Source of the DNA: Spirochaetaceae bacterium
Lineage (GTDB): Bacteria > Spirochaetota > Spirochaetia > Treponematales > Rectinemataceae
NCBI GenBank assembly: GCA_025355995.1
Contig: JANXYQ010000118.1
Location: 1-63,357, forward strand
Reading direction: 5' to 3'
DNA: 63,357 nt
Made by a program: the position numbers and the translations under genes. Below the pieces are notes generated by a model. It was not told where the DNA came from. It saw only the letters and a list, made by a program, of their open reading frames with translations, and searched no databases. Positions 1 through 63,357 of the stretch are shown piece after piece. Position 1 is the stretch's first letter. Every line of letters begins with the position of its first letter.

Positions 1-785
1 TTGGCGATCACGCCGAAGGCGGCGTTGAGCTCGAGGAGGAGCCTGAGCACGTGCTCGGGCTCCACGAGCTGGGTCGAGTGCTCGCTCGGCTCGAGGCCGA
101 GCCGAGCGAGAAAGCGCCTCTCCACGGCCTCGGGGTCGGGATAGCTCATCGAAAGCGCGTTATACGACCCGACCGCGCCGGCGAGCTTCCCTCGGAGCTC
201 TCCGGCGAGGGCCTGGGCGCGGAGGACGCACTTCCCGAGTCGGCTGGCGTACTCGGCCATGGCGAAGCCGAAGGTCAGCGGGACCGCGTGCTGGCCGTGC
301 GTGCGCCCTACTTGGGCGGTCTCCGCCTCGTCGACGGCCAGGCGGCAGAGCTCGAGCTCGACGCGGGCCAGAAGGGGGAGGACGACGCGCCTCGCGGCCT
401 CCCTGAGGGCCAGGGACTTGGCCGTATCGAGGATGTCCACGCTGGTCGCGCCGAGGTGGACCAGGCTCGCGACGTCCGTCGGGACCTTGCGCTGCAGGAC
501 GTTGACGAGAGCGCGAATGTTGTGCCGCGTCTTTTCCTCTTCCAGGTATACCTCGGCCGGGTCGATCGATTCCGCCGCGGCCTCTATTAAAGCGAAGAGC
601 TCCGGGTCGTTTCGACCCCGGAGCTCCAGGTGGGTGATCAGCAGGGCGGCCTCGGCCCTGGCGCACCAGCGGACCTGCGCCTTCTCCGAGACTATGGAGG
701 ACAGTGAATCGAATGTTTCCTTGTTTGCGATCCAATAGCGGTGGTCGAGGGGGGAGAGATTTTCGAAGATGTCGCGGGTCTCCAT
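1..785 (-). CDS. purB: Adenylosuccinate lyase, partial (3' end outside window)
   Basis: The minus-strand frame starting with ATG at 785 reads METRDIFENLSPLDHRYW and stays open to the window edge (about 261 codons). It contains HLGATSVDILDTAKSLALRE (residues ~105-125), the substrate-binding segment of the fumarase/aspartase superfamily, and GRTHGQHAVPLTFG (~155-170), the conserved ADSL active-site motif. PurB makes AMP from adenylosuccinate and AICAR from SAICAR in cytosolic purine synthesis. The C-terminal signature loop lies beyond the window. There is no Shine-Dalgarno before the ATG; instead TTGATC (815-820), an 18-nt spacer and CATAGT (791-796) sit 5 nt upstream, suggesting a leaderless mRNA. 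The family call is firm; the missing end is only a window effect. Confidence 0.93.
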   Translation of the reverse strand, partial: METRDIFENLSPLDHRYWIANKETFDSLSSIVSEKAQVRWCARAEAALLITHLELRGRNDPELFALIEAAAESIDPAEVYLEEEKTRHNIRALVNVLQRKVPTDVASLVHLGATSVDILDTAKSLALREAARRVVLPLLARVELELCRLAVDEAETAQVGRTHGQHAVPLTFGFAMAEYASRLGKCVLRAQALAGELRGKLAGAVGSYNALSMSYPDPEAVERRFLARLGLEPSEHSTQLVEPEHVLRLLLELNAAFGVIA

Positions 786-790
786 GCCGA

Positions 791-820
791 ACTATGCCAC
801 AGCCGGAAAGCGAAGATCAA
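791..820 (-). promoter_or_regulatory. Sigma-70-like promoter of purB, probably leaderless
   Basis: On the minus strand TTGATC (820-815), an 18-nt spacer and CATAGT (796-791) end 5 nt before the purB ATG. The same architecture recurs upstream of several genes in the window. Inferred by eye. Confidence 0.45.
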
Positions 821-827
821 GCCCCGA

Positions 828-1301
828 CTAGGCGAGGTCCGCGTAGGACGCGCGATCGCCGAGGGCCCGCAGGAGCTCGGCCGGCGCGAGCAGGACCTGG
901 GCGCCGCGAGCGCCGGCGCTCACGGAGATCTCGTCGAGGAGCATCGCCGATTCGTCGATGAATACCCGCAGCGCCTTCCGGGTGCCGAGGGGAGAGCAGC
1001 CCCCGCGGATATAGCCCGTCGCCCCGTGGAGGTCCTTGAGGGGCAGCATCTCGGCCGCTTTCTCGCCCGCGGCCCTGGCCGCCTTCTTGAGATTCACCTC
1101 CGAGTCCCCGGGCACGCAGCACAGGAAGACTCCGAGCCTCTCCCCGCGCAGGGCTAGGGTCTTGAACACCCGCTCTTCCGGGAGGCCTATCTTCCTAGCG
1201 ACGGACGCCGCGGAAAGGTCGGAGGCGTCCACTTCGTAGCCTGCGACGCGATGGGCTATGCCCAGGGAATCGAGCAGTCGGGTCACGTTCGTCGCCGGCA
1301 T
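828..1301 (-). CDS. ybaK: YbaK/EbsC-type Cys-tRNA(Pro) deacylase
   Basis: The 157-residue protein (MPATNVTRLLDSLGIAH...) has the YbaK/ProX editing-domain pattern: an N-terminal helix, a VFKTLALRGE strand with the conserved Lys (~residue 46), CCVPGDSEVNLKKAARAAG (~58-76) and GYIRGGCSPLG (~90-100). Such proteins hydrolyse Cys-tRNA(Pro) misacylated by prolyl-tRNA synthetase. The length is typical for the stand-alone enzyme. The same frame stays open far upstream into the next gene, but the ATG at 1301 is the first methionine after that gene's stop (1319-1321) and gives the canonical N-terminus. It is probably co-transcribed with the GH57-like gene upstream (17-bp gap). Confidence 0.88.
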   Translation of the reverse strand: MPATNVTRLLDSLGIAHRVAGYEVDASDLSAASVARKIGLPEERVFKTLALRGERLGVFLCCVPGDSEVNLKKAARAAGEKAAEMLPLKDLHGATGYIRGGCSPLGTRKALRVFIDESAMLLDEISVSAGARGAQVLLAPAELLRALGDRASYADLA

Positions 1302-1318
1302 GACGGGCGCCCCGGCCT

Positions 1319-2905
1319 TTAGCGCTTGCGCCTGAACATGCGGTAATTGATCGAGGGGAAGAGGTTGTCCCGCTTTTCCAGCCGGGTCAGCCACTCCGTG
1401 CTGACCGTGTTGGAGCAGAGCATGTCGTAGATGCGCTGGAAATTGGAGATCGGCTCCTCGACCTGGCGGCGCGCGAAGCCCGCCGACTTGCCGGCGCGCA
1501 TCAGGAGGGCCCAGTCGGAGCACATCGAGAGCAGGACCTCCCGCGCGGCCTGGTTTAATATGCGCTCGCGCAGGCCTGACTCGTCGGGAAAGCGCTCCGC
1601 CAGCTCGGACATCCGCTCCACGGCCTTGCCCGCGTGCCTGTAGATCCAGTCGTTGGAGCCGTCGAGCCAGACCTCGGCGAAGCCGCCGTCTCCCCAGGAG
1701 GAGAACTCGGGCACGGAGGCCTGGTTCTCGGGATGATCCCTCAGGTAGTCGCTCAGCGTGATCATCCGGAGCTCGCCCGCGGAGTCCGCCTGGCGGAAGA
1801 GGGCCTCGAGGAAGGCGGGGCCCTCCAGCCACCAGTGGCCGAAGAGCTCGGCGTCGAAGGGGCAGACCATGAGGGGAGGCCGGTCCATGAGCGCGCCTGC
1901 GGCCGACGCGGAGGCCCTGCGCTCGGCGAGGAAGTGGGCCGCGTGCTCGGCCGCCCGGGCGGCGGCGGCCACGGGATCGTAAGCCCGCTTCTCGTTGGTG
2001 CGGCCCGTGACGGCCCAATACTTGAAGCCCGTGAAGACGCGCTGGCCCGAGTCCTCGAGGTAGGCGCCGAGGTACTCGGTGGGCAGGTCGAATCCGATGT
2101 CGCGGTAGAAGTCGCGGTAGACGGGATCGGCGGGGTAGCCGCTCGACTCGGACCAGACCGCCTTCGTGGCGCCGGCGTCGCGCACGAAGGCCACGAGCCC
2201 CGAGGGGCATTCCACGGGGGCGAAGGAACCGTTGCGGGGAGTCGGATCGCCCAGCACCGCGCCCCTCGTCGTGACGACGGTGTAGTGCAGGTTATACGAT
2301 CGAAGGATCTCGCCGACGCCGGGGTACCATCCGAGCTGGGGGAGCCAGAAGCCCGAGGGTTGCTTGCCGAAGGCCTTGCGGTGGGCGATTATCGCGGTCT
2401 CCACCTGGGCGGTCACGGCCTCCCTGCAATCGCGGAAGATGGGCAGGAAGGCGTGGGTCGCGCCCGAGGTCATGAGCTCCAGCCTGCCCTTTTTATAGTA
2501 ATAGTCGAAGGCGCCGAGTATGTCCCGGGAATACAGCTCCTGGAAGTCGTCCTTGTCCGCGCGGTAGAGGGCATGATACATCCGGGCGAGCGGAGCGAAG
2601 GCGGCGTCGCCGGCCAGCCTCGCCTCCTCGGCCTCGGCGAGCCTGAGCTGCGCATCGAGGTACTCGACGTAGCGCTCCCCCAGGGCCTTGTCCGCGAGCA
2701 TCGCGGCGAGGGTAGGCGAGATGCTGAGCGTCAAGTGGAAGGGAACCGAGTCCGCCTCCATGGATCGGAAGACGCGAAGCAGCGGGAGGTAGGTCTCGGA
2801 GACGGCCTCGAAGAACCAGCGCTCCTCGAGGAAGCGCGGGTATTCCGTCCTCCTGACGAAGGGCATGTGGGCGTTCAGGACGAGGGCGAGATATCCGTTA
2901 TCCAT
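1319..2905 (-). CDS. GH57-family (DUF1957-type) alpha-glucan branching enzyme-like protein, nucleophile replaced
   Basis: The 528-residue protein starts MDNGYLALVLNAHMPFVR, matching GH57 motif 1 (HAHLPYVR-like), followed by EERWFFEAVSETYLPLLR. It carries GFWLPQLGWYPGVGEIL (~187-203, motif 3) and FDAELFGHWWLEG (~350-362, motif 4 with the acid/base Asp). GH57 branching enzymes make alpha-1,6 branches in glycogen-like glucans. In characterised members motif 3 reads WLPE, whose Glu is the nucleophile; here it is Gln (codon CAG at about 2331), so the protein may be a non-catalytic or altered GH57-like member. The ATG follows an AAAGGGGCGG ribosome site. It lies 11 bp after the DUF4912 gene, a pairing common in spirochaetes, so the two probably act together in storage-polysaccharide metabolism. 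Confidence 0.82.
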   Translation of the reverse strand: MDNGYLALVLNAHMPFVRRTEYPRFLEERWFFEAVSETYLPLLRVFRSMEADSVPFHLTLSISPTLAAMLADKALGERYVEYLDAQLRLAEAEEARLAGDAAFAPLARMYHALYRADKDDFQELYSRDILGAFDYYYKKGRLELMTSGATHAFLPIFRDCREAVTAQVETAIIAHRKAFGKQPSGFWLPQLGWYPGVGEILRSYNLHYTVVTTRGAVLGDPTPRNGSFAPVECPSGLVAFVRDAGATKAVWSESSGYPADPVYRDFYRDIGFDLPTEYLGAYLEDSGQRVFTGFKYWAVTGRTNEKRAYDPVAAAARAAEHAAHFLAERRASASAAGALMDRPPLMVCPFDAELFGHWWLEGPAFLEALFRQADSAGELRMITLSDYLRDHPENQASVPEFSSWGDGGFAEVWLDGSNDWIYRHAGKAVERMSELAERFPDESGLRERILNQAAREVLLSMCSDWALLMRAGKSAGFARRQVEEPISNFQRIYDMLCSNTVSTEWLTRLEKRDNLFPSINYRMFRRKR

Positions 2906-2916
2906 ATTCCGCCCCT

Positions 2917-3660
2917 TTAGTCCGCGCGATCGCCCGGCTTAGCGAGGCCGGACGGCAGTATCCGGAGCGGGTTACCCTCCGATCGATCTTCGACCGGCAG
3001 ATCCTCCACGCCGGACAGCGCGAGCAACTCGTACGACTGGGAGCTGAGGGCAGGGCTCGAGGAAACGAGGCTCTGCCGGGGCGATTCCACCTCGTTCGAG
3101 CGGGCGAGGACGCGGAACTTGCCGTTCTGGCCCGCCCGCCTAGCGCAGAGATCGATGCGGAAGCGCACGCCCGAGCGGGGAAGGTTGATGTACCACTGGA
3201 GGTCCGTGTCGACGACGGGGATATCGAAGTATTCGCGGTGCGCGTCCGCCGGCTCCCCGGCCGGCCCGATCTCGGCCACGCGGAGGAAGAGTCCCGCCGA
3301 GGATTCCTCGCCCCGGAGGGAATCGAGATCCGAATCGGAGACGTCCCAGAAGGCGAAGGCCCAGGACGGGTCGCGCGCGATCGCGCGGATCATCGTCTCG
3401 TTGTAGCGAGTCGCAATGGATTCGCCTAGGCCGGTATCCACGTCGAAGTCGCCCATCCGAAGGCCGGAGTACTTCTTCTCGTCGATATGCCCCGCCTCGC
3501 CCTGGGCCTCGCGCCGGTCTTCGGAGTCGTCCTCGAGAGCGTCGAGGATCTCTTCGATGACGAAGGGCCTCTCGAGGCCCGGCGGCAGGTCGAGTCCCGT
3601 CTTGTCGGCGAGAGCGTAAAGCTCCTCGAGCGATAGGGCATCGAGCTTGTCGGTCTTCAC
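2917..3660 (-). CDS. DUF4912 domain protein
   Basis: About 247 residues. After a short N-terminal helix (DALSLEELYALADKTG) and an acidic linker comes the DUF4912 core: ATRYNETMIRAIARDPSWAFAFWDVS (~100-125), YFDIPVVDTDLQWYINLP (~160-180) and RFRIDLCARR. DUF4912 proteins are widespread in spirochaetes, cyanobacteria and clostridia, usually beside GH57 or branching enzymes; their biochemical role is unknown, though the fold resembles carbohydrate-binding modules. I chose the GTG at 3660 because the conserved N-terminus begins right after it; a TTG at 3696 would add 12 residues and the ribosome site is weak for both. It sits just upstream of the GH57-like gene in the same operon. Confidence 0.78.
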   Translation of the reverse strand: MKTDKLDALSLEELYALADKTGLDLPPGLERPFVIEEILDALEDDSEDRREAQGEAGHIDEKKYSGLRMGDFDVDTGLGESIATRYNETMIRAIARDPSWAFAFWDVSDSDLDSLRGEESSAGLFLRVAEIGPAGEPADAHREYFDIPVVDTDLQWYINLPRSGVRFRIDLCARRAGQNGKFRVLARSNEVESPRQSLVSSSPALSSQSYELLALSGVEDLPVEDRSEGNPLRILPSGLAKPGDRAD

Positions 3661-3715
3661 TCTGCCATTCTGGAAAATATGGAGAAGACTTGTCAAGGCG
3701 TCGCGCTTGGAATGC

Positions 3716-4981
3716 TCATTCGCCCAAGGGCCCGCGGGGGGCTTGCCCTCCCTGGGGTTTATGCCTCGACCTCTTCCTGCGCCTCTTGCGCTTCGCCGCC
3801 TCGCCGCCCTCCGCGCCCCCGGGCTCGACTCCGGGCCTCTCCGCCATTCGAGGCTGGGGTCCCCTCTTCGGAGCCTCCTTCCGCGCGCCTTCCGCGCCGC
3901 GCTGGTCGCCGCGTTCGGGCCATTTGCGCGGCCTCTGCGTCGGGGAGATACCCCGCTTCTTGAATACGATGAGGACCGCGGCCTCGAGCTCGACCCGCGG
4001 GGGGTTCAGCGGGGATAGGAATAGCCGGGCCTCGTGGACCGCCTCGCGGTAGGCGTCGGGCGTATCCGTAAAGCTATCGGGGCGTGACTCGAGGAAGGGC
4101 TTGAGGTAATGCGCGAGCAGGGACGAGAGGCTGCGCTCCCTCGCGGGGTCCATGGCGTGCGCATCGAGCTCTACCAGCGCGGAGCGGAGAGCGCCCGCGT
4201 AGGCGGGGTTCGAGCCGATCATATCGGCGCATTCGGGAAGGATATGGCGGAGGAGGCCGAAGCGCTCGAGTCCCTCGATGATCTTCGCGGAGGAGCCCGA
4301 GGCGAGGATCTTCAGGAATTCCTCGGTGAGCCTCGAGGGACTCGCATCGCCCAGGAGCTCCGCGTCGCGCCTGAGCGCGAACCTGAGCTTGAGCGGGATG
4401 CGGAAACCGGCCATGGCCGCGTACTTGACGCAGCGTATCATGCGGACCGCGTCTTCTTTAAATATCGTCTTTAGGGGGATGACCGGCTCTATTCGCTTGG
4501 CCGCGATGTCCTTGAAACCGCCGACGTAGTCGACCAGGGTAGAGTCGTAGGGGTCGAAATAGAGCGCGTTCAGGGTGAAATCCCGGCGATGGGCGTCCTC
4601 GTCGATCGTGCCGAATTCGTTGCCGACGGTTCCGTTGGCGATGGACCTGAAGGTGCAGACCTCGAAGATTTCCTGCCCCGCGTAGACGTGCACGAGGCGG
4701 AAGCGCCTGCCTATGATGCGCGCCGAGCGGAACACGCGCTTGATGCGGGCGGGAGGGGCATCGGTGACGATGTCGAAATCCTTGGGCTTGCGCCCGAGGA
4801 GGAGGTCGCGTACGGCGCCGCCGACGATATAGGCTTCGTGGCCGTTCTCGCGCAGGCGCTCGACGATGCGCAGCGCGTCGGGGTCTATCCCGGAGCGCTC
4901 GATCTTGTGTTCCGCCTGGGTGTACACGACGGCTTTGGCGACGGGTTTGCCGTCCTCGGATCTACGATAGCGGATGAGCAA
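3716..4981 (-). CDS. pcnB: Poly(A) polymerase / tRNA nucleotidyltransferase family protein (PcnB-like)
   Basis: The 421-residue protein has the class II nucleotidyltransferase head: HEAYIVGGAVRDLLLGRKPKDFDIVTDA (~48-76), with the metal-binding DxD in DFDIVTD, then RRFRLVHVY, EDAHRRDFTLNALYFDP (~148-165) and the FKEDAVRMIRCVKYAA neck (~197-213). The HRRDFTLNAL pattern and the Lys/Arg-rich tail (KRKRRRKRSRHKPQ) favour PcnB, which adds 3' poly(A) tails and promotes RNA decay, over a CCA-adding enzyme, although the two are hard to separate by eye. TTG at 4981 is the only possible start because an in-frame TAA lies just upstream; GAGG precedes it by about 8 nt. A good sigma-70 promoter lies at 5020-5050. 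Confidence 0.87.
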   Translation of the reverse strand: MLIRYRRSEDGKPVAKAVVYTQAEHKIERSGIDPDALRIVERLRENGHEAYIVGGAVRDLLLGRKPKDFDIVTDAPPARIKRVFRSARIIGRRFRLVHVYAGQEIFEVCTFRSIANGTVGNEFGTIDEDAHRRDFTLNALYFDPYDSTLVDYVGGFKDIAAKRIEPVIPLKTIFKEDAVRMIRCVKYAAMAGFRIPLKLRFALRRDAELLGDASPSRLTEEFLKILASGSSAKIIEGLERFGLLRHILPECADMIGSNPAYAGALRSALVELDAHAMDPARERSLSSLLAHYLKPFLESRPDSFTDTPDAYREAVHEARLFLSPLNPPRVELEAAVLIVFKKRGISPTQRPRKWPERGDQRGAEGARKEAPKRGPQPRMAERPGVEPGGAEGGEAAKRKRRRKRSRHKPQGGQAPRGPLGE

Positions 4982-5019
4982 TGCTTATGCCTCGTCGCTC
5001 TACGGATGAAATGCCGTTT

Positions 5020-5050
5020 ATTATACAATCGAAGGGCGGAGAGCGGTCAA
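5020..5050 (-). promoter_or_regulatory. Sigma-70-like promoter of pcnB
   Basis: On the minus strand TTGACC (5050-5045), a 19-nt spacer and a perfect TATAAT (5025-5020) precede the pcnB start at 4981 by about 40 nt. The spacer is slightly long. Confidence 0.55.
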
Positions 5051-5096
5051 TCAGGTCTTGCCGAACCTTTGCGAGGCTAGGGCTCGCGCGCGAGGC

Positions 5097-6068
5097 CTAG
5101 CCTCGCGACAGCTTGGCCTCGAGCCATGCCTTGATATCGCCCACCACCTCGTCCCGGTTGGTCTCGTTCAGGACCTCGTGCCGAGCGCCGGGGTAGAGTC
5201 GGGTCGCGACGTCTTGGAGGCCGACCGCCTTGAATTTACCCGAGAGCAGGGAAACGAAGCCTTTGGCGCCTCCCAGCGGGTCCTCGGCCCCGGCGATAAT
5301 GAAGATCGGCACGGGCTTGCGCAGCCCGGAGAAGGACGCCCCCGGCCCGTATAGGGAGGAAAAGCCCGCGAAGAGATCCCGGTAGAAGCCGAAGCTGCAC
5401 ACGAAGCCGCAGAGAGGGTCGGCCACATACTTGTCCACCTCCGCGGCATCGCGGGAGAGCCAATCGCAGGGCGTGCGAGCGGGCGCGAAATCCCCGTTAT
5501 TCGCTTCGAAGCTCATCTTATGGAGGATTCTCGCAGGCGCTTTTTGGCCCTTTATAGCAGAGCCGAGCCCAGCGATCAGCTTGCCGAAGGCGCCTAGCAA
5601 TGGAGAAGGAGGCGCGGGTACGCCCGAAAGCACGCAGCCGGCGAGCTCTTTACCGTAGGAGAAGAGATAGGATTCGGCCAGGAGGGAGCCCATCGAGTGG
5701 CCGAGGAGGAAGAGAGGAAGGCCCGGATACTCGACCGCGGCGGCCAGGGCGACCTCGTGGAGGTCGTCGCGGACCCTGGAAAAACCGTCCCGCTCGGCCA
5801 ACCAGCCAAGCTCGCCCGAGTCGCCGTCAGCCGTTCGGCCATGGCCGCGATGGTCGGGCGCGTAGGTCGCCCAGCCCGAGGCTGCCATGGCAGCGGCGAG
5901 GCCTTCGTATCGCGCGGAGTGCTCCGCCATCCCATGGGCCAGGAGGAGAAGGGCCTTGGGGGTCCCGGACGGGAGCCATTTACGGACGAATACCTTCTTG
6001 CCGTCGGAAGTCGTATGTAAAAAGTCGGATGATTTCACCTTAGCCTCCGATTCGCGGTCCTCTGGCAT
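5097..6068 (-). CDS. Alpha/beta hydrolase, lysophospholipase/monoacylglycerol-lipase type
   Basis: The 323-residue protein shows the serine aminopeptidase S33/Hydrolase_4 layout: LLLLAHGMAEHSARYEGLA (~38-56, oxyanion-hole HG), YAPDHRGHGRT (~70-80) and LFLLGHSMGSLLAESYL (~111-127), whose GHSMG holds the nucleophile Ser. A charge-relay Asp in IIAGAEDPLGG (~255-265) and His in LYPGARHEVLNE (~290-300) complete the triad. It probably cleaves monoacylglycerols or lysophospholipids in the cytosol. The ATG at 6068 has a strong AGGAGG 7-8 nt upstream; an in-frame TTG further upstream (6122) lacks this and is rejected. No signal peptide is seen. Confidence 0.85.
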   Translation of the reverse strand: MPEDRESEAKVKSSDFLHTTSDGKKVFVRKWLPSGTPKALLLLAHGMAEHSARYEGLAAAMAASGWATYAPDHRGHGRTADGDSGELGWLAERDGFSRVRDDLHEVALAAAVEYPGLPLFLLGHSMGSLLAESYLFSYGKELAGCVLSGVPAPPSPLLGAFGKLIAGLGSAIKGQKAPARILHKMSFEANNGDFAPARTPCDWLSRDAAEVDKYVADPLCGFVCSFGFYRDLFAGFSSLYGPGASFSGLRKPVPIFIIAGAEDPLGGAKGFVSLLSGKFKAVGLQDVATRLYPGARHEVLNETNRDEVVGDIKAWLEAKLSRG

Positions 6069-6118
6069 TGTACGTCCTCCTGCTGGATCGGACAACGGGT
6101 GAAGAATTAGGGAATGAC

Positions 6119-6146
6119 TCAAGTTTATGGGGCTATCTGCCGATAT
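6119..6146 (+). promoter_or_regulatory. Sigma-28-like promoter upstream of flaB1
   Basis: TCAAGTTT (6119-6126) and GCCGATAT (6139-6146) resemble the FliA consensus TAAAGTTT / GCCGATAA; the gap from TCAA to GCCG is 16 nt, one more than in enterics. No plus-strand gene lies upstream, so it must serve flaB1 or the short RNA ending at 6243. Spirochaetes encode FliA and use it for flagellins. Confidence 0.6.
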
Positions 6147-6152
6147 ACAGGG

Positions 6153-6243
6153 CGAGGGACCGTGAACCGACGGCCTCGAGGGGGCGGAGACTCCGGTCCT
6201 CCTCTTATATTGTCGGATGCCGGGGTTCCGGCATTAGCTTTTT
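6153..6243 (+). ncRNA. Candidate small RNA or flaB1 leader attenuator
   Basis: From the predicted +1 (7 nt after the GCCGATAT box) the sequence immediately forms a stem: CGAGG (6153-6157) plus CCGT (6160-6163) pair with ACGG (6170-6173) and CCTCG (6174-6178). A C/U-rich CCTCCTC stretch (6198-6204), able to pair with Shine-Dalgarno sequences, follows, and then a perfect hairpin ATGCCGG-GGTT-CCGGCAT (6217-6234) with TAGCTTTTT. The unit is about 91 nt long and ends 117 nt before the flaB1 ATG. Either a free small RNA or a premature-termination leader is possible; no protein is encoded. Confidence 0.45.
6217..6243 (+). terminator. Intrinsic terminator-like hairpin in the flaB1 leader
   Basis: A perfect 7-bp stem with a GGTT loop (6217-6234) is followed by TAG and a run of five T ending at 6243. 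Its position between a promoter and the flaB1 start is unexpected because no plus-strand gene lies before it. Confidence 0.55.
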
Positions 6244-6359
6244 CGCTTGGCTTGGCATGAAAGGAGGCGGATCGGGGAGCAGGCAGGGCGTAAAAGTCGC
6301 ATTTGCATTGGGAAAACCGGGGCATGGATGCCCCGCGACATAATTCAAGGAGGATTATC

Positions 6360-7220
6360 ATGATCATCAACCACAACCTGAGCGCCATGTTCGCCGACAG
6401 GTCCCTTCGCGTCACCAATGACGCTACCGGCAAGAACATGGAAAAGCTCTCCTCGGGCATGGCGATTAACCGCGCCGGCGACGACGCCTCCGGCCTCGCC
6501 GTTTCCGAGAAGATGCGCAGCCAGATCCGCGGCCTCAATCAGGCGAGCAAGAACGCGGCGAACGGCATTTCCTTCATACAGACCACGGAAGGCTACCTCC
6601 AGGAGAGCCAGGACATCCTTCAACGCCTCCGCGAGCTCTCCGTGCAGGCCGCGAACGGCGTGTATACCTCCGAGGACCGCATGCAGATCCAGGTCGAGGT
6701 ATCCCAGCTCGTCGACGAGATCGACCGCATCGCCAGCCACGCCCAGTTCAACGGCATGAACCTCCTCACCGGCAGGTTCGCCCGCGACAACGGCGGGAAC
6801 TCGGTGACCGGCTCCATGTGGTTCCAGATCGGCGCCAACATGGACCAGCGCAAGCGGGTCTATATCGGCACGATGACCGCCAAGGCCCTCGGCGTGCGGA
6901 ACCCCGGGAACGACGGCATAGTCACCCTAGAGAACGCCGACGGCGCCAATAGGACGATCGGCGTCATCGACAACGCCCTCAAGGCGGTCAATAAGCAGCG
7001 CGCCGACCTCGGCGCCTACCAGAACCGCCTCGAGCACGCCATAAAGGGCATCGACGTCGGCGCCGAGAACATGCAGGCTGCCGAGAGCCGCATCCGCGAC
7101 ACCGACATGGCCAGCCAGATGGTCGAGTACACCAAGAACCGGATCCTGGTCCAGGCGGGCAGCGCCATGCTGGCCCAGGCCAACCAGAGGACGCAGTCGG
7201 TCTTGCAGTTGCTCCAGTAG
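6360..7220 (+). CDS. flaB: Periplasmic flagellar filament core protein FlaB (first copy)
   Basis: The 286-residue protein begins [18 protein letters not shown] and has the flagellin N-terminal D0/D1 helices ([24 protein letters not shown], ~30-53; [15 protein letters not shown]) and C-terminal helix ending [20 protein letters not shown]. FlaB is the core of spirochaete periplasmic flagella and lacks a signal peptide because it is exported through the flagellar type III path. ATG 6360 has AAGGAGG (6347-6353); an in-frame ATG at 6303 lies too far from it. The leader contains a sigma-28-like promoter, a terminator-like hairpin and a second hairpin (GGGGCA/TGCCCC near 6320-6335). About two-thirds identical by eye to the next gene, from which it differs mainly in the variable centre. 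Confidence 0.95.
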
Positions 7221-7234
7221 CATAGTATCATTAG

Positions 7235-7276
7235 GGGGCAGACGGACCTTCGGGGCCGTCTGCCCCTTCGGTCTTT
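7235..7276 (+). terminator. Terminator after flaB1
   Basis: An 11-bp perfect stem, GGGGCAGACGG (7235-7245) with CCGTCTGCCCC (7256-7266), starts 15 nt after the flaB1 stop and is followed by TTCGGTCTTT. The T-tract is weak, so partial read-through into flaB2 is possible. The rest of the 237-bp gap to flaB2 shows only a TTGACA (7275-7280) without a good -10 box. Confidence 0.6.
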
Positions 7277-7457
7277 GACAGATACTCTCCCGCGCGCACA
7301 GGCATAGAGGGCGCCCTACAGAAGGGGCGCGCTCCTTGCCGCACGGGGACGAACGGAATGGGACGGCGCGAATTTTCGCCCCTTTCCCCGGTCGGCGTGC
7401 GCGCAAGGAACGCGATGGCATGGAAGGCCGTCGTGGAAATTCCTCAAGGAGGGTTAC

Positions 7458-8306
7458 ATGATCATCAACCACAACATGAGCGCGATGTACGCGAATCGCA
7501 CGCTCGGCAACACGGGCGTGGACATCGCTAAGGACATCGAGAAGCTCAGCTCCGGTCAACGCATCAACAGGGCGGGCGACGACGCTTCGGGGCTCGCGGT
7601 CTCCGAGAAGCTCCGCGGCCAGATCCGCGGCCTCAACCAGGCCACCAAGAACATCGAGAACGGCATATCCTTCATCCAGACTTCGGAAGGCTATCTCGGG
7701 GAAACCCAGGATATCCTGCACCGAATGCGCGAACTCGCTGTCCAGGGCGCCAACGGCGTATACACCACCGAGGATCGAATGCAGATCCAGGTCGAGGTAT
7801 CGCAGCTGGTCGACGAGATCAACCGAATCGCCAGTCATGCCCAGTTCAACGGGATGAACATCCTCACCGGCCGCTTCGCGAAGAACGGCCCGGCGATCAT
7901 GCAGTTCCAGGTTGGCGCGAACATGGACCAGAACAAACAGGTCTACATCGGAACGATGACCGCCGAGGCCCTCGGGCTCAAGGGAGCCCAGGGTACGACG
8001 GACATGGTCACGATCGAGGACCCCGCGAAGGCGAACCAGGCTATCGGGAAGCTCGACTCGGCCCTCAAGGTCGTGTCCAAGCAGCGAGCCGACCTCGGCG
8101 CGTACCAGAACCGCTTCGAAATGGCGGCCAAGGGCGTGTCCGTCGCGGCCGAGAACCTGCAGGCCGCCGAGAGCCGCATACGCGACACCGACATGGCGAG
8201 CGAGATGGTGAACTACGTGAAGAACCAGATCCTCGACCGCGCCGGCTCCGCCATGCTAGCTCAGGCCAATACGCGTTCGCAGAACGTAATGACTCTTCTA
8301 GGCTGA
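7458..8306 (+). CDS. flaB: Periplasmic flagellar filament core protein FlaB (second copy)
   Basis: The 282-residue paralogue of the preceding gene begins [18 protein letters not shown] with the same D0/D1 signatures ([20 protein letters not shown]) and ends [20 protein letters not shown]. The segment around residues 135-200 differs from copy one, as usual for multiple FlaB isoforms that co-assemble into one spirochaete filament. CAAGGAGG precedes the ATG by 6 nt. A strong terminator follows at 8398-8431. Separate upstream and downstream terminators suggest that the two copies can be expressed at different levels. Confidence 0.95.
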
Positions 8307-8370
8307 CGGTAAACCGTTCATCAAGGATGAGGTAACGAGAGACTTCTGGACGTCTTCTCTCGAATTCCTC

Positions 8371-8431
8371 GCGCCGGCGCGTACGCGCCGGCTATCGGCG
8401 GGAGGGGAACGCGCCCCCTTCCCGCTTTTTT
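8371..8431 (+). terminator. Terminator after flaB2 (double hairpin)
   Basis: A near-perfect inverted repeat GCCGGCGCG-TA-CGCGCCGGC (around 8373-8392) is followed by a second stem, GCGGGAGGGG (8398-8407) with CCCCTTCCCGC (8415-8425), and six T (8426-8431). This separates flaB2 from flaG, although some read-through is likely because flaG begins only 25 nt later. Confidence 0.75.
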
Positions 8432-8455
8432 CAGCTTTCGTGTCGGAGGCTTGAT

Positions 8456-8806
8456 ATGGCTCTCGACGTATCCCAGATACTCTCCGCCTCGCAAATCCAG
8501 ATCGACGGCGCGAAGCGCGCGTCGATCCCTCCCGAGCAGGCCGCCGCGGCGCAGGAAACGGCGGCGCGAGCCGCCGCCGAGGCGCCGATCGACCTGAAGA
8601 TAATCATCCGCGACCTCCAGCGCGTGAGCGAGGCCTTCAACCGCCGCCTCTCGTTCAGCATCAACGAGAAGCTCGGCCAGGTCGTCGTCAAGGTCATCGA
8701 CAACGACACCGATAAGGTAGTGAGGGAGATTCCGCCCACGGAATTGCAGCACGTCTACGAGCGGATCCGCGAGGTCATAGGCATCCTTTTCGACAAGTCA
8801 GCCTGA
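8456..8806 (+). CDS. flaG: FlaG family flagellar protein
   Basis: The 116-residue protein has a variable N-terminus and the conserved FlaG C-terminal domain: RRLSFSINEKLGQVVVKVIDNDTDKVVREIPPTELQHVYERIREV (~60-105). FlaG proteins affect filament length and are often encoded between flagellin and fliD, as here. A GGAGG element lies 6 nt before the ATG. It is probably co-transcribed with fliD (72-bp gap with no terminator). Confidence 0.9.
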   Translation: MALDVSQILSASQIQIDGAKRASIPPEQAAAAQETAARAAAEAPIDLKIIIRDLQRVSEAFNRRLSFSINEKLGQVVVKVIDNDTDKVVREIPPTELQHVYERIREVIGILFDKSA

Positions 8807-8878
8807 CCCCCGCTACGCAGTGGCGCCCACGAAAGTGGGGCGGTTCCGCACCGAGCCCGATCCTCCCTCGAGGCGATT

Positions 8879-10891
8879 ATGTCCGACATCTCCATCCCGG
8901 GAACCGCCAGCGACAAATACGGCACCCAGAAGCTCATCGAAGGCCTCATGAAGGTCGAGCGCGTGCCGCGAGACGCCACTGCCGAAAAGATCAAGACTCT
9001 CCAGACCCAGAAAACGGTCTGGCTCGACTTCAACCAGCGGCTCGGCACGCTCCGGACCGGGGCCCAAAACCTCTACAACTTCAAGAACCCCTTCAATGCG
9101 AGGCTCGCCAAATCATCGGACGAGGACTCGCTCTCCGCAACGGCAACGAGGGAGGCCCTCGAGCAAACCCGCAACGTGCTCGTGAAGCAGGCCGCGGCCG
9201 CGGACCGCTTCATCTCCTCGGAGCTCCCCAAGGACTACAAGGTGGCCGCGGGCAGCTACGCCTTCTCCATAGGCGACAAGAGGGTCGAGCTGAATTTCGG
9301 CGGAGGAAGCCTCCAGGACTTCGCCGACGCCCTGACCCGGAAGGGCGGCGAGCTGCTCAGGGCCCAGGTCGTATCGATCAAGACGGACACCAAATCCCTG
9401 GTCGTCGAGTCGCTCAAGACCGGGGCCGCGAGCCGGCTCGGTTTTTCCGGGGACGCGGTGAAGCTTGCCCTCGATACCGGGCTTGTCGAGCGCGTCTCCT
9501 CATCCAGGCAGGAACTCGAGGGCGCGAAGGCCGTCAGGTGGGACAAGCCGCTCGACGCTTCGGCGATCAAGGCCGACAGCCTCGTCCTTACCGCGGGGGG
9601 CGAGGCCAAGCTGGAGCTCCGGCCGCAGGTCAAGACCGCGGGCATGGTGCTCGAGGTCGAGTACCGCCTGACCCGCTTGCCGCGGGACCGCACGCCCTCG
9701 ACCCCGACCGGCCCGAGCCTCGGCCCGGTCGGCTCCGCCACCTTCGAGGGCATCACCGTGACCGGCGCGCCTTCCGCCTCGGGGCTGCCGGAGTGGGCCG
9801 CCCCGCCCTCCCCCGCCGTCCTCGAGGACCTCTCGATGGCGAGCGTGATCGGGGGCGACGGCGCGGTGCGGCCCCTGCCCGAGCTCGCGGACGGCGAGGG
9901 CACCCGAACCATAACCGTCAAGCTCGACGGCTACGGCGGCTCCGCGGCGGCCCTGGGCTTCCGCGTCCGGGACACCACCAGGCGGCTCGAGATCCTCAAG
10001 GCCAGGGTCTACGACCCCGCCGAGGCGGGCGGTTTCCGCCCCCTCAAGGCCGTCTCGACTGCCCAGGACGCCGTGGTATCCGTGGACGGAATCGAGGTGA
10101 CCCGGAGTTCCAACGCCATATCCGACGTGATCCCGGGCGTGACGCTCAACGTGAAGGCGGCCTCGGAAAAGCCGATCCGACTGAAGATTCAGCCCGACAG
10201 GGAGGCGGTCCAGGCCGCCATCGTCGCCTTCGTCGGCAACTACAACAAGCTCATGGGGCAGATAAACATCCTCACCCGCTCGGACGAAAAGGTCATCAAC
10301 GAAATCACTTACTTCACCGACGAGGAGAAGAAGACCGCGAAGGAGAGGCTCGGGACCCTCCAGGGCGACTCGACGCTGAATCTCCTCAGCGGCTCGCTGC
10401 AAAGGCTGGCCACCACTCCTTACCAGACGAAGGACGGATCCGCCATGGTCCTCCTGTCCCAGCTCGGCGTCGCCACGAACGCGAGCCAGCCGGGGGCGGG
10501 CGGCGGCTTCGATTCGGCCAAGATGAGGGGCTATCTGGAGATCGAGGACGAGACCCTGGCGAAGGCGCTCGACGAGCACTTCGAGGCGGCGAAGCAGCTC
10601 TTCGGTAACGACACGAACGGCGACCTCATCGTCGATTCGGGCATAGCCTACGCGGTGGACGCCCTGCTCAAGCCCTATGTCGAGACGGGCGGAATACTCT
10701 CGCTGAAGACGGGGACCCTCGATACGCAGATCGGCAACGAGAAGCGCAAGCTCGATAGCCTCGACGCGCAGCTGGTCTCCAAGGAATCCGAGCTCAAGCG
10801 CAAGTACGGAATGATGGAATCGAGCCTGAACAGGATGGAGAGCGCCGGCAGCTCGATAGACAGTTTCTCCAAGCAGAATTCGGGCCAATGA
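8879..10891 (+). CDS. fliD: Flagellar hook-associated protein 2 (filament cap) FliD
   Basis: The 670-residue protein opens MSDISIPGTASDKYGTQKLIEGLMKVERVPRD, a FliD_N-type segment (GTxSxxDTxxLIxxLM). It contains AQDAVVSVDGIEVTRSSNAISDVIPGVTLNVKAAS (~395-430), the hallmark of the FliD family, and a C-terminal coiled coil (KLDSLDAQLVSKESELKRKYGMMESSLNRMES). FliD caps the growing filament and folds flagellin. The protein is long compared with enteric FliD (~470 aa); the extra length is a Pro/Ala-rich insertion and extra domain around residues 220-370, typical of spirochaete homologues. ATG follows GAGG by 6 nt. Confidence 0.93.
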   Translation: MSDISIPGTASDKYGTQKLIEGLMKVERVPRDATAEKIKTLQTQKTVWLDFNQRLGTLRTGAQNLYNFKNPFNARLAKSSDEDSLSATATREALEQTRNVLVKQAAAADRFISSELPKDYKVAAGSYAFSIGDKRVELNFGGGSLQDFADALTRKGGELLRAQVVSIKTDTKSLVVESLKTGAASRLGFSGDAVKLALDTGLVERVSSSRQELEGAKAVRWDKPLDASAIKADSLVLTAGGEAKLELRPQVKTAGMVLEVEYRLTRLPRDRTPSTPTGPSLGPVGSATFEGITVTGAPSASGLPEWAAPPSPAVLEDLSMASVIGGDGAVRPLPELADGEGTRTITVKLDGYGGSAAALGFRVRDTTRRLEILKARVYDPAEAGGFRPLKAVSTAQDAVVSVDGIEVTRSSNAISDVIPGVTLNVKAASEKPIRLKIQPDREAVQAAIVAFVGNYNKLMGQINILTRSDEKVINEITYFTDEEKKTAKERLGTLQGDSTLNLLSGSLQRLATTPYQTKDGSAMVLLSQLGVATNASQPGAGGGFDSAKMRGYLEIEDETLAKALDEHFEAAKQLFGNDTNGDLIVDSGIAYAVDALLKPYVETGGILSLKTGTLDTQIGNEKRKLDSLDAQLVSKESELKRKYGMMESSLNRMESAGSSIDSFSKQNSGQ

Positions 10892-10914
10892 TAGCCAATA
10901 AGGATGGATGCTGA

Positions 10915-11271
10915 ATGCGGATCACCGTGAACGGGGCGCCCCTGGCCCTCGACGAGAAAGAACGAGGCACCCTCGGCGAGCTGCTGGCCGAAGCGGACGA
11001 CATCCTCGATAGGGCCGGAGCGGTCATCGTATCCCTCAAGGTAGACGGCGAGGAGGTCGACGCCGAGGGCTATGCAGGCTTCGCCGAAAGGCGGGCCGCG
11101 TCGGTCGGGAGCGTCGAGATCCGCGCCGAAAACGCGACCGCGATACGGGTGCGCGCCCTCGAGACCCTCCTCGAGCTGCTCGCGATAGCCAAGCGCACCG
11201 CCGAGGATACGGCCGCCGAGGATACGGCCGCCGAGCCGACTGCCAACGACGGCGCCGATGCCCCGGGTTGA
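10915..11271 (+). CDS. Small hypothetical protein of the flagellar cluster
   Basis: The 118-residue protein begins MRITVNGAPLALDEKERGTLGELLAEADDIL, followed by SLKVDGEEVDAEGYAGF, and ends in a repeated acidic Ala/Thr tail (AEDTAAEDTAAEPTANDGADAPG). I do not recognise the family. The N-terminal strand-helix-strand pattern is vaguely beta-grasp-like. It starts 23 bp after fliD with AAGGA about 10 nt upstream, and its 3' end overlaps the next gene by 14 bp, so it is expressed with fliD. A chaperone or regulator role for FliD/FlaB would fit the location but is inference only. Confidence 0.72.
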   Translation: MRITVNGAPLALDEKERGTLGELLAEADDILDRAGAVIVSLKVDGEEVDAEGYAGFAERRAASVGSVEIRAENATAIRVRALETLLELLAIAKRTAEDTAAEDTAAEPTANDGADAPG

Positions 11272-12292
11272 GGCCCTTCCCCCGGGCGTACCCTCGCCGG
11301 GTTCCTTCGACCTCCTCTCGCCCGATTCGATAGCCGCGGCCGTCGAGGGCAGCCTCGGCGTCGGCACGGACGGCATGATCAGCGCCTACCCGAGCTATGT
11401 GAACCGCGTGTACGGCATGAGGCTCGATGATGAGCGCGAGGTCGTGGCCAAGTTCTATAGGCCGGGCAGGTGGTCGCGGGAGGGCATCCTCGACGAGCAC
11501 CGCTTCCTTCGGGACTGCGCGGAAGCCGAGCTGCCCGTGGCCACGCCGCTCGCGCTCGAAGGCGGGGACACCCTCGGGGAGCTCGTACTGGAGGGCGATT
11601 CGGGCGACAGCCCCTTCCTGTTCGCCCTTTTCCCGAAGATGGGAGGGCGCAATTTCGACGCCGAGACGGACGACGACTGGCTGCGCCTCGGGGCCGTCCT
11701 CGGCCGGCTCCACGCGGTCGGCGGCCTCCGCTCCGCCCCCGCGCGCCTTCGCTGCGACCCCGAGAGCCTCACTCTGCCGCTGATGCGCGGACTCCTCGAG
11801 GAGGGGCTCGTCCATCCCGAGCTCGCGGTGGAATTCGAGGATCTCTGCTCGCAGGTCATGCGATTCCTCGCTCCGCGCTTCGGGGGCCTGGCCTTCCGCC
11901 GCATCCACGGCGATTGCCATCGCGGGAACATACTGGATCGCCCGGGATCCGGGCTGCTGATCATCGACTTCGACGACATGATGACGGGACCGGCGGTCCA
12001 GGATCTCTGGCTCCTCCTGCCCGACCACGCCGCCCAGTGCAGGAGGGAGCTCGGCCTCCTCGTCGAGGGCTACGAGGCCTTTCTCCCCTTCGACCGGCGG
12101 GAGCTCTCCCTGGTCGAGGGCCTGCGCTTCATGCGCATGGTCTATTTCCTGGCCTGGCGCTCCCGCCAGCGCAACGACCGCTGGTTCCGCGAGAGCTTCC
12201 CGGAATGGGGAGGCAAGGGGTTCTGGACCGCCGAGCTCGAGGACTTGCGCGATCAGGCCGAGCTGGTGAGCGGCGAGGGCGAGGGACGCTGA
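11258..12292 (+). CDS. srkA: Stress response kinase A-like Ser/Thr protein kinase (YihE/RdoA)
   Basis: The 344-residue protein has the APH/choline-kinase-like fold of SrkA: VVAKFYRPGRWSREGILDEHRFL (~45-70, with the ATP Lys), the catalytic loop FRRIHGDCHRGNILDRPG (~213-230) and the metal-binding IDFDDMMTGPAVQDLWLLL (~233-251). E. coli SrkA phosphorylates protein targets during envelope and oxidative stress. It overlaps the preceding small gene by 14 bp, which suggests translational coupling at the end of the flagellar transcript. A short hairpin (CGGGCT/AGCCCG, 12295-12311) lies between it and the convergent murD. Confidence 0.87.
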   Translation: MPRVEALPPGVPSPGSFDLLSPDSIAAAVEGSLGVGTDGMISAYPSYVNRVYGMRLDDEREVVAKFYRPGRWSREGILDEHRFLRDCAEAELPVATPLALEGGDTLGELVLEGDSGDSPFLFALFPKMGGRNFDAETDDDWLRLGAVLGRLHAVGGLRSAPARLRCDPESLTLPLMRGLLEEGLVHPELAVEFEDLCSQVMRFLAPRFGGLAFRRIHGDCHRGNILDRPGSGLLIIDFDDMMTGPAVQDLWLLLPDHAAQCRRELGLLVEGYEAFLPFDRRELSLVEGLRFMRMVYFLAWRSRQRNDRWFRESFPEWGGKGFWTAELEDLRDQAELVSGEGEGR

Positions 12293-12302
12293 GCGGGCTG
12301 AC

Positions 12303-13715
12303 TCAGCCCGGAGGCTGACCCAGCGATTCCCTCACGGTCTCCTTGAACTTGCGGCCGCGGTCGAACTCGTGGACGAACATCCCGAAGGATGCGCAGCCCG
12401 GGGAGAGGAGCACGGTGTCGCCGCTCTTCGCGCGGGAGCGCGCCGCCTCGACGGCGGGAGCGAGCTCGTCGAAGGGGCCTAGGTAAGGAACGCCGTCCTC
12501 CGCGAGGAGGGGCAGCAGCTTTTCCGTGCCCGTGCCCGCGAGGAGGATCACGATCTTGGCCTTCGAGTAGACGGAGCGGACGCTCTCGAAGTCGATATTC
12601 TTGTCCGTGCCGCCCGTGATGAGTATCACCGGCCCCACGAAGGAATCGAGCGCGGCGCCCACGGCCTGGGGTATGGTCGCGGCGGAATCGTTGTACCAGG
12701 CTGCCCCATCCTTTTCCGCGAAGCGCTCTAGGCGATGCTCGACGCCGGGGAAGGTCGCCATGGTCCGCGAGACCTCGGCCGCGGCCAGGCCGTAGGTGCG
12801 GCAGGCCAGGGCCGCCGCGAGGAGATTCTTGCGCTGATGCTCCCCGGGCACTAGGAGCTCGGCCGGTAGGATCTCCTCGGCGGCCGCGCCATCTGCGGCG
12901 GCCGAGTAGAGGCCGCGCCGGGAAGGTCCGCTCTCGAGCCAGGCGCCCGGGACGCTCGCGCTCGCCGAGGAATACCAGAGCACCGAGCCGCGCGTCTCGG
13001 CGGCGAAGGACCTGCCCCAGGGCTCGTCCCGATTGCAGATCGTGAAGCAGGAGGAGTCCTGGTCGGAGTAGATCAGGCGCTTGTCCGCGACGTATTCCTC
13101 CATCGAGGAGTAGCGATTCATGTGGTCGGGCATGATGCTCGTGAGGACCGCGATCCGAGGCTTGAGCACCCCGAGGCCCTTCATGTCCGCGAGCTGCCAA
13201 GAGGAGAGCTCGAGGACCACCGGCGTATCCCTCCCGCAGCGGCCCAGGAAGGATAGCGGCGAGACCGTGATATTCCCGCCGAGGAAGGCGGCCTTGCCCG
13301 AGGACGAGAGCGAGTGGAAGATGGCGCTCGAGACGGAGGACTTGCCCTTGGAGCCGGTGACGGCGATGACGGGCGAGGGGGAGAAGCGCAGGAAGAGGGA
13401 GACGTCGGTCTCGACCGTCTTGGCGGCCCTGATATAGGGCGAATCCGGCCGAACCGCGGGATTCTTTATCACGAGGTCCGCGGAGGAGAAATCGTCCAGC
13501 TCGTGGCGGCCCAGGACGTAGCGGATCGGCAGTCCCCGCAGGGCCTCGAGTGTGTCGGACAGGGCCGCCTCGTCCTTCGTGTCCGTCACGGTTACGAGGG
13601 CGCCGCTCTCCGCCAGGAAGCGGGCGCTCGCGAGGCCGCCGCCGTTCAGCCCCAATCCCATGACCGTGGCCTTGAGGCCGCGGAGATCCTCAGCTCGCGC
13701 TATCGTCGGTCTCAA
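12303..13715 (-). CDS. murD: UDP-N-acetylmuramoyl-L-alanine:D-glutamate ligase
   Basis: The 470-residue protein contains the Mur-ligase ATP loop VIAVTGSKGKSSVSSAIFH (~115-133), IMPDHMNRYSSMEEYVADKRLIY (~187-210, with the DHxxRY-type motif), HRLERFAEKDGAAWYNDSAATIP (~325-347) and the MurD-typical ITGGTDKNIDFE (~362-373). It adds D-Glu to UDP-MurNAc-L-Ala in the cytosol. TTG at 13715 is the chosen start because AAGGA lies 8-9 nt before it; it overlaps the upstream gene by 26 bp, implying coupling. The N-terminal Rossmann segment ATVMGLGLNGGGLASARFLA is intact. Confidence 0.93.
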   Translation of the reverse strand: MRPTIARAEDLRGLKATVMGLGLNGGGLASARFLAESGALVTVTDTKDEAALSDTLEALRGLPIRYVLGRHELDDFSSADLVIKNPAVRPDSPYIRAAKTVETDVSLFLRFSPSPVIAVTGSKGKSSVSSAIFHSLSSSGKAAFLGGNITVSPLSFLGRCGRDTPVVLELSSWQLADMKGLGVLKPRIAVLTSIMPDHMNRYSSMEEYVADKRLIYSDQDSSCFTICNRDEPWGRSFAAETRGSVLWYSSASASVPGAWLESGPSRRGLYSAAADGAAAEEILPAELLVPGEHQRKNLLAAALACRTYGLAAAEVSRTMATFPGVEHRLERFAEKDGAAWYNDSAATIPQAVGAALDSFVGPVILITGGTDKNIDFESVRSVYSKAKIVILLAGTGTEKLLPLLAEDGVPYLGPFDELAPAVEAARSRAKSGDTVLLSPGCASFGMFVHEFDRGRKFKETVRESLGQPPG

Positions 13716-14655
13716 GTGCGTATTCCTTCATGTCCCGATCGTTTAGGTAGGAGCGCATCGAGACGCCCTTGAGTATCTCCTTCCAGGAGGCGGGCACCCG
13801 ATCTCGCAACTCAATGAATTCGGGCATCGTCTCCGAGAAGCTCGATTCCTTCAGGGCGTTTTGTATCCGCTCCATCTCGGGCGACAGGAAGGATATGGCC
13901 CTGTGGAGCAGGGGCAGGATGCGTTTCCTGCGCTCCATCCCGGGCGGAACGGCCTCGGCGCAGACGGTCTTGTACTTGCAGAAGAGCGGATAGAAGGGGT
14001 AGGTGCGGACCCCTTCCGGGAGGATGATCTTGGAGAAGAATTTGGAGAGGTCGTTGTCCATCCAGATGCCGTGCAGGAGGTAGCCACGCCCGGTCTCGCC
14101 GATCCAGGTGTCGGAGATCAGCTGCTTCACCTTGAAGGCGCGCGCCTTCCCGAGCTCCCACATGACCGCCTCGAGGGGTATGAATTCGCTCTCGATGAAG
14201 AGGTGCCTGGTGCGAAAGGCGGGCGTGACGTCGTTGGTCGCCGCCTCGACTATCTCGCCCTGGAAATGCCGGAACACGAGATCGATCTTGAGCAGGAAGA
14301 GATAGACCGTGCTCTCGACCTTGTAGAGCCTGTAGAACCTCGGCTTGAGGGATTCGGAGGGATCGAAATAGTAGGTGAGCCCGCGGAAGACGTCGGGGAG
14401 GACGTCGGAGAGCTGGCGCACGAGGTCCCGGAGGGCGTAGGCATAGGGGGCGCTCGGGATTTCGGTGTGCACGTCGTGATGGATGGGGAAGCGCGGCATC
14501 ACGATGTCGGCGCCGAGCTCGAGGAAGAGCTCCTCGCTATGGTTATAGCGGACGGCGCAGGAGAAGCCGCGCGCGTGGTCGGGAATGGCCGCTATCACGG
14601 CGTTGATCTCGGCATCCGGATAGACGACGCGGATCTCGTTTAGGAGCTCATCCAT
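13690..14655 (-). CDS. Conserved hypothetical protein upstream of murD
   Basis: A 321-residue soluble protein (MDELLNEIRVVYPDAEINAVIAAIPDHARGFS...) with no signal peptide or membrane segment and no motif I can assign. Features include a histidine-rich FPIHHDVHTEIP stretch (~55-66), a DPSESLKPRFYRLYKVESTVYLF segment (~100-122) and a basic, helical C-terminal half. A nucleotidyltransferase-related fold is conceivable but unsupported. It overlaps murD by 26 bp, so its product is made together with MurD. Its own promoter appears at 14668-14695 (TTGCAA, 16-nt spacer, TATACT). Confidence 0.75.
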   Translation of the reverse strand: MDELLNEIRVVYPDAEINAVIAAIPDHARGFSCAVRYNHSEELFLELGADIVMPRFPIHHDVHTEIPSAPYAYALRDLVRQLSDVLPDVFRGLTYYFDPSESLKPRFYRLYKVESTVYLFLLKIDLVFRHFQGEIVEAATNDVTPAFRTRHLFIESEFIPLEAVMWELGKARAFKVKQLISDTWIGETGRGYLLHGIWMDNDLSKFFSKIILPEGVRTYPFYPLFCKYKTVCAEAVPPGMERRKRILPLLHRAISFLSPEMERIQNALKESSFSETMPEFIELRDRVPASWKEILKGVSMRSYLNDRDMKEYALETDDSAS

Positions 14656-14667
14656 GTTTCTTGGACA

Positions 14668-14695
14668 AGTATATCTCTATTATCGCGGCTTGCAA
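14668..14695 (-). promoter_or_regulatory. Sigma-70-like promoter of the murD operon
   Basis: Minus strand TTGCAA (14695-14690), a 16-nt spacer and TATACT (14673-14668); the ATG lies 12 nt further on, giving a leader of only about 5 nt. It follows directly after the terminator of the ABC exporter. Confidence 0.5.
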
Positions 14696-14724
14696 AGAAG
14701 GCCCGCCGATGGGCTGCGCGGGCC
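14693..14724 (-). terminator. Terminator of the ABC exporter operon
   Basis: Read on the minus strand, GGCCCGC (14724-14718) pairs with GCGGGCC (14706-14700) across an 11-nt loop, followed by TTCTTTG. It begins immediately after the stop codon of the exporter gene at 14725. Confidence 0.65.
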
Positions 14725-16512
14725 TCAGGCGATTCCTGAGCTCGACAGGTGCTCCTCTATGAAGGCGCGATAGGCGGCGTTGCTCTCCACGAGCTCCTCG
14801 TGGACGCCGAAGGCGCGGAGCTCGCCGGCCTCCAGGAAGAGCACCTTGTCGGCGTATTTCAGGGTGGAGAGGCGATGGGAGACGATCACGCAGGCGAGGT
14901 CGCTGGACCAGGCTCCCAGGGCACTCATGAGCCGTTCCTCGTTGCGGGCGTCGAGGCTGGCCGTGACGTCATCGAGGAGGAGGAGCCGGGGACCGCGCGC
15001 GACCGCCCGCGCCAGGGCCAGCCTCTGCCGCTGACCCCCCGAGACGCTCGCACCCCGCTGGCCGAGCGAAGTCTGTGAGCCCGAGGGGAAGGATTCGACC
15101 TCCTCGGATACCTGGGCCAGCGCGAGGGCCTCGGCGAGGGCGTCGTCGCTTATCGCTCCGCCGTCGCCGGGGGAGCCGAAGGCAATGTTGTCGCGTATGC
15201 TGCCGGAGAAGAGCAACGCCTCCTGGGGAACGTAGCCCATGATCCGGGCCAGGCCGGCCTCGTCCGCCTCGGCGAGGGAGAGGCCGTTGATGCGGACGCA
15301 GCCCCTGGCGGGCTCGAGCAGGCCCGCGAGGAGCTTGACGAGCGTGGTCTTGCCCGAGCCGACCTGGCCTATCACCGCGAGCTTCTCGCCCTTGGCGAGG
15401 GCGAAGCTCAGGCCGCGGACCGCCTCCCGATCGCGGTCCGCGTAGCGGAAGCTCAAGTCCTCGACCTCGAGGCTCTCGAGGGGCCCGGCGGGGAAGGGGA
15501 GGCCCGAGGACCTGCGGGGAGGGAAGGCGCGCATCTCCTCGAGGCGATCGATGTTGACGAAGGCTCGCTTGCCGGATACAAAAAGCTGGGGAATGTCAAG
15601 GATCGGGTACACGAGCATGCCGAGGTAATTGTAGAGCGCGTAGAAGGTGCCGATGCTGATGTCGCCCTTGACGGCCATCCAGCCCCCGACGAAGACCACG
15701 CCGAGCTGCATGACGTAGTCGATGTACATGTAGACCATGCGGAGCACGGTCTCGAGCCTGGCGACGGCCATCTCCGTGCCGAAGCGCTTCGAGAGGGCTT
15801 CCGAGAAGAAGCGGCGGTACTTTCCCTCGCAGGCGTAGGCCTTGATGATGCGGAGGCCGGAGAAGCTCATCTCGAGCTGGCTGTTGATGTCGGAGATCGC
15901 TTCCTGGTTGGCCTTGAAGCTGTCGTAGATGCGGTCTTGGGCGATCGCGAAGACCGCGATCATGACGGGGAGGGGTATGAGGCTTATCAGCGTGAGGCGC
16001 CAGTCGAGGAGGAGCATCGCCGTCAGGCAGAAGCAGACCTTGCTGACCGACTCGACCGCCCGGAAGATGCCGGAGCAAAGGAACCAGGAAAGCTTGGGGA
16101 AGTCGTAGATGTCGTCGGTCAGGCGGGTGACGACGTCGCCCGATCGGAAGGCCGCGAAGAATCGATAGTCCTTGCGCATGACCTCGCCGAAATACCTTCG
16201 CCTGATGATGTAGTCGAAGACGCTATTGACCGCGCCGCGGACCCCTGGGAATAGGTTGGCGACGAAGCCTACGCCCCCGACTGCGAGCACGAGCAGCGCG
16301 AGCCGGCGTATGCGGGCGGCGGACTCCGGCTCCGGGACGCGCGACTCGACGAGTCCCTGTATGAGGTCGATGAGCAGCTTGGAAAGATAGGGATAGGCGA
16401 CCGCGACCGCGCTCGAGAGGAGGGTGAGCGCGAAGAGGAGGGCGATGAGGCCCTTGCGCTCCCTCCAGATGCGCCAGATCCACGCGATGCGCGATACCTT
16501 AGCCCCTGGCAT
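14725..16512 (-). CDS. ABC exporter half-transporter, degenerate-site subunit
   Basis: The 595-residue protein has an N-terminal six-helix ABC exporter domain (~18-310) and an ATPase domain: Walker A GQVGSGKTTLV (~381-391), signature VSGGQRQRLALARA (~480) and Walker B LLLLDDVTASLD (~503-514), H-loop SHRLST. The residue after the Walker B Asp is Asp instead of the catalytic Glu, the pattern of the degenerate site in heterodimeric exporters such as TM287/288 and LmrCD. It overlaps its partner gene (16499-18265) by 14 bp. The pair probably exports lipids, drugs or peptides; the substrate cannot be read from sequence. Confidence 0.9.
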   Translation of the reverse strand: MPGAKVSRIAWIWRIWRERKGLIALLFALTLLSSAVAVAYPYLSKLLIDLIQGLVESRVPEPESAARIRRLALLVLAVGGVGFVANLFPGVRGAVNSVFDYIIRRRYFGEVMRKDYRFFAAFRSGDVVTRLTDDIYDFPKLSWFLCSGIFRAVESVSKVCFCLTAMLLLDWRLTLISLIPLPVMIAVFAIAQDRIYDSFKANQEAISDINSQLEMSFSGLRIIKAYACEGKYRRFFSEALSKRFGTEMAVARLETVLRMVYMYIDYVMQLGVVFVGGWMAVKGDISIGTFYALYNYLGMLVYPILDIPQLFVSGKRAFVNIDRLEEMRAFPPRRSSGLPFPAGPLESLEVEDLSFRYADRDREAVRGLSFALAKGEKLAVIGQVGSGKTTLVKLLAGLLEPARGCVRINGLSLAEADEAGLARIMGYVPQEALLFSGSIRDNIAFGSPGDGGAISDDALAEALALAQVSEEVESFPSGSQTSLGQRGASVSGGQRQRLALARAVARGPRLLLLDDVTASLDARNEERLMSALGAWSSDLACVIVSHRLSTLKYADKVLFLEAGELRAFGVHEELVESNAAYRAFIEEHLSSSGIA

Positions 16513-18265
16513 TTCCCACCCCCGCCGCGGCTTCGGGAAACTGCAGGCGCACGAGCTCGGCGTACTCGGGGAAGCCCTTCATGAGCCCCTCGTGGCTTCC
16601 CCGGGCGGCGATGGCCCCGTTCTTCATGAACAGGATCTCGTCCGCGCCCACGATGCTGGAGAGGCGGTGGGCGACTACGAGGGCGGTCCTGCCCTGGAGG
16701 AGTCCGGCCATCCCCTCGCGGATCCTCCTCTCGGTCTGGGCGTCGACGCTGGCGGTCGCCTCGTCGAGGACGACGATCTCGGGACCGAAGGCTATCGCGC
16801 GGGCGAAGGCGACGAGCTGCCTCTCGCCACCCGACAGGTTCGAGCCGCGCTCGCGGATCTCGGAGCGAAGTCCCGAGGGCAGCCGATCGACGAAGTCGCT
16901 CGCGCCCACCGCATCGAGGGCGGAGCGCACCCGATCCTCGCCGATGGCGTCGTCGTATACGCGGACGTTCTCGACGAGGGCGCCGGGGAAGAGGTACGCG
17001 TCCTGTAGGACCAAGCCTATGCGCCTGCGCCATTCGGGGAGGCCGAGCTCGCCCAGGGGACGCCCGTCGACGAGGATCCTGCCGCGCTGGGGATCGTAGA
17101 AGCGGCAGAGGAGGCTCACGGCCGTGCTCTTCCCCGAGCCCGAGGGGCCGACCAAGGCGATCGTCGATCCCTTGGGGATGGAGAACGAGATGTCGCGAAG
17201 GACCCAGGAGTCCTCCCTGTATCGGAACCAGACTCCCTCGAAATCGATGGAGCGCTCGAAGGCGTGGGGCGCGCACGCGATCCCCGCGGCGGAGCCGGGC
17301 TCGCCCTCCAATGCGAGGATGGCGAAGATGCGGTCGAGGGAAACGCGGGCCTGCTGGAAGCCGCGGACGTTCTCCGCGATGGCCATGATCGGCTCCAGCA
17401 GGCGCCTCCCGTACTCGAGGAAGACGAGGAGGGTCCCGAGGGTCATCGCCCCGGCGAGGATCTTGGGCGCGATGACGACGACTATGGCCGCCATGAAGGC
17501 GGGCCCGACCAGGAAGCCGAGGCCGCTCATGGCGCCGTACTCCAGGAACGAGGTCCGCACGTCGTTGGCCCGCTTGGCGCGGGCGGTCTCGTCGAGGGAG
17601 GACTCCGCCCAGGCGACGCGATCGAAGGCCCGGAGCACTTCGATGCCCTGGACGAATTCGGCCACGGAGGCGGAGATGCGCGCCCACATCTTTCGCGACT
17701 TGTCGTAAAGGGCGCGGAGCCGGTCGAAGAAGAGGATGACGAAGGCGAGGATCGGCGGGAGGGCGGCGGCGATCCAGATCGTGATCGCGGGATCCAGCGA
17801 AAAGCACACCGCCAGCACGCCGGCGAAGAAGAAGACCTCGGTGATGAGCGTGATCCCGATCTCCGAGAAGAGCTGCTTGACCTTCTCGCTGTCGCTCTCG
17901 ACGCGCGCCATGAGCTCGCCGACCGGGTGGGCGTCGAAGTAGGCTACGGGTAGGGTGAGGAGGTGCCCGAAGACCTCGTTCTTGACCTGCGTGACCACGT
18001 TCAGGCCGAGGCGCGCGACGACGATGGAGCCGACGTAGGTGATTGCTCCCGATACCGCGATTATCCCGAGGAAGGCCAGGGCCCGAAGCGCCATGCCGCG
18101 CATGTCGGCCCGCGGGATGCTGTCGTCGATGATGGAGCGGAGTATCAGCGGGCCCGCCAGGTTGGCCGCCGTCATGAGGAGCATGGCCGCTATGCCCATC
18201 GCGAAGAGGCCCCGGTACGGGGCGACGTAGGCGCCGATCCGGCGGTTCCTCTCGCTTTTTTCCAT
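16499..18265 (-). CDS. ABC exporter half-transporter, consensus-site subunit
   Basis: The 588-residue protein (MEKSERNRRIGAYVAPYRGLF...) has six predicted membrane helices (~18-300) and an ATPase domain with Walker A GPSGSGKSTAV (~373-383), signature LSGGERQLVAFARA and Walker B VVLDEATASVDAQT with the catalytic Glu intact, complementing the Asp variant in its partner. The frame stays open far upstream on the same strand, but that is a shadow of the AEC gene; the ATG at 18265 gives the normal exporter N-terminus. No Shine-Dalgarno is present. TATACT lies 9 nt before the ATG, with TTCCCA 17 nt further up, so the mRNA may be leaderless. Confidence 0.9.
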   Translation of the reverse strand: MEKSERNRRIGAYVAPYRGLFAMGIAAMLLMTAANLAGPLILRSIIDDSIPRADMRGMALRALAFLGIIAVSGAITYVGSIVVARLGLNVVTQVKNEVFGHLLTLPVAYFDAHPVGELMARVESDSEKVKQLFSEIGITLITEVFFFAGVLAVCFSLDPAITIWIAAALPPILAFVILFFDRLRALYDKSRKMWARISASVAEFVQGIEVLRAFDRVAWAESSLDETARAKRANDVRTSFLEYGAMSGLGFLVGPAFMAAIVVVIAPKILAGAMTLGTLLVFLEYGRRLLEPIMAIAENVRGFQQARVSLDRIFAILALEGEPGSAAGIACAPHAFERSIDFEGVWFRYREDSWVLRDISFSIPKGSTIALVGPSGSGKSTAVSLLCRFYDPQRGRILVDGRPLGELGLPEWRRRIGLVLQDAYLFPGALVENVRVYDDAIGEDRVRSALDAVGASDFVDRLPSGLRSEIRERGSNLSGGERQLVAFARAIAFGPEIVVLDEATASVDAQTERRIREGMAGLLQGRTALVVAHRLSSIVGADEILFMKNGAIAARGSHEGLMKGFPEYAELVRLQFPEAAAGVGNARG

Positions 18266-18274
18266 TATCGGAGG

Positions 18275-18303
18275 AGTATAGCCGAGGCCGCTTTTTATGG
18301 GAA
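18275..18303 (-). promoter_or_regulatory. Promoter of the ABC exporter operon, probably leaderless
   Basis: Minus strand TTCCCA, a 17-nt spacer and TATACT, ending 9 nt before the ATG at 18265. The -35 box overlaps the stop codon of the upstream gene. The sense strand before the ATG reads CTCC rather than GGAG, so no ribosome site is evident. Confidence 0.4.
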
Positions 18304-19221
18304 GCGAATCGCGGCCAGGACCGGGATCGTGAGCAGGGAGATGAAGGTCGAAACGAGGACGAGGGAACTCGCGGTCTCCGCGTCCCCCCCGTAGGCTTCG
18401 GCAAGTATGGCCGAGTTCGCCGCGACCGGCATCGCGGCGAGGATGACGGGAAGCGAGAGGAGGAGCCCCCTGAGGCCGAGGGAATAGAGCAGGGCGAAGA
18501 GGGCCGCGGGGAAGAGGGCGAGGCGGTACAGGGAAGTCGCGTAGAGCCGCGGGCGCCCGATCGCTTTCCGGAAATCCATCCTCGAGACGATGGAGCCGAT
18601 GAGGACCATCGAGAGGGGCGTCGTCGTGTCGCCGAGGAGGGTCAGGGCCCTGCCAAGGGGGGAGGGGAGGGTCAGGCCGCCCGCGAAGAGGGCGAAGCCG
18701 GCCACGGAGGCCGCTGCCGCCGGCGTGAGGAAGGAGCCTAGTCTCAGCTTGGCGCTGCCCCCCGCCGCCCTCGCCAAGATGAAGGGACCGATGGAGAAGG
18801 CCAAGAGCTGGAAGGGGATGTTGGCCACCGAGGCGGCGAAGATCGCGTCCTTGCCGAGGATGGCCTCCACGACGGGGAAGCCCATGAAGGCGCAGTTGGA
18901 GAATATCGCGCCGAAGGCGTGGGCGCCCCGCTCCGCCCCCCCGGCGCCTACGACGCGCACGAGGAGCCACGCCAGCGGGAATGCGATCGCGTAGGCCAGG
19001 AAGGATACGCCCAGCATCCGGAAAGCGAGGTCGCGGAGCTCCGGCGTAAACGGGCGCTGCATCGACTCTATGATCAGCGCGGGCAGGATGAAGTTGACCA
19101 AGAGCTTCGAAATGCCCTTGCCTCCCGCCTCGTCGAGGATGCGCGCCTTGCCCGCGCCGAAGCCGATGGCCATGAGGAGGAAGAGGACGAGGGTCTGCAC
19201 GACCGAGGGGGAGAGGCTCAT
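18295..19221 (-). CDS. AEC (auxin efflux carrier) family transporter
   Basis: The 308-residue protein is almost wholly hydrophobic, with about ten membrane helices in two inverted five-helix halves. The family signature KGISKLLVNFILPALIIESM (~35-54) and GAIFSNCAFMGFPVVEAILG (~105-124), with the Asn-rich unwound helix, mark the AEC/BART superfamily of organic-acid and related carriers. Substrate is unknown. Its ATG overlaps the stop of the FGGY kinase gene (ATGA), so the two are co-translated; import or export of the kinase substrate is a reasonable but untested idea. Confidence 0.87.
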   Translation of the reverse strand: MSLSPSVVQTLVLFLLMAIGFGAGKARILDEAGGKGISKLLVNFILPALIIESMQRPFTPELRDLAFRMLGVSFLAYAIAFPLAWLLVRVVGAGGAERGAHAFGAIFSNCAFMGFPVVEAILGKDAIFAASVANIPFQLLAFSIGPFILARAAGGSAKLRLGSFLTPAAAASVAGFALFAGGLTLPSPLGRALTLLGDTTTPLSMVLIGSIVSRMDFRKAIGRPRLYATSLYRLALFPAALFALLYSLGLRGLLLSLPVILAAMPVAANSAILAEAYGGDAETASSLVLVSTFISLLTIPVLAAIRFP

Positions 19222-20681
19222 GGGTCTTCGTTCCGACAGCCGTCCACGGGGGCGAGCGCGGCGAGCGCTGCCTCGTAGTGGGCGAAGGCCTCGGAGTAAG
19301 CTTCGCAGGGCTTCGGCTCGAAGCGGCGCCTGAGCCTCACGAGCGTGCGCGCGGACTCGGGTAGGGAGGACGAATCCCCGAGGGCCAGGGCGCAGGCGGC
19401 GGCGTCCCCCACGAGCTCGCAATCGCCGACCTGCGGCGCCTCGACCGGCACCCCGAGGATGTCGGATTTGAGCGCGCAGAGGAAATCGTCGCCGGCGGCT
19501 TGGCCGCTGACTCGAACGAGGTCGAAGGGCAGGCCCTCGGCGAGGGCGAGACCGGTGGCCAGCTTGAGGCCGTAGGCGAGGGCCTCGGCGGCGGACCTGG
19601 CCATGTCGGATCGGCCGTGCAGGGCCGAGAAGCCGACGAAGGCCGCGCGGCGGCGCGGATCCCAGAGCGGGGCGCGCTCGCCCGCGAGATAGGGCAGGAA
19701 GACGAGGCCCCTGGCGCCGGGAGGGGAGAGTCTCGCCTCGGCGAGGAGTTCGGCCACTCCGGCTCCGCCGTTTCCCGGCCCGCCCGCCTTGAGGATGGCC
19801 GCCAGCCACTCGAGGGCCGCGCCGGCCGTCGAGACGCCGCCCGAGACGTTCCAGAGGCCGTCGACGGGATGGGGAAGGGAGAGCAGCGCGCGGGTCGGGA
19901 AGGGCCTCGCTGCGCAGAGATTTATGGCCTCCGAGGTGCCCGAGCGGTCGCAGGCTACGCCGATATCCACGGAGGCGGAGCCGACAATCGCGGCGAGGAA
20001 GTCCGGGAAGCCGGTCACGACGGGTATTCCCGGCGATAGAGAGAGGCTGGCCGCGGCCGACTTCAGCAGGCCCCCCGCCTTGGTAGCGGGGGATGCGAAG
20101 GGCGGGAAGCGCTCGAGGGGCAGGCCGAGGGCGGTCAGCATCCTTCGGTTCCAGATATAGGGCTCGTAGCCGGGATGGGGCAGGTAGGTCAGGGCTTCTC
20201 CGCATAACGCGTACAGGAGGTACTCAGGGCAGGAGAAGAACCAGCGTATCCTGCTGCGGAGCCCGGCATCGGCGAGCCGCCATAGGCGCAGGGCCTTGGG
20301 CAGGTAGAAGGTAGGGTCTATCGTTGCCCCCGCGAGGGCCGACACCTCTTCCGCCTCCCGAAGAGCCCTGCGGTCTAGCCACGAAAGGGCAGGTCCCAGG
20401 GGTTTCCCGCTCGAATCGGCGGCGAGGAGGGTGGGGCCGTTGCCGCTCACCGATAGGGCGCGGACCTCGAGCCCGCCGTCCCCGGCCCGGGCCTCGCGTA
20501 GGGCCTCGGCTCCCGCGGAGAAGGCCGCCTCTATCCAGCCGCAGGCGTCGGACTCGTGAGCCCCTCCCTCGCCGTGCGCGTGGGGAACCGGACGGCGGGC
20601 AAGCGACAGTAGCCGGCCTTCCTCGGAGACCAGGGCGGCTTTGAGGCTAGAGCTGCCGATGTCGAAGCATAGATAGGCCAC
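19218..20681 (-). CDS. FGGY-family carbohydrate kinase (xylulokinase-like)
   Basis: The 487-residue protein starts (M)AYLCFDIGSSSLKAALVSEEG, the phosphate-1 motif of the actin-like ATPase fold. It has SWLDRRALREAEEV (~100-115), TGFPDFLAAIVGSASVDIG (~225-243), FLPYLAGERAPLWDPRRRAAFVGFSALHGRSDMARSAAEALAYGL as the FGGY signature 2-like region (~345-390) and VSGQAAGDDFLCALKSDILGVPVE (~405-430). It most resembles xylulokinases and related pentose/polyol kinases; the sugar is not identifiable. I chose GTG 20681, 9 nt after AAAAGG; TTG 20687 overlaps the MerR stop and is too close to it. Confidence 0.88.
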   Translation of the reverse strand: MAYLCFDIGSSSLKAALVSEEGRLLSLARRPVPHAHGEGGAHESDACGWIEAAFSAGAEALREARAGDGGLEVRALSVSGNGPTLLAADSSGKPLGPALSWLDRRALREAEEVSALAGATIDPTFYLPKALRLWRLADAGLRSRIRWFFSCPEYLLYALCGEALTYLPHPGYEPYIWNRRMLTALGLPLERFPPFASPATKAGGLLKSAAASLSLSPGIPVVTGFPDFLAAIVGSASVDIGVACDRSGTSEAINLCAARPFPTRALLSLPHPVDGLWNVSGGVSTAGAALEWLAAILKAGGPGNGGAGVAELLAEARLSPPGARGLVFLPYLAGERAPLWDPRRRAAFVGFSALHGRSDMARSAAEALAYGLKLATGLALAEGLPFDLVRVSGQAAGDDFLCALKSDILGVPVEAPQVGDCELVGDAAACALALGDSSSLPESARTLVRLRRRFEPKPCEAYSEAFAHYEAALAALAPVDGCRNEDP

Positions 20682-20683
20682 TC

Positions 20684-21154
20684 TCAATCGCCTTTTATCA
20701 GGAGCCTGACGTCGCACTTCGCGGCGTAGGGGCAGTTCGAGCAGGAGGCGCCGGGGCATTGGAAGAAATCGGGCGCCAGCTCGAGCTGCTCGAGGTGCCA
20801 GGCCAGGTCGGCAGCGTACTCGTCGAGGGCGCGCCTGCGGCGCTCGGCCTCCTCCAGCTTCTCGCGATACTTCTCGGCGAGCCTTTTCCGGACTGCGCCG
20901 CCGGAGCGATCGCGGCGCGCGAGGTCGAACAGCTCCCGTATCTCGGAGAGCGTCAGCCCGTAATCCTTGAGCTGCTGGATGCGCTTGAGGTAGACGGCGT
21001 TTCTCTCGTGGTACTTGCGGTGGGCCCCGTCCTGGCGGCCGGCGGCCTCGAGGAGTCCGAGCTCCTCGTAGTACCGGATGGTCCTTCCGGTCACGCCGAA
21101 AAGGGAGGCGAGCTCGCCGATGCGGTAGGTTCTTCCCTCGTCCTCGCTATCCAT
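20684..21154 (-). CDS. MerR-family transcriptional regulator with C-terminal four-cysteine cluster
   Basis: The 156-residue protein has an N-terminal MerR winged helix-turn-helix (TYRIGELASLFGVTGRTIRYYEELGLL, ~8-34), a wing with RKYHERNAVYLKRIQQLKDYGLTLSEI, a long dimerisation coiled coil, and a C-terminal CPGASCSNCPYAAKC (~132-147). That C-x4-C-x2-C-x5-C spacing resembles but is not identical to the [2Fe-2S] site of SoxR (C-x2-C-x-C-x5-C), so a metal or Fe-S sensor is plausible. ATG 21154 gives the standard N-terminus; a GTG at 21175 would add 7 residues. It is transcribed with the downstream FGGY kinase and AEC genes, its likely targets. Confidence 0.87.
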   Translation of the reverse strand: MDSEDEGRTYRIGELASLFGVTGRTIRYYEELGLLEAAGRQDGAHRKYHERNAVYLKRIQQLKDYGLTLSEIRELFDLARRDRSGGAVRKRLAEKYREKLEEAERRRRALDEYAADLAWHLEQLELAPDFFQCPGASCSNCPYAAKCDVRLLIKGD

Positions 21155-21225
21155 ATCCCGAATCGCACCTTTCACGTCAATTTCGCGGGGCGGTAAATTT
21201 ATGGGTCTCGATGCTCCCAAGCTGA

Positions 21226-21253
21226 TTCACTATACTGCGCGCCGTAGTACATT
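21226..21253 (+). promoter_or_regulatory. Possible promoter of the BMP transporter operon
   Basis: TTCACT (21226-21231), a 16-nt spacer and TACATT (21248-21253). The last 12 nt (CCGTAGTACATT, 21242-21253) recur exactly before the TM2 gene at 35977-35988, which also has TTCAC as -35. An alternative -10 box is TATACT at 21231-21236. Confidence 0.35.
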
Positions 21254-21273
21254 GAGAAGTGAGGGGAATAAAC

Positions 21274-22290
21274 ATGCACAGGATCGCAACGTCCTTTATC
21301 TCGCTGTCGCTCGCCTCGATGCTGTCCTTCGCCGCGCCTGCCCCGAAAGTCTGCGTCTTCGTGCCCGGCGTAGTCTCCGGCAGTCCCGTGTACGAGCAGC
21401 TCGTCGCCGGCGCCAGGCGCGCCGCGTCCGAGATCCCGGGCGCCACCCTCAAGGTCGTCGAGGGCGGCTTCAACCAGGCCGAGTGGCTCGGGAAGATCAG
21501 CTCCCTCGCGGCGACCGGGGAGTTCTCACTGATCGTGTCTTCCAACCCGGCCATTCCCGAGCTCTGCGCCGAAGTCGCGGGCTCTTTCCCGGAGGTGCGC
21601 TTCTTTATCGCCGACTCCTGGCTCCCTGGCAACAAATCGATCCATACCGTCCTTTACAATCAGCTGGAGCAGGGCTATCTAGTCGGTTTCATGGCCGGGC
21701 TCGCCAGCTCCGGCAGGCTCGCGGGCGGAGCCGCGAGCCACAAGGCCGGCCTCATAGTCGCCCAGCACTACCCCTCGTTCGACAAGCTGATAGCGCCGGG
21801 CTTCGAGCGGGGCCTCGAGGCGGCGGACCCGGGCGCCGCGCTCGAAACGCGGGTCCTCGGCAACTGGTACGACGCGACCAAGGCCTCCGAGCTCGCGAAC
21901 GGACTCTTCGACTGGGGGGCGGCGGCCATCCTCCCGATAGCTGGCGGCGCCGGTCAGGGCGTCGTGAGCGCCGCAACCTCGAAGGGACGCTTCGTCCTCT
22001 GGTTCGACGACGATTCGGGCTACCGCCTGGCGCCGGGCACCGTCATCGGCTGCGCGGTCCTGAGGCAGGACAAATTGGTCTACGAGCGCGTCAAGGCGCT
22101 GCTCGCGCAGGGACCGGCGTCAACCCTATACGGAAGCGCAGTCGTCGTCGGGGTCAGGGATGGTTACGTCGACTTCGCATCTGGGGATCCTTCCTACCTG
22201 GGCCTGCCTGCCGCCGCGCGGGCCGCGATGGACGGTCAGGTCGCGCGGCTCAAGTCGGGCGCCCTCGTCCTGCCGGTAGCCGGACTCTAG
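21274..22290 (+). CDS. BMP-family periplasmic substrate-binding protein (RfuA/PnrA-like)
   Basis: The 338-residue protein has a signal peptide (HRIATSFISLSLASMLSFA) and a BMP-family core: VCVFVPGVVSGSPVYEQLVAGARRAA, GGFNQAEWLGKISSLAA, LIVSSNPAIPELC, HTVLYNQLEQGYLVGFMAGLA (~128-148), IVAQHYPSFDKLIAPGFERGL, VLGNWYDATKASELANGLFD and VLWFDDDSGY. Such proteins bind purine nucleosides (PnrA/TmpC) or riboflavin (RfuA) in spirochaetes; the gene order binding protein-ATPase-permease-permease matches rfuABCD. No lipobox cysteine follows the signal peptide, unlike the treponemal lipoproteins, so it may be soluble periplasmic. ATG 21274 with GAGGGG 7 nt upstream is preferred over GTG 21259. Confidence 0.85.
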   Translation: MHRIATSFISLSLASMLSFAAPAPKVCVFVPGVVSGSPVYEQLVAGARRAASEIPGATLKVVEGGFNQAEWLGKISSLAATGEFSLIVSSNPAIPELCAEVAGSFPEVRFFIADSWLPGNKSIHTVLYNQLEQGYLVGFMAGLASSGRLAGGAASHKAGLIVAQHYPSFDKLIAPGFERGLEAADPGAALETRVLGNWYDATKASELANGLFDWGAAAILPIAGGAGQGVVSAATSKGRFVLWFDDDSGYRLAPGTVIGCAVLRQDKLVYERVKALLAQGPASTLYGSAVVVGVRDGYVDFASGDPSYLGLPAAARAAMDGQVARLKSGALVLPVAGL

Positions 22291-22296
22291 CGGCTC

Positions 22297-23814
22297 ATGG
22301 AGCTCCTCTCCGCGAGCGGGATACGCAAGTATTACCGCGACACCCTCACCCTCGCGAACGACGGCGTCTTTCTCAGCCTGATCGAGGGGGAGACGCGCGC
22401 GGTGGTCGGGGAGAACGGCGCGGGAAAGAGCACGCTGGCGCGAGTCCTGGCCGGCCTCGTTCACCAGGATTCGGGCGAGGTGCGCGTCCGGGGAAGGCGC
22501 GTGCGGCCCGGCAGCGTTCGCGAGGCCGAGGCGGCGGGGATCGGCTTCGTGCCTCAGTCCTCCCTGCTCGCCGAGGGTTTGACGGTGGCCGAGAACCTCG
22601 CGCTCGGGCGCGAGCCGCGGTCGCTAGGCCTCTTCGTCTCGAGGAGAAAGGCCTATGTCGAGACCGCTATGCTCGTCGAGCGCTTCGGTTTCAGGCTGGA
22701 TCCGGATTCCCTCGTCTCCTCCCTGACCGCAGCGGAGCGCCGACATGCCGAAATCGCGAGGGCTCTCGCGCGCGGCGGGGAGATACTCATACTGGACGAG
22801 CCCACGTCCATACTCTCCGAATCCGAATCCGCCAAGCTCTTCGAGCTCCTCTCGAGGCTCTCGAGCGCCGGGAAGGCCATACTCCTCATCACGCACCGGC
22901 TTTCGGAAGTGCTAAAAATCGCCGATTCCGTCACGGTGCTCCGCGATGGGCGCGTCATAGCTGAGGTCCCCGCCGACGGCGCCGACGAGGCCGAGCTGTC
23001 GAGCCTCATGGCCAGGGGCGCGACGAGGCCGAGGACCTCCGCCCTTAGCCTTGCCGCGGCCGCCGGCATGGGGGCCTGCGCCGGCCCACCCGCGCTCGAG
23101 ATACGCGGCTTGAGGCTGGCGGCGGGCGCGAGGCCGATCAACCTCTCGGTCTCGCCGGGCGAGGTGCTCGCCGTGACCGCCCTGGCCGGCAACGGCTTGG
23201 GCCGGCTCGAGGATTTCGCCTCGGGGCTGCGAACGCCGGACGAGGGGGAAGTCCTCGTGGGGGGGGCGAGCCTGAGCTCCATCCCGAGGGATAGGCTGAG
23301 GTCCGAGCTGATGGGCTACGCGCCCGCGGATCGCGAGCGGAGGGGACTCTGCTTGCCCGCGACTGCGCGCGACAACCTGCTCGCCCTGCGCAGGCGGGAA
23401 TTCCGGGCCCGCGACTGGATCGGCGGACGGCGCCGGGACGAGGCCGCGCGAGAGGCGGCCGCGCCGCTCTCCCTCGAGGCCAAGCCGAGACAGGTCGCCG
23501 CCTCCCTCTCCGGAGGCAACCGACAGCGCCTACTCCTCGCGCGGGAGCTCGATAGGCCCCGCGCCGTCCTCGTCCTCGCCGAGCCGCTCCAGGGTCTCGA
23601 TCTCGCGACCCAGGCGGAGGCGGCGCTACTCATACGGGAGCTCGCGGCGAAGGGCTCGGCGGTTTTGCTGCTCGTATCGAGCATCGAGGAGGCGCTCGGC
23701 TCAGCCGATCGGGTGATGGCGCTCTACCGCGGCGAGACCGCCTTCGAAGGCGCGAACGAGGGCTCGCCTACGGCTGCGAGCCTCCTCGCAGCCATGACGG
23801 GCGCGGTAGCATGA
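22297..23814 (+). CDS. ABC importer ATP-binding protein, duplicated (nucleoside/riboflavin type)
   Basis: The 505-residue protein carries two ABC ATPase domains. Domain 1 has Walker A VVGENGAGKSTLARVLAG (~34-51), a divergent signature (SLTAAERRHAEIARAL, ~142-157) and Walker B ILILDEPTSILSESE. Domain 2 has a degenerate Walker A (VTALAGNGLGRLEDF, ~293-307), a consensus signature LSGGNRQRLLLARELD and LVLAEPLQGLDLAT. This arrangement is characteristic of sugar/nucleoside importers of the MglA/NupO class. It begins 6 bp after the binding-protein gene and overlaps the first permease by 4 bp (ATGA). Confidence 0.92.
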   Translation: MELLSASGIRKYYRDTLTLANDGVFLSLIEGETRAVVGENGAGKSTLARVLAGLVHQDSGEVRVRGRRVRPGSVREAEAAGIGFVPQSSLLAEGLTVAENLALGREPRSLGLFVSRRKAYVETAMLVERFGFRLDPDSLVSSLTAAERRHAEIARALARGGEILILDEPTSILSESESAKLFELLSRLSSAGKAILLITHRLSEVLKIADSVTVLRDGRVIAEVPADGADEAELSSLMARGATRPRTSALSLAAAAGMGACAGPPALEIRGLRLAAGARPINLSVSPGEVLAVTALAGNGLGRLEDFASGLRTPDEGEVLVGGASLSSIPRDRLRSELMGYAPADRERRGLCLPATARDNLLALRRREFRARDWIGGRRRDEAAREAAAPLSLEAKPRQVAASLSGGNRQRLLLARELDRPRAVLVLAEPLQGLDLATQAEAALLIRELAAKGSAVLLLVSSIEEALGSADRVMALYRGETAFEGANEGSPTAASLLAAMTGAVA

Positions 23815-24866
23815 GCATGAATTGGGAACGCGCGAGGCCGCGGATCCACGCCCTCGGGGCGGCCCTCCTCCTCGCCCTCCTTTACGCCCTGCTGGCGAGC
23901 TCGGACCCGCGCGCGGCCCTGTCAGCCTTCTTCCTCGGTCCCTTCGCGAGCGCCTATACGTTTTGCGCATTGCTTGAATCCTCCGCGCCCCTTCTCGCCT
24001 GCGCCCTGGGCGCCTGCATAGCCTTCAGGGCGGGGGCTTTCAACCTCGGAGGCGAAGGGCAGGCCTCCGTCGGCACCCTCGCCGCTGCCCTCGTCGCGAG
24101 TGCCCTCGGCGGCGCAGCCGGACTTCCGCCGGCCCTCGTCGTCGCCGCTTCCATGCTTGCCGCCGCCGCCGCGGGATCCTGCCTCGCGCTGCTGTCCGCG
24201 GAGGCGGAGCGCCGCACGGGCGCGCAGGTCATGCTCACGAGTTTCTTGCTCGCTCAGGCGGCGATAATCGCGGTGGACTGGGCGATCGGCGGCCCCCTGA
24301 GGGACTCGAGCTCGAATTTGCTAGCCATGCCCCCGCTGAGCGAAGGCGCCCGGCTATCCCTCATAGCCCCGCCCTCGCCGCTCAGCCTGGCCTTTCCCGC
24401 CTCGCTCGCCCTCGCTGCCTGCACGGTCTTCTTCACCAAGGCGACGAGGTTGGGCAGCGAGATCCGGCTGCGCGGCAAGAATCCGGAGTTCGCCCTGACC
24501 ATCGGGCTCTCCCCCAGGCTCGGCGACCTGGCGATGTGCCTGAGCGGAGGCTTGGCGGGAGTCGCCGGCTCCTTCCTGGTGCTCGGGCAGGCGGGCAGGG
24601 CGGTTAAGGGAATGACTGGAGGCGTGGGCTGGAACGGCTTGGCGGTGGCCCTCATCGCCGGCTCGGACGGCCTCTGGGCGCTTCCTGCCGCCCTCTTCTT
24701 CGCCTGGCTCGACGCGGGGTCGAGGCAGTCATCCATACTTGCCGACCTCTCCCCCGACGCGAGCTCCGTGCTCAAGGCGGTCGCCCTCTTCCTCATTACG
24801 GCCAAGATAGCGGGATCGGGGAAGCCCCGCGGATCCCTCCTCGGCGGGACGGGGGCCGCGACGTGA
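23811..24866 (+). CDS. ABC importer permease (first)
   Basis: The 351-residue membrane protein has eight to ten hydrophobic segments and the BPD_transp_2 loop AFRAGAFNLGGEGQASVGTLAAALVA (~67-92), typical of nucleoside/riboflavin importer permeases (NupP, BmpC, RfuC). RLGSEIRLRGKNPEFALTIGLS (~212-233) is the EAA-like cytoplasmic coupling loop that contacts the ATPase. It overlaps the ATPase gene and the next permease by 4 bp each, indicating stoichiometric co-translation. Confidence 0.9.
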   Translation: MSMNWERARPRIHALGAALLLALLYALLASSDPRAALSAFFLGPFASAYTFCALLESSAPLLACALGACIAFRAGAFNLGGEGQASVGTLAAALVASALGGAAGLPPALVVAASMLAAAAAGSCLALLSAEAERRTGAQVMLTSFLLAQAAIIAVDWAIGGPLRDSSSNLLAMPPLSEGARLSLIAPPSPLSLAFPASLALAACTVFFTKATRLGSEIRLRGKNPEFALTIGLSPRLGDLAMCLSGGLAGVAGSFLVLGQAGRAVKGMTGGVGWNGLAVALIAGSDGLWALPAALFFAWLDAGSRQSSILADLSPDASSVLKAVALFLITAKIAGSGKPRGSLLGGTGAAT

Positions 24867-25720
24867 TCCTCGAGCGGCTAACTTCTTTGGGCATCTCGAC
24901 GCTCGCTTCCGCCGCGCCGCTCGCCCTCGCCGCCCTCGGAGGACTCGCCGCCGCGGCCTCCGGCTCCCTCTCCATCGCCCTCGAGGGTTCCATGCTGGTC
25001 GGCGCCTTCACAGCGGCGGCCGTCGGCCACGCGACGGGAAGCGCGGCCGCCGGGATGGCCGCGGGAGCCTTCGCCGGCCTCCTCCTCTCCCTCCTGGTGG
25101 GAGGCGCGGCCGTCGGCCTCAAGGCCGACGTGTTCGTCGCCGGGCTGGCCGCCAACATCCTAGCGCCGGGAATAGTCTCGGTCGCGTCGCAGGCGGCCTA
25201 CGGCACGAAGGGCGTCCTCGCCGCGGAGGCGCTCCGCTCGGGTCAGTGGGAAATCATCGCCCTCCTCGCCTCTGCCTCCCTCGCCCTAGCGCTCTTCCTC
25301 TCGCGCAGCGTCTTCGGCCTGCGGCTCAGGGTGGCCGGCGAGGGGGACGAGATCGCCGCCGCGGCAGGCATCCGGAGCGGGGCCTACCGCCTGGCGGCCC
25401 ACCTAATCGCCGGGGCCGCGTCGGGGCTAGCCGGCGCGGCCCTGGCCGCCGGGATAGGGGCCTACGTGCCGGGCATGACGAGCGGCAGAGGATGGATAGC
25501 CCTTGTCGCGGTCTTCCTCGGCGGTAGGAGGCCCGGCGGGGTCGCCCTGGCCTGCCTCCTCTTCGGTCTCCTCTTCGCTCTCTCCAATCTCGTACAGGGC
25601 TTCGGCGGCCAGGGCGCGAGCTCAGGGGCGGAGCTGCTCCAGGCCGTCCCCTATGCGGTCACCGCCCTGGCCCTCGTCGCCTGGAAGGGCGCCGAGCGCC
25701 GGCGAAAGGCGGGCGGCTGA
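24863..25720 (+). CDS. ABC importer permease (second)
   Basis: The 285-residue permease (GTG start within a GTGA overlap) has about eight membrane helices, ALEGSMLVGAFTAAAVGHATG (~40-60, corresponding to the NLGGEG loop of its partner) and the coupling loop VFGLRLRVAGEGDEIAAAAGIRSGAYR (~150-176). It forms the heterodimeric membrane channel with the preceding permease, as in RfuCD or NupPQ. It is shorter than its partner, as is usual for the pair. Confidence 0.9.
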   Translation: MILERLTSLGISTLASAAPLALAALGGLAAAASGSLSIALEGSMLVGAFTAAAVGHATGSAAAGMAAGAFAGLLLSLLVGGAAVGLKADVFVAGLAANILAPGIVSVASQAAYGTKGVLAAEALRSGQWEIIALLASASLALALFLSRSVFGLRLRVAGEGDEIAAAAGIRSGAYRLAAHLIAGAASGLAGAALAAGIGAYVPGMTSGRGWIALVAVFLGGRRPGGVALACLLFGLLFALSNLVQGFGGQGASSGAELLQAVPYAVTALALVAWKGAERRRKAGG

Positions 25721-26307
25721 TGGCGGGACTGGCGCGGCGAATCTCCGAGACCCTCGCGGAGCGCAGGGCCTCCACGTGGGTGCTGCTCTCCGACACTACC
25801 AACTTCCTGTCCCGCACATCGGTCTTCAACCAATACGAGTCGGAGCTCCGCGAGCTGCGGCTCCGGCTGCGCAACTCGCAGGACGACGATGCCGAGCTGC
25901 GGGATATCCGCAAGGTATTGATCGAAATGCGCGCCGCCCTGCGCGTGCAGGGCTACGACCTGAGCCTTGGTGCGCTCGAGCTGTCTGTGAAGGGCTTCCG
26001 CAACGACGCCGCCATTTCCGAGGGCTTCAGGCGACTCGTACTGTTCATCGGGGCGAAGGACCTATGGTTCATCACCGGCGAGGACAACCATCGCGTCCTT
26101 CACGATCACCTCGAGTCGGAGTGCGATCGCCGGCGGATCTCCGGCGTCAGCCAAAAGCACTACCTATGGTTCAGGTGGACGCACGGCCTCCTCTCTCTGT
26201 CAGGCGCGGATACCGAGACGGCCGAGGATTTCGAGTCCCTCAAGGCCTGGTGCGAGCAGCCGGATAACAAGCTGAGACTGCTTGGGAAGCTCAAGAAAAT
26301 TCGCTGA
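25720..26307 (+). CDS. Hypothetical protein translationally coupled to the ABC importer
   Basis: The 195-residue soluble protein (MAGLARRISETLAERRASTWVLLSDTTNFLSRTSVFN...) has no signal or membrane segment. A helical, charged N-terminal half (YESELRELRLRLRNSQDDDAEL) precedes a mixed half with KDLWFITGEDNHRVLHDHLESEC and a Trp-rich HYLWFRWTHGLL. I do not recognise a family. The start codon overlaps the permease stop (TGATG), so it is co-translated with the importer; an intracellular enzyme for the imported ligand is one possibility, without direct support. Confidence 0.7.
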   Translation: MAGLARRISETLAERRASTWVLLSDTTNFLSRTSVFNQYESELRELRLRLRNSQDDDAELRDIRKVLIEMRAALRVQGYDLSLGALELSVKGFRNDAAISEGFRRLVLFIGAKDLWFITGEDNHRVLHDHLESECDRRRISGVSQKHYLWFRWTHGLLSLSGADTETAEDFESLKAWCEQPDNKLRLLGKLKKIR

Positions 26308-26317
26308 AGGAGCGTAC

Positions 26318-26346
26318 TTGACCTACTTCATTCCGGGCTGTATATT
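26318..26346 (+). promoter_or_regulatory. Promoter of the Rrf2-nifS-nifU operon
   Basis: TTGACC (26318-26323), a 17-nt spacer and TATATT (26341-26346), a near-consensus sigma-70 promoter starting 11 nt after the preceding stop codon. Confidence 0.75.
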
Positions 26347-26367
26347 CCTATTAAAACGATAGGAATA
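26343..26367 (+). promoter_or_regulatory. Palindromic operator, likely Rrf2 binding site
   Basis: A perfect 9-bp inverted repeat, TATTCCTAT (26343-26351) and ATAGGAATA (26359-26367), separated by TAAAACG, overlaps the -10 box and the expected +1. IscR-class Rrf2 regulators bind dyads of this length overlapping their own promoter, so autorepression by the gene just downstream is the obvious reading. Confidence 0.7.
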
Positions 26368-26378
26368 CCGGAGAAAAC

Positions 26379-26801
26379 ATGTTCTCAGTACCTACGAAAA
26401 CGCAATATGGCATCCGCGCCCTCGTGCATTTGGCGAGGATAGACGCGGCCTCGCCGGGCGCGCCCTCCGAGAGCGAGGCCAGCGCCGGAATCGCGAAGGC
26501 CGAAGGCATACCGTCCAGATACCTCGAGGGCATCCTCGCCCAGCTGAAGGCCGCCGGCCTCGTATTGAGCGAGCGCGGGAAGCACGGCGGGTATAGGCTG
26601 GCCAAGCCCGCCTCCGAGATGCGCATGATCGAGATCGTCGAGGCCCTCGAGGGCGAGGTCAAGCCCGTCGGCTGCCTCGACGACTCCGGCGTCTGCGCCC
26701 AGGGCGATTGCTGCCTCCCGCGGATATTTTGGGTGGGCCTCAAGGAGGCGATCGACGGCTATCTCGGGTCGAGGACCCTCCGGGACGTCATCGAAGGCTG
26801 A
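26379..26801 (+). CDS. Rrf2-family (IscR-like) transcriptional regulator
   Basis: The 140-residue protein has the Rrf2 winged helix (TKTQYGIRALVHLARIDA..., IPSRYLEGILAQLKAAGLVLSERGKHGGYRLAKP, ~45-80) and the cluster-binding loop GCLDDSGVCAQGDCC (~98-112), with cysteines close to the three-Cys spacing of IscR. It probably senses Fe-S status with a [2Fe-2S] cluster and represses its own operon through the palindrome at 26343-26367. GGAG lies 6-7 nt before ATG 26379. nifS and nifU follow directly. Confidence 0.92.
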   Translation: MFSVPTKTQYGIRALVHLARIDAASPGAPSESEASAGIAKAEGIPSRYLEGILAQLKAAGLVLSERGKHGGYRLAKPASEMRMIEIVEALEGEVKPVGCLDDSGVCAQGDCCLPRIFWVGLKEAIDGYLGSRTLRDVIEG

Positions 26802-26818
26802 GGCCATAAGGAGAGACG

Positions 26819-28015
26819 ATGTTCGTGTATATGGACTACAACGCGACGACTCCGCTGCGCGAGGAAGTAAGATTGAGGATGATCGAGGACCTCGAGGTCT
26901 TCGCCAACGCCTCCAGCATGCACGAGGCCGGCCGGCGGGCCCGTGACGGAGTCGAGAAGGCGAGGGCCCAGGTCGCCGCCTTGATAGGCGCCCGCGATCC
27001 CCAGTCCCTGATCTTCACCTCCGGCGGCTCCGAGTCGAACAACACGGTGTTCAACACGATGTACGATCTCGGCCGCAGGCCCGGCGGCAGGAAGAAGATC
27101 ATCACGACCGCGATCGAGCATCCCTGCGTCATGAACGCCGCCAAGCGCCTCGCGGACGAGGGCTTTCACGTGGTCTTCCTCGGAGTCGACGGACAGGGCA
27201 GGATCGGGCTCGAGGAGCTAGAGCGGGAGCTCGACCCCTCGCGGTCGGCGGGTGGCGCGACCCTCCTCGTGTCCGTAATGGCCGCCAACAACGAGATCGG
27301 CACCGTCCAGGACATGAAGGCCATCGCCGCCTCCGCCAAGGCTGCCGGCGCCTTAGTCCACAGCGACGCCGTCCAGGCGGCCGGCAAGGTCCCGATAGAC
27401 GTCGCGGCCTGGGGTCTGGATTACCTCACGCTCTCCTGCCACAAGATCTACGGGCCGAAGGGGGTCGGCGCGCTCTACGTCCGCAAGGGCGCCCCGCTCG
27501 AGCCCCTCATCCGAGGCGGCCACCAGGAACTCGGCCTCCGCGCCGGTACCTACAACAACCAGGGCATCCTCGGCTTCGGCCTAGCCGCCGAGCTCGCGTC
27601 GCGCGATCTCGCCTCCTTCGCGTCGAGGCTGCTCTCCCTGAGGGAACGGCTCAAGGCGGGCATCGCGGCGGCCGTGCCCGACGTAAGGTTCAACGGCCAC
27701 CCAACGAAGGTCCTGCCCAATACGCTCAACGTGTCCTTCCCGGGCGCCGAGGGAGAGGCCATACTCCTCTCCCTCGACCTCGAGGGGATCGAGGTCTCGA
27801 CCGGCTCGGCCTGCGCCTCGGGCAGCCTCGAGCCGAGCCACGTTCTCATGGCTACCGGCGTGGGGCCTGAGCTCGCCCACGGCTCCATCAGGTTCAGCAT
27901 GGGGCGCGGCACCACCGAGGCGGAGGTAGACTACGTCCTCGCCCAGCTTCCGCCCATAATCAAGCGTCTCAGGCGCATGTCGACGGTGCCCTCGTCCGCC
28001 TGCGCGGACGCATAA
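26819..28015 (+). CDS. nifS: Cysteine desulfurase NifS
   Basis: The 398-residue PLP enzyme starts MFVYMDYNATTPLREEV and has FTSGGSESNNTV (~62-73), the PLP-lysine motif LSCHKIYGPKGVGALY (~204-219) and the catalytic-Cys loop STGSACASGSLEPSHVL (~325-341). The NifS/IscS-type loop delivers sulfane sulfur to a scaffold, here the NifU-like protein encoded 20 bp downstream. It sits 17 bp after the Rrf2 gene with AAGGAGAG before the ATG. With no nitrogenase genes in view, it is best read as the general Fe-S cluster sulfur donor. Confidence 0.95.
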   Translation: MFVYMDYNATTPLREEVRLRMIEDLEVFANASSMHEAGRRARDGVEKARAQVAALIGARDPQSLIFTSGGSESNNTVFNTMYDLGRRPGGRKKIITTAIEHPCVMNAAKRLADEGFHVVFLGVDGQGRIGLEELERELDPSRSAGGATLLVSVMAANNEIGTVQDMKAIAASAKAAGALVHSDAVQAAGKVPIDVAAWGLDYLTLSCHKIYGPKGVGALYVRKGAPLEPLIRGGHQELGLRAGTYNNQGILGFGLAAELASRDLASFASRLLSLRERLKAGIAAAVPDVRFNGHPTKVLPNTLNVSFPGAEGEAILLSLDLEGIEVSTGSACASGSLEPSHVLMATGVGPELAHGSIRFSMGRGTTEAEVDYVLAQLPPIIKRLRRMSTVPSSACADA

Positions 28016-28035
28016 CACGCAGAGAGGAATAATCG

Positions 28036-28638
28036 ATGAGCGATACCTTCCAGTGGCTGTACTCGCCGATCGTCAAGGAGCACTTCACCAACCCCAAGAA
28101 CGTATTCGACCCCGACGAGAAATTCGAGGGCAACGCGGAGGGCGTGGTCGGCAACATCAAGTGCGGCGACCAGATGATGTTCATGCTCAAGATCCAGGAC
28201 GACCGCATCGCCGACGTGCGGTGGAAGACCTACGGCTGCGCCAGCGCCATCGCGAGCACATCGATGCTCTCCGAGGTGATCAAGGGCATGCCGATAAGGG
28301 ACGCCTACTCGATCAAGCCCTCCGACATCGCCAAGCGCCTCGGAGGCTTGCCGGAGAACAAGATCCACTGCTCCGTGCTCGGCGATAAGGCCCTAAGGGC
28401 CGCGATAGACGGCTATCTCGACAAGAACGGCCGATCGGGGGAGTTCAAGGGCGAGGACGCAGTGGTGATCTGCAATTGCCTCAATATTACCGACAAGGAC
28501 ATCGAGCAGGCTGTGAAGGACGGAGCGAGGAATTGGGAGCAGCTCCAGGCCGCTACGAAGATCGGGACGGTCTGCGGAGGCTGCAAACCAAGGGCCGAGG
28601 AGCTGCTCCACGAATTCGTCCATATTTACGGCGACTGA
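28036..28638 (+). CDS. nifU: NifU-like Fe-S scaffold (IscU domain plus BFD-like [2Fe-2S] domain)
   Basis: The 200-residue protein has an IscU domain with the three scaffold cysteines and Asp in IKCGDQM (~41-47), YGCASAIAST (~65-74) and KIHCSVLGDKALRAAI (~108-123), then a BFD-like domain with VICNCLNITDKDIE (~143-156) and GTVCGGCKPRAEEL (~176-189), four cysteines for a permanent [2Fe-2S] cluster. It lacks the C-terminal Nfu domain of full NifU (~300 aa). It receives sulfur from NifS. With Rrf2 it forms a minimal, self-regulated Fe-S assembly operon. A GATCCCC/GGGGATC hairpin (28647-28670) lies after the stop but has no T-tract. Confidence 0.93.
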   Translation: MSDTFQWLYSPIVKEHFTNPKNVFDPDEKFEGNAEGVVGNIKCGDQMMFMLKIQDDRIADVRWKTYGCASAIASTSMLSEVIKGMPIRDAYSIKPSDIAKRLGGLPENKIHCSVLGDKALRAAIDGYLDKNGRSGEFKGEDAVVICNCLNITDKDIEQAVKDGARNWEQLQAATKIGTVCGGCKPRAEELLHEFVHIYGD

Positions 28639-28690
28639 AAACCTTTGATCCCCTTGCCCCGACGGGGATCGCCGGATTACCATTCGGGGC

Positions 28691-30901
28691 ATGCAGCATC
28701 GAGCTAGACTCCGCGTGGCGATCGTCGCGGCCATGGCGATCGCGGTAGCGTCCCTGTCCGCGCAGGGAATAAGGTTTCCCGTAAAGGAATGGAAGTGGAT
28801 CCGAGGCGATGATAGCGCCGCCGCCCGGGCGGATTTCGACGATTCGTCCTGGAACGCCGTTTCCCTGCCCGCTGGCGTCAAGCCCGGGAAGCCGGGAGAG
28901 GTCTTCTGGCTCCGTACCAGCTTCACGATACCCTCGGACGCGCCCTCCCGCCTGTGGTTCCTGACGCAAAAGGGCGGCGTGGCCCTCGAGCTCTACGTAG
29001 ACGGCGAGTACGCGGGCTCGCGGGGCCGGCTGCCGCCGAGCTTCGACCTCCGCTCGACCCATTGCGCCGCCCTACTCCTTCCCCCCTCCCTGGCGAAGCC
29101 GGGGGCCACGGTCAGCCTGGCCCTGCGCTGCGCCTATCTGGGCGACGCCGTGCAGATTCCCATCTACCAGCTGGGCGACGAGGCGGCCCAGGCTTTCGAG
29201 CTAGGAGCCGCGAACTTCTGGAACGGCCAGCTCTACGCCATCCTCTCCGCCCTCTGCCTCTTCCTGAGCCTCTATGCCTTCGCCCAGTTCATCTTCATGC
29301 GAAGCGACAAAGCCAATCTCTATTACGCAATCACCCTCCTCTTCATGGCCTTCTACCTGATGGACCTGGGCGCGGAATTCTGGATCTTCACGGCGCCCTG
29401 GAGCCGCGCCTTCGCCCGGGCGAGCCTGGTCGTCTCGATGGTCTTCCTCATCCCCTTCTTCACTACCTTCTTCGGCTTCCTCCAGAAAAAGGCCCTGACC
29501 TACGCCAGCCTGGGAGTGGGCGCCGCGTACGCCGTCGCCTTCCTCGCGAACGCGGGCAACGACACGGCCCTCTCCCTCGTGTTCAATCTCTCCCTCCTCC
29601 CCGTGATGATCGCGATCTTCCTGTGCGCCTATCTCGCGATACGGGCCGCGCGCTCGGGCAACAGGGAGGCCTGGCCCATCCTCGTCGCGGTCGTCATAGG
29701 CCTCGTCCTCGCCGGCTACGATTCCTACTTTACGGTTATCGGAACGGATCCCTTCGCCTGGCTCGAGGGCCTGGCCTTCTTCGCGCTCAACATCGGCATC
29801 TTCGTCGCGCTCTCCATGCGGCAGGCGAGGCTCAAGTCCGCCCTCGAGGCCTACGCGACCGAGGTCGAGGCCAAGAAGGCCGAGCTCGCGTCCTCGCTGT
29901 CCCGCCTGGGCGAGGCGGGCGACGCGGCGGCGAGACTCGCCCTGCGGCTGGACGAGGCCGCAGAGAGCGCGGCGAGGGCTGCGGAGGAGGCCGCGCGGCG
30001 CAGCGAGCGCATCGGCGACGACACGGCGCGGCAGGCGGAGGAGGCCAAGGCGGCGGACCGCCTGGTCGCCGACTTCGTCGAGTCCATCGGCCGCGTCAAC
30101 GAGAGCCTCGCCTCCCAGACCCAGAGCGTTGAGCGGACCGCAGCGGCGGCGACCGAGCTCTCGTCCGGCGCCGAGTCCGTGGCGCAAAGCATCGGGCGCA
30201 CCGCCGCCTTCACGAGCGCCCTCGCCGAGCTTACGGGATCGGGCGAGAAGGCGGCCTCGGCGCTGGCGGCGGCGATGGAGCGCGTGTCCGCTTCCTCCGC
30301 GGGCATTGGGGAAGTCGTGGAGGCCGTCAACGAATTCGCGGAGCGCACCAACCTCCTCGCGATGAACGCGGCCATCGAGGCCGCGCATTCGGGGCAGGCT
30401 GGACGGGGCTTCGCGATCATCGCCGGCGAGGTCAAGAAGCTCGCCGCCGCCCAGGCGGAGCGCGCCGCGAGGATCAAGGATATCGTCGCCGACATCTCGG
30501 CCAGGGTGAGCGATGGCGCTCGCGACGCGGAGAGCGTGCGCAAGGCGCTTCGCGACATAGCCGCAGGTTCGACCGAGACGGCGGAGCGCCTCGAGGAAGT
30601 GCGCCGCGCGACGGACGAGCAGAAGCGCGCGAGCGAGGAGATAAGCGGATCGATGGAAGCGCTCGCGGCGGCGAGCGCCGCGATCCGCGAGGAGGCCGGG
30701 CGGCAGGCCGGGTATTCGGCGAAGGTCCGAGCCTCGGTAGCCTCGATCGCGACCGCGGCGGCCGAGGCGCGGAGCTCCGCCCGATCCATCGTCGAGGACG
30801 GGGCAGGCCTCGTGGCGGCGGTCGGCGAGCTTCGCGCCCTGACAGCGAAGGGCAGCGAGCTTACCGCCGCGCTCTCCCTCGGACGCGGGGCGACGAGCTG
30901 A
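28691..30901 (+). CDS. Seven-helix chemoreceptor-like protein (jelly-roll sensor, 7TM, MCP signalling domain)
   Basis: The 736-residue protein has a signal peptide, an N-terminal jelly-roll resembling galactose-binding/7TMR-DISM extracellular domains ([21 protein letters not shown] ... [12 protein letters not shown], ~30-165), about seven membrane helices (~175-385), a coiled coil and an MCP domain with the conserved hairpin tip [20 protein letters not shown] (~551-570) and [16 protein letters not shown]. The 7TMR-DISM input replaces the usual two-helix transmembrane layout. It likely senses carbohydrates or envelope signals and controls CheA. No HAMP or methylation-site pattern stands out. 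It follows nifU by 52 bp and is probably an independent unit. Confidence 0.85.
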
Positions 30902-30972
30902 GCCACGCGTCGGCCGGCGACGCCCCGCAGCGGCAGCTGACCAAGGGCGAGATCGCCGGCTTCCGCGGCCTC

Positions 30973-31743
30973 GTGCTCGGCTTCTACGCCGAGGCGGGAA
31001 GGGCCTTCCCCTGGCGCTCCACGCGGGACCCCTGGGCCATCCTCGTCTCGGAGATCATGCTGCAACAGACCCAGACCGAGCGCGTCCTGCCCAAGTACCT
31101 GGCCTGGCTCGAGGCCTACCCCGATCCGGCCAGCCTCGCCGAGGCGCCCCTCGCCGGGGCCCTCGAGCTGTGGAGCGGGCTCGGATACAACCGAAGGGCC
31201 CTATCCCTCGTCAGGGCCGCGTCCCTCCTCGCGTCCGCGGGAAGCTTCCCTGACGAGGAGGAGGCCTTGCTCGACCTACCGGGCGTCGGTCCCTATACCG
31301 CGCGAGCGGTGCTCGCGTTCGCCTTCGGCAAGCCCGTAGTCCTCATCGAGACCAACATCCGCTCGGTCTTCCTCCACGAGTTCTTTCCCGGCGAGGAGGG
31401 CGTCCCCGACTCGAGCATCGCGCCGCTCGTCGGTGCCACCCTCGTGCGCGAGGACCCGAGGACCTGGTATTACGCCCTGATGGATTACGGCGTTGAGATC
31501 AAGCGGAGGGAGGGAAATCCCAACAAGCGCAGCGCCCATTACGCGCCGCAAAGCCCCTTCGCCGACTCGAACCGCCGCATCAGGGGCGCCCTGCTGAAGG
31601 CCCTCGCGTCCGGAGCGAGCGATGGCGACGCCCTCGCGGCGGCCCTGCCCTTTTCGAGGGAACGCGTGGATTCGGCCCTCGCCGAGCTCAAGGCGGAGGG
31701 CTTCGTTGCGGAGATAGGCGGGGCGTATAGATTGGGCAGGTAA
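30973..31743 (+). CDS. A/G-specific adenine glycosylase-like protein (MutY family, short form)
   Basis: The 256-residue HhH-GPD protein has FPWRSTRDPWAILVSEIMLQQTQ (~12-34) with the MutY catalytic Glu, LELWSGLGYNRRAL, the helix-hairpin-helix LPGVGPYTARAVLAFAFG (~97-114) and VVLIETNIRSVFLHEFF (~117-133). In canonical MutY this last segment is PxxDGNVxRV with a catalytic Asp; the IETNIR form marks a divergent subfamily that lacks the four-Cys Fe-S loop and the NUDIX-like C-terminus. It probably removes adenine mispaired with 8-oxoG, but specificity is uncertain. The only standard start is GTG 30973, without a clear ribosome site; conserved-looking residues (LTKGEIAGFRGL) extend upstream in frame with no ATG, so the true start may be non-standard. 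Confidence 0.75.
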   Translation: MLGFYAEAGRAFPWRSTRDPWAILVSEIMLQQTQTERVLPKYLAWLEAYPDPASLAEAPLAGALELWSGLGYNRRALSLVRAASLLASAGSFPDEEEALLDLPGVGPYTARAVLAFAFGKPVVLIETNIRSVFLHEFFPGEEGVPDSSIAPLVGATLVREDPRTWYYALMDYGVEIKRREGNPNKRSAHYAPQSPFADSNRRIRGALLKALASGASDGDALAAALPFSRERVDSALAELKAEGFVAEIGGAYRLGR

Positions 31744-31785
31744 CGCGATTCGCTAGGCCCGCGGCAATCGCGAGAAGGGCTTCAC

Positions 31786-31813
31786 TTGACGCCGCGATAT
31801 GGCAGGCTATAAT
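31786..31813 (+). promoter_or_regulatory. Strong sigma-70-like promoter
   Basis: TTGACG (31786-31791), a 16-nt spacer and perfect TATAAT (31808-31813), 30 nt before the ATG at 31844 with AAGGGG between. One of the best promoters in the window, suggesting high expression of the envelope protein gene. Confidence 0.8.
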
Positions 31814-31843
31814 CGCCGAAGCTTGGCATCCCAAGGGGTCATC

Positions 31844-33199
31844 ATGAAATTAAAGCTTCTTGCGCTCTTCGTTGCGACGGTCGTCCTGGCGCCGCGGCTC
31901 TACGGCGCTCCGGTCGTCGGCTACGGGACGACGACCGCGACGCACGACGCATTCGCCCTCTGGTACCTGAGCGAGTATACCGATCATGAGCTGAAATCCT
32001 TCGTCCTGCAGAAGATGGACTCGATCTCCAGGAGCTTTCCCGATTTTCACTTCGCCGTGAATATGAACTTGGAGAAGAGCCAGATGCTGAATGCTTTCTT
32101 CGGGTCGAACTCCGATGCCTTTCCCAATACCGCCGATTTCGAATTCTCGCTCAACAATATATCCTTCGGATTCGGCGCCTTCTCGGTCAACCTCGGGCTA
32201 CCGATTGCGCAGACCGCCCTGGCCCTCGCCAACGGCGGCTTCAGCGAATATGCCCATAACCTGCCCCAGCCCTTCGTCGGCTACCTCGACGCCGCTCTGC
32301 TCGGCGATGCAGCGATCTTCGCCCAGGACGATGCTGCCTACGAGAGCTCCACCGCCAGGTACTACTGCCTGAGGGACATCCTCAGCCTGCACGGGAATAT
32401 CGGCTTCGACAACGCCCTCGATTTGGATTATTCCTATCGGGACTTCGCGCTGCGCGGAGGCACCCTGGTCTGTTCGCTCTTCTATTCCGCATCCGCGGGG
32501 AAGAACCTGAAGGATTTCTACGTGGCGCTCGACTATTTCCAAGAGAGGAAGACACTCTACCTGAAGGCCGACTTGGGTCCTTTTTTAAAGTACGTCAAGA
32601 AGAACCTGGTTCCCAATTTCTTCCTGATACCAGAGAGCCTCGGCTTTTCCGCCAACCTCGATCTCACGACCATAGAATCCTTGGCGATGCAGGATGAGGG
32701 CTTCTGGCAGCAGTTCGATTTCGGGCCCGCGCTCGGGATGGGGGACATCAGGCTCCAGCTCAAGGAGACCTACCTGACTCTGCCGGCCATTACCCAGGTC
32801 CACGGGATGCTATGGAATCGCAGGCTCTACCTCGAATCGGTCTTCTTCCCCGCCACGATGAGATTCGGCAGCGCCGCCCTCGGAGTCAACTGGATGTGGA
32901 GGATGTTCACGAAAGATTGGAAGACGGCGGACCAGGCCATTGATTTCTTCGGTTCCGATTGGCCAAATTTCCTCGGAAGCTCGATATCCTTCAATTCCGC
33001 CGACGGCAACGGGTTCGGTTATGCCCAGGGCGGCGGGGCTTTCGCGCTGTACCCGGTCGACGTGCAATATATCCTGAAAACCGGCAAGAACGCGGTCGGG
33101 GCGAGCGCGAAGTTAGGCTTCGGCTCGGCCTACGGCTATCCCGGTACCAAGTCTGAAGCGAAATTCTTGATGCAGGTGGGCGCGAACATGTATTTCTGA
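31844..33199 (+). CDS. Putative secreted/outer-membrane beta-barrel protein
   Basis: The 451-residue protein has a cleavable signal peptide (MKLKLLALFVATVVLAPRLYGAP) and, after it, many short amphipathic strands rich in aromatic residues (FGFGAFSVNLGLP, LRGGTLVCSLFYSASAGK, AVGASAKLGFGSAYGYPG) ending in an aromatic residue (QVGANMYF). The terminal Phe and strand pattern fit an outer-membrane barrel. No family is recognised. The methionine at 31844, after the TATAAT promoter and AAGGGG, is the real start; the upstream in-frame ATG at 31799 lies before the predicted +1. Codons are less GC-rich than in neighbours, as is common for envelope proteins. Confidence 0.78.
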   Translation: MKLKLLALFVATVVLAPRLYGAPVVGYGTTTATHDAFALWYLSEYTDHELKSFVLQKMDSISRSFPDFHFAVNMNLEKSQMLNAFFGSNSDAFPNTADFEFSLNNISFGFGAFSVNLGLPIAQTALALANGGFSEYAHNLPQPFVGYLDAALLGDAAIFAQDDAAYESSTARYYCLRDILSLHGNIGFDNALDLDYSYRDFALRGGTLVCSLFYSASAGKNLKDFYVALDYFQERKTLYLKADLGPFLKYVKKNLVPNFFLIPESLGFSANLDLTTIESLAMQDEGFWQQFDFGPALGMGDIRLQLKETYLTLPAITQVHGMLWNRRLYLESVFFPATMRFGSAALGVNWMWRMFTKDWKTADQAIDFFGSDWPNFLGSSISFNSADGNGFGYAQGGGAFALYPVDVQYILKTGKNAVGASAKLGFGSAYGYPGTKSEAKFLMQVGANMYF

Positions 33200-33202
33200 G
33201 AG

Positions 33203-34459
33203 CTAGGCCAGTCCGAAGAGCCTGGAGAAGAATTTCGCGAAGGCGTCACGGATCAGGACGAAGATATTACCCCGGGGAATCGCGTCCGCCGCGACGAGGT
33301 CGACGCGGCGGATGACTTGGCCCTTCGCGTAGTAGACGACCTCGCCCACGCGATCCCCCGCCGCGAGCGGCGCATCAAGAGCGGAAGGCGCGTCTATCCT
33401 CGCCTGGACCGAGGCGGCCAGTGAGCGGGGCAGGGTCACGGCGAGGGCCGACGCGGGAGCGAGTTCTACTCGCGATGAGGCGCCGAACCAGGCGCGGGGA
33501 TTGGGCAGGGCGCCGAGCGCGGGCTTGAGGGTGACGAAGGAAGCGAAGGCCCAGTCGAGCAGGGCGACTCCGTCGTGGGAGCGTTGCGCGGTCCCGCCTC
33601 CCGCGCTGCCCTCGCCCGTGCCCCCGAGGGTCACGATGACGAATCGGGTGTCTCCTCGCAGAGCGGTAGCCGCTAGGTTGTAGCCTGACTCGATGATGTA
33701 GCCCGTCTTCAGGCCGTCGCAGCCCGGATAGGAGAGCACGAGGTTGTTCCTGTTGTACTGGATGATCCGCCCCGTGGGATGATAGTCGGCGGTGAAATGT
33801 TCGGGGCGGGGAAACTCGATGTAATGCAGGGAATGGAGCTCGGTTATCGCCTGGGGATGGAGGGTCAAATAGAGTCGGCAGAATTCAGCATAGCCGCGGG
33901 CGGTTACCCGATTCAGCTCGGAGAGGCCGGAGGGTTCGACGAAGTAGAGGTCGCGGAGCCCTAGCGCCCTCACCGAAGCGTTCATGCGCGCAGCGAAGGC
34001 CTCGTTGGATCCCGAGACGCGACGCGCCAGGGCGAAGGCGGCGTCGTTGCCGGACACCACCGCCGCTCCGCGCATGAGATCGAGCACGGAGACCCGCATC
34101 CCCGGCCGCAGGTACATGAGCGACGAGCCGTAGGGTATATAGGGGGAGCAGTCCCTCTTGTCGATCGTGACGATCTCGTCCTCGGAGAGGCGGCCCGCCG
34201 CTATCTCCTCGTACACCACGTGCAGGGCGATCAGCTTGGTGAGCGAGGCGGGGGGGATGACGAGGTCCGGGTTCTTGCCGTATAGAAGGGTTCCGGTAGC
34301 CTGGTCGAGCACGACGACCGCCCGCGCGCCGACCGCGGGTGCGCTGCGCTCGGGAGAGGCAGCGGCGCCGGGGGCCGCGAAGAGCCTGCCGCCAGCGATT
34401 ATCAGGCCTGCGAGCAAGGCCGCTCTCGTCGCCTTCTTGAACATTGTGGTAAGCGTCAT
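33203..34459 (-). CDS. dacA: D-alanyl-D-alanine carboxypeptidase (PBP5/6 type)
   Basis: The 418-residue protein has a signal peptide (ending LFAAPG) and the S11 peptidase motifs: SxxK in PPASLTKLIALH (~70), SxN in AAVVSGNDAAFALA (~135) and KTG in PGCDGLKTGYIIES (~245), followed by a PBP5-like beta-rich C-terminal domain and a hydrophobic C-terminal helix suitable as a membrane anchor (FVLIRDAFAKFFSRLFGLA). It trims the terminal D-Ala from peptidoglycan pentapeptides in the periplasm. It lies 25 bp after asnS and is probably co-transcribed; it is convergent with the preceding gene with only 3 bp between. Confidence 0.93.
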   Translation of the reverse strand: MTLTTMFKKATRAALLAGLIIAGGRLFAAPGAAASPERSAPAVGARAVVVLDQATGTLLYGKNPDLVIPPASLTKLIALHVVYEEIAAGRLSEDEIVTIDKRDCSPYIPYGSSLMYLRPGMRVSVLDLMRGAAVVSGNDAAFALARRVSGSNEAFAARMNASVRALGLRDLYFVEPSGLSELNRVTARGYAEFCRLYLTLHPQAITELHSLHYIEFPRPEHFTADYHPTGRIIQYNRNNLVLSYPGCDGLKTGYIIESGYNLAATALRGDTRFVIVTLGGTGEGSAGGGTAQRSHDGVALLDWAFASFVTLKPALGALPNPRAWFGASSRVELAPASALAVTLPRSLAASVQARIDAPSALDAPLAAGDRVGEVVYYAKGQVIRRVDLVAADAIPRGNIFVLIRDAFAKFFSRLFGLA

Positions 34460-34484
34460 GCGGTTCCGATCGCCGTCCCTTGCC

Positions 34485-35873
34485 TCAGAAATCCGCGAGC
34501 TTGGGCGCGCGGGGAAAGGGGATGACGTCGCGTATGTTGGCCATCCCGGTAACGTAGAGCATGAGGCGCTCGAAGCCGAGCCCGAAGCCCGAGTGGGGCG
34601 TCGTGCCGAAGCGCCGGAGGTCGAGGTACCAGCTGTAGGTCTCTTTCTTGAGGCCGAGCGCCTCGATGCGTTCCTCGAGGACGTCCAGCCTCTCCTCGCG
34701 CTCCGAGCCGCCGATTATCTCCCCGAAGCGCGGCACCAGCACGTCCATGGCGCGGACCGTCTTGCCGTCGGCGTTGAGCTTCATGTAGAAGGATTTTATC
34801 TCCTTCGGGTAATCGGTGACGATGAGGGGCCCGCCCACTATTTTCTCGGTGAGGAATTTCTCGTGCTCGCTCTGGAGGTCGCAGCCCCAATAGGGCTTGA
34901 ACTCGAAGGCCTCGGGGGTCTTCTCGAGCTCCTTGACCGCCTCGGTGTAGGTCATGCGCGCGAAGGGAGCGGCTATCATCTTGGCTAGCATGTCGAGGAG
35001 GCCGTTCTGGATGCGCTGATCGAAGAAGGTGAGGTCCTCGGCGCAGTCCGAAAGGGCGACCCTCGCGAGGCTCTTCAGGAAATCCTCGGCGAGATCCATG
35101 TTGTCCGCGATGTCGTTGAACGCGACCTCGGGCTCGATCATCCAGAACTCGGAGAGGTGGCGGGTGGTGTTCGAGTTCTCGGCGCGGAAGGTGGGGCCGA
35201 AGGTGTAGACCCTACTAAGAGCCTGGCAGTAGGTCTCGACGTTGAGCTGGCCCGAGACGGTGAGCGAGGCAGCCTTGCCGAAGAAGTCCTTGGAATAGTC
35301 TACCGGCTCACCCGACTTGGCAATCCTGTCCAGGTCGAGCGTGGTTACCTGGAACATCTCGCCGGCGCCCTCGGCGTCCGAGGTCGTGATGATGGGCGTA
35401 TGCACGTAATTGAAGCCGCGATCCTGGAAGAATTGGTGCACGGCGAAGGCCATCCGGTTGCGGACCCGGGCCACGGCCCCGAAGGTGTTGGTCCGGGGAC
35501 GCAGGTGGGCGATCTCGCGGAGGAACTCCATCGAGTGCGCCTTCTTCTGGAGGGGGTAGCCGTCCGCTGGCGCTTCGCCTATGACCTCGAAGGACAGGGC
35601 CTTTACCTCGACCTTCTGGCCGGAGGCGGGAGAGGCGACGAGGCTTCCCTCGACGCGCACGCTCGCCCCGGTGCCGGCGCGTGCGATCTCGGCCGCGGAG
35701 GAGGCGGCGGCGGCCTCGTCGAAGACGCACTGGATATTACCCATCCGGGAGCCGTCGTTCACCTCGAGGAAGACCGCGGACTTGGTCTCGCGCTTGGTGC
35801 GGATCCAGCCCTTGACGATGACGCTTCGGCCGTCGGGCGGCAGCTCGAATAGCTCCTTGATGGTTAAGCGCAT
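34485..35873 (-). CDS. asnS: Asparaginyl-tRNA synthetase
   Basis: The 462-residue class IIb synthetase has an N-terminal OB-fold anticodon-binding domain ([25 protein letters not shown], ~17-41), motif 2 around [27 protein letters not shown] (~220-245) and motif 3 [15 protein letters not shown] (~430-444). [11 protein letters not shown] and the length identify AsnRS rather than AspRS. It attaches Asn to tRNA-Asn. ATG 35873 follows GAGGAG by 9 nt. Promoter TTGACC/GATAAA lies at 35913-35940. Confidence 0.95.
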
Positions 35874-35912
35874 GAGCTCAATCTCCTCGCAGGATATTCC
35901 GGGATGCCATGG

Positions 35913-35940
35913 TTTATCACGGAAGGGCCGGAAGGGTCAA
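35913..35940 (-). promoter_or_regulatory. Sigma-70-like promoter of asnS
   Basis: Minus strand TTGACC (35940-35935), a 16-nt spacer and GATAAA (35918-35913), about 40 nt before the asnS ATG. Confidence 0.45.
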
Positions 35941-35958
35941 ATGCCCCGGGGCTGAGAC

Positions 35959-35988
35959 TTCACGCGGAGGCATCGCCCGTAGTACATT
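35959..35988 (+). promoter_or_regulatory. Possible promoter of the TM2 gene
   Basis: TTCACG (35959-35964), an 18-nt spacer and TACATT (35983-35988). CCGTAGTACATT (35977-35988) is identical to the sequence before the BMP transporter gene. The overlap with a minus-strand GCCGATAA makes the region hard to interpret. Confidence 0.35.
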
Positions 35989-36016
35989 ATCGGCGTATTT
36001 ACGGGGGTAAAAAATA

Positions 36017-36514
36017 GTGCGATACAACGTCGGCTTCGCCTACCTGCTCTGGCTATTTTCGGGCTGCGGCGCCCTCGGGCTGCATAGGTTCTACCTCGGG
36101 AAAGTCGGGACCGGCATCCTCTGGCTCGTCTCGGCCGGCCTCGGCGGTGTCGGCTGCGTCTACGACGCCGTCACCCTGCCCAGGCAGGTGCGCGAGGCGA
36201 ACATCCGGGCCCGGGTCCGGGCCGAAATGGAGGGAGGGAATTTCTCCAGCCTACCAGGCTACGGATCCGCTGCGCCGGCCTCCCAGCCCGAGAACCCCGA
36301 GAAGACGATACTCAGGGTCGCGCGCAAGAACGGCGGCTTCGTGACCCCCGGCGAGGCCGCCCTCGAGAGCGACCTGTCGGTGGAGCAAGCCCGCAAGCTG
36401 CTCGAGAAGATGTCCGCCGCGGGAGACGCCGAGATGCGCGTCCGCTCGAGCGGGGTCGTCGTGTACTTCTTCCCCGAGTTCGCCCGCGATAGCAATGACG
36501 ATTTCGCGGTTTAA
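36017..36514 (+). CDS. TM2-domain membrane protein
   Basis: The 165-residue protein has the TM2 domain: two membrane helices with GLHRFYLGKVGTGILWLVSAG between them (~5-55), then a cytoplasmic domain with RVARKNGGFVTPGEAALESDLSVEQARKLLEKM (~100-135), a winged-helix-like segment. TM2 proteins are widespread; molecular function is unknown. The GTG start at 36017 is preceded by GGGGGT. The C-terminal helix-turn-helix-like part suggests regulation, but this is inference. Confidence 0.82.
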   Translation: MRYNVGFAYLLWLFSGCGALGLHRFYLGKVGTGILWLVSAGLGGVGCVYDAVTLPRQVREANIRARVRAEMEGGNFSSLPGYGSAAPASQPENPEKTILRVARKNGGFVTPGEAALESDLSVEQARKLLEKMSAAGDAEMRVRSSGVVVYFFPEFARDSNDDFAV

Positions 36515-36573
36515 GCTTGGGCCCTCAATCGCCGGCTCCACCCGAGGGCGTAGTATCCCCGGATGGAGGCGCT

Positions 36574-36807
36574 ATGGAAGACATAAAGGAAATCAAGTTC
36601 GAGATCGTCCGTAGGATCGGCCTGATATCGGACGGGGGCAGGAATTGGCGCAAGGAGCTCAACGTGGTCTCGTGGAACGATCGCGAGCCCAAGCTCGACA
36701 TCCGCGATTGGTCGGAGGACCACCTGCGTATGGGCAAGGGCCTGACCTTCACGCAAGAGGAAGCCGGGAGGCTTTACGAATACCTCGGATCCTATCTCAA
36801 GTCATGA
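36574..36807 (+). CDS. YdbC/PC4-domain nucleic-acid-binding protein
   Basis: The 77-residue protein reads [22 protein letters not shown] ... [43 protein letters not shown], the complete bacterial PC4/YdbC fold that binds single-stranded DNA as a dimer. Conserved W, K and DIRDW residues are present. GGAGG (36565-36569) lies 5 nt before the ATG, so an in-frame start further upstream is rejected. Confidence 0.85.
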
Positions 36808-36823
36808 AGCCTCGTCGGTAACC

Positions 36824-37312
36824 GTGGTCGCCGCTCTCGTCGAAGCCTCGAGCGCTCTCGTCGAAGCCTCGAGCGCTTTCGTCGAGGTTCCTGCGGGGGC
36901 TGGGCGCGGAGCCAGGGTCTTTCTGGCCAGGCGCTCCCGGAGCGTCGGGCACGGCGGTCTCTGGGAGCTTCCCGGAGGCAAGGTGGAGTCAGGCGAGACG
37001 CCCGAGAACGCCCTCGCCCGCGAGATCCTCGAGGAGCTCGGCGTCGAGTTGGTCATCGAAGGTCCGGGCACGCGCTATGAATCGCGCATCGGCGAAAGGG
37101 CTTACGTCTTCCTGGTGTTCCCGGCCCGCTTTTCGCTAGCCGAGGGCGAAAGCGTTTCCCTAACCGTCCACGACGAGTGGGGCTTTTATTCGGCCTCAGA
37201 GCTTGGGGGGCTCAATCTCGCCCCCCTCGACGGGCCGGCGCTCGAGGATTGGATTAATCGAAAAGGACTAGGTCGCGCGCCCCTCCGGACAGGTGGGGAA
37301 GGAAGGCATTGA
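36824..37312 (+). CDS. NUDIX hydrolase (MutT-like)
   Basis: The 162-residue protein has a perfect Nudix box: [25 protein letters not shown] (~50-74, GX5EX7REUXEEXGU). Together with [22 protein letters not shown] it looks like an 8-oxo-dGTPase or related nucleotide sanitiser. The N-terminus ([22 protein letters not shown]) is built from a 21-bp tandem repeat and replaces the normal first strand. Start is GTG 36824, since an ATG at 36804 terminates after five codons. Its 3' end overlaps the convergent caspase-like gene by 59 bp. Confidence 0.87.
36833..36887 (+). repeat. 21-bp tandem repeat inside the NUDIX gene
   Basis: Two identical 21-bp units (36833-36853 and 36854-36874, encoding ALVEASS) and a partial third copy. 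In frame, so copy-number change adds or removes seven residues. Confidence 0.85.
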
Positions 37313-38237
37313 ATCCGAAAAAATTGATCTGAGCGTCGGTTAATCCTGAGTACCAGGCCTTGATGCTTTTTTCGGTGTAGGCGTAGGCCTCAGTCACGGT
37401 AACCACGCCGTCGCCGTTGAGATCGCCCTCCGCACCGGCATTTAGCAGGTAGTAGGTGAAAACGCCGTGATTCATGACGATCGACCCGAGCGATCCATCG
37501 CTGCCGTCATACGAGGACTCGTCGATCCCGGCAGCAGAAATGACGATGGGCGCTTTTTGGCCCGAAGCCGCCGCGTTGGACACGAGGAGTTCCCCGAAGT
37601 GCGCCACGGCCGTCGCGAAAGCCGAGTAGCTTGGCCTCTGCGAATAGTCCTGCGGCGAGGCGTCGATCGAGCTTCCCGCCGGCGCGAAGCCGGCCGAGTT
37701 GCAGCAATCGAGAAGTACGATGACATTCTTGCTGGCAGCGCCGCTAAGCCAAGCATTCAGGTCGGAGGGTGAAATCAGGTATGGCGCCTTCTCGGGCTCG
37801 AGGTAATTGCTTCCGGCGAGTACGGCGTCGTAAGGAACTATGTACGACCCCTGATAGCCCGAGAATCCTGCGGCATTGGGATCTATGTATGTACCATGCC
37901 CCGAGAAATAAATCAGGATCGTCGCATCCGAGGAAAGAGACGCTAGGGCCTCGATGTCGGCCCGGATTTTGGCCTTCGTCGCCTGGCTATCGGTGGATTC
38001 CCTTACTACCCATCCTTGAGAAGCGAGGAGTTCCGCGATGGAATCTGCGTCGTTTACCGTGAATGACAAATCGAGCAGGCTTCCCGGATAGTCCCGGACC
38101 CCATATACGAGCGCATAACGCGGAGCGCTTATCGTCACCTGTTGCGCGCAGGACGCGAGAGACACGGCCGACGCGATCGCGGCGGCGAAGGCCAGAAACC
38201 CTGCGAGAAAACACCCGCGCGATCGTTCGATCCTCAA
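37254..38237 (-). CDS. Caspase-like (C14) lipoprotein with EF-hand-type loop
   Basis: The 327-residue protein has a lipobox signal ([11 protein letters not shown], Cys ~29), then a caspase/metacaspase fold: [25 protein letters not shown] with the catalytic His (~110-122) and [13 protein letters not shown] with the catalytic Cys (~170-182). [12 protein letters not shown] (~270-281) fits an EF-hand calcium loop. Such proteases occur in bacteria with unknown or effector-like roles; here it would be a periplasmic or surface lipoprotein. Start is TTG 38237, overlapping the stop of the upstream gene (TTGA), so the two are coupled; a longer upstream frame is a shadow. Confidence 0.82.
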
Positions 38238-38827
38238 AATGCCGCCCCCAATCTGTATCGCCAGCCTAGGCCCAAGCCCGGGGCGAGGGTGCGCGTGCCT
38301 GCGCGGAACATGAGCTCCATCGGCGCGGCGAGCCAGGGGCCCTGTGCCGAACCCTTCCCGACGCGTTGGTTCAATGCGACGCGCGGCTCGAGTATCAGCG
38401 ACGGATAGGCGTAGGCCAGGGCGGTGGAAGAATAATCGGCCGCAGTTATGGCTCCGCCACCGAGTATGCCGAAAACGAGGCTTCCCCAACGGCCGATCGG
38501 CCGAGGCGCGAAATCATAGCCGGAGAGGAGGTCTACGCGAAGTCCTTCCCAGGCTTTGTACAGCTCGCCCAGGCGCGAGACCCGAGAGGCGGATGAACGG
38601 ATATAGCCGATCTCCAGCCGGACGGGAACGGAAATCGCGGAATCGTACTCGAGCCCGAACTTGAGGTCGAACCCTAGATGGACGAGCGCGGGAGAGTCGC
38701 TGGCCCAGGTGACGGGAAGGAGGCCGGAGGCGGCGAGGTCGACGTTGAACTGTTGGACTCCCGGCTGCGCCCGAGCAAAGGCCGATGACAAGAACAAAAG
38801 GCTGATGGCTGTGAGCGTTCGGAGCAT
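38234..38827 (-). CDS. Putative outer-membrane beta-barrel protein
   Basis: The 197-residue protein has a signal peptide (MLRTLTAISLLFLSSAFARAQ) and alternating amphipathic strands ([60 protein letters not shown]) ending in Phe, the pattern of small outer-membrane barrels. No family is named. It is coupled to the caspase-like lipoprotein by a 4-bp overlap. Promoter TTGATT, a 17-nt spacer and CATTTT ends 6 nt before ATG 38827, with no ribosome site, consistent with a leaderless transcript. Confidence 0.75.
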   Translation of the reverse strand: MLRTLTAISLLFLSSAFARAQPGVQQFNVDLAASGLLPVTWASDSPALVHLGFDLKFGLEYDSAISVPVRLEIGYIRSSASRVSRLGELYKAWEGLRVDLLSGYDFAPRPIGRWGSLVFGILGGGAITAADYSSTALAYAYPSLILEPRVALNQRVGKGSAQGPWLAAPMELMFRAGTRTLAPGLGLGWRYRLGAAF

Positions 38828-38830
38828 GCT

Positions 38831-38862
38831 TTCAAAATGCCTTGGCTTTCGGATAAAATCAA
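38831..38862. promoter_or_regulatory. Overlapping divergent promoters
   Basis: Plus strand: TTCAAA (38831-38836), a 17-nt spacer, TAAAAT (38854-38859) for the lipoprotein gene. Minus strand: TTGATT (38862-38857), a 17-nt spacer, CATTTT (38839-38834) for the barrel/caspase operon. Because the boxes overlap, polymerase binding should be mutually exclusive. Confidence 0.5.
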
Positions 38863-38884
38863 CAATGATGAGAGGTCTTTTACG

Positions 38885-39319
38885 ATGAATGCGAAAAACC
38901 GCCTTTTTTCCCCCATTGTCCTTGCCCTGATCTCGGCGAGCTCGATGTGGATGCTCTCCTGTACTCGCATGGGCGAGGCTTCACTCAAGCTCCAGGCCAA
39001 TCCCATACTTTCCGGGGGCCTGGGCTGGGCCGTGGTAAAAGAGGCCTATGTCCGGCTGAAGGAAGCCCCTTCCGACGCGTCCAAGGACCTCGATCACCTT
39101 CGCCGAGGCGCGGTGGTCAAGCTCGACGCCCGCGAGCTGGGGGCTAAGGATCAAGACGCAAAAGGACAGGGCCCTGGCGAGTCCTCGGCCAAGTCCGATG
39201 ACGCGGGGATCTGGTACGGAATCTCATCAGAGGGTTCGAAGGGCTGGGTCAAGGATTCGGAGCTGGATGCCTATGCTTCCCAGGCGCAGGCGGAGAAGGC
39301 CGCGGCCGCCTATCGCTGA
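38885..39319 (+). CDS. Small lipoprotein with SH3-like segment
   Basis: The 144-residue protein has an N-terminal lipoprotein signal (MNAKNRLFSPIVLALISASS ... MLSC, lipid Cys ~24). The mature part includes WAVVKEAYVRLKEAPSDASKDLDHLRRGAVVKL and ...IWYGISSEGSKGWVKDSELDAY, the strand pattern of a bacterial SH3 domain (short wall-binding or scaffold module). GAGAGG precedes ATG 38885 by 9 nt. Its 3' end overlaps the convergent folC by 10 bp. Confidence 0.78.
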   Translation: MNAKNRLFSPIVLALISASSMWMLSCTRMGEASLKLQANPILSGGLGWAVVKEAYVRLKEAPSDASKDLDHLRRGAVVKLDARELGAKDQDAKGQGPGESSAKSDDAGIWYGISSEGSKGWVKDSELDAYASQAQAEKAAAAYR

Positions 39320-40650
39320 TAGAGCCGGGCGAATTCGGAGCAAAGATAGAAGGATCCCGTCACGAGGAGGGGCAGGCCCAGGCTGGCCGCTTCGTCGCGG
39401 GCGGCTCCGATAGCCGCGACGTGGTCCTCAATCGAGCTGAACCTCGCTCCCGTATTCCTGAAACTTTCCTCGAGGGCCGCGAGGTCGCCTTTCTTGAAAG
39501 TGCCCGGCCGCGTGAGCGTTATGCGATCGAACTCCGGCGCGAGAGCGGCCGCCATGGGCCCGTGCCTCTTGTCCTCCGCGCAGGCGAACAAGAGCGCCGC
39601 GGGACCGGGAAATATGGATTTAAAGCTATCCAAGGCCATGAGAACGGAATTGGGAGTATGGGCGCCGTCGAGCGCCACCGGCGGGTCCAGGTCCAGGACC
39701 TGGAAGCGCGCAGGCAGGAAGGCCTTTGCCATTCCGCGCTCGATATCGTCCGAGTTCAGCCCGCCCTCGGACTCGGCGGCTGCAAGGATCGCCAGGGCCA
39801 TGTTGTCGGCTTGAACGACGCCTATGACGGGCGTGCGCGCGTCGATTCCGGAAGGGAAGCGCTTCGCGAGAGGCGAGGCCGAGGCGAAGGTTATCCGGGC
39901 GCTCGTCCCCTCCCTCCCGATCGAGACGGCGCTAACGCTCGCGAGCTCGGGTGCCTCCCTCAGGGGGCTGCCCCTCGCCGCGCAGGCCTGCGTGAATACG
40001 GCCCTCGCTTCCCGGGGCTGACCGCTGAGATAGCAGGGCTTCCCCGGCTTGATTATGCCCGCCTTCTCCCCTGCGATCAGAGCGATCGTATCGCCTAGCC
40101 ACTCGGTGTGCTCGAGCTCGATGGGCGTGATGACGCTTAAGTCCGAGTCTACGACGTTGGTCGAGTCGAGGCGGCCGCCCAGGCCAGTCTCTATGACCGC
40201 GCGGTCGCAGCCCCCGCGCCTGAAGGCGCAAAATGCGATGAGCGTCGTCAGCTCGAAATAAGTCGGGAGCTCGTCGCCGGGGAAATCGGAGGGGTCCTTC
40301 CCCTCCACGAGGGGCAGGACCTCGTCGGCCGCCTCGAGGAGCTCCGCCTCGGGCATCTCGTCGCCGGCGAGGCTGATGCGCTCCTTCCAGCGCAGGAGGT
40401 GGGGGCTCGTATACAGGCCCACGCGGCGCCCGGAAGCCTCGAGGACGCGGGCGATCATGGCGGATACCGAGCCCTTGCCCTTGGAACCCGCGACGTGGAT
40501 GGTCCTGTACGCCGATTGAGGGTCGCCGAGCCGCTCGCACAGGGAGCGCATGCGATCGAGCTTGAATACCGTCTTTTGCCCCTTCTCGACGTTCACGTAG
40601 CCGAGGAGGAAGGCATACAGCTCGTCGGTATCCGTGAATCGCCCAGGCAT
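39310..40650 (-). CDS. folC: Folylpolyglutamate synthase/dihydrofolate synthase
   Basis: The 446-residue Mur-ligase-like enzyme has IHVAGSKGKGSVSAMIARVLEASG (~50-73, ATP loop), VGLYTSPHLLRWKERISL (~76-93), AVIETGLGGRLDSTNVV (~150-166), ITPIELEHTEWLGDT (~173-187) and VALDGAHTPNSV (~325-336). These residues are diagnostic for FolC. It adds glutamates to folates, and possibly also makes dihydrofolate. It lies 1 bp after rarA in the direction of transcription. Confidence 0.95.
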   Translation of the reverse strand: MPGRFTDTDELYAFLLGYVNVEKGQKTVFKLDRMRSLCERLGDPQSAYRTIHVAGSKGKGSVSAMIARVLEASGRRVGLYTSPHLLRWKERISLAGDEMPEAELLEAADEVLPLVEGKDPSDFPGDELPTYFELTTLIAFCAFRRGGCDRAVIETGLGGRLDSTNVVDSDLSVITPIELEHTEWLGDTIALIAGEKAGIIKPGKPCYLSGQPREARAVFTQACAARGSPLREAPELASVSAVSIGREGTSARITFASASPLAKRFPSGIDARTPVIGVVQADNMALAILAAAESEGGLNSDDIERGMAKAFLPARFQVLDLDPPVALDGAHTPNSVLMALDSFKSIFPGPAALLFACAEDKRHGPMAAALAPEFDRITLTRPGTFKKGDLAALEESFRNTGARFSSIEDHVAAIGAARDEAASLGLPLLVTGSFYLCSEFARLYQR

Positions 40651-40651
40651 T

Positions 40652-42841
40652 CTATCGTGCCTTTATGTAAAGCGCGGCGAGGGGCCATTCGCGGCCCCCG
40701 GGCCTCCCCTTGCCCTCCGCGGCGACCGCGGCGAGCAGGGCGGACGCGATGCGCGACGCATCGCCCTCGCCCAGGCTCAGGGCGAGGGCGGAGCCGTAGG
40801 CCGAGACTGGCGATATCCAAGATTCTATCTCCTGCCTGGAGAAGCGGCGGAGGTAGCTCTCTCGACGAGAGACTATCTCGAGATCGATCCCGGAGCCCCT
40901 GAGCGATTCCTCGAGCGTCGCCCTATCGGGGCCGAGGGAGGGCAAGTCGGTCCTCGCGTAGAAATACTCCTCGAACTCCCGCAGGCGGCCGAGGAGCCCA
41001 GCGCCGAGCTCCTCGGAGAAGGCTGCCGAAAGCCTGCCTCCCTCGCGGGGTAGGCTCTGGGCGAGCGCGAGCGCGGCGCCGGGCAGGGCTTCGGCCACGC
41101 GGCGCAGGATTTCGGCAGGAATATCGTCCGAGCCGAGAGAACCGCTCGCGAAGAAGAGGTCGCGGCCGACGGCGAGGTCGAAGCGCGAGAAGCCGAAGGC
41201 GGCTTCGAGCGCCGCGGAGTTCAGGGACTCGAGGGGCAGGGCTGCTACGAGGGGACGCTCGATCTCGGGGAGTGTCGTCGCGTACTGCGTGACGAGCTCA
41301 GCCTCCTCCTCGGACCGGGCCGCAGCCGCCACAGTGCCCTCAGGACAGCGCCTGAGCGCCTCCCATACCAGGTAGCCCTCTCGCGCTCCGAGGACGAGGA
41401 CGCGATCGGCGCGAGAGGGAGCCGCGATGTCGAAGAGGGCGCGCCGTACCATCGACAGCCGCGCTGGCGCCGATCCCTCCGCGCGCGCGCGCCATTCGCG
41501 CTTGCCCTCCCCGGCCTTCGACCAAGCGAAGCTCTCCTCTCCCCTCGCCTCGGCGGAGGGAGTCTCGAAGAGGGCCGCGAGCTGGCCTTCCCTGCGCTCG
41601 AGGACGGAGAGGCGGCGCTCGCCCTCGAGGCCCAGGGCCCCGGGCTGGTAGAACACGCGGCCGCGGAGGCTGTCGGGCAGGTATTGCTGCGCGACCCAGT
41701 GGTCGCGGTAGGCGTGCGGATAGAGGTAGCCCTCCCCGTGGCCGAAGCCCTTGGCGTCTCGGCTCGCGTCCTTGAGGTGGGAGGGCACCTCCGCCGCCTC
41801 GGCCTCGACCGACTTCAGGGCGTCGAAGAAGCCCAAGGCGGAGTTGGACTTGGGGGCGGTGGCGAGATAGAGGGCGGCGTGGGCGAGGTGGTACTGCCCC
41901 TCGGGCATCCCGATGCGCTCGAAGGCCTGGGCGCAGGCGAGCACGATCTGCACTGCCGTGGGATCGGCCTGGCCGACGTCCTCGCAGGCGGAGATGAGCA
42001 TGCGCCTGAACGCGAAGCGCGGGTCCTCGCCGGCGTAGACCATGCGCGAGAGCCAGTAGAGCGCCGCGTCGGGGTCGGAGCCTCGAATGCTCTTAATAAG
42101 GGCGCTCGCTGCGTCGTAATGATAGTCGCCGTCCTTGTCGTAGAGGACTGCCCGCCTCTGGATGCTCTCCTCGGCGGCCGCGAGGCTGACGCCGATCGCG
42201 GCTCCGGCCGCCGGCGGCCAGGGCTCGGCGCTCGTCTCCACGGCGAGCTCGAGGGCGTTGAGGAGGCTGCGCGCGTCGCCGTCGGCCGCCTCGACGAGGT
42301 GCTCGAGGGCGCCTTCCTCGAATTCGATCCTCCATTCGCCGTAGCCCCTAGCCTTGTCGCCTAACGCGGCCCTCGCCACCTGCTCGAGGTCGGCCGGATC
42401 GAGGGCCTTCAGCTGGAATACGCGTGAACGGGACACCAGGGCGCGGTTTACCTCGAAGAAGGGATTCTCGGTGGTGGCGCCGATGAGGAGGATCGTGCCG
42501 TTCTCGACCCAGGGGAGGAGGGCGTCCTGTTGGGACTTGTTCCAGCGATGGACCTCGTCGACGAAGAGCATGGTCCTGCGGTCGTAGAGCTCGCGCTGCT
42601 TCTTGGCTTCCTCGATGGCGGTCCTGATGTCGGCTACCCCGGCGAGCACAGCGTTGAGGGTGACGAAGCGGCTCGCGGTCCCATTGGCTATGACACGCGC
42701 GAGCGTGGTCTTGCCCGTGCCCGGCGGCCCCGAGAGGATTATCGAGGAGAGCTGGTCCTTCTGGATTGCGCGCCTGAGCAGGCGGCCCGGGCCTACTATG
42801 TGCTCCTGGCCCGCGAATTCGTCGAGGCTTCGAGGGCGCAT
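40652..42841 (-). CDS. rarA: RarA/MgsA AAA+ ATPase with long C-terminal extension
   Basis: The 729-residue protein begins with a RarA core: [19 protein letters not shown], Walker [19 protein letters not shown] (~34-51), Walker [21 protein letters not shown] (~90-109), sensor 1 [13 protein letters not shown] and the MgsA_C region [22 protein letters not shown] (~245-266), RarA acting at stalled forks. Residues ~430-729 are an extra domain with a Rossmann-like [23 protein letters not shown], reminiscent of SAM-dependent methyltransferases. The conserved N-terminus (DDSLFSQ..., [11 protein letters not shown]) continues upstream of ATG 42841 without an ATG, GTG or TTG before the in-frame stop at 42956, so the true start may be a non-standard codon. 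Confidence 0.88.
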
Positions 42842-42859
42842 GCGCGAGGCCAGGGGCTC

Positions 42860-42904
42860 TGGCGAAGATACGCCTGGCGAAGATACGCCTGGCGTTGAGA
42901 CGCC
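42860..42904 (-). repeat. 15-bp tandem repeat before rarA
   Basis: Three head-to-tail 15-bp units (42860-42874, 42875-42889 identical; 42890-42904 with three changes). In the frame that continues into rarA they encode GVSSP/GVSTP repeats. Confidence 0.8.
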
Positions 42905-42955
42905 TGGCGCGGTGCGGGGGGCGGCCTGGGAAAAAAGGCTGTCGTCCGTGTAGAC

Positions 42956-44125
42956 CTACTCCGCCGACCAGCCCGACCATTTCGCGGTCGCGGGGTCCCA
43001 CACGCTCGAGTAGAGGCCGTGATAGGTGGAGCTCGAGGAGCCGGGCGAAACGCAAACGAAGACCGTCGTTTTGACAGGGTCGTAGAAAAAGGCATGTATG
43101 GGGAAGGTGCTGACAGTGCTCTTGAAAATCGACGCGGTGAGCGCGACCTGGGTGTTCGTGGAGCCGATAGCGAGAGAACCGAAAGTTCCCTCGTAATAGC
43201 CCACGGCGGGCGTCGTCCCGATAGCGTCGGTCCCGGCCAGGATGAGATCGCTCGTGGCCGAGGCGGGGACCTGGACGACGACGGTCAGGGGAACGGAGGC
43301 GACGGACGATCCGGTCGCGTTGCCTCCCTGGTACAGATACCCGTCCGAGGTCGCCACGTAGAGGGCGCCGGCAGTGGAGATGCCCTTCGTATAGGAGATG
43401 CCGGATATTGTCTTGCCCGACAGGTCGGTGTAGGCTGTGATCGCGCTGGCCGCGTCCGATCCGTCCGCGGCCGAGCCGTTGAAAAGGAGGTCGGCGGAGG
43501 CGAAGTAGTAGCTGCCCGCGCCGAATACGACGCCGCGGAGCGGCTTGTCGGCTGCCGGGGAGAAGGCATTCACGTGAACGAAGGACGTTCCATTGAGGTA
43601 CCACAGCGTATAGGTGCTCGCGCTCGACGCGCCCGTGGAGTCGTAGGCATGGCCCTCGGCGTAGAGAGAGCCGTTGGCTGAGAAGAGGGCGTCGAAGATG
43701 AAGGCGCTCGTCCCGCTGTAGGTTTGAGCGGGCAGCGTGAGGTCGGCGGTCCAGGTCGCGCCGTCGACGGACCTGTAGACGTTTACCGTCCCGCCCGTCT
43801 CGACGAGGGCGTAGATGGTCCCGGCGCTCGAGTCCCCGGCGAGCACGGCGCTTTGGAGCCTATAGTCGGTCGTTCCCGCGATGGCGACCGTTGACCAGAC
43901 CGAATCTCCGACGGCCTTCGAGTTCAGCGTCATCGTTGCCGCGTAGTAGTTCGATCCGAGCCGAAAGGCGTTGCTAACCTGCGTCTTGGTGAAGGACGTG
44001 GTTCCTTTCTGCGATTTCTCGCCTTGGACGCCCTTGTAAACGCCGTAGGAGTTATCGCAGGAGAAAGCGAGGATCGAGGCGAGGAGAATCGATGCCGCGC
44101 AGAGCAAGCGCCCTTGTGTTCTCAT
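42956..44125 (-). CDS. Putative lipoprotein with beta-propeller-like repeats
   Basis: The 389-residue protein has a lipobox (LLASILAFSC, Cys ~23), then about five repeats with BNR/propeller-like spacing (NVYRSVDGATWTADLTL; GSLYAEGHAYDST; GALYVATSDGYLYQGG; SSVWDPATAKWSGWSAE). It is Ser/Thr/Ala-rich with many small hydrophobic strands, typical of surface-exposed treponeme lipoproteins. No family or enzymatic motif is recognised. A ribosome site (GGAGACC) precedes ATG 44125. It is in line with the next gene (9-bp gap), probably one operon. Confidence 0.75.
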   Translation of the reverse strand: MRTQGRLLCAASILLASILAFSCDNSYGVYKGVQGEKSQKGTTSFTKTQVSNAFRLGSNYYAATMTLNSKAVGDSVWSTVAIAGTTDYRLQSAVLAGDSSAGTIYALVETGGTVNVYRSVDGATWTADLTLPAQTYSGTSAFIFDALFSANGSLYAEGHAYDSTGASSASTYTLWYLNGTSFVHVNAFSPAADKPLRGVVFGAGSYYFASADLLFNGSAADGSDAASAITAYTDLSGKTISGISYTKGISTAGALYVATSDGYLYQGGNATGSSVASVPLTVVVQVPASATSDLILAGTDAIGTTPAVGYYEGTFGSLAIGSTNTQVALTASIFKSTVSTFPIHAFFYDPVKTTVFVCVSPGSSSSTYHGLYSSVWDPATAKWSGWSAE

Positions 44126-44134
44126 AGTGGTCTC

Positions 44135-44776
44135 CTACAGGTGATAGACGGCGGCGATGGAAGTCTCGACGAAGCCGGCCAGGCGGTCGAGGTCCGTATA
44201 ATCGCCGTAGTGGAGCTCGGGCACGAACCAGAGATAGGCTTGGAGGCCGAGGCTCCACGATGGCGTGGCGCGCCAATAGGCTCCTCCACCGGCTTTCAGG
44301 AAGGGCCCGATGATCCCGTTGCTCAAGTAACGCGTCAGGTAGCCCCCGGCCTCGCCGAGTACCGTGAATTCGAAGGGAAGCTTCGTCCACCAGTACGACG
44401 TCGTGAAGCCCAGGGGGGCGGTGAATACGGAGGAGCCGCCGATGGTCCCGTTGAAGGCGCCGGCGAAGTTGCCGCCGATCGAGAGCCCGCGAGCCACGAA
44501 ATATTGGTAGGAGAAGGAGAAGGAGGCGCCGAGATTGAGATGCGATACGCCCGCCTCTTCGAAGGCGAGGGTGCTTAGGAAGGCGGGAATTTGCAGGCCC
44601 GCGGAGAGGCCGATCATCTGCTCGCCCGGCAGGAAGGGGCTGGCTGGCGCGTCCGCGGCGGCAGGCAGGTCCCCGGGCGCGGGCGCGGCGCTAGCTTGCG
44701 CGTCCGCCGCGAATCCGGATATGGGCAGGAGGAGGAGCGCCGCGATCGCGAGAGCCGCGGCACTGGGTGTCTTCAT
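44135..44776 (-). CDS. Putative outer-membrane beta-barrel protein
   Basis: The 213-residue protein has a signal peptide (MKTPSAAALAIAALLLLPISGFAADA), a Pro/Ala-rich linker and about eight amphipathic strands (MIGLSAGLQIPAFLS, LNLGASFSFSYQYFV, FEFTVLGEAGGYLT, SWSLGLQAYLWFVPELHYG), an OmpW-like eight-stranded barrel pattern. Substrate or function is unknown. GGAGG lies 5 nt before ATG 44776. A possible promoter is TATATT about 35 nt upstream with TTTCAA as -35. Confidence 0.78.
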   Translation of the reverse strand: MKTPSAAALAIAALLLLPISGFAADAQASAAPAPGDLPAAADAPASPFLPGEQMIGLSAGLQIPAFLSTLAFEEAGVSHLNLGASFSFSYQYFVARGLSIGGNFAGAFNGTIGGSSVFTAPLGFTTSYWWTKLPFEFTVLGEAGGYLTRYLSNGIIGPFLKAGGGAYWRATPSWSLGLQAYLWFVPELHYGDYTDLDRLAGFVETSIAAVYHL

Positions 44777-44835
44777 GATGCCTCCGTTCGTATTCCACCG
44801 AATATAGCACGGCGGGCTTACCTTGAAAAGGCGCG

Positions 44836-44875
44836 GAGGCCGGCTTGGTTACGCTTACCCGGCCTCTTTGGTTTT
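44836..44875 (+). terminator. Terminator-like hairpin between divergent genes
   Basis: GAGGCCGG (44836-44843) pairs with CCGGCCTC (44859-44866) and is followed by TTTGGTTTT. No plus-strand gene lies upstream, so it is either a leader element of the diguanylate cyclase gene or non-functional. No tRNA features are seen. Confidence 0.3.
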
Positions 44876-44942
44876 CCACTGGCATCCTTTGCCCGTCGAG
44901 TGTAGAGTATCCGCTGGATAATCGACCTTAAAGGAAAATCGA

Positions 44943-46202
44943 GTGAAAAACGTCTTCATTCCCGCGGGCGACAAGGGGATCGGCACCGAGCTCCTCGAGC
45001 AGTTACGGATATTCGGCATCACGGTCAGGAACGTCGAGGGCGTGGCCGACGTCGCGCGCCTCACCTCTTCCATCGGCGCGGGGCTCTTCCTCGTGGATGC
45101 CGCGAGGATCGAAAGAGAGCCTTCCTTCGTAGCGGAGATCGGGCGGCTCAAGGAATCCCTGGGACAGGCGCTCAGGGTGATATTCTATGCCGACAAGGAC
45201 GATTTCGCCGCGCGGCTAAAGACCGTCCGCGCCGGCGGCGAGGCTTTCTTCCAGCTACCCGTCGACGCCTACCGCCTCGCCGAAAAAATCGACTCGCTCT
45301 TCAACGAGCGCGAGGCGGAGCCGTACCGCGTGCTCATCGTCGACGACGATCCCGAGCAGGTCGCTTACAACTCGGCCGTGCTCGCGCGGGCGGGCATGGT
45401 GACCTCCAGCGTCACCGATCCCTCCCAGGTGATCTCCATGCTGGTCGAGACGAAGCCCGATATCCTCCTCATCGATATGTACATGCCGCTCTGCACGGGA
45501 GCGGAATTGGCGGGAATCATCCGCCAGAACGAGGCCTTCGCCTCGATACCGATCATCTTCCTCTCCGTCGAGCGGGATCTGGAGAAGCAGATTTCCGCTA
45601 TCAGGAGGGGTGGCGATGAATTCCTCGAGAAGCCGATCAAACCCGAGCACCTGGTCAGCAGCGTCGCGATGCGCGCCGAGCGCACGAGGGCCATCCGCTT
45701 CTATATGGAGCGCGACTACCTGACGGGCCTGCTCAACCACACGACCCTCATCGAGAGGCTTTCCAACGAGGTCCTCAGGGCCAGGCGCTCCGGCGCCGTC
45801 ATTTCCTTCGCGAAGGTCGACGTCGACAGGTTCCGCGACGTGAACGAGCGCTATGGCCACCTGACCGGGGACAGGATACTTAGGAGCCTCTCGCGCCTGC
45901 TCTCCGAGCGGCTCAGGCGAACGGATATAATAGGGCGCTACGGCGGCGAGGAATTTGGCGCGATATTGCCCGGCGCCGACGCGCGCTGCGCGGCGAGGCT
46001 CATCGATGAGCTGCGCGACAGCTTCGGACGCGTGATGCATCGCTTCGAGGACGCGACTTTTTCCCTGACCCTCTCCGGGGGCATAGCTTCCTACCCCGAC
46101 TTCGTCGGCCCGACCGACATGATCGAGGCTGCCGACAGGGCCCTGCGCAAGGCGAAGGACGGAGGACGGGACAGGGTGGCCGTGGAGACTTCCCGGTCTT
46201 GA
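44943..46202 (+). CDS. Diguanylate cyclase with receiver domains (REC-REC-GGDEF)
   Basis: The 419-residue protein has an N-terminal receiver-like domain lacking a clear acceptor (~1-118), a second receiver with VLIVDDDPEQVAY (~127) and phospho-acceptor LLIDMYMPLCTG (~176-187), and a GGDEF domain: DYLTGLLNHTTLIERL, VDVDRFRDVNERYGHLTGD and RYGGEEFGAILPG (~330-342). An RxxD I-site (RRTD) lies just before GGEEF, implying product inhibition. It makes c-di-GMP in response to a histidine kinase; in spirochaetes c-di-GMP governs motility. The GTG start has AAAGG upstream. It is monocistronic, with a tail-to-tail neighbour. Confidence 0.9.
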   Translation: MKNVFIPAGDKGIGTELLEQLRIFGITVRNVEGVADVARLTSSIGAGLFLVDAARIEREPSFVAEIGRLKESLGQALRVIFYADKDDFAARLKTVRAGGEAFFQLPVDAYRLAEKIDSLFNEREAEPYRVLIVDDDPEQVAYNSAVLARAGMVTSSVTDPSQVISMLVETKPDILLIDMYMPLCTGAELAGIIRQNEAFASIPIIFLSVERDLEKQISAIRRGGDEFLEKPIKPEHLVSSVAMRAERTRAIRFYMERDYLTGLLNHTTLIERLSNEVLRARRSGAVISFAKVDVDRFRDVNERYGHLTGDRILRSLSRLLSERLRRTDIIGRYGGEEFGAILPGADARCAARLIDELRDSFGRVMHRFEDATFSLTLSGGIASYPDFVGPTDMIEAADRALRKAKDGGRDRVAVETSRS

Positions 46203-46207
46203 CGCCT

Positions 46208-46750
46208 CTAGTGCTTGGAGGAGCGCCCTGTCCTGCGGCGCGCTCGAGAGAGCTCGCGCCAGGTCGCCGCCGCGAAGGGATCAGAGCCTAGGCGGAACCC
46301 GAGCGAAAGGAGCGAGCAGTCGCGGAAATCGACGCGCGGCGGCCCGATCCTGAGAGCCTCGCTCAGGCCGAGCTCCGGATCGGAGGGACGGCAGAGGAAT
46401 ACGCCGATGCCGGGTTCCAATGGCGGGCCGTCGGAACCGTCGCCGAGGGCGGCGGCGCCGAAGAGCGCGGTCGCTCGCGCCGAGAGCTCCGCGACGGGGC
46501 CTGAAATCGCAAGGTAGAGCAGTCCCCGCGAAACAAGGGGGGCGGCCGAGGCGAAGCCCCCGTCGATCCCTTCCCAGCAAGCCCCGAGGGCTCCCGGCGC
46601 GAGCTTGCAGGGCGGCGAGCGGAAGGCCAGGGGGACTAGCTCGGGAAAGGCGAGGGCCGATCCCTCTCCGAAACGGTAGAAGAGCTCCCGGCGATACCGG
46701 GCGAGGTCGCGCGCGATGTTGCCAGGCGGTTCCAGGGCGATTATTTGCAT
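46208..46750 (-). CDS. Hypothetical protein
   Basis: The 180-residue protein (MQIIALEPPGNIARDLARYRRELFYRFGEGSALAFPELVPLAF...) has no signal peptide or membrane segment. The opening looks a little like 2H phosphoesterases (LigT), but no HxT/S motif is present, so that call is rejected. The C-terminus is basic (RARRRTGRSSKH). The longer frame extending beyond 46750 is a shadow of the opposite gene. It is convergent with the diguanylate cyclase (5-bp gap) and divergent from 46781, whose promoter it shares. Confidence 0.6.
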   Translation of the reverse strand: MQIIALEPPGNIARDLARYRRELFYRFGEGSALAFPELVPLAFRSPPCKLAPGALGACWEGIDGGFASAAPLVSRGLLYLAISGPVAELSARATALFGAAALGDGSDGPPLEPGIGVFLCRPSDPELGLSEALRIGPPRVDFRDCSLLSLGFRLGSDPFAAATWRELSRARRRTGRSSKH

Positions 46751-46772
46751 TTGCACCGAACCATGATACAAT
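46745..46772 (+). promoter_or_regulatory. Sigma-70-like promoter, probably leaderless
   Basis: TTGCAT (46745-46750), a 16-nt spacer and TACAAT (46767-46772), ending 8 nt before the ATG at 46781; no ribosome site lies between them. Confidence 0.5.
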
Positions 46773-46780
46773 CTTTTGGT

Positions 46781-47575
46781 ATGAAGCGAAAAGTCGAGCG
46801 CCTGGCTCAGTCGATCACCGAAGCGATCTCGGCATGGGCCACCGTCGAATGCGTGACCCTCGGCGAGCATTCGGAATCCGACGTGCTCGATCCCTATTTC
46901 GCCCTGGTCGTGGACGCCTACATGCGCGACGCGCCGCCTACCCCCGAGGAGCGCCAGGCCGACTTCGCGAAGGTCGTAGGCCAGCCCGGCGCCTTCGAGA
47001 GCTCGGCTTCCAGGTCCAAGGATCGCTTTTTCATCGATGGCCTGCCCGTTCGCGTCGAGTACAAGAATGTCGCCATGATCGACGACGTCATCGCGCGCTG
47101 CAAGGGTCCCGATTCCCAGATCGTATGGATCTTCAAGAACTCCGGTACCTATATGTTCTATAGGCTCATCAACTCGCGCGTCCTCTACCGGAAGAGCGAG
47201 TGGCTCAACGAGGTTAGGCGGGACCTGAGCGGGTTTCCGGCCTCTTTCTGGGAGGGCCTGCGCGACGCCTTCCTTTCCAAGATGGAGCACTACCTCGCCG
47301 ACCTCGGCGCCGCGTCCTTCAGCGACGACGGCTATTTCTACGATGTATCCCTGGCCGGCTTCATCAGGTACGCGGCCGCGGCCCTCTTCACGGCCAACAA
47401 GCGATTCGAGCCCTCTCATCGCTACGTCTCCGCCCAATTGCGCACGCTTCGGTCCCTGCCTGACGATTTCTACGGACGCTGGGAAACCCTGTTGCGACCC
47501 GACCTCGATATAAGCCGGAACCAGAAATACGAGGTCGCCGAGCTCATAGCGCGAAGCGTGCTAGCCTTTAGATGA
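46781..47575 (+). CDS. Hypothetical protein, possibly nucleotidyltransferase-like
   Basis: The 264-residue soluble protein (MKRKVERLAQSITEAISAWATVECVTLGEHSESDVLDPYFALVVDAYM...) has a segment (ECVTLGEHSESDVLDPYFALVVD, ~22-44) resembling the GS...D-x-D region of minimal nucleotidyltransferases (MNT/DUF4037-like), followed by RVEYKNVAMIDDVI and a helical second half. The match is weak and the catalytic residues cannot be confirmed. ATG 46781 is preferred over the upstream TTG because the TACAAT box (46767-46772) would otherwise lie inside the gene. Its stop overlaps the peptidase start (ATGA). Confidence 0.68.
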   Translation: MKRKVERLAQSITEAISAWATVECVTLGEHSESDVLDPYFALVVDAYMRDAPPTPEERQADFAKVVGQPGAFESSASRSKDRFFIDGLPVRVEYKNVAMIDDVIARCKGPDSQIVWIFKNSGTYMFYRLINSRVLYRKSEWLNEVRRDLSGFPASFWEGLRDAFLSKMEHYLADLGAASFSDDGYFYDVSLAGFIRYAAAALFTANKRFEPSHRYVSAQLRTLRSLPDDFYGRWETLLRPDLDISRNQKYEVAELIARSVLAFR

Positions 47576-49257
47576 GGAGCTCGAAAGGCCCGCCCGCCGC
47601 GGGCCCCCTGCTGCCCTTCGTCGTGGCCGCGCTCCTCCTCGCCTCCTCCTGCGCCGCCGGCGCCGTCGGCGGTTTCGCCTGGAAGGACAGGGAGGGCTCC
47701 TCACTCGAATTCGCGCAATCCTCGTCCTGGCCTCGAGGCGAAGAGGGCCGTTTCGGACGAGAGCGGCAATCCAACCGCTATTCACTCAAAAAAAGCCTTC
47801 TCGTTCCCGCCGGCTCCGCGCTCATCGTCGCGGTGAGGCGAGGGACCGAGTCCGCGGACCTACCGAGGATCAGGATAAGCCTGAGTCCCAAGGCCGACGG
47901 AAGTTCCGCCTTCGCGAGCGCAGCCTTCCCTTTATTGGCAGCCCGCGCATCATTGGCCATACCCCTCGCCGCGGGCTCTCGCCTCGTATCGGTATCGATC
48001 TCCGAGGAGGGACAAGGCGGAGCCTTCTTCATCGATTCTATCGCCATCGGTTCGGCTTTCCGCGGTATCGAGGGCGACGCGATGCAGCTACGAGTTTCCT
48101 CGGGCTTTTCCCTCGTCAAAACCGAGGGCTATCAAGAGCTGGCGATAGAGAAGCCTTTTTCGGGCCTTCCTTCCTCGATAGGAACGGCCCATCCGGGCCT
48201 GCTCATCGAGTACGGCCCTTCGCCGCGGAGCGGCTCGCAGAGCGTTTCCCTGGGACTCGAGGCGAAAAGCGCGGATGGCTCTTCCCTCGCCTATACCCTG
48301 CGCGCCCAGCCAGCCGGGGCGAGGACAGTCCTCGACCCGGGCCTGCTGGGCTCCGATCCGGCCTCTGTCGCCCTGAGGCTTCCTTTGGACCTGGAGATCA
48401 AGGCTTTCTATGCCGCCGAGCTGAAACGAGAGGATTTCGAGCTGGCCGATCTTGGCCGCGTCCTCCTCGATGACGCTCCGAGCTCCGATTTTTCTCTCTA
48501 CCATTGGGATCTCCTGCCCAACGCCCTTGTCTTCGATTTCAAGGACTACGCCAGCCAGGATAGGTACCTGAAGCGACTCGCCTTCTTCGTCGAAAAGCTC
48601 GGCTTTCGGGGCAGGCTCGCGAGGGACGAGGAGATAGCTCCCCTTCACGGCTATAACGCGCATGATTACAGGAGCGAGGACCTGGCTGCTTTCTTCAACG
48701 AGGCGAAAGCCAAATCTTTCCCACTGAGCGCCGCCGAGAAGGAGCTCGAAGCCCTACTCCTGCGGGAGGGAGTCATCGCGGAATCGGGCGGCAAGCTTGG
48801 AGCGGGTAGGGGCGCGATGATCTCGATCGCGCGCGAGTCGGGTCCCGCGCTTCGTCGGACACTGCTCGTGCACGAGTCGACGCATGCGATTTTCTTCTCC
48901 GACGCCGACTATCGCGCCTTCGCGAGGTCGCTTTGGTCTTCCCTCGATAAGGGCGAGAAATGGTTCTGGACAGCCTACCTCGGGTGGGCGGCCTACGACG
49001 TGGGCTCGGACTACCTGATGGCCAACGAATTCCAGGCCTACCTGATGCAGCAGCCGGTGGCCGCGGCGGAGGAGTATTTTGCGAAGCGCAAGGCGCCGGA
49101 GCTCCTCGAGAAGCACCCGGAGCTGGAGGAGCGCGTGGCCGCCTACATGGAAAAATACGCCTCCGGTTTCCCCGCGCGCGCGAGGCAGCTCGAGCTCTGG
49201 CTCCGCCGGAAGTACGGCGTCGAGGCCGGCCGAACGGTCTTCCTCACCCGACGTTAA
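47572..49257 (+). CDS. Putative zinc metallopeptidase lipoprotein (HExxH)
   Basis: The 561-residue protein has a lipoprotein signal (LLPFVVAALLLASSC, Cys ~27) and a long beta-rich N-terminal region (~40-290) with no recognised domain. The C-terminal part (~380-500) carries LVHESTHAIFFSD (HESTH, ~432-436) and MANEFQAYLMQQP (~484), where the Glu of NEFQAY is a likely third zinc ligand. This combination suggests a gluzincin-like protease anchored in the envelope. Substrate unknown. It is translationally coupled to the preceding gene (4-bp overlap) and overlaps the convergent Maf gene by 4 bp. Confidence 0.75.
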   Translation: MRSSKGPPAAGPLLPFVVAALLLASSCAAGAVGGFAWKDREGSSLEFAQSSSWPRGEEGRFGRERQSNRYSLKKSLLVPAGSALIVAVRRGTESADLPRIRISLSPKADGSSAFASAAFPLLAARASLAIPLAAGSRLVSVSISEEGQGGAFFIDSIAIGSAFRGIEGDAMQLRVSSGFSLVKTEGYQELAIEKPFSGLPSSIGTAHPGLLIEYGPSPRSGSQSVSLGLEAKSADGSSLAYTLRAQPAGARTVLDPGLLGSDPASVALRLPLDLEIKAFYAAELKREDFELADLGRVLLDDAPSSDFSLYHWDLLPNALVFDFKDYASQDRYLKRLAFFVEKLGFRGRLARDEEIAPLHGYNAHDYRSEDLAAFFNEAKAKSFPLSAAEKELEALLLREGVIAESGGKLGAGRGAMISIARESGPALRRTLLVHESTHAIFFSDADYRAFARSLWSSLDKGEKWFWTAYLGWAAYDVGSDYLMANEFQAYLMQQPVAAAEEYFAKRKAPELLEKHPELEERVAAYMEKYASGFPARARQLELWLRRKYGVEAGRTVFLTRR

Positions 49258-50940
49258 GGCCTGGACTCGTCCAGCGCCTCCTCCACGGTCTCCACCGCCC
49301 ACGACCGCGTCGCCTCCAGCAGCGAGGCGGGGTCGAGTCCGCCCCGGCCCGCCCCTCGCTGGAAGGCGCTGGCGGCCGGGAGGAGCGTAGTCCAGAGGTC
49401 CTTCTCCTCCGATCCGAGGGAGCCCAGGTAGCTGACTGCGGGATCGCGGGGGCTCGGGAGCCTTCGGAGGTCTTTCGCATAACGCGCCAGGAAATCAGCG
49501 GCGGGGCAGGGCGCGCTGCCCGCGGCGAAGACGCGGCGCAGCTTGGACTCGCGCTTGGGCAAATCGCGAGGGGTCCTGATCCGCACGCCCTTTCCCTCGA
49601 GGGGGATTATCTCCATGGGCGAGCGCGCCGCGAAGCGCTCGAGGTGCTCGCGGTAGGCCATGAGCGGCTTGGTCAGGTAGCGCGAGTAGGGCACTCCGTC
49701 CGAGCCTTCGCCGACCTCCCTCTCCATGTGAGCCGCGGAAAAGGAAGCCCGAGAAAAGCGCTTCGAGCGGCGAGAGCCTCGATTGAGACTGACCGAAGTA
49801 TCCGTAGATATAGGTGCCCCGGGCGTAGCTCTTGCCTTCCGGGTAGGAGAAGTCTGCGCCGGCTAGGAGGGTAGTCTCGGCGCCGAGCGCCTCCGCGAGC
49901 GAGAGGGCGGCGTGGGTCACGTTCCCGCCCGAGGTGTCGAGGGCCGGAAAGGGCCTCCATCTGGCCGATACGTAGGCGCAGAAGGGATGGCCCGAGGAGA
50001 AGAAGCGGACCGAGTCGCCCAGCCTGCATAGCGTCGAGGGCGAGGCGAGGTCGAGCACCAGGGGAAGGCCGTCGGGGATGCCACCTAGGAAATGATAGTA
50101 GCTGATGTGCTGGCAATCGATGGACACGACGGCGTCGGGGACGAGGCCCCTTCCGCAGAGGGCCGGAAGGCTGGTGTCGGTCGCGATCAGGAAGGTGCCC
50201 GCGGCCTGCGCTTCGCGCAAGGCGGGTATCTGGTCCTCGAGCGAGGGACCGGCCGCGGAAACGGCAGCGCGCCTGACGGGAGGGAGGGGCGCCGAGTGGC
50301 GCTCGGCGGCGAAGAGGTTGCGTACCGCGTTCTTGAACCACAGCTTGCCAAAGAAGGCCTGGACGCTGTAGTCGTCCGAGATGCTCCCGAGTATCGCCTT
50401 GAGAGCGCCCGAAGCGCCGGCGAAGGCCTCGGGATCGAGGTCGACTCGGCCCCGCAGCGGAAGGCTCCGCAGGTCGCCGGAGAGCGGCGGGATATAGAGC
50501 GAGAGTATCCTCTCCCCGAGCTCCTCCGGACTCGGGTCGAGGAGGAGGCAGAAGCGCTCGTCTATGAAGAGCTCGGAGAGGTCTATCTCCTCGAGGAGGG
50601 CGCGCAGCATGGGCGCCGAGTATTCGACCGCCAGGAGGCCCGTGGTCGAGTCCGAGGCGAGATAGCGCTTGAGGAGGTAGCCGGCGCCCAGGCCGAAGGC
50701 CACGATGAAACCTCCCGCGGGTTGCGCGCCTTCGAGCCTGTCGGCTTCGCGCTCAGGGTCCATCATGGAGTGCAGGGGAGATTCCCTGCCTCCTCGGGCC
50801 AGGACCGGAACGGGCGCGCCGCTCCTGGCGTTGCGTATGGAGAGCGAAGGATCCGGCACCGCGTCGAGGAGCCTGTCCCCGAGGCTTTGGTCGGAGCGAG
50901 AAAGCGCCAGCAGGTTGCGCCTGAAGATCAAATCGCTCAC
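49254..50940 (-). pseudogene. Motility-associated factor (DUF115/MptE-like), frameshifted
   Basis: Two frames together give a Maf-like protein of about 560 residues. The first (from GTG 50940) has the GPSL core AVSAAGPSLEDQIPALREA and GLVPDAVVSIDCQHISYYHFLGG. It continues into ALFSGFLF and then shifts to frame +1, where MEREVGEGSDGVPYSRYLTKPLMAYREHLE (~49727 on) continues to the stop at 49254. The break sits in a TTTT run (49739-49742); removing one T restores reading. It may be a sequencing error, phase variation or inactivation. Maf proteins transfer glycans to flagellins in other bacteria. The GTG start overlaps the upstream gene by 4 bp. Confidence 0.8.
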
Positions 50941-52520
50941 GGGGCGAACCTCCTGGAGAGTGCAGTCAAGAAGAGATCGCAGCTCGCGGCGAGGTCGCGC
51001 GCTGCGATCGCGGGCTCGCCCCCGGATAAAATCGCCCGCCTCGCGGCTGCGTAATCCACGATGTCGATGGACCTGAGGAGTTCTGAAACCAGGGGCTCGG
51101 AGGGAGGAATGCCGCGGCCAAGGCCTTCGGAAGCCGACGCCGCGATATCCCTCCAGGATGAGAGGATGCGGCGTAGCTTGATTTCCCTCTCAGCCCTCGA
51201 TGGGATGGGGACATCCGCGAGTTCAATACCGCGGGCGCGTGTGCTCCCCGTGCTGGCGAGGGAGCGAATGGCCGAGGCGTCGATCGGCTCGAAACCCTGC
51301 AGCGCGACGGGCGATGCGGATAGGCGGTAGAGCCTGCCCGCCAAGGGCTTCGAATCCATTGCGAGGGCCGAGGCGTAGGCGGATAGGCTCCTCGAGCTTC
51401 GCCAAGGCCGCTCGGCGAGGAGAATGGGGGCCGATTCGAGGCTCCGCGCGAATGCCTCTCCCTCGAGGGGAAGCTCGCGCGCGGAAGCGCGGTCGCGCAG
51501 GGCGTCGAAACCGTGGGGCCGGGCGTGGTCCAGCACTCCTTGGCTCGCGAGGTCGAGGCCGGCGACGATTATGGGTCCGGCCCCGAGCCGCGCCGCCAGC
51601 ATGATCGCGGTGCCGCTGACCGTGCCGTGAGGCGGCATCGCGAGCGCGGGACAGAGCAAGGGCAGGAGCTGCGACTCCGGGAAGGAGCCCTGGTCGAGGA
51701 TGAGGAGACTCGCGGAGCGATAAAGAGACGCCGAGGGTTGGGCGGTCAGCGGCGAGGCGAGCGGCAGGGCGCGATCCGCGAGGGGATAGAGGTGGAGCCG
51801 GCTCCAATAGCCGCCGTCCGTGGCTACTACGATGTCCGGTTCGATCCCGGCGGCGCGGCAGGCCGCCAGCGAGGAGGAGACCGCGATCGTCGCGAAGCGG
51901 CCTTTTTGCTCCCCTACGGCCAAGAGGGAGCGCCGGAGGCTGGGGCCGGCCGTCGCGACGAGTATCGGCCTTCCCGTGGCCGCGCCCTCGGGCCGCAGGG
52001 CTCGCTCAACGAGGAGGAAGGAAGCGCAGGCGTTGGCTATCCAGCGCCGCCCGGAGGATTTTACCGTGGCGGCGGAGGAGGCGAGCCTGTCGAGCGAGGA
52101 TCTGACCGCCGCTCTCGCGGCGAGTGCCTCGGCCGGAAAGGCGCGGGCGGCGGGTTCCCACTCGAGCACCGCTACGCCGGAAATGGAGTCCTCGTCCAGG
52201 ACGGAGTCGAGGAAGGAATCGAGGGACGAATTCGATCCCGGATACCAGTCCGCGTCGGCTCGGCCGACGCCGTGATCGGCGAAGAAGGCTGAGTACTGGA
52301 CGCTGACGACGCGGGTGCCGGGGAGCAGCGAACGCGCGGCTATCGAGAGGTAATCGAGGCAGGGACCGAGCAGGACGATGCGCGAGGGCTTCGAGGAGGC
52401 GAGCTCGGAGGCGGCGAAGCGAAGGGCCTCGCGTTCGGGATCGTAGAGCGAGTGCAGCCAGAGGCCGTCGGCGGCGCAGGTCGGCGGCCCGCTTCGCGAA
52501 GGACGGAGGAGCCAGTCCAT
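50937..52520 (-). CDS. Motility-associated factor (DUF115/MptE-like), second copy
   Basis: The 527-residue protein has the DUF115 domain: ILVATAGPSLRRSLLAVGEQKGRFATIAVSSSLAACRAAGIEPDIVVATDGGYW (~180-235) and GPIIVAGLDLASQGVLDHARPHG (~325-347), corresponding to the (V)AGPSL and D-x-D-type sugar-nucleotide site of Maf flagellin glycosyltransferases. It is a paralogue of its frameshifted neighbour, which it overlaps by 4 bp. It starts 2 bp after the stop of the next upstream gene, so the run is one operon. ATG 52520 is chosen; the frame stays open further upstream in a shadow. Confidence 0.82.
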   Translation of the reverse strand: MDWLLRPSRSGPPTCAADGLWLHSLYDPEREALRFAASELASSKPSRIVLLGPCLDYLSIAARSLLPGTRVVSVQYSAFFADHGVGRADADWYPGSNSSLDSFLDSVLDEDSISGVAVLEWEPAARAFPAEALAARAAVRSSLDRLASSAATVKSSGRRWIANACASFLLVERALRPEGAATGRPILVATAGPSLRRSLLAVGEQKGRFATIAVSSSLAACRAAGIEPDIVVATDGGYWSRLHLYPLADRALPLASPLTAQPSASLYRSASLLILDQGSFPESQLLPLLCPALAMPPHGTVSGTAIMLAARLGAGPIIVAGLDLASQGVLDHARPHGFDALRDRASARELPLEGEAFARSLESAPILLAERPWRSSRSLSAYASALAMDSKPLAGRLYRLSASPVALQGFEPIDASAIRSLASTGSTRARGIELADVPIPSRAEREIKLRRILSSWRDIAASASEGLGRGIPPSEPLVSELLRSIDIVDYAAARRAILSGGEPAIAARDLAASCDLFLTALSRRFAP

Positions 52521-52521
52521 T

Positions 52522-53505
52522 TCACTCGGAGAGGAAGCGGGATAGTTCCTCGAAAGCCGTCTCGGAGGATGGGTCGAGGCGAAGGGCTCGGCCTTCGGGA
52601 GAAAACTCGGCGGAGAGGAAGGGGAGGATCCTCTTAATGGTCTTCTTGAGCTGGAACAGCGCCAGGTCCGGATCGACGGCGGTGGCTGAGCCGAGGGCGC
52701 AGCCCACGGAGCGCTCTCCGAAGGCCAGCACGGAGCCGCCTTGAGCCAGGATTCGGCGGTAGGCGGCGATGAAGACGGATCGGAGCGCGTTCGGCGTGAG
52801 GCCCTTGAATCGAGAAAGCTCGATCTCCCGTATCGTAGGCAACTCGAAGGAGAGAACGGCCGCCGAGGAGAATTTCCTTCCGGCAGCGAGAAGGGCGGCG
52901 GGAGCATTGGCGCTCGGACTCTCGAGGGAAATGGCGGGGTAGGTCGAAAGGGCGCCGGCGAGAATGGCGCCTAGCTCCGCTCGGACCTCGGCCTGCGACG
53001 AGTCCAGGGCCGGATCGTGGTAGACCCACATCCCGGCCAGTCCGGATTCAGTCCTCATCGAGGAGGCGCGGAGGCTCAAGGAGAGGGGCACGCCGAGGAT
53101 CGGCGCGAGCAGGGCCTTGGCCTCGTTCGCGAGCGCTTCGCCGCTCCTGTGAGGAGGGTTGGCGATAGAGAGGGGGATCGCCTCTTCGGTTCCCGCGGGA
53201 AAGCCGTTTTGAGCGGCGAGCGCGAGGAAACCATCCTTGGGAAGGAAGAGGGCGATCGCGGCGAGGCGCACGCGCTCGAAAACGAGAGTCCAAGCCTGCA
53301 GGAAGGAGTCGAATTCGGGCCTAAGCGCCGTGAGCTCGCCCCTCAATCCTTCGAATCCGCCGGCGTTGAACGCGTCGGCGCCGAAATCCTCGGGGGCTGC
53401 CCGGGCCTCGGGCTCGCGGGCGGCCAGGGCTCGCGTGAAGAGGCTCGTTCGGGGCTGGGCAGGGCTGATCGCAGGTCCGCGGATAGCCTTCTCGAGGAGG
53501 CTCAT
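52522..53505 (-). CDS. Hypothetical protein of the motility-associated operon
   Basis: The 327-residue soluble protein (MSLLEKAIRGPAISPAQPRTSLF...) has an Ala/Pro-rich N-terminus, then EFDSFLQAWTLVFERVRLAAIALFLPKDGFLALAAQNGFP (~65-105), resembling a GAF-type sensor opening, and a C-terminal RFKGLTPNALRSVFIAAYRRILAQGGSVLAFG ... KKTIKRILPFLSAEF. No catalytic motif is recognised. It is flanked 1 bp by the acidic scaffold-like gene and 1 bp by the Maf gene, indicating joint expression. Confidence 0.7.
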   Translation of the reverse strand: MSLLEKAIRGPAISPAQPRTSLFTRALAAREPEARAAPEDFGADAFNAGGFEGLRGELTALRPEFDSFLQAWTLVFERVRLAAIALFLPKDGFLALAAQNGFPAGTEEAIPLSIANPPHRSGEALANEAKALLAPILGVPLSLSLRASSMRTESGLAGMWVYHDPALDSSQAEVRAELGAILAGALSTYPAISLESPSANAPAALLAAGRKFSSAAVLSFELPTIREIELSRFKGLTPNALRSVFIAAYRRILAQGGSVLAFGERSVGCALGSATAVDPDLALFQLKKTIKRILPFLSAEFSPEGRALRLDPSSETAFEELSRFLSE

Positions 53506-53506
53506 C

Positions 53507-55696
53507 TTACACCAAGCCCAATTCCTCGAATAGCTTCTTGTATGTATCGAAATACTCCGAACGCGCGAACTCCTCGATCTTCTCCTCGGGAAGGGAGTCG
53601 AGGAGCTTGTCCAGATAGGAGAGAACGCTCTTGATCTCGGATTTCAGCCTGTCGCCGTCCCCCGCGGGGGGCTGGGCAGGGGAGGCCTTCGCTTCCGCTG
53701 GCTTCGCTGGCTTGGGCTCGACCTTGGGCTCGACCCTGGGCTCGACCTTGGGCTTAGGCGGGGGTAGCTTCTCTTCCACGGCGCTCAGGACCAGGTCTTC
53801 CTCGTCCTCGAGGGGAAGCTCCTCGCTCGCGATGGGCTGGGCTCCCAAGTCGGAATCGGGCAGGAATTCGATCTCCTCGAGATCGGCAGGCTCGGAATAG
53901 AACGAATTGTCGGTCGTCTCCTCATGGAGGTTGATCTCGGAGAAATCCGGCTCCTCGATCTCGGGCAGGCTCTCGATCATCTCGGCCTCGGCGACGTGCT
54001 CCTCGGCGGCGTATCCGGGACCGGCATCGATTCCGAGGGTCATCTCCTCCAGATCGGCTTCGGGCTCGGGAGAGGCGAGGGGGAGCTCCTCGTCGATCTC
54101 GGGTCGCGGCTCGAGCTCCTCGGCCTCGATGTTGAAATCGGAGAGGTCGGGTTCTACGAGGGCCTCGTCGGAGAGGGGCATATCGCCGAGGGAACCGCCG
54201 AGGTCGAAGGATTCCGCGCCCTCTAGGTAGGAGGTGTCCTCGGGTGCGGGAGTCGTGGGCGTAACCCCCTGCTCCGCTACGAGGCTCAGCCCCTCGGATT
54301 CGTCGCTGAGGAATTCGGCTTCGTCGACGCTGTCGGCCTCGCCTATCCTGACTTCCTCGATTGCGGGCTCGGTAGCCGAATAATCGCCGGATTCGGGGAG
54401 CAGGGTCTCGTCCAGGAGCTCGGAGCTCTCGGGCGAGGGCATCTCCAAGGAGAGGCTCTCCGACTCGAGGTCGAGCGGCTCCTCGGTCTCGGCGACCTCC
54501 TCCGTAAAGTCCGCGGTGTTCAGGATATTGTCGAGCTCGTCGCCGGTCAGGGCTATGGTCTCGTCCTCTTCGTCGTCGAAGAATCCGCCGGAGGGACCGG
54601 AATCCTCGCCCTCTTCCGGGGAGCCCTCCGGGCTCTTCGCGGAGGGAGGCTCCGAGGCTACCATGGCCTCGCCGATCTTGGACTTGAGGGAGACTAGTTC
54701 GCCCCTGATCGAGGAGAGCTCCTGGGCGATCTTTAGCAGGATCTCGGTAGAAAGGTCGGTTTTTTCGGCGGCTCGAGCCTGGGGCGGGGCCGATCGCGGC
54801 GAGGGGGTGGAAAGGTCGCGCTCGACCGCGGATACGTCGTCGAATCCTGCGCCAGCGGCGGAGGCCTGCGAATCGTCGACCGAGAGGAAGTCGTCGAATT
54901 CGGTGACAGCCTCGAAGCCGGCCTCGGCGGGAGACTGCGCTTGGCTCGACCTGCCCGCGGAGGAGGACGTGGAATCGTCGAACTGGAGATCGATATCGAG
55001 TGGCTCGAAATCCCCCGAAGGCGCGGCTTCTCTGGGCAGCGAGCCCGCATCCTCGACATCGAGGAATTGCGAGGTTACGTCGTCGAGGCCCGTTCCGAAA
55101 TCGGAAACCTCTTCGGCATTTCCCGAGCTCGCCTGGCTAGGCTCGTCGGCCAGGTCCAGGAATTCGGATGAAACGTCCTCGATCGTTCCCGAGGAGCTCT
55201 TTTCTTCGGCTAAAGGAAGGTCGAAGCCTTCTATGCTGTCCATATCTATATCGGCTCCAGGGTGGATCGTCGAGGCGGGATGGGCGCTCTCTATGTCTTC
55301 GAGGGAAATATCGATGCTGCCGGAGCCTATATCCTCGATCTCTTCGATGAGAGGCGCGGGTTCGGGGGGGAGGAGGGATTCCTCGAGCGCCGGCATGTCC
55401 TCTATGTCCGGCAGGGGACCCGATTGCCCGTCGGAGGAAACCGAGGAAGCCTCGAATTCGGCATCGAAGGAGCCGAGGAGCTTCTCCTCGTCCTCGGAGA
55501 GGAAGGATTCCTCGGGGAGCGAGGCCGTATCGCCTGGAACGTCGAAATCCAGGTCCTCTGATCCGGGTACGGCGACTTCCTCGATGACATCCTGCGGCTC
55601 CGCCTTGACCCAAACGCCGTATTGCTCGAGCTCACCCTTCGGTGCCCCGGAACGCGGCGTTGCGCTCTTAGGATCGGTATCGGGACGTATGGCCAT
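53507..55696 (-). CDS. Large acidic scaffold-like protein
   Basis: The 729-residue protein is extremely Glu/Asp/Ser/Pro-rich, with degenerate repeats of DLEEIEF/EEPDFSEIN/LDVEDAG type over most of its length and predicted to be largely disordered. Only the N-terminus (MAIRPDTDPKSATPRSGAPKGELEQYGVWVKAE) and the C-terminus (LKSEIKSVLSYLDKLLDSLPEEKIEEFARSEYFDTYKKLFEELGLV) look structured and are likely conserved among spirochaetes. A PKVEPRVEPKVEPKPAKP linker precedes the latter. ATG 55696 follows GGAG; an upstream frame is a shadow. It heads the operon with the two Maf genes. A regulatory or docking role is inferred from composition only. Confidence 0.78.
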   Translation of the reverse strand: MAIRPDTDPKSATPRSGAPKGELEQYGVWVKAEPQDVIEEVAVPGSEDLDFDVPGDTASLPEESFLSEDEEKLLGSFDAEFEASSVSSDGQSGPLPDIEDMPALEESLLPPEPAPLIEEIEDIGSGSIDISLEDIESAHPASTIHPGADIDMDSIEGFDLPLAEEKSSSGTIEDVSSEFLDLADEPSQASSGNAEEVSDFGTGLDDVTSQFLDVEDAGSLPREAAPSGDFEPLDIDLQFDDSTSSSAGRSSQAQSPAEAGFEAVTEFDDFLSVDDSQASAAGAGFDDVSAVERDLSTPSPRSAPPQARAAEKTDLSTEILLKIAQELSSIRGELVSLKSKIGEAMVASEPPSAKSPEGSPEEGEDSGPSGGFFDDEEDETIALTGDELDNILNTADFTEEVAETEEPLDLESESLSLEMPSPESSELLDETLLPESGDYSATEPAIEEVRIGEADSVDEAEFLSDESEGLSLVAEQGVTPTTPAPEDTSYLEGAESFDLGGSLGDMPLSDEALVEPDLSDFNIEAEELEPRPEIDEELPLASPEPEADLEEMTLGIDAGPGYAAEEHVAEAEMIESLPEIEEPDFSEINLHEETTDNSFYSEPADLEEIEFLPDSDLGAQPIASEELPLEDEEDLVLSAVEEKLPPPKPKVEPRVEPKVEPKPAKPAEAKASPAQPPAGDGDRLKSEIKSVLSYLDKLLDSLPEEKIEEFARSEYFDTYKKLFEELGLV

Positions 55697-55727
55697 GGTT
55701 ACTCCGTTACGGGCGGTCGTTAGTACA

Positions 55728-55755
55728 GTATCGGCAGCTAGTCGCTGCACATTAA
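55728..55755 (-). promoter_or_regulatory. Sigma-28-like promoter of the scaffold-Maf operon
   Basis: Minus strand TTAA (55755-55752), a 16-nt spacer and GCCGATAC (55735-55728); the ATG lies 32 nt downstream with GGAG between. Same spacing as before flaB1 and at 62681-62708. Confidence 0.5.
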
Positions 55756-55850
55756 CGAAGCGTTGCGTCCTAGTAGCCGCGCATAGCCCGGAAGTAGGGT
55801 TTCGCGACTATAGTAGGCCGTCTCCACTCTAAGCGTCGCTGTTGAGGTTG

Positions 55851-55879
55851 TCAATAATCGCTTCGAGGATGGCCGATAC
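55851..55879 (+). promoter_or_regulatory. Possible promoter of the ftsB-like gene
   Basis: TCAA (55851-55854), a 17-nt spacer and GCCGATAC (55872-55879), about 40 nt before the ATG at 55920. The spacing is one longer than in the other GCCGATA promoters, so support is weak. Confidence 0.3.
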
Positions 55880-55919
55880 GGATAAAGGCCGATGGCCGCC
55901 TGGCCGTAAATTATGGGTA

Positions 55920-56429
55920 ATGAGTCTCGGAACCTTGGCCCGCGCCAAAAGCGGATCGACTTCGGGCCGGCGCGGCGTCTCGCGGGCCGGAACCTGCCTC
56001 GCCCTATCGCTCTATGCCGGCCTTTCCGTATATTGCTGCTTGTCGGTCCTTTTCGGGCCAGCCGGCCTCGCGGCCTACAGGCGCCTCGAGGAAAGGAAGG
56101 CGGCGATGGAGGCGAACCTCGAGGCGCTCGGGACTTTGAGGGAAGGCCTCAACGCGGAGATCGAGTCTCTCAAATCCGACCCCGATAGGGCAGCGCTGGA
56201 GGCCCGAAGCCTCGGCTACCTCAGGAAGGGGGAGACAGCCCTGATCCTCGGCGAACGTACGGAGAGTCCGAAGGCGATCGAAGCCGGAAAGGTCCTGCCC
56301 TACGCCCAGCCGGCGGCCATCGGCGACCTCGCGCTGAAGGAAATCGCGCTCGGCGCCGGCCTCGCCGTAATGGCCCTGCTCCTCGCTCCCCGAGCCTCGG
56401 GGACGGCGCGCAAGCGGAATTATCGGTAG
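55920..56429 (+). CDS. FtsB/DivIC-like septum formation initiator
   Basis: The 169-residue protein has a short N-terminal cytoplasmic part, one membrane helix (ALSLYAGLSVYCCLSVLFG, ~25-43), a coiled coil (YRRLEERKAAMEANLEALGTLREGLNAEIESLKSD, ~50-85) and the DPDRAALEARSLGYLRKGETALIL motif (~85-110) diagnostic of FtsB/DivIC, which recruits FtsL and FtsQ at the septum. A second hydrophobic stretch near the C-terminus is unusual. ATG 55920 is preferred over ATG 55869 because codons between them lack the strong GC bias at third positions seen in the gene. Its 3' end overlaps the convergent gene by 10 bp. Confidence 0.8.
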   Translation: MSLGTLARAKSGSTSGRRGVSRAGTCLALSLYAGLSVYCCLSVLFGPAGLAAYRRLEERKAAMEANLEALGTLREGLNAEIESLKSDPDRAALEARSLGYLRKGETALILGERTESPKAIEAGKVLPYAQPAAIGDLALKEIALGAGLAVMALLLAPRASGTARKRNYR

Positions 56430-57340
56430 AGCTTCTTCCAGACGGCGTCCCGCACATAGCCGTTGTCCACCGAGACGGCTCCTTTTTCGCTCACGTTGAC
56501 GAATACCGACTCCTTTACCCCTTCGAGGCTGGCTCCGTCCGCGGATAGGGCGAAGACCCAGCGCCAGGGCCTCGCGGCGGCGGCCACGATCCTGGCGGAC
56601 CGAAGGTCCAGGCCGGGACGGTAGAAATCGGGCGAATTGGGCTGATCCTGGATCACTACGACGGTCGCGCCCTCGATCGTCGCTTTAACCGACATGCGTA
56701 CGCCCGAGGAGAGCACCGCGAAGCCCCGGCCGTCCGTGCGGAGGGTGATGCGGTCCACATTCTTGTCGCCTTTCCAGGCGCCGGCTAGGAGGGCGAGGCT
56801 GGGAGACTGATTGGAGGCGGCGGGGACGGCAGGCGTGGCTGGCGGCGCGGCGGCGGCGCTCGAAGGAACGCCTTGGGGCTTGTCGAAGAGGCTTCGCGTC
56901 AGCCTCCTCGCCGCGAGGATCAGGTCGTTGACCGCCGCGAATGTATCCGAGACGCTCTTTTTCTCCCCCGAGGTCACCTTCGTGACGTCCATCGTGAAGA
57001 CGATGACCGATCCGATCTTGTTGGCCTTCGCGGATAGCACGTAATCAGCCGTAAGCGGAGCGATATCCTTGCTGGCGCCGAGCTGGACGGCGATCTCGAC
57101 TTCCTTGAGGGCGAGCTCCTGGCCGCTCGCGTCGATCACCCTGAACATCTTGAGCTCCATCACGTAGCTCGTCACGAGGTTCTGGAGGGCGACGGCCTCT
57201 CCCGATAGGATACCGTCCCCGCCGAAATCGGCGACGCGGAGGATCCGCGGGGCGCTTGGAGCGGCCTCCTGGGCGGCCGCGGTAGCCGCGAGCGCGATGG
57301 CCGCGATGGCAGAGGCGATCAAGCAACGGTTTACGCGCAT
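56420..57340 (-). CDS. Hypothetical periplasmic protein
   Basis: The 306-residue protein has a signal peptide (MRVNRCLIASAIAAIALAATAAAQ) and a first domain with ILRVADFGGDGILSGEAVALQNLVTSYVMELKMFRVIDASGQELALKEVEIAVQLG (~32-88), the pattern of FlgO/CsgG-like or TolB-N-like proteins that detect or scaffold envelope components. A Pro/Ala linker (~155-180) separates a lipocalin-like beta C-terminal domain (LAGAWKGDKNVDRITLRTDGRGFAVLS). Function unknown. It is followed by the PBP genes on the same strand, 21 bp downstream of the first PBP1A stop. Confidence 0.75.
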   Translation of the reverse strand: MRVNRCLIASAIAAIALAATAAAQEAAPSAPRILRVADFGGDGILSGEAVALQNLVTSYVMELKMFRVIDASGQELALKEVEIAVQLGASKDIAPLTADYVLSAKANKIGSVIVFTMDVTKVTSGEKKSVSDTFAAVNDLILAARRLTRSLFDKPQGVPSSAAAAPPATPAVPAASNQSPSLALLAGAWKGDKNVDRITLRTDGRGFAVLSSGVRMSVKATIEGATVVVIQDQPNSPDFYRPGLDLRSARIVAAAARPWRWVFALSADGASLEGVKESVFVNVSEKGAVSVDNGYVRDAVWKKLYR

Positions 57341-57361
57341 CGATACCTCCAGGGACCGTCC

Positions 57362-59914
57362 CTAGTTAAGGATACTGCTTTGAGGCTCCGCAGGCTGCCC
57401 TCCGCCCTGCGCCGGCTGGGGCTCCTGGCTCGGCGCCGCGCCGCCCAGGTCCAGCCCGGGGATATTGACCTTGAGAGTCGAGTCGACCTTCGACCCGTCG
57501 CTCAGGTTGCGTATCTGTCCCCCGAGCTTATCGATCAGGGTCCTGTCGCGTTCCGCGCTCAGGCTGTGCCAATCGCAGAGCTTGTTGGGCTGGGTCCCCT
57601 CGTAGAAGAGCAGGGTCGTCGTGCCGTCGGTGCAATACGGCGTCGGAAGGAGGCCGGTGACCGAGCAGACCGTGGCCTCGACGAGCCCGGTCTGTGGCCG
57701 CTGGAAAATTTTCGGGGGCAGGTCTTTGTTGATTTCCTTCATATAACGGGCCCAATAGTCCCCGGCCACGGTGGCGCCCGACTGGGTAGTCCCCAGCGAA
57801 TTGCCCGGCCGATCGAATCCGAACCAGATCGCGGTCGTAAAGTAGGGCGTGAAGCCCACTGTCCACGCGTCGGCCCAATTCTGCGTCGTGCCTGTCTTGC
57901 CGGCGGCCGGGATCGTGTATTTCTTGCCCTGCGCGTCCGCGTATGTGAAGTAGGTCCCATTGAGGGTTTGCCAGGACAGGGTCCCCGACTTGACGACCTT
58001 GCCGAGCATATCGACCATGACTGCGGCGTTTTGCTGGCTGATGACCTGAAGCCCCGACCCCTTCTTCTTCTGCTGGGTCCTCAGGTCCTTTTCGGGCTCT
58101 AGGATGACCCTGCCGTTCCGGTCCTCGACCGACCTGATGGATATGGGCGTCACCTCGCGGCCCTGGTTCGCGAATACGCTGAAAGCCCGAGCCATCTTGA
58201 GGGGCGATACGCCGATGACGCCGAGGCCGAGGGGATAGACGCGGGGGAAGGTCCTGCGTATCTCCTCGGGATCCGAGATGTCCAGGAGGGCCGCTGCGCG
58301 GTCGATGGCGGCGTCGAAGCCGATCGAGTCGAGGACCTTCAGCGAGGGCACGTTCATGGATTGGGCGAGGGCGTACCACATGAGCACTGGCCCGCTGTAC
58401 TTGCCCTTATAATCGAGGGGAGTGTAGGGAGTCCCGTCCTCGTTGTGGAACACGACCGGCTCGTCGTAGATGAGGCTGGCTTCCGTGAATTTCCGGGTGT
58501 CTATGGCGGCCGAGTAGTACAGGGGCTTGAAGCTCGAGCCCGGCATGAGCTTCGACTGAGTCGCCCTGATGAGCTGGTTGGCCTCGTCGAAGCGCGAGCC
58601 GCCGACCAGTGCGGTGATGTGGCCCGTCTCCGGCTCGATCGTGATGAGGGCGCCCTCGACCGTGGTCTTCGCGAGGTCGGACTTCATCTTGACCGAGCCC
58701 CCGTTGGCCATCGATTTCAGGGCCGGCAGGCCGAAGAGGAGGGCGGCCGCGTCTATCGTCGGGTTGAGCTTCTTCTGATAATAGTCGTAGGTCTTGCCCT
58801 TGATCTTGGCGCCCGAGACGAAGAGATCCTCGAGGTCGAAGCCGAGGCCGAGCATCTCGACGATCGGGATATAGGTCCGCTCCGCGCCGCCGAGGCTCAT
58901 GCTGCTCTCGGCCTGGTAGGTCTTGTTTACCTGGGCGATGCCCTTCGCCATCCAGTAGTCGGCCTTCTCCTGCTGGTCGAGGTCGAGGGTGGTATTGACT
59001 ATGAGCCCGTCGTTGTAGAGATCCAAGGAGCCGTAGAGCATATCCTCGAGCTGTCGCCTCACGTACTCGCTGAACCAGGGAGCCTTGTCGGTCTCGCCGC
59101 GGCGGTCGTAGGCCCCCGCGGTAGTGCGCGTATAATCGAAATTGTCCCAGAAATCGCTGTACGACGCGTCGGCTTCCGCCTTGGTCGTGTAGCCGAGCTT
59201 TACCATCTGATCGAGTATCTCCCTCGAGCGCGCGCTGGCGTTTTGCGGGTTCCGGTAGGGGTCGTACTTGGCGGGGCTGGAGAGCTGAATGGCGAGTATG
59301 GCCGATTCGGCGAGGCTGTCCTCCTTGGCTGAATGGCCGAAGAAGTACTTGCTCGCGGCCTCGACTCCGTATACGCCCCCGGAGCCCATGACCATCCGGT
59401 TCAGGTACATCTCGAGGATCTCTTCCTTCGTATACCGGCGCTCGAGCTGCAACGCGTTCCATAGCTCGATTATCTTCCGCTTGATGCTGATATCGCCGCG
59501 GATGTCGAGTAGCGTGCCCGCGAGCTGCTGGGTTATCGTGGAGCCGCCGCCGCGGTTCGTGCGGGTGATGACGCCGAGGGCGGCTCGTATGATCGAGGCG
59601 AAGGTGAATCCATGGTGCTGATAGAAGGACTTGTCCTCTCGAGTTATCACCGCATCGATCAGGTGCTTCGGCAGATCCTTGATCGAGATTATCTCTCGCT
59701 TCTCGTCGGAGAAGAACTCGGTGATGAGCCGTCCCTTTATATCGTAGATCCTGGATGGCAGGTTGAGCTTGGGGGTGGAGAAATCCTCGGAATTGCGGGC
59801 GTTGCTCGTGGCCGCGAGCGCGACCCCCGTGGAAACGCCGAGTACGACGGCTGCGGCGATGGCGACGATGAGTAGGATTCGAGCCGCCTTCGCCGGCCTG
59901 GATGCGGGCGACAT
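57362..59914 (-). CDS. mrcA: Class A penicillin-binding protein (PBP1A-type), first tandem copy
   Basis: The 850-residue bifunctional enzyme has an N-terminal signal anchor, a glycosyltransferase domain (EDKSFYQHHGF, ~94-104, with catalytic Glu; GGSTITQQLAGTLL, ~121-134) and a transpeptidase domain with SxxK (PGSSFKPLYYSA, ~455), SxN (YALAQSMNVPSL, ~515) and KTGT (PAAGKTGTTQNWADAW, ~673). It polymerises and cross-links peptidoglycan in the periplasm. A Pro/Gln tail (QEPQPAQGGGQPAEPQ) ends it. TTGACC, an 18-nt spacer and TAGGCT end 7 nt before ATG 59914 with no ribosome site. It is about 70-75% identical by eye to the next gene. Confidence 0.93.
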   Translation of the reverse strand: MSPASRPAKAARILLIVAIAAAVVLGVSTGVALAATSNARNSEDFSTPKLNLPSRIYDIKGRLITEFFSDEKREIISIKDLPKHLIDAVITREDKSFYQHHGFTFASIIRAALGVITRTNRGGGSTITQQLAGTLLDIRGDISIKRKIIELWNALQLERRYTKEEILEMYLNRMVMGSGGVYGVEAASKYFFGHSAKEDSLAESAILAIQLSSPAKYDPYRNPQNASARSREILDQMVKLGYTTKAEADASYSDFWDNFDYTRTTAGAYDRRGETDKAPWFSEYVRRQLEDMLYGSLDLYNDGLIVNTTLDLDQQEKADYWMAKGIAQVNKTYQAESSMSLGGAERTYIPIVEMLGLGFDLEDLFVSGAKIKGKTYDYYQKKLNPTIDAAALLFGLPALKSMANGGSVKMKSDLAKTTVEGALITIEPETGHITALVGGSRFDEANQLIRATQSKLMPGSSFKPLYYSAAIDTRKFTEASLIYDEPVVFHNEDGTPYTPLDYKGKYSGPVLMWYALAQSMNVPSLKVLDSIGFDAAIDRAAALLDISDPEEIRRTFPRVYPLGLGVIGVSPLKMARAFSVFANQGREVTPISIRSVEDRNGRVILEPEKDLRTQQKKKGSGLQVISQQNAAVMVDMLGKVVKSGTLSWQTLNGTYFTYADAQGKKYTIPAAGKTGTTQNWADAWTVGFTPYFTTAIWFGFDRPGNSLGTTQSGATVAGDYWARYMKEINKDLPPKIFQRPQTGLVEATVCSVTGLLPTPYCTDGTTTLLFYEGTQPNKLCDWHSLSAERDRTLIDKLGGQIRNLSDGSKVDSTLKVNIPGLDLGGAAPSQEPQPAQGGGQPAEPQSSILN

Positions 59915-59921
59915 GGCAATC

Positions 59922-59951
59922 AGCCTACGCCATGCCCGAGGTCTTGGTCAA
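59922..59951 (-). promoter_or_regulatory. Promoter of the first PBP1A gene, probably leaderless
   Basis: Minus strand TTGACC (59951-59946), an 18-nt spacer and TAGGCT (59927-59922), 7 nt before the ATG. The TTAACTTGACCAA context is shared with the other copy. Confidence 0.5.
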
Positions 59952-59999
59952 GTTAATGGCGGAGGCGGGATCCGGGCGCTCGCGCGCTTCCGCGCGGCC

Positions 60000-62504
60000 C
60001 TAATCGCCGGGCGAGCTCCCTCCAAGGCCCAAGCCGGGAAGGTTCAGCCGCAGCGTCGGATCCACGCCGGGGGCCCCCTTGCCCGATTTGCGCACTTCCC
60101 CGCCGAGCTTGTCCAACAGGGCCCTGTCTCGCTCGGCGCTGAGGCTGTGCCATTCGCAGAGTTTGTCCGGCTCGGTTCCCTCGTAGAAGAGGAGGTCGAT
60201 GGTGCTGGCCGTCCCGTCCGCGTTGAGGCAGTACGGGGTCGGTAGGAGCCCGGTCACCGAGCATACGCTCGTCTCGACGAGGCCGGCCTGAGGCCTCGGG
60301 AAACTCATGGGCGGCAGGTTCTTGTTTATCTGTCTCATATACTTCGCCCAGTACTCGCCCGCGACGGCTGCTCCGGATTGGGTCGTCCCCAGTGAGTTGC
60401 CGCGCTTATCGAAGCCGAACCAGACCGCGGTCGCGAAGTAGGGCGTGAAGCCGACGGTCCACGCATCGGCCCAGTTCTGGGTCGTGCCGGTCTTCCCCGC
60501 GGCCGGGAGACTGTATCTATTGCCTTGCGTGTCGGTGTAGGTGAATATCCTGCCGCCGTCCGTCGGCCCGGCCAGGCTGCCGGACTTGATGACTCTTGTG
60601 AGCATATCGACCATGACGGCGGCGTTCTGCTGGCTGATCACCTGCAGACTCGCCCCCCTTTTTTTCTGCCCGGTCCGAAGATCCTTCTCGAGCTCGAGGA
60701 TGGCGCGGCCGTCGCGGTCCTCGACCGAGCGGATCGCGATGGGCGTCACCTCGCGGCCCTGGTTCGCGAATACGCTATAGGCCCGGGCCATCTCGAGCGG
60801 CGTCACGTCCATGACGCCGAGGCCGAGGGAATATACCCTGGGGAAGGTTTTCCGAATCTCCTCGGGATCGGCGATGCCGAGCAGGGCCGCGGCACGCTGG
60901 ATGGCGGCGTCGAAGCCGATCGTATCCAGTATTTTTATGGAGGGGATGTTAAGGGAATGGGCGAGAGCGTACCAGGCAAGCACGGGCCCTTCCCATTTTC
61001 CTTTGTAGTTCAGCGGCGCGTAGGGGGTCCCGTCCCCGTTAACGAATATCATGGGAGAGTCGTCGATGAGGCTCGCCTCCGTGAACATCCTGGAATCGAT
61101 GGCCGCCGAGTAGTACAGGGGCTTGAAGCTCGAACCCGGCTGGAGCTCCGACTGGATCGCCCTGATCCATTGATTGGCTTCCTCGAATTTCGAGCCTCCT
61201 ACCAGGGCGGTGATATGCCCCGTTTCCGGCTCTATCGTAATGAGGGCTCCCTCCACCTTCGTTTTCGCGAGGTCGGATTGCAGCGTGACCGCGGCGGCGT
61301 TGGCCATGGACTTGAGGGTCGGCAAGCCGAAAAGCGAGGCGGCCGCGTCGATGGCCGGGTTTATCTTTTTTTTATAGTAATCGATCGTCTTTTCCTGCGC
61401 CCTCGAATTGGCATCGAAGAGATCCTCGAGGTCGAAGCCCAGGCCCAGCATTTCGACGATGGGTACGAACGTGCGCTCCGCCCCGCCGAGGCTCTTGCCG
61501 CTATCGGCCTGGTAGGTCCTGTTGACCTGGGCAATTCCCTTGGCCATCCAATAGTCGGCGCTCGCCTGCTGGTCCAGGTCGAGGGTCGTATTGATGACCA
61601 GGCCCGAGTTGTAGAGATCGTAGGACCCGTAGAGCAGATCGTCGAGCAGGCGATGCACGTATTCGCTGAACCAGGGAGCCTTATCGGTCTCGAATCGGCG
61701 GTTGTAGGCGCTTAGATCGGGTTTCGCATAGTCGTAGTTGTCCCAATAGGCGCGATAGGATTCCTCAGCCTCGTCCTTATCCGCCAGCCCGAGCTTGACC
61801 ATCTGATCCAAGAGCTCCCGGGAGCGGGAACTCGCGTTCTTGGGCTTCCTGTACGGATTATAGAGCTCCGGATTCATCTGCAAGGCCAGGATGGCCGACT
61901 CGGCGAGGCTGTCCTCCTTGGCGGAGTGGCCAAAGAAGTACGTGCTCGCGGCCTCGACTCCGTAGACCCCCGGACCCATGACCACCCGGTTGAGGTACAT
62001 CTCGAGTATCTCTTCCTTCGTGTAGCGACGCTCGAGTTGTAGGGCGTACCAGAGCTCGATCAGCTTTCGCTTGAGGCTCCTGTCCTTGCGGATTTCCAGG
62101 AGGTCTCCCGCAACCTGCTGGGTGATCGTGGAGCCTCCCCCCCGATTGGTGCGCGTTATCACGCCCCAGGTCGCGCCGAGGATCCGCTTGAAGTCGAAAC
62201 CGCGATGCTGGAAGAAATTCTTGTCCTCGCGGACGACGAAGGCGTCGATCAGATGCTTGGGCATGTCCTTGATCGAGACCATCTCGCGCTTCTCGTCGGA
62301 GAAGTACTCGGTGATCAGCCTGCCCTTTATATCGTAGACTTTGGAGGGGAGATTGAGCCTCGGGGAGGAGAAGTTCTCGGAGTTGATTTCGTTCGCGGTC
62401 GCCGCGATGGCCACTCCGGTCATGGCGCCCAACGCGACCGCGGAGGCGAGGGCGGCGGCGAAAAGGATTCGAACCGCCTTTGCCGGCCTGGATTGGGGCG
62501 ACAT
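60000..62504 (-). CDS. mrcA: Class A penicillin-binding protein (PBP1A-type), second tandem copy
   Basis: The 834-residue paralogue has the same domain order: glycosyltransferase EDKNFFQHRGFDF and GGSTITQQVAGDLLEI, SxxK (PGSSFKPLYYSA, ~455), SxN (YALAHSLNIPSI) and KTGT (PAAGKTGTTQNWADAW, ~668). It differs from its neighbour by a few insertions (for example LNADGTASTIDLL near residue 780) and a shorter tail without the Gln/Pro repeats. The glycosyltransferase catalytic Glu and all transpeptidase motifs are intact in both, so neither is obviously inactive. Promoter TTGACC, an 18-nt spacer and TAGCCT is 5 nt before ATG 62504, again without a ribosome site. Confidence 0.93.
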   Translation of the reverse strand: MSPQSRPAKAVRILFAAALASAVALGAMTGVAIAATANEINSENFSSPRLNLPSKVYDIKGRLITEYFSDEKREMVSIKDMPKHLIDAFVVREDKNFFQHRGFDFKRILGATWGVITRTNRGGGSTITQQVAGDLLEIRKDRSLKRKLIELWYALQLERRYTKEEILEMYLNRVVMGPGVYGVEAASTYFFGHSAKEDSLAESAILALQMNPELYNPYRKPKNASSRSRELLDQMVKLGLADKDEAEESYRAYWDNYDYAKPDLSAYNRRFETDKAPWFSEYVHRLLDDLLYGSYDLYNSGLVINTTLDLDQQASADYWMAKGIAQVNRTYQADSGKSLGGAERTFVPIVEMLGLGFDLEDLFDANSRAQEKTIDYYKKKINPAIDAAASLFGLPTLKSMANAAAVTLQSDLAKTKVEGALITIEPETGHITALVGGSKFEEANQWIRAIQSELQPGSSFKPLYYSAAIDSRMFTEASLIDDSPMIFVNGDGTPYAPLNYKGKWEGPVLAWYALAHSLNIPSIKILDTIGFDAAIQRAAALLGIADPEEIRKTFPRVYSLGLGVMDVTPLEMARAYSVFANQGREVTPIAIRSVEDRDGRAILELEKDLRTGQKKRGASLQVISQQNAAVMVDMLTRVIKSGSLAGPTDGGRIFTYTDTQGNRYSLPAAGKTGTTQNWADAWTVGFTPYFATAVWFGFDKRGNSLGTTQSGAAVAGEYWAKYMRQINKNLPPMSFPRPQAGLVETSVCSVTGLLPTPYCLNADGTASTIDLLFYEGTEPDKLCEWHSLSAERDRALLDKLGGEVRKSGKGAPGVDPTLRLNLPGLGLGGSSPGD

Positions 62505-62509
62505 GGTTC

Positions 62510-62539
62510 AGGCTACGCTGGGCCGGAAGCATTGGTCAA
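62510..62539 (-). promoter_or_regulatory. Promoter of the second PBP1A gene, probably leaderless
   Basis: Minus strand TTGACC (62539-62534), an 18-nt spacer and TAGCCT (62515-62510), 5 nt before the ATG. Same design as for the other copy at 59922-59951, so the duplication included the promoter. Confidence 0.5.
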
Positions 62540-62576
62540 GTTAAGGATTCGGAGCCGCCGCGCCGATGGCGCTTGG

Positions 62577-62613
62577 GCAAAAAAAAAGGCCGGTTTTGGG
62601 GAAAACCGGCCGC
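62577..62613 (-). terminator. Strong intrinsic terminator on the minus strand
   Basis: Read on the minus strand, GGCCGGTTTT (62611-62602) pairs perfectly with AAAACCGGCC (62597-62588) across a CCCC loop, followed by nine T (62587-62579). It lies between the GCCGATAC promoter at 62681 and the PBP1A promoter, with no minus-strand gene before it. Confidence 0.85.
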
Positions 62614-62674
62614 CCGTTACGGGTGTCGGACGTACCATAGTAGACTGGGAGGGGAACTATGATCGGATCCGACA
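62578..62674 (-). ncRNA. Candidate small RNA between gap and PBP1A
   Basis: Leftward from a predicted +1 at about 62674: TGTCGGA/TCCGACA outer stem (62668-62674 with 62624-62630), inner stem ACTATG/CATAGT (62656-62661 with 62636-62641), and an apical loop with CCCCTCCC (anti-Shine-Dalgarno-like). A small CCCG-TAA-CGGG hairpin (62613-62623) and the T9 terminator follow. The predicted +1, 7 nt after GCCGATAC, coincides with the first base of the outer stem. About 96 nt, no ORF. Unrelated in sequence to the unit at 6153-6243 but built the same way. Confidence 0.55.
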
Positions 62675-62680
62675 TCTATA

Positions 62681-62708
62681 GTATCGGCATCGGGCTCTTA
62701 TAATTTTA
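62681..62708 (-). promoter_or_regulatory. Sigma-28-like promoter of the candidate small RNA
   Basis: Minus strand TAAA (62708-62705), a 16-nt spacer and GCCGATAC (62688-62681). The -35 element is the best match to the FliA consensus among the three. A sigma-70 reading (TACTAT as -10) is possible but has no good -35. The remaining gap to gap (62709-62812) shows nothing I can assign. Confidence 0.55.
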
Positions 62709-62812
62709 CTATCTTTCCGTCGGGTTTTAAAGCCCCAGACCGATTGATCTCGACACTAAACATCGGTGGGCAATTGATATGTCGGGCGCCTATTCGTATA
62801 TTTCCTGGGTCG

Positions 62813-63357
<545 letters not shown>

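Follow-up and report, generated by a model that had tools for sequence, protein, structure and literature searches.

The question raised by this locus is whether the interval between gap and pbp1A, within the 63,357-nucleotide stretch of spirochaete DNA analysed here (the window), carries an RNA gene of its own, and what such an RNA would act on. A sequence-only reading had placed on the minus strand of this interval a promoter followed by a stem-loop of two tiers whose loop is rich in C, then a small hairpin and a terminator, and all of these elements are present there.

Architecture of the gap–pbp1A interval

The features of the interval, all on the minus strand, are as follows.

62682–62708, minus: sigma28 (FliA)-type promoter, TAAA-N16-GCCGATA (exact sequence match; recurs in homologues)
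62579–62675, minus: small RNA (sRNA) gene of about 97 nt (supported by the fold z-score and by homologues from blastn and covariance models)
62624–62674, minus: conserved 5' stem-loop with an outer 7-bp and an inner 8-bp stem (covariation; the part modelled in R1, below)
62646–62656, minus: loop UUCCCCUCCCA, the predicted seed, antisense to the fliF ribosome-binding site (invariance and fliF complementarity)
62613–62623, minus: small second hairpin CCCGUAACGGG, CCCG/CGGG (fold; similar short hairpins in most homologues)
62579–62611, minus: intrinsic terminator, 10-bp stem, tetraloop and nine U (sequence, fold and homologues)
62510–62539, minus: separate pbp1A promoter TTGACC-N18-TAGCCT, outside the sRNA (sequence; recurs in relatives)

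The -35 element TAAA (62705–62708) and the -10 element GCCGATA (62682–62688) are separated by a 16-nt spacer, and this exact TAAA-N16-GCCGATA match occurs only once within the window. The start of the sRNA gene is inferred from the promoter and its end from the terminator. The outer stem (TGTCGGA/TCCGACA, 62668–62674 with 62624–62630) begins 7 nt after the -10 element and stands as previously described with 7 bp, while the inner stem, formerly given as 6 bp, actually comprises 8 pairs including one G-U (62656–62663 with 62634–62641). The C-rich stretch CCCCUCCC lies within the loop at 62647–62654. The second hairpin reads GCCUNANGGGC in other Treponema-like families. The terminator stem is formed by 62588–62597 with 62602–62611 and is accompanied by nine T at 62579–62587. 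The predicted fold of the 98-nt RNA arranges the stem-loop, the small hairpin and the terminator in series, with an energy of -39.7 kcal/mol (z = -5.6); none of 200 shuffles folded equally well.

Homologues, conserved signals and distribution

Of 59 relatives searched by blastn with 161 bases, 21 have the element. The covariance model R1, built on the 51-nt stem-loop alone with promoter and terminator left out, matched 130 of 294 genomes in the order, almost all of them with a single copy. R2 adds the next 18 nt, still excludes promoter and terminator, and matched (E up to 1) 26 of 31 tested genomes of the family f3, which R1 had largely missed. These include two single-contig genomes of 2,843,201 and 1,139,633 bases, which we take to be T. 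denticola ATCC 35405 and T. pallidum Nichols (G039), respectively. In the presumed T. pallidum genome the R2 match is marginal (E 0.33), and R3, a covariance model including the promoter, gives E 1.3e-4; both species are likely among the carriers of the sRNA. Across the phylum, R2 matched 22 genomes in further families of this class; it matched none beyond the class, where R3 finds the sRNA in two genomes (G294 and G308). An exact-pattern search of a named genome collection returned spirochaete records among the matches listed, T. putidum and T. vincentii included, the exception among them being one record titled only 'bacterium'. Overall, the sRNA is found in most tested flagellated genomes of the order and class, normally in one copy per genome. 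The E-values come from a shortened calibration, and the genomes are related, so that the counts overstate independence. Two genomes, G226 (L097/L098) and G286 (L099/L100), each have two sRNA copies, at separate loci whose neighbours differ in part; these may reflect a strain mixture or a true duplication. The genus of G032 and G037 (L015, L016) carries the loop variant GCUCCCCUCCCA, with one base changed.

In an alignment from 53 genomes, 90.7% of the pair cells hold standard pairs, and no match to this pattern was obtained in 500 shuffles. The loop GUUCCCCUCCCA is almost invariant while the stems covary, and UCCCCUCCCA within it is invariant across all 53 sequences. The promoter and the terminator recur in the homologues, though they are absent from R1 and R2: TNAA-N13-18-NCGAT lies upstream of 89 of 101 distinct homologous loci, compared with 1–2% of random control windows, and a terminator-like structure lies downstream in 100 of 101, compared with 25% of random stretches. 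Homologues without compensatory changes or without the terminator would have counted against the RNA proposed earlier, which passed this test: two-sided changes occur at 14 of the 15 pairs, and the terminator-like structure is missing from a single locus. The same promoter architecture precedes a flagellin and flgM in the window's own genome and, with one mismatch, lies at 6119–6145 before the flagellin in the window itself. The promoter type also agrees with the mapped sigma28 promoter of T. denticola flaB2, which has a -10 element CCGATAA and a -35 element TTAA (PMC9481697). A sigma28-dependent sRNA should have a sigma28-type promoter directly upstream, and a trans-acting sRNA should have its own promoter and terminator without an obligatory downstream gene; both expectations are met. 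Judged by sequence comparison, the element is a genuine conserved RNA gene with structure beyond chance, a terminator and a promoter of the sigma28 (FliA) type; transcription by FliA itself is inferred.

The genomes of f7 (Borreliaceae-like) and f13 (Sphaerochaetaceae-like), labels that are inferred in part from the FliA loss, have no FliA, and searches of these genomes with R2 and R3 found no sRNA. The five f7 fliF sites retrieved read AAGGAG, and the loop-complementary site is missing from them. Among sRNA-negative genomes of the window's family, a search for fliF found none in four out of four (G012, G013, G019 and G008). These fliF-less genomes retain a FliA/WhiG-family sigma factor. Within the order, the presence of FliA is uninformative since every genome gives a match, possibly to a WhiG-like factor, and it is the presence of fliF that is informative. 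Of 32 genomes that have FliA and belong to the class but not to the order, R2 matched 22, and five of the ten that it missed (G381, G428, G516, G541 and G542) are strong by R3 (4e-12 to 8e-9). The sRNAs of G428, G542, G541 and G381 were foretold by a G-rich fliF site and then found by R3. As a prediction test over R2-negative genomes, R3 reached E < 0.001 in 6 of 11 with a G-rich fliF site and in 0 of 12 without (Fisher P 0.005); in genomes without such a site, R3 gave nothing below 0.02. Outside the class, G294 and G308 have G-rich fliF sites and R3 values of 2e-5 and 4e-5, and their loci show a promoter-like sequence, a hairpin, an identical loop core and a terminator. The outgroups G318 and G300 have a G-rich fliF site, yet no sRNA was found in them. 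The comparison of genomes indicates that the sRNA is lost together with FliA or with flagella. In G032 the sRNA is present and a search of the genome for fliF gave no match, which possibly represents early decay after flagellum loss.

The fliF ribosome-binding site as predicted target

A first screen with GGGAGGGG-N4-10-ATG alone yielded mostly noise when compared with a reversed control, yet it surfaced fliF, fliE and fliO. fliF was retrieved from 55 genomes, with start codons chosen by rule. Its ribosome-binding site, UGGGAGGGGAAC-AUG, is antisense to the sRNA loop, in agreement with the earlier proposal that the C-rich loop is aimed at ribosome-binding sites. In most sRNA-positive genomes the fliF start is immediately preceded by UGGGAGGGGAA(C/U) or a near variant of it, and the site of the window's genome, CUGGGGGGGGAC, pairs with the loop via one G-U. 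The best loop match within its operon or locus is fliF in 32 of 36 sRNA-positive genomes, where about 6 are expected. In G041 the complementarity extends through AACUAUG. Genomes resembling T. denticola have a weaker match (about -14 to -16.5 kcal/mol), and that of G033 is poor. Pairs of sRNA and fliF from the same genome are slightly better than pairs mixed between genomes (permutation P 0.004, confounded by relatedness), most visibly in the probable T. pallidum genome, where GCGUG in the sRNA faces CACGC in fliF. The median pairing energy of the fliF site is -22.9 kcal/mol with the sRNA loop versus -11.8 kcal/mol with the 16S anti-Shine-Dalgarno (anti-SD) sequence, and the corresponding values for neighbouring genes, -10.2 and -9.8 kcal/mol, show no preference (P about 1e-19 for the contrast with fliF). 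This 16S control rejects an explanation of the fliF match by general Shine-Dalgarno complementarity. A trans-acting sRNA is expected to expose a conserved seed complementary to an mRNA beyond chance, and the match to fliF meets this expectation. The likely target predicted from this complementarity, which exceeds what ribosome binding needs, is the fliF ribosome-binding site.

We consider it probable that the RNA is a trans-acting sRNA of flagellated spirochaetes that mediates FliA-dependent feedback repression of fliF, in which both the transcription and the repression are inferred. FliA (sigma28) would transcribe the RNA of about 97 nt after completion of the hook and basal body and export of FlgM. 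The loop GUUCCCCUCCCA would then pair with the Shine-Dalgarno region of the fliF mRNA (UGGGAGGGGAAC-AUG) and block translation of FliF, the MS-ring protein, with which a new basal body begins. Such negative feedback would prevent new flagella from being begun once the existing ones reach a late stage; this effect on flagellum number is likewise an inference.

The RNA could instead be a general anti-SD RNA that damps many mRNAs with G-rich sites, fliF being only one among them. The loop does contain CCUCC, the anti-SD core, and good matches are also found at fliE (G041, G411 and G051), fliO (G036) and ftsZ (probable T. pallidum genome). This reading is nevertheless unlikely, though not negligible, considering that fliF prefers the sRNA over the 16S sequence by 11 kcal/mol, a preference that neighbouring flagellar genes do not share, and that the 8-mer GGGAGGGG before ATG does not exceed the reversed control in many of these genomes, among them that of the window.

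A genome-wide scan by duplex energy in the probable T. pallidum genome ranked fliF only 19th of 953 and ftsZ 2nd; therefore, other targets are possible. The ftsZ site, TGGGAGGGGAATG-ATG (L407 in G039, about 415,915, plus strand), is the second-best genome-wide loop match, and a link between cell division and flagella is possible. fliE, which lies upstream of fliF, has a loop-complementary ribosome-binding site in the three genomes named above (L318, L333 and L348).

Since the regulatory direction cannot be read from sequence, the pairing might also activate or stabilise the fliF mRNA, or that mRNA might serve as a sponge for the sRNA. We regard either as improbable, because the pairing covers the Shine-Dalgarno sequence and reaches the start codon in several species (e.g., G041), a layout that normally blocks initiation.

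Fainter still is the prospect of a cis-acting pbp1A leader or attenuator, in which the promoter reads through the terminator and the stem-loop regulates the read-through. In most loci of the order, the probable T. pallidum genome included, pbp1A does directly follow the element. However, pbp1A has its own promoter past the sRNA terminator, at the start codon (TTGAC-N16-19-TANNN(T/C)), in 28 of 46 loci where it comes next; the next gene is a different one in L067, L086, L087, L095, L096 and L104, where loop, promoter and terminator are kept; and it lies on the opposite strand in L080, L098, L099, L114, L117, L120, L124 and L127, where the RNA is intact. No alternative antiterminator fold was seen. 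A leader or riboswitch should always form the 5' UTR of one particular gene in the same orientation, and the element does not, since at least 14 loci have a different neighbour or one on the opposite strand. The earlier claim that a pbp1A promoter lies at 62510–62539, downstream of the sRNA terminator, thus holds, and the claim that the inferred transcript is self-contained rather than a leader is supported by the terminator, this promoter and the loci with other downstream genes.

The pbp1A promoter leaves so little room before the ATG (62504) that a leaderless mRNA would result. A promoter of the TTGACA/C-N16-19-TAGGCT type is conserved 5–10 nt before the pbp1A ATG (62504–62539 in the window, L068, L075, L010 and others), and leaderless mRNA is therefore implied in several families. 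In the window, two pbp1A-type genes whose first parts are very similar stand side by side in tandem (57362–59914 and 60000–62504, minus strand).

The notion that the plus strand encodes a small protein, prompted by GGGAGGGGAACTATG, which resembles a Shine-Dalgarno sequence with a start codon in the window and some relatives, merits virtually no credence and is ruled out as a small ORF, as the ATG is not conserved (other homologues have CTGTG, CTGCA or CCATCC versions with the pairing retained) and the promoter and terminator are oriented to the minus strand.

Relation to known RNAs and significance

Rfam, searched at gathering and at lax thresholds, contains no family for the element. The best sub-threshold scores for the window's element belong to anti-hemB (RF02837) and suhB/mmgR (RF00519) of Proteobacteria, which share with it a hairpin with a C/U-rich loop and a terminator; membership is rejected at 23.2 and 19.6 bits against gathering thresholds of 49.5 and 41. 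To our knowledge, neither family has a link to sigma28 or fliF. Termite-flg RNA (RF01729) is associated with flagellar genes. It comes from termite-gut metagenomes (PMC2864571), and a termite hindgut origin is shared with the present element. No Rfam family, RF01729 included, matched 20 sRNA and fliF loci at the gathering threshold, and RF01729 is not among the weak Rfam matches of three homologues.

No prior report of this sRNA was found in the open literature, most subscription papers being outside the search, nor did that search bring up any sRNA described as acting on fliF. Annotated sRNAs are scarce in spirochaetes; 6 distinct ones are listed in a 2022 review (PMC9029176). The sigma28-dependent sRNAs UhpU, MotR, FliX and FlgO of E. 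coli are transcribed under the flagellar sigma factor and linked to flagella number and motility (PMC10578931), features that are inferred for the present RNA. The E. coli set is UTR-derived and has been studied in connection with Hfq, with MotR and FliX pairing inside coding sequences (PMC10578931), whereas the spirochaete RNA stands alone as a gene, with a promoter and terminator of its own, another sequence and structure, a predicted target in the fliF Shine-Dalgarno sequence, and conservation across a whole bacterial class. Campylobacter jejuni has the FliA-dependent CJnc170 (FlmR) and the RpoN-dependent CJnc230 (FlmE) (PMC11187230). The former resembles the RNA as proposed here in being a stand-alone FliA-dependent sRNA with suggested feedback on earlier flagellar genes, and the latter in its pairing with ribosome-binding sites; the targets reported there are flgE, flaB, flgP and flgM, and fliF is not mentioned (PMC11187230). 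Accordingly, sigma28-dependent sRNAs are already known, while this sRNA family, its predicted target and its phylogenetic depth appear to be new on the evidence of Rfam and the open literature.

In a broader reading, to which we give slightly less than even weight, the circuit of sRNA and fliF is ancient, predating the class Spirochaetia, and would serve spirochaetes, that of syphilis among them, as the main control of flagellum number after transcription, with its loop kept nearly unchanged and the whole lost wherever FliA or flagella are lost; in T. pallidum, ftsZ may be restrained too, which would tie division to flagellar assembly. If the feedback proposed here is true, the probable T. pallidum, T. 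denticola and gut treponemes share a conserved RNA gene whose target is precise and open to testing. The feedback would account for the way in which the late sigma factor signals to the opening step in building a flagellum, and the route taken by Borrelia, which is without sigma28, would become a natural comparison.
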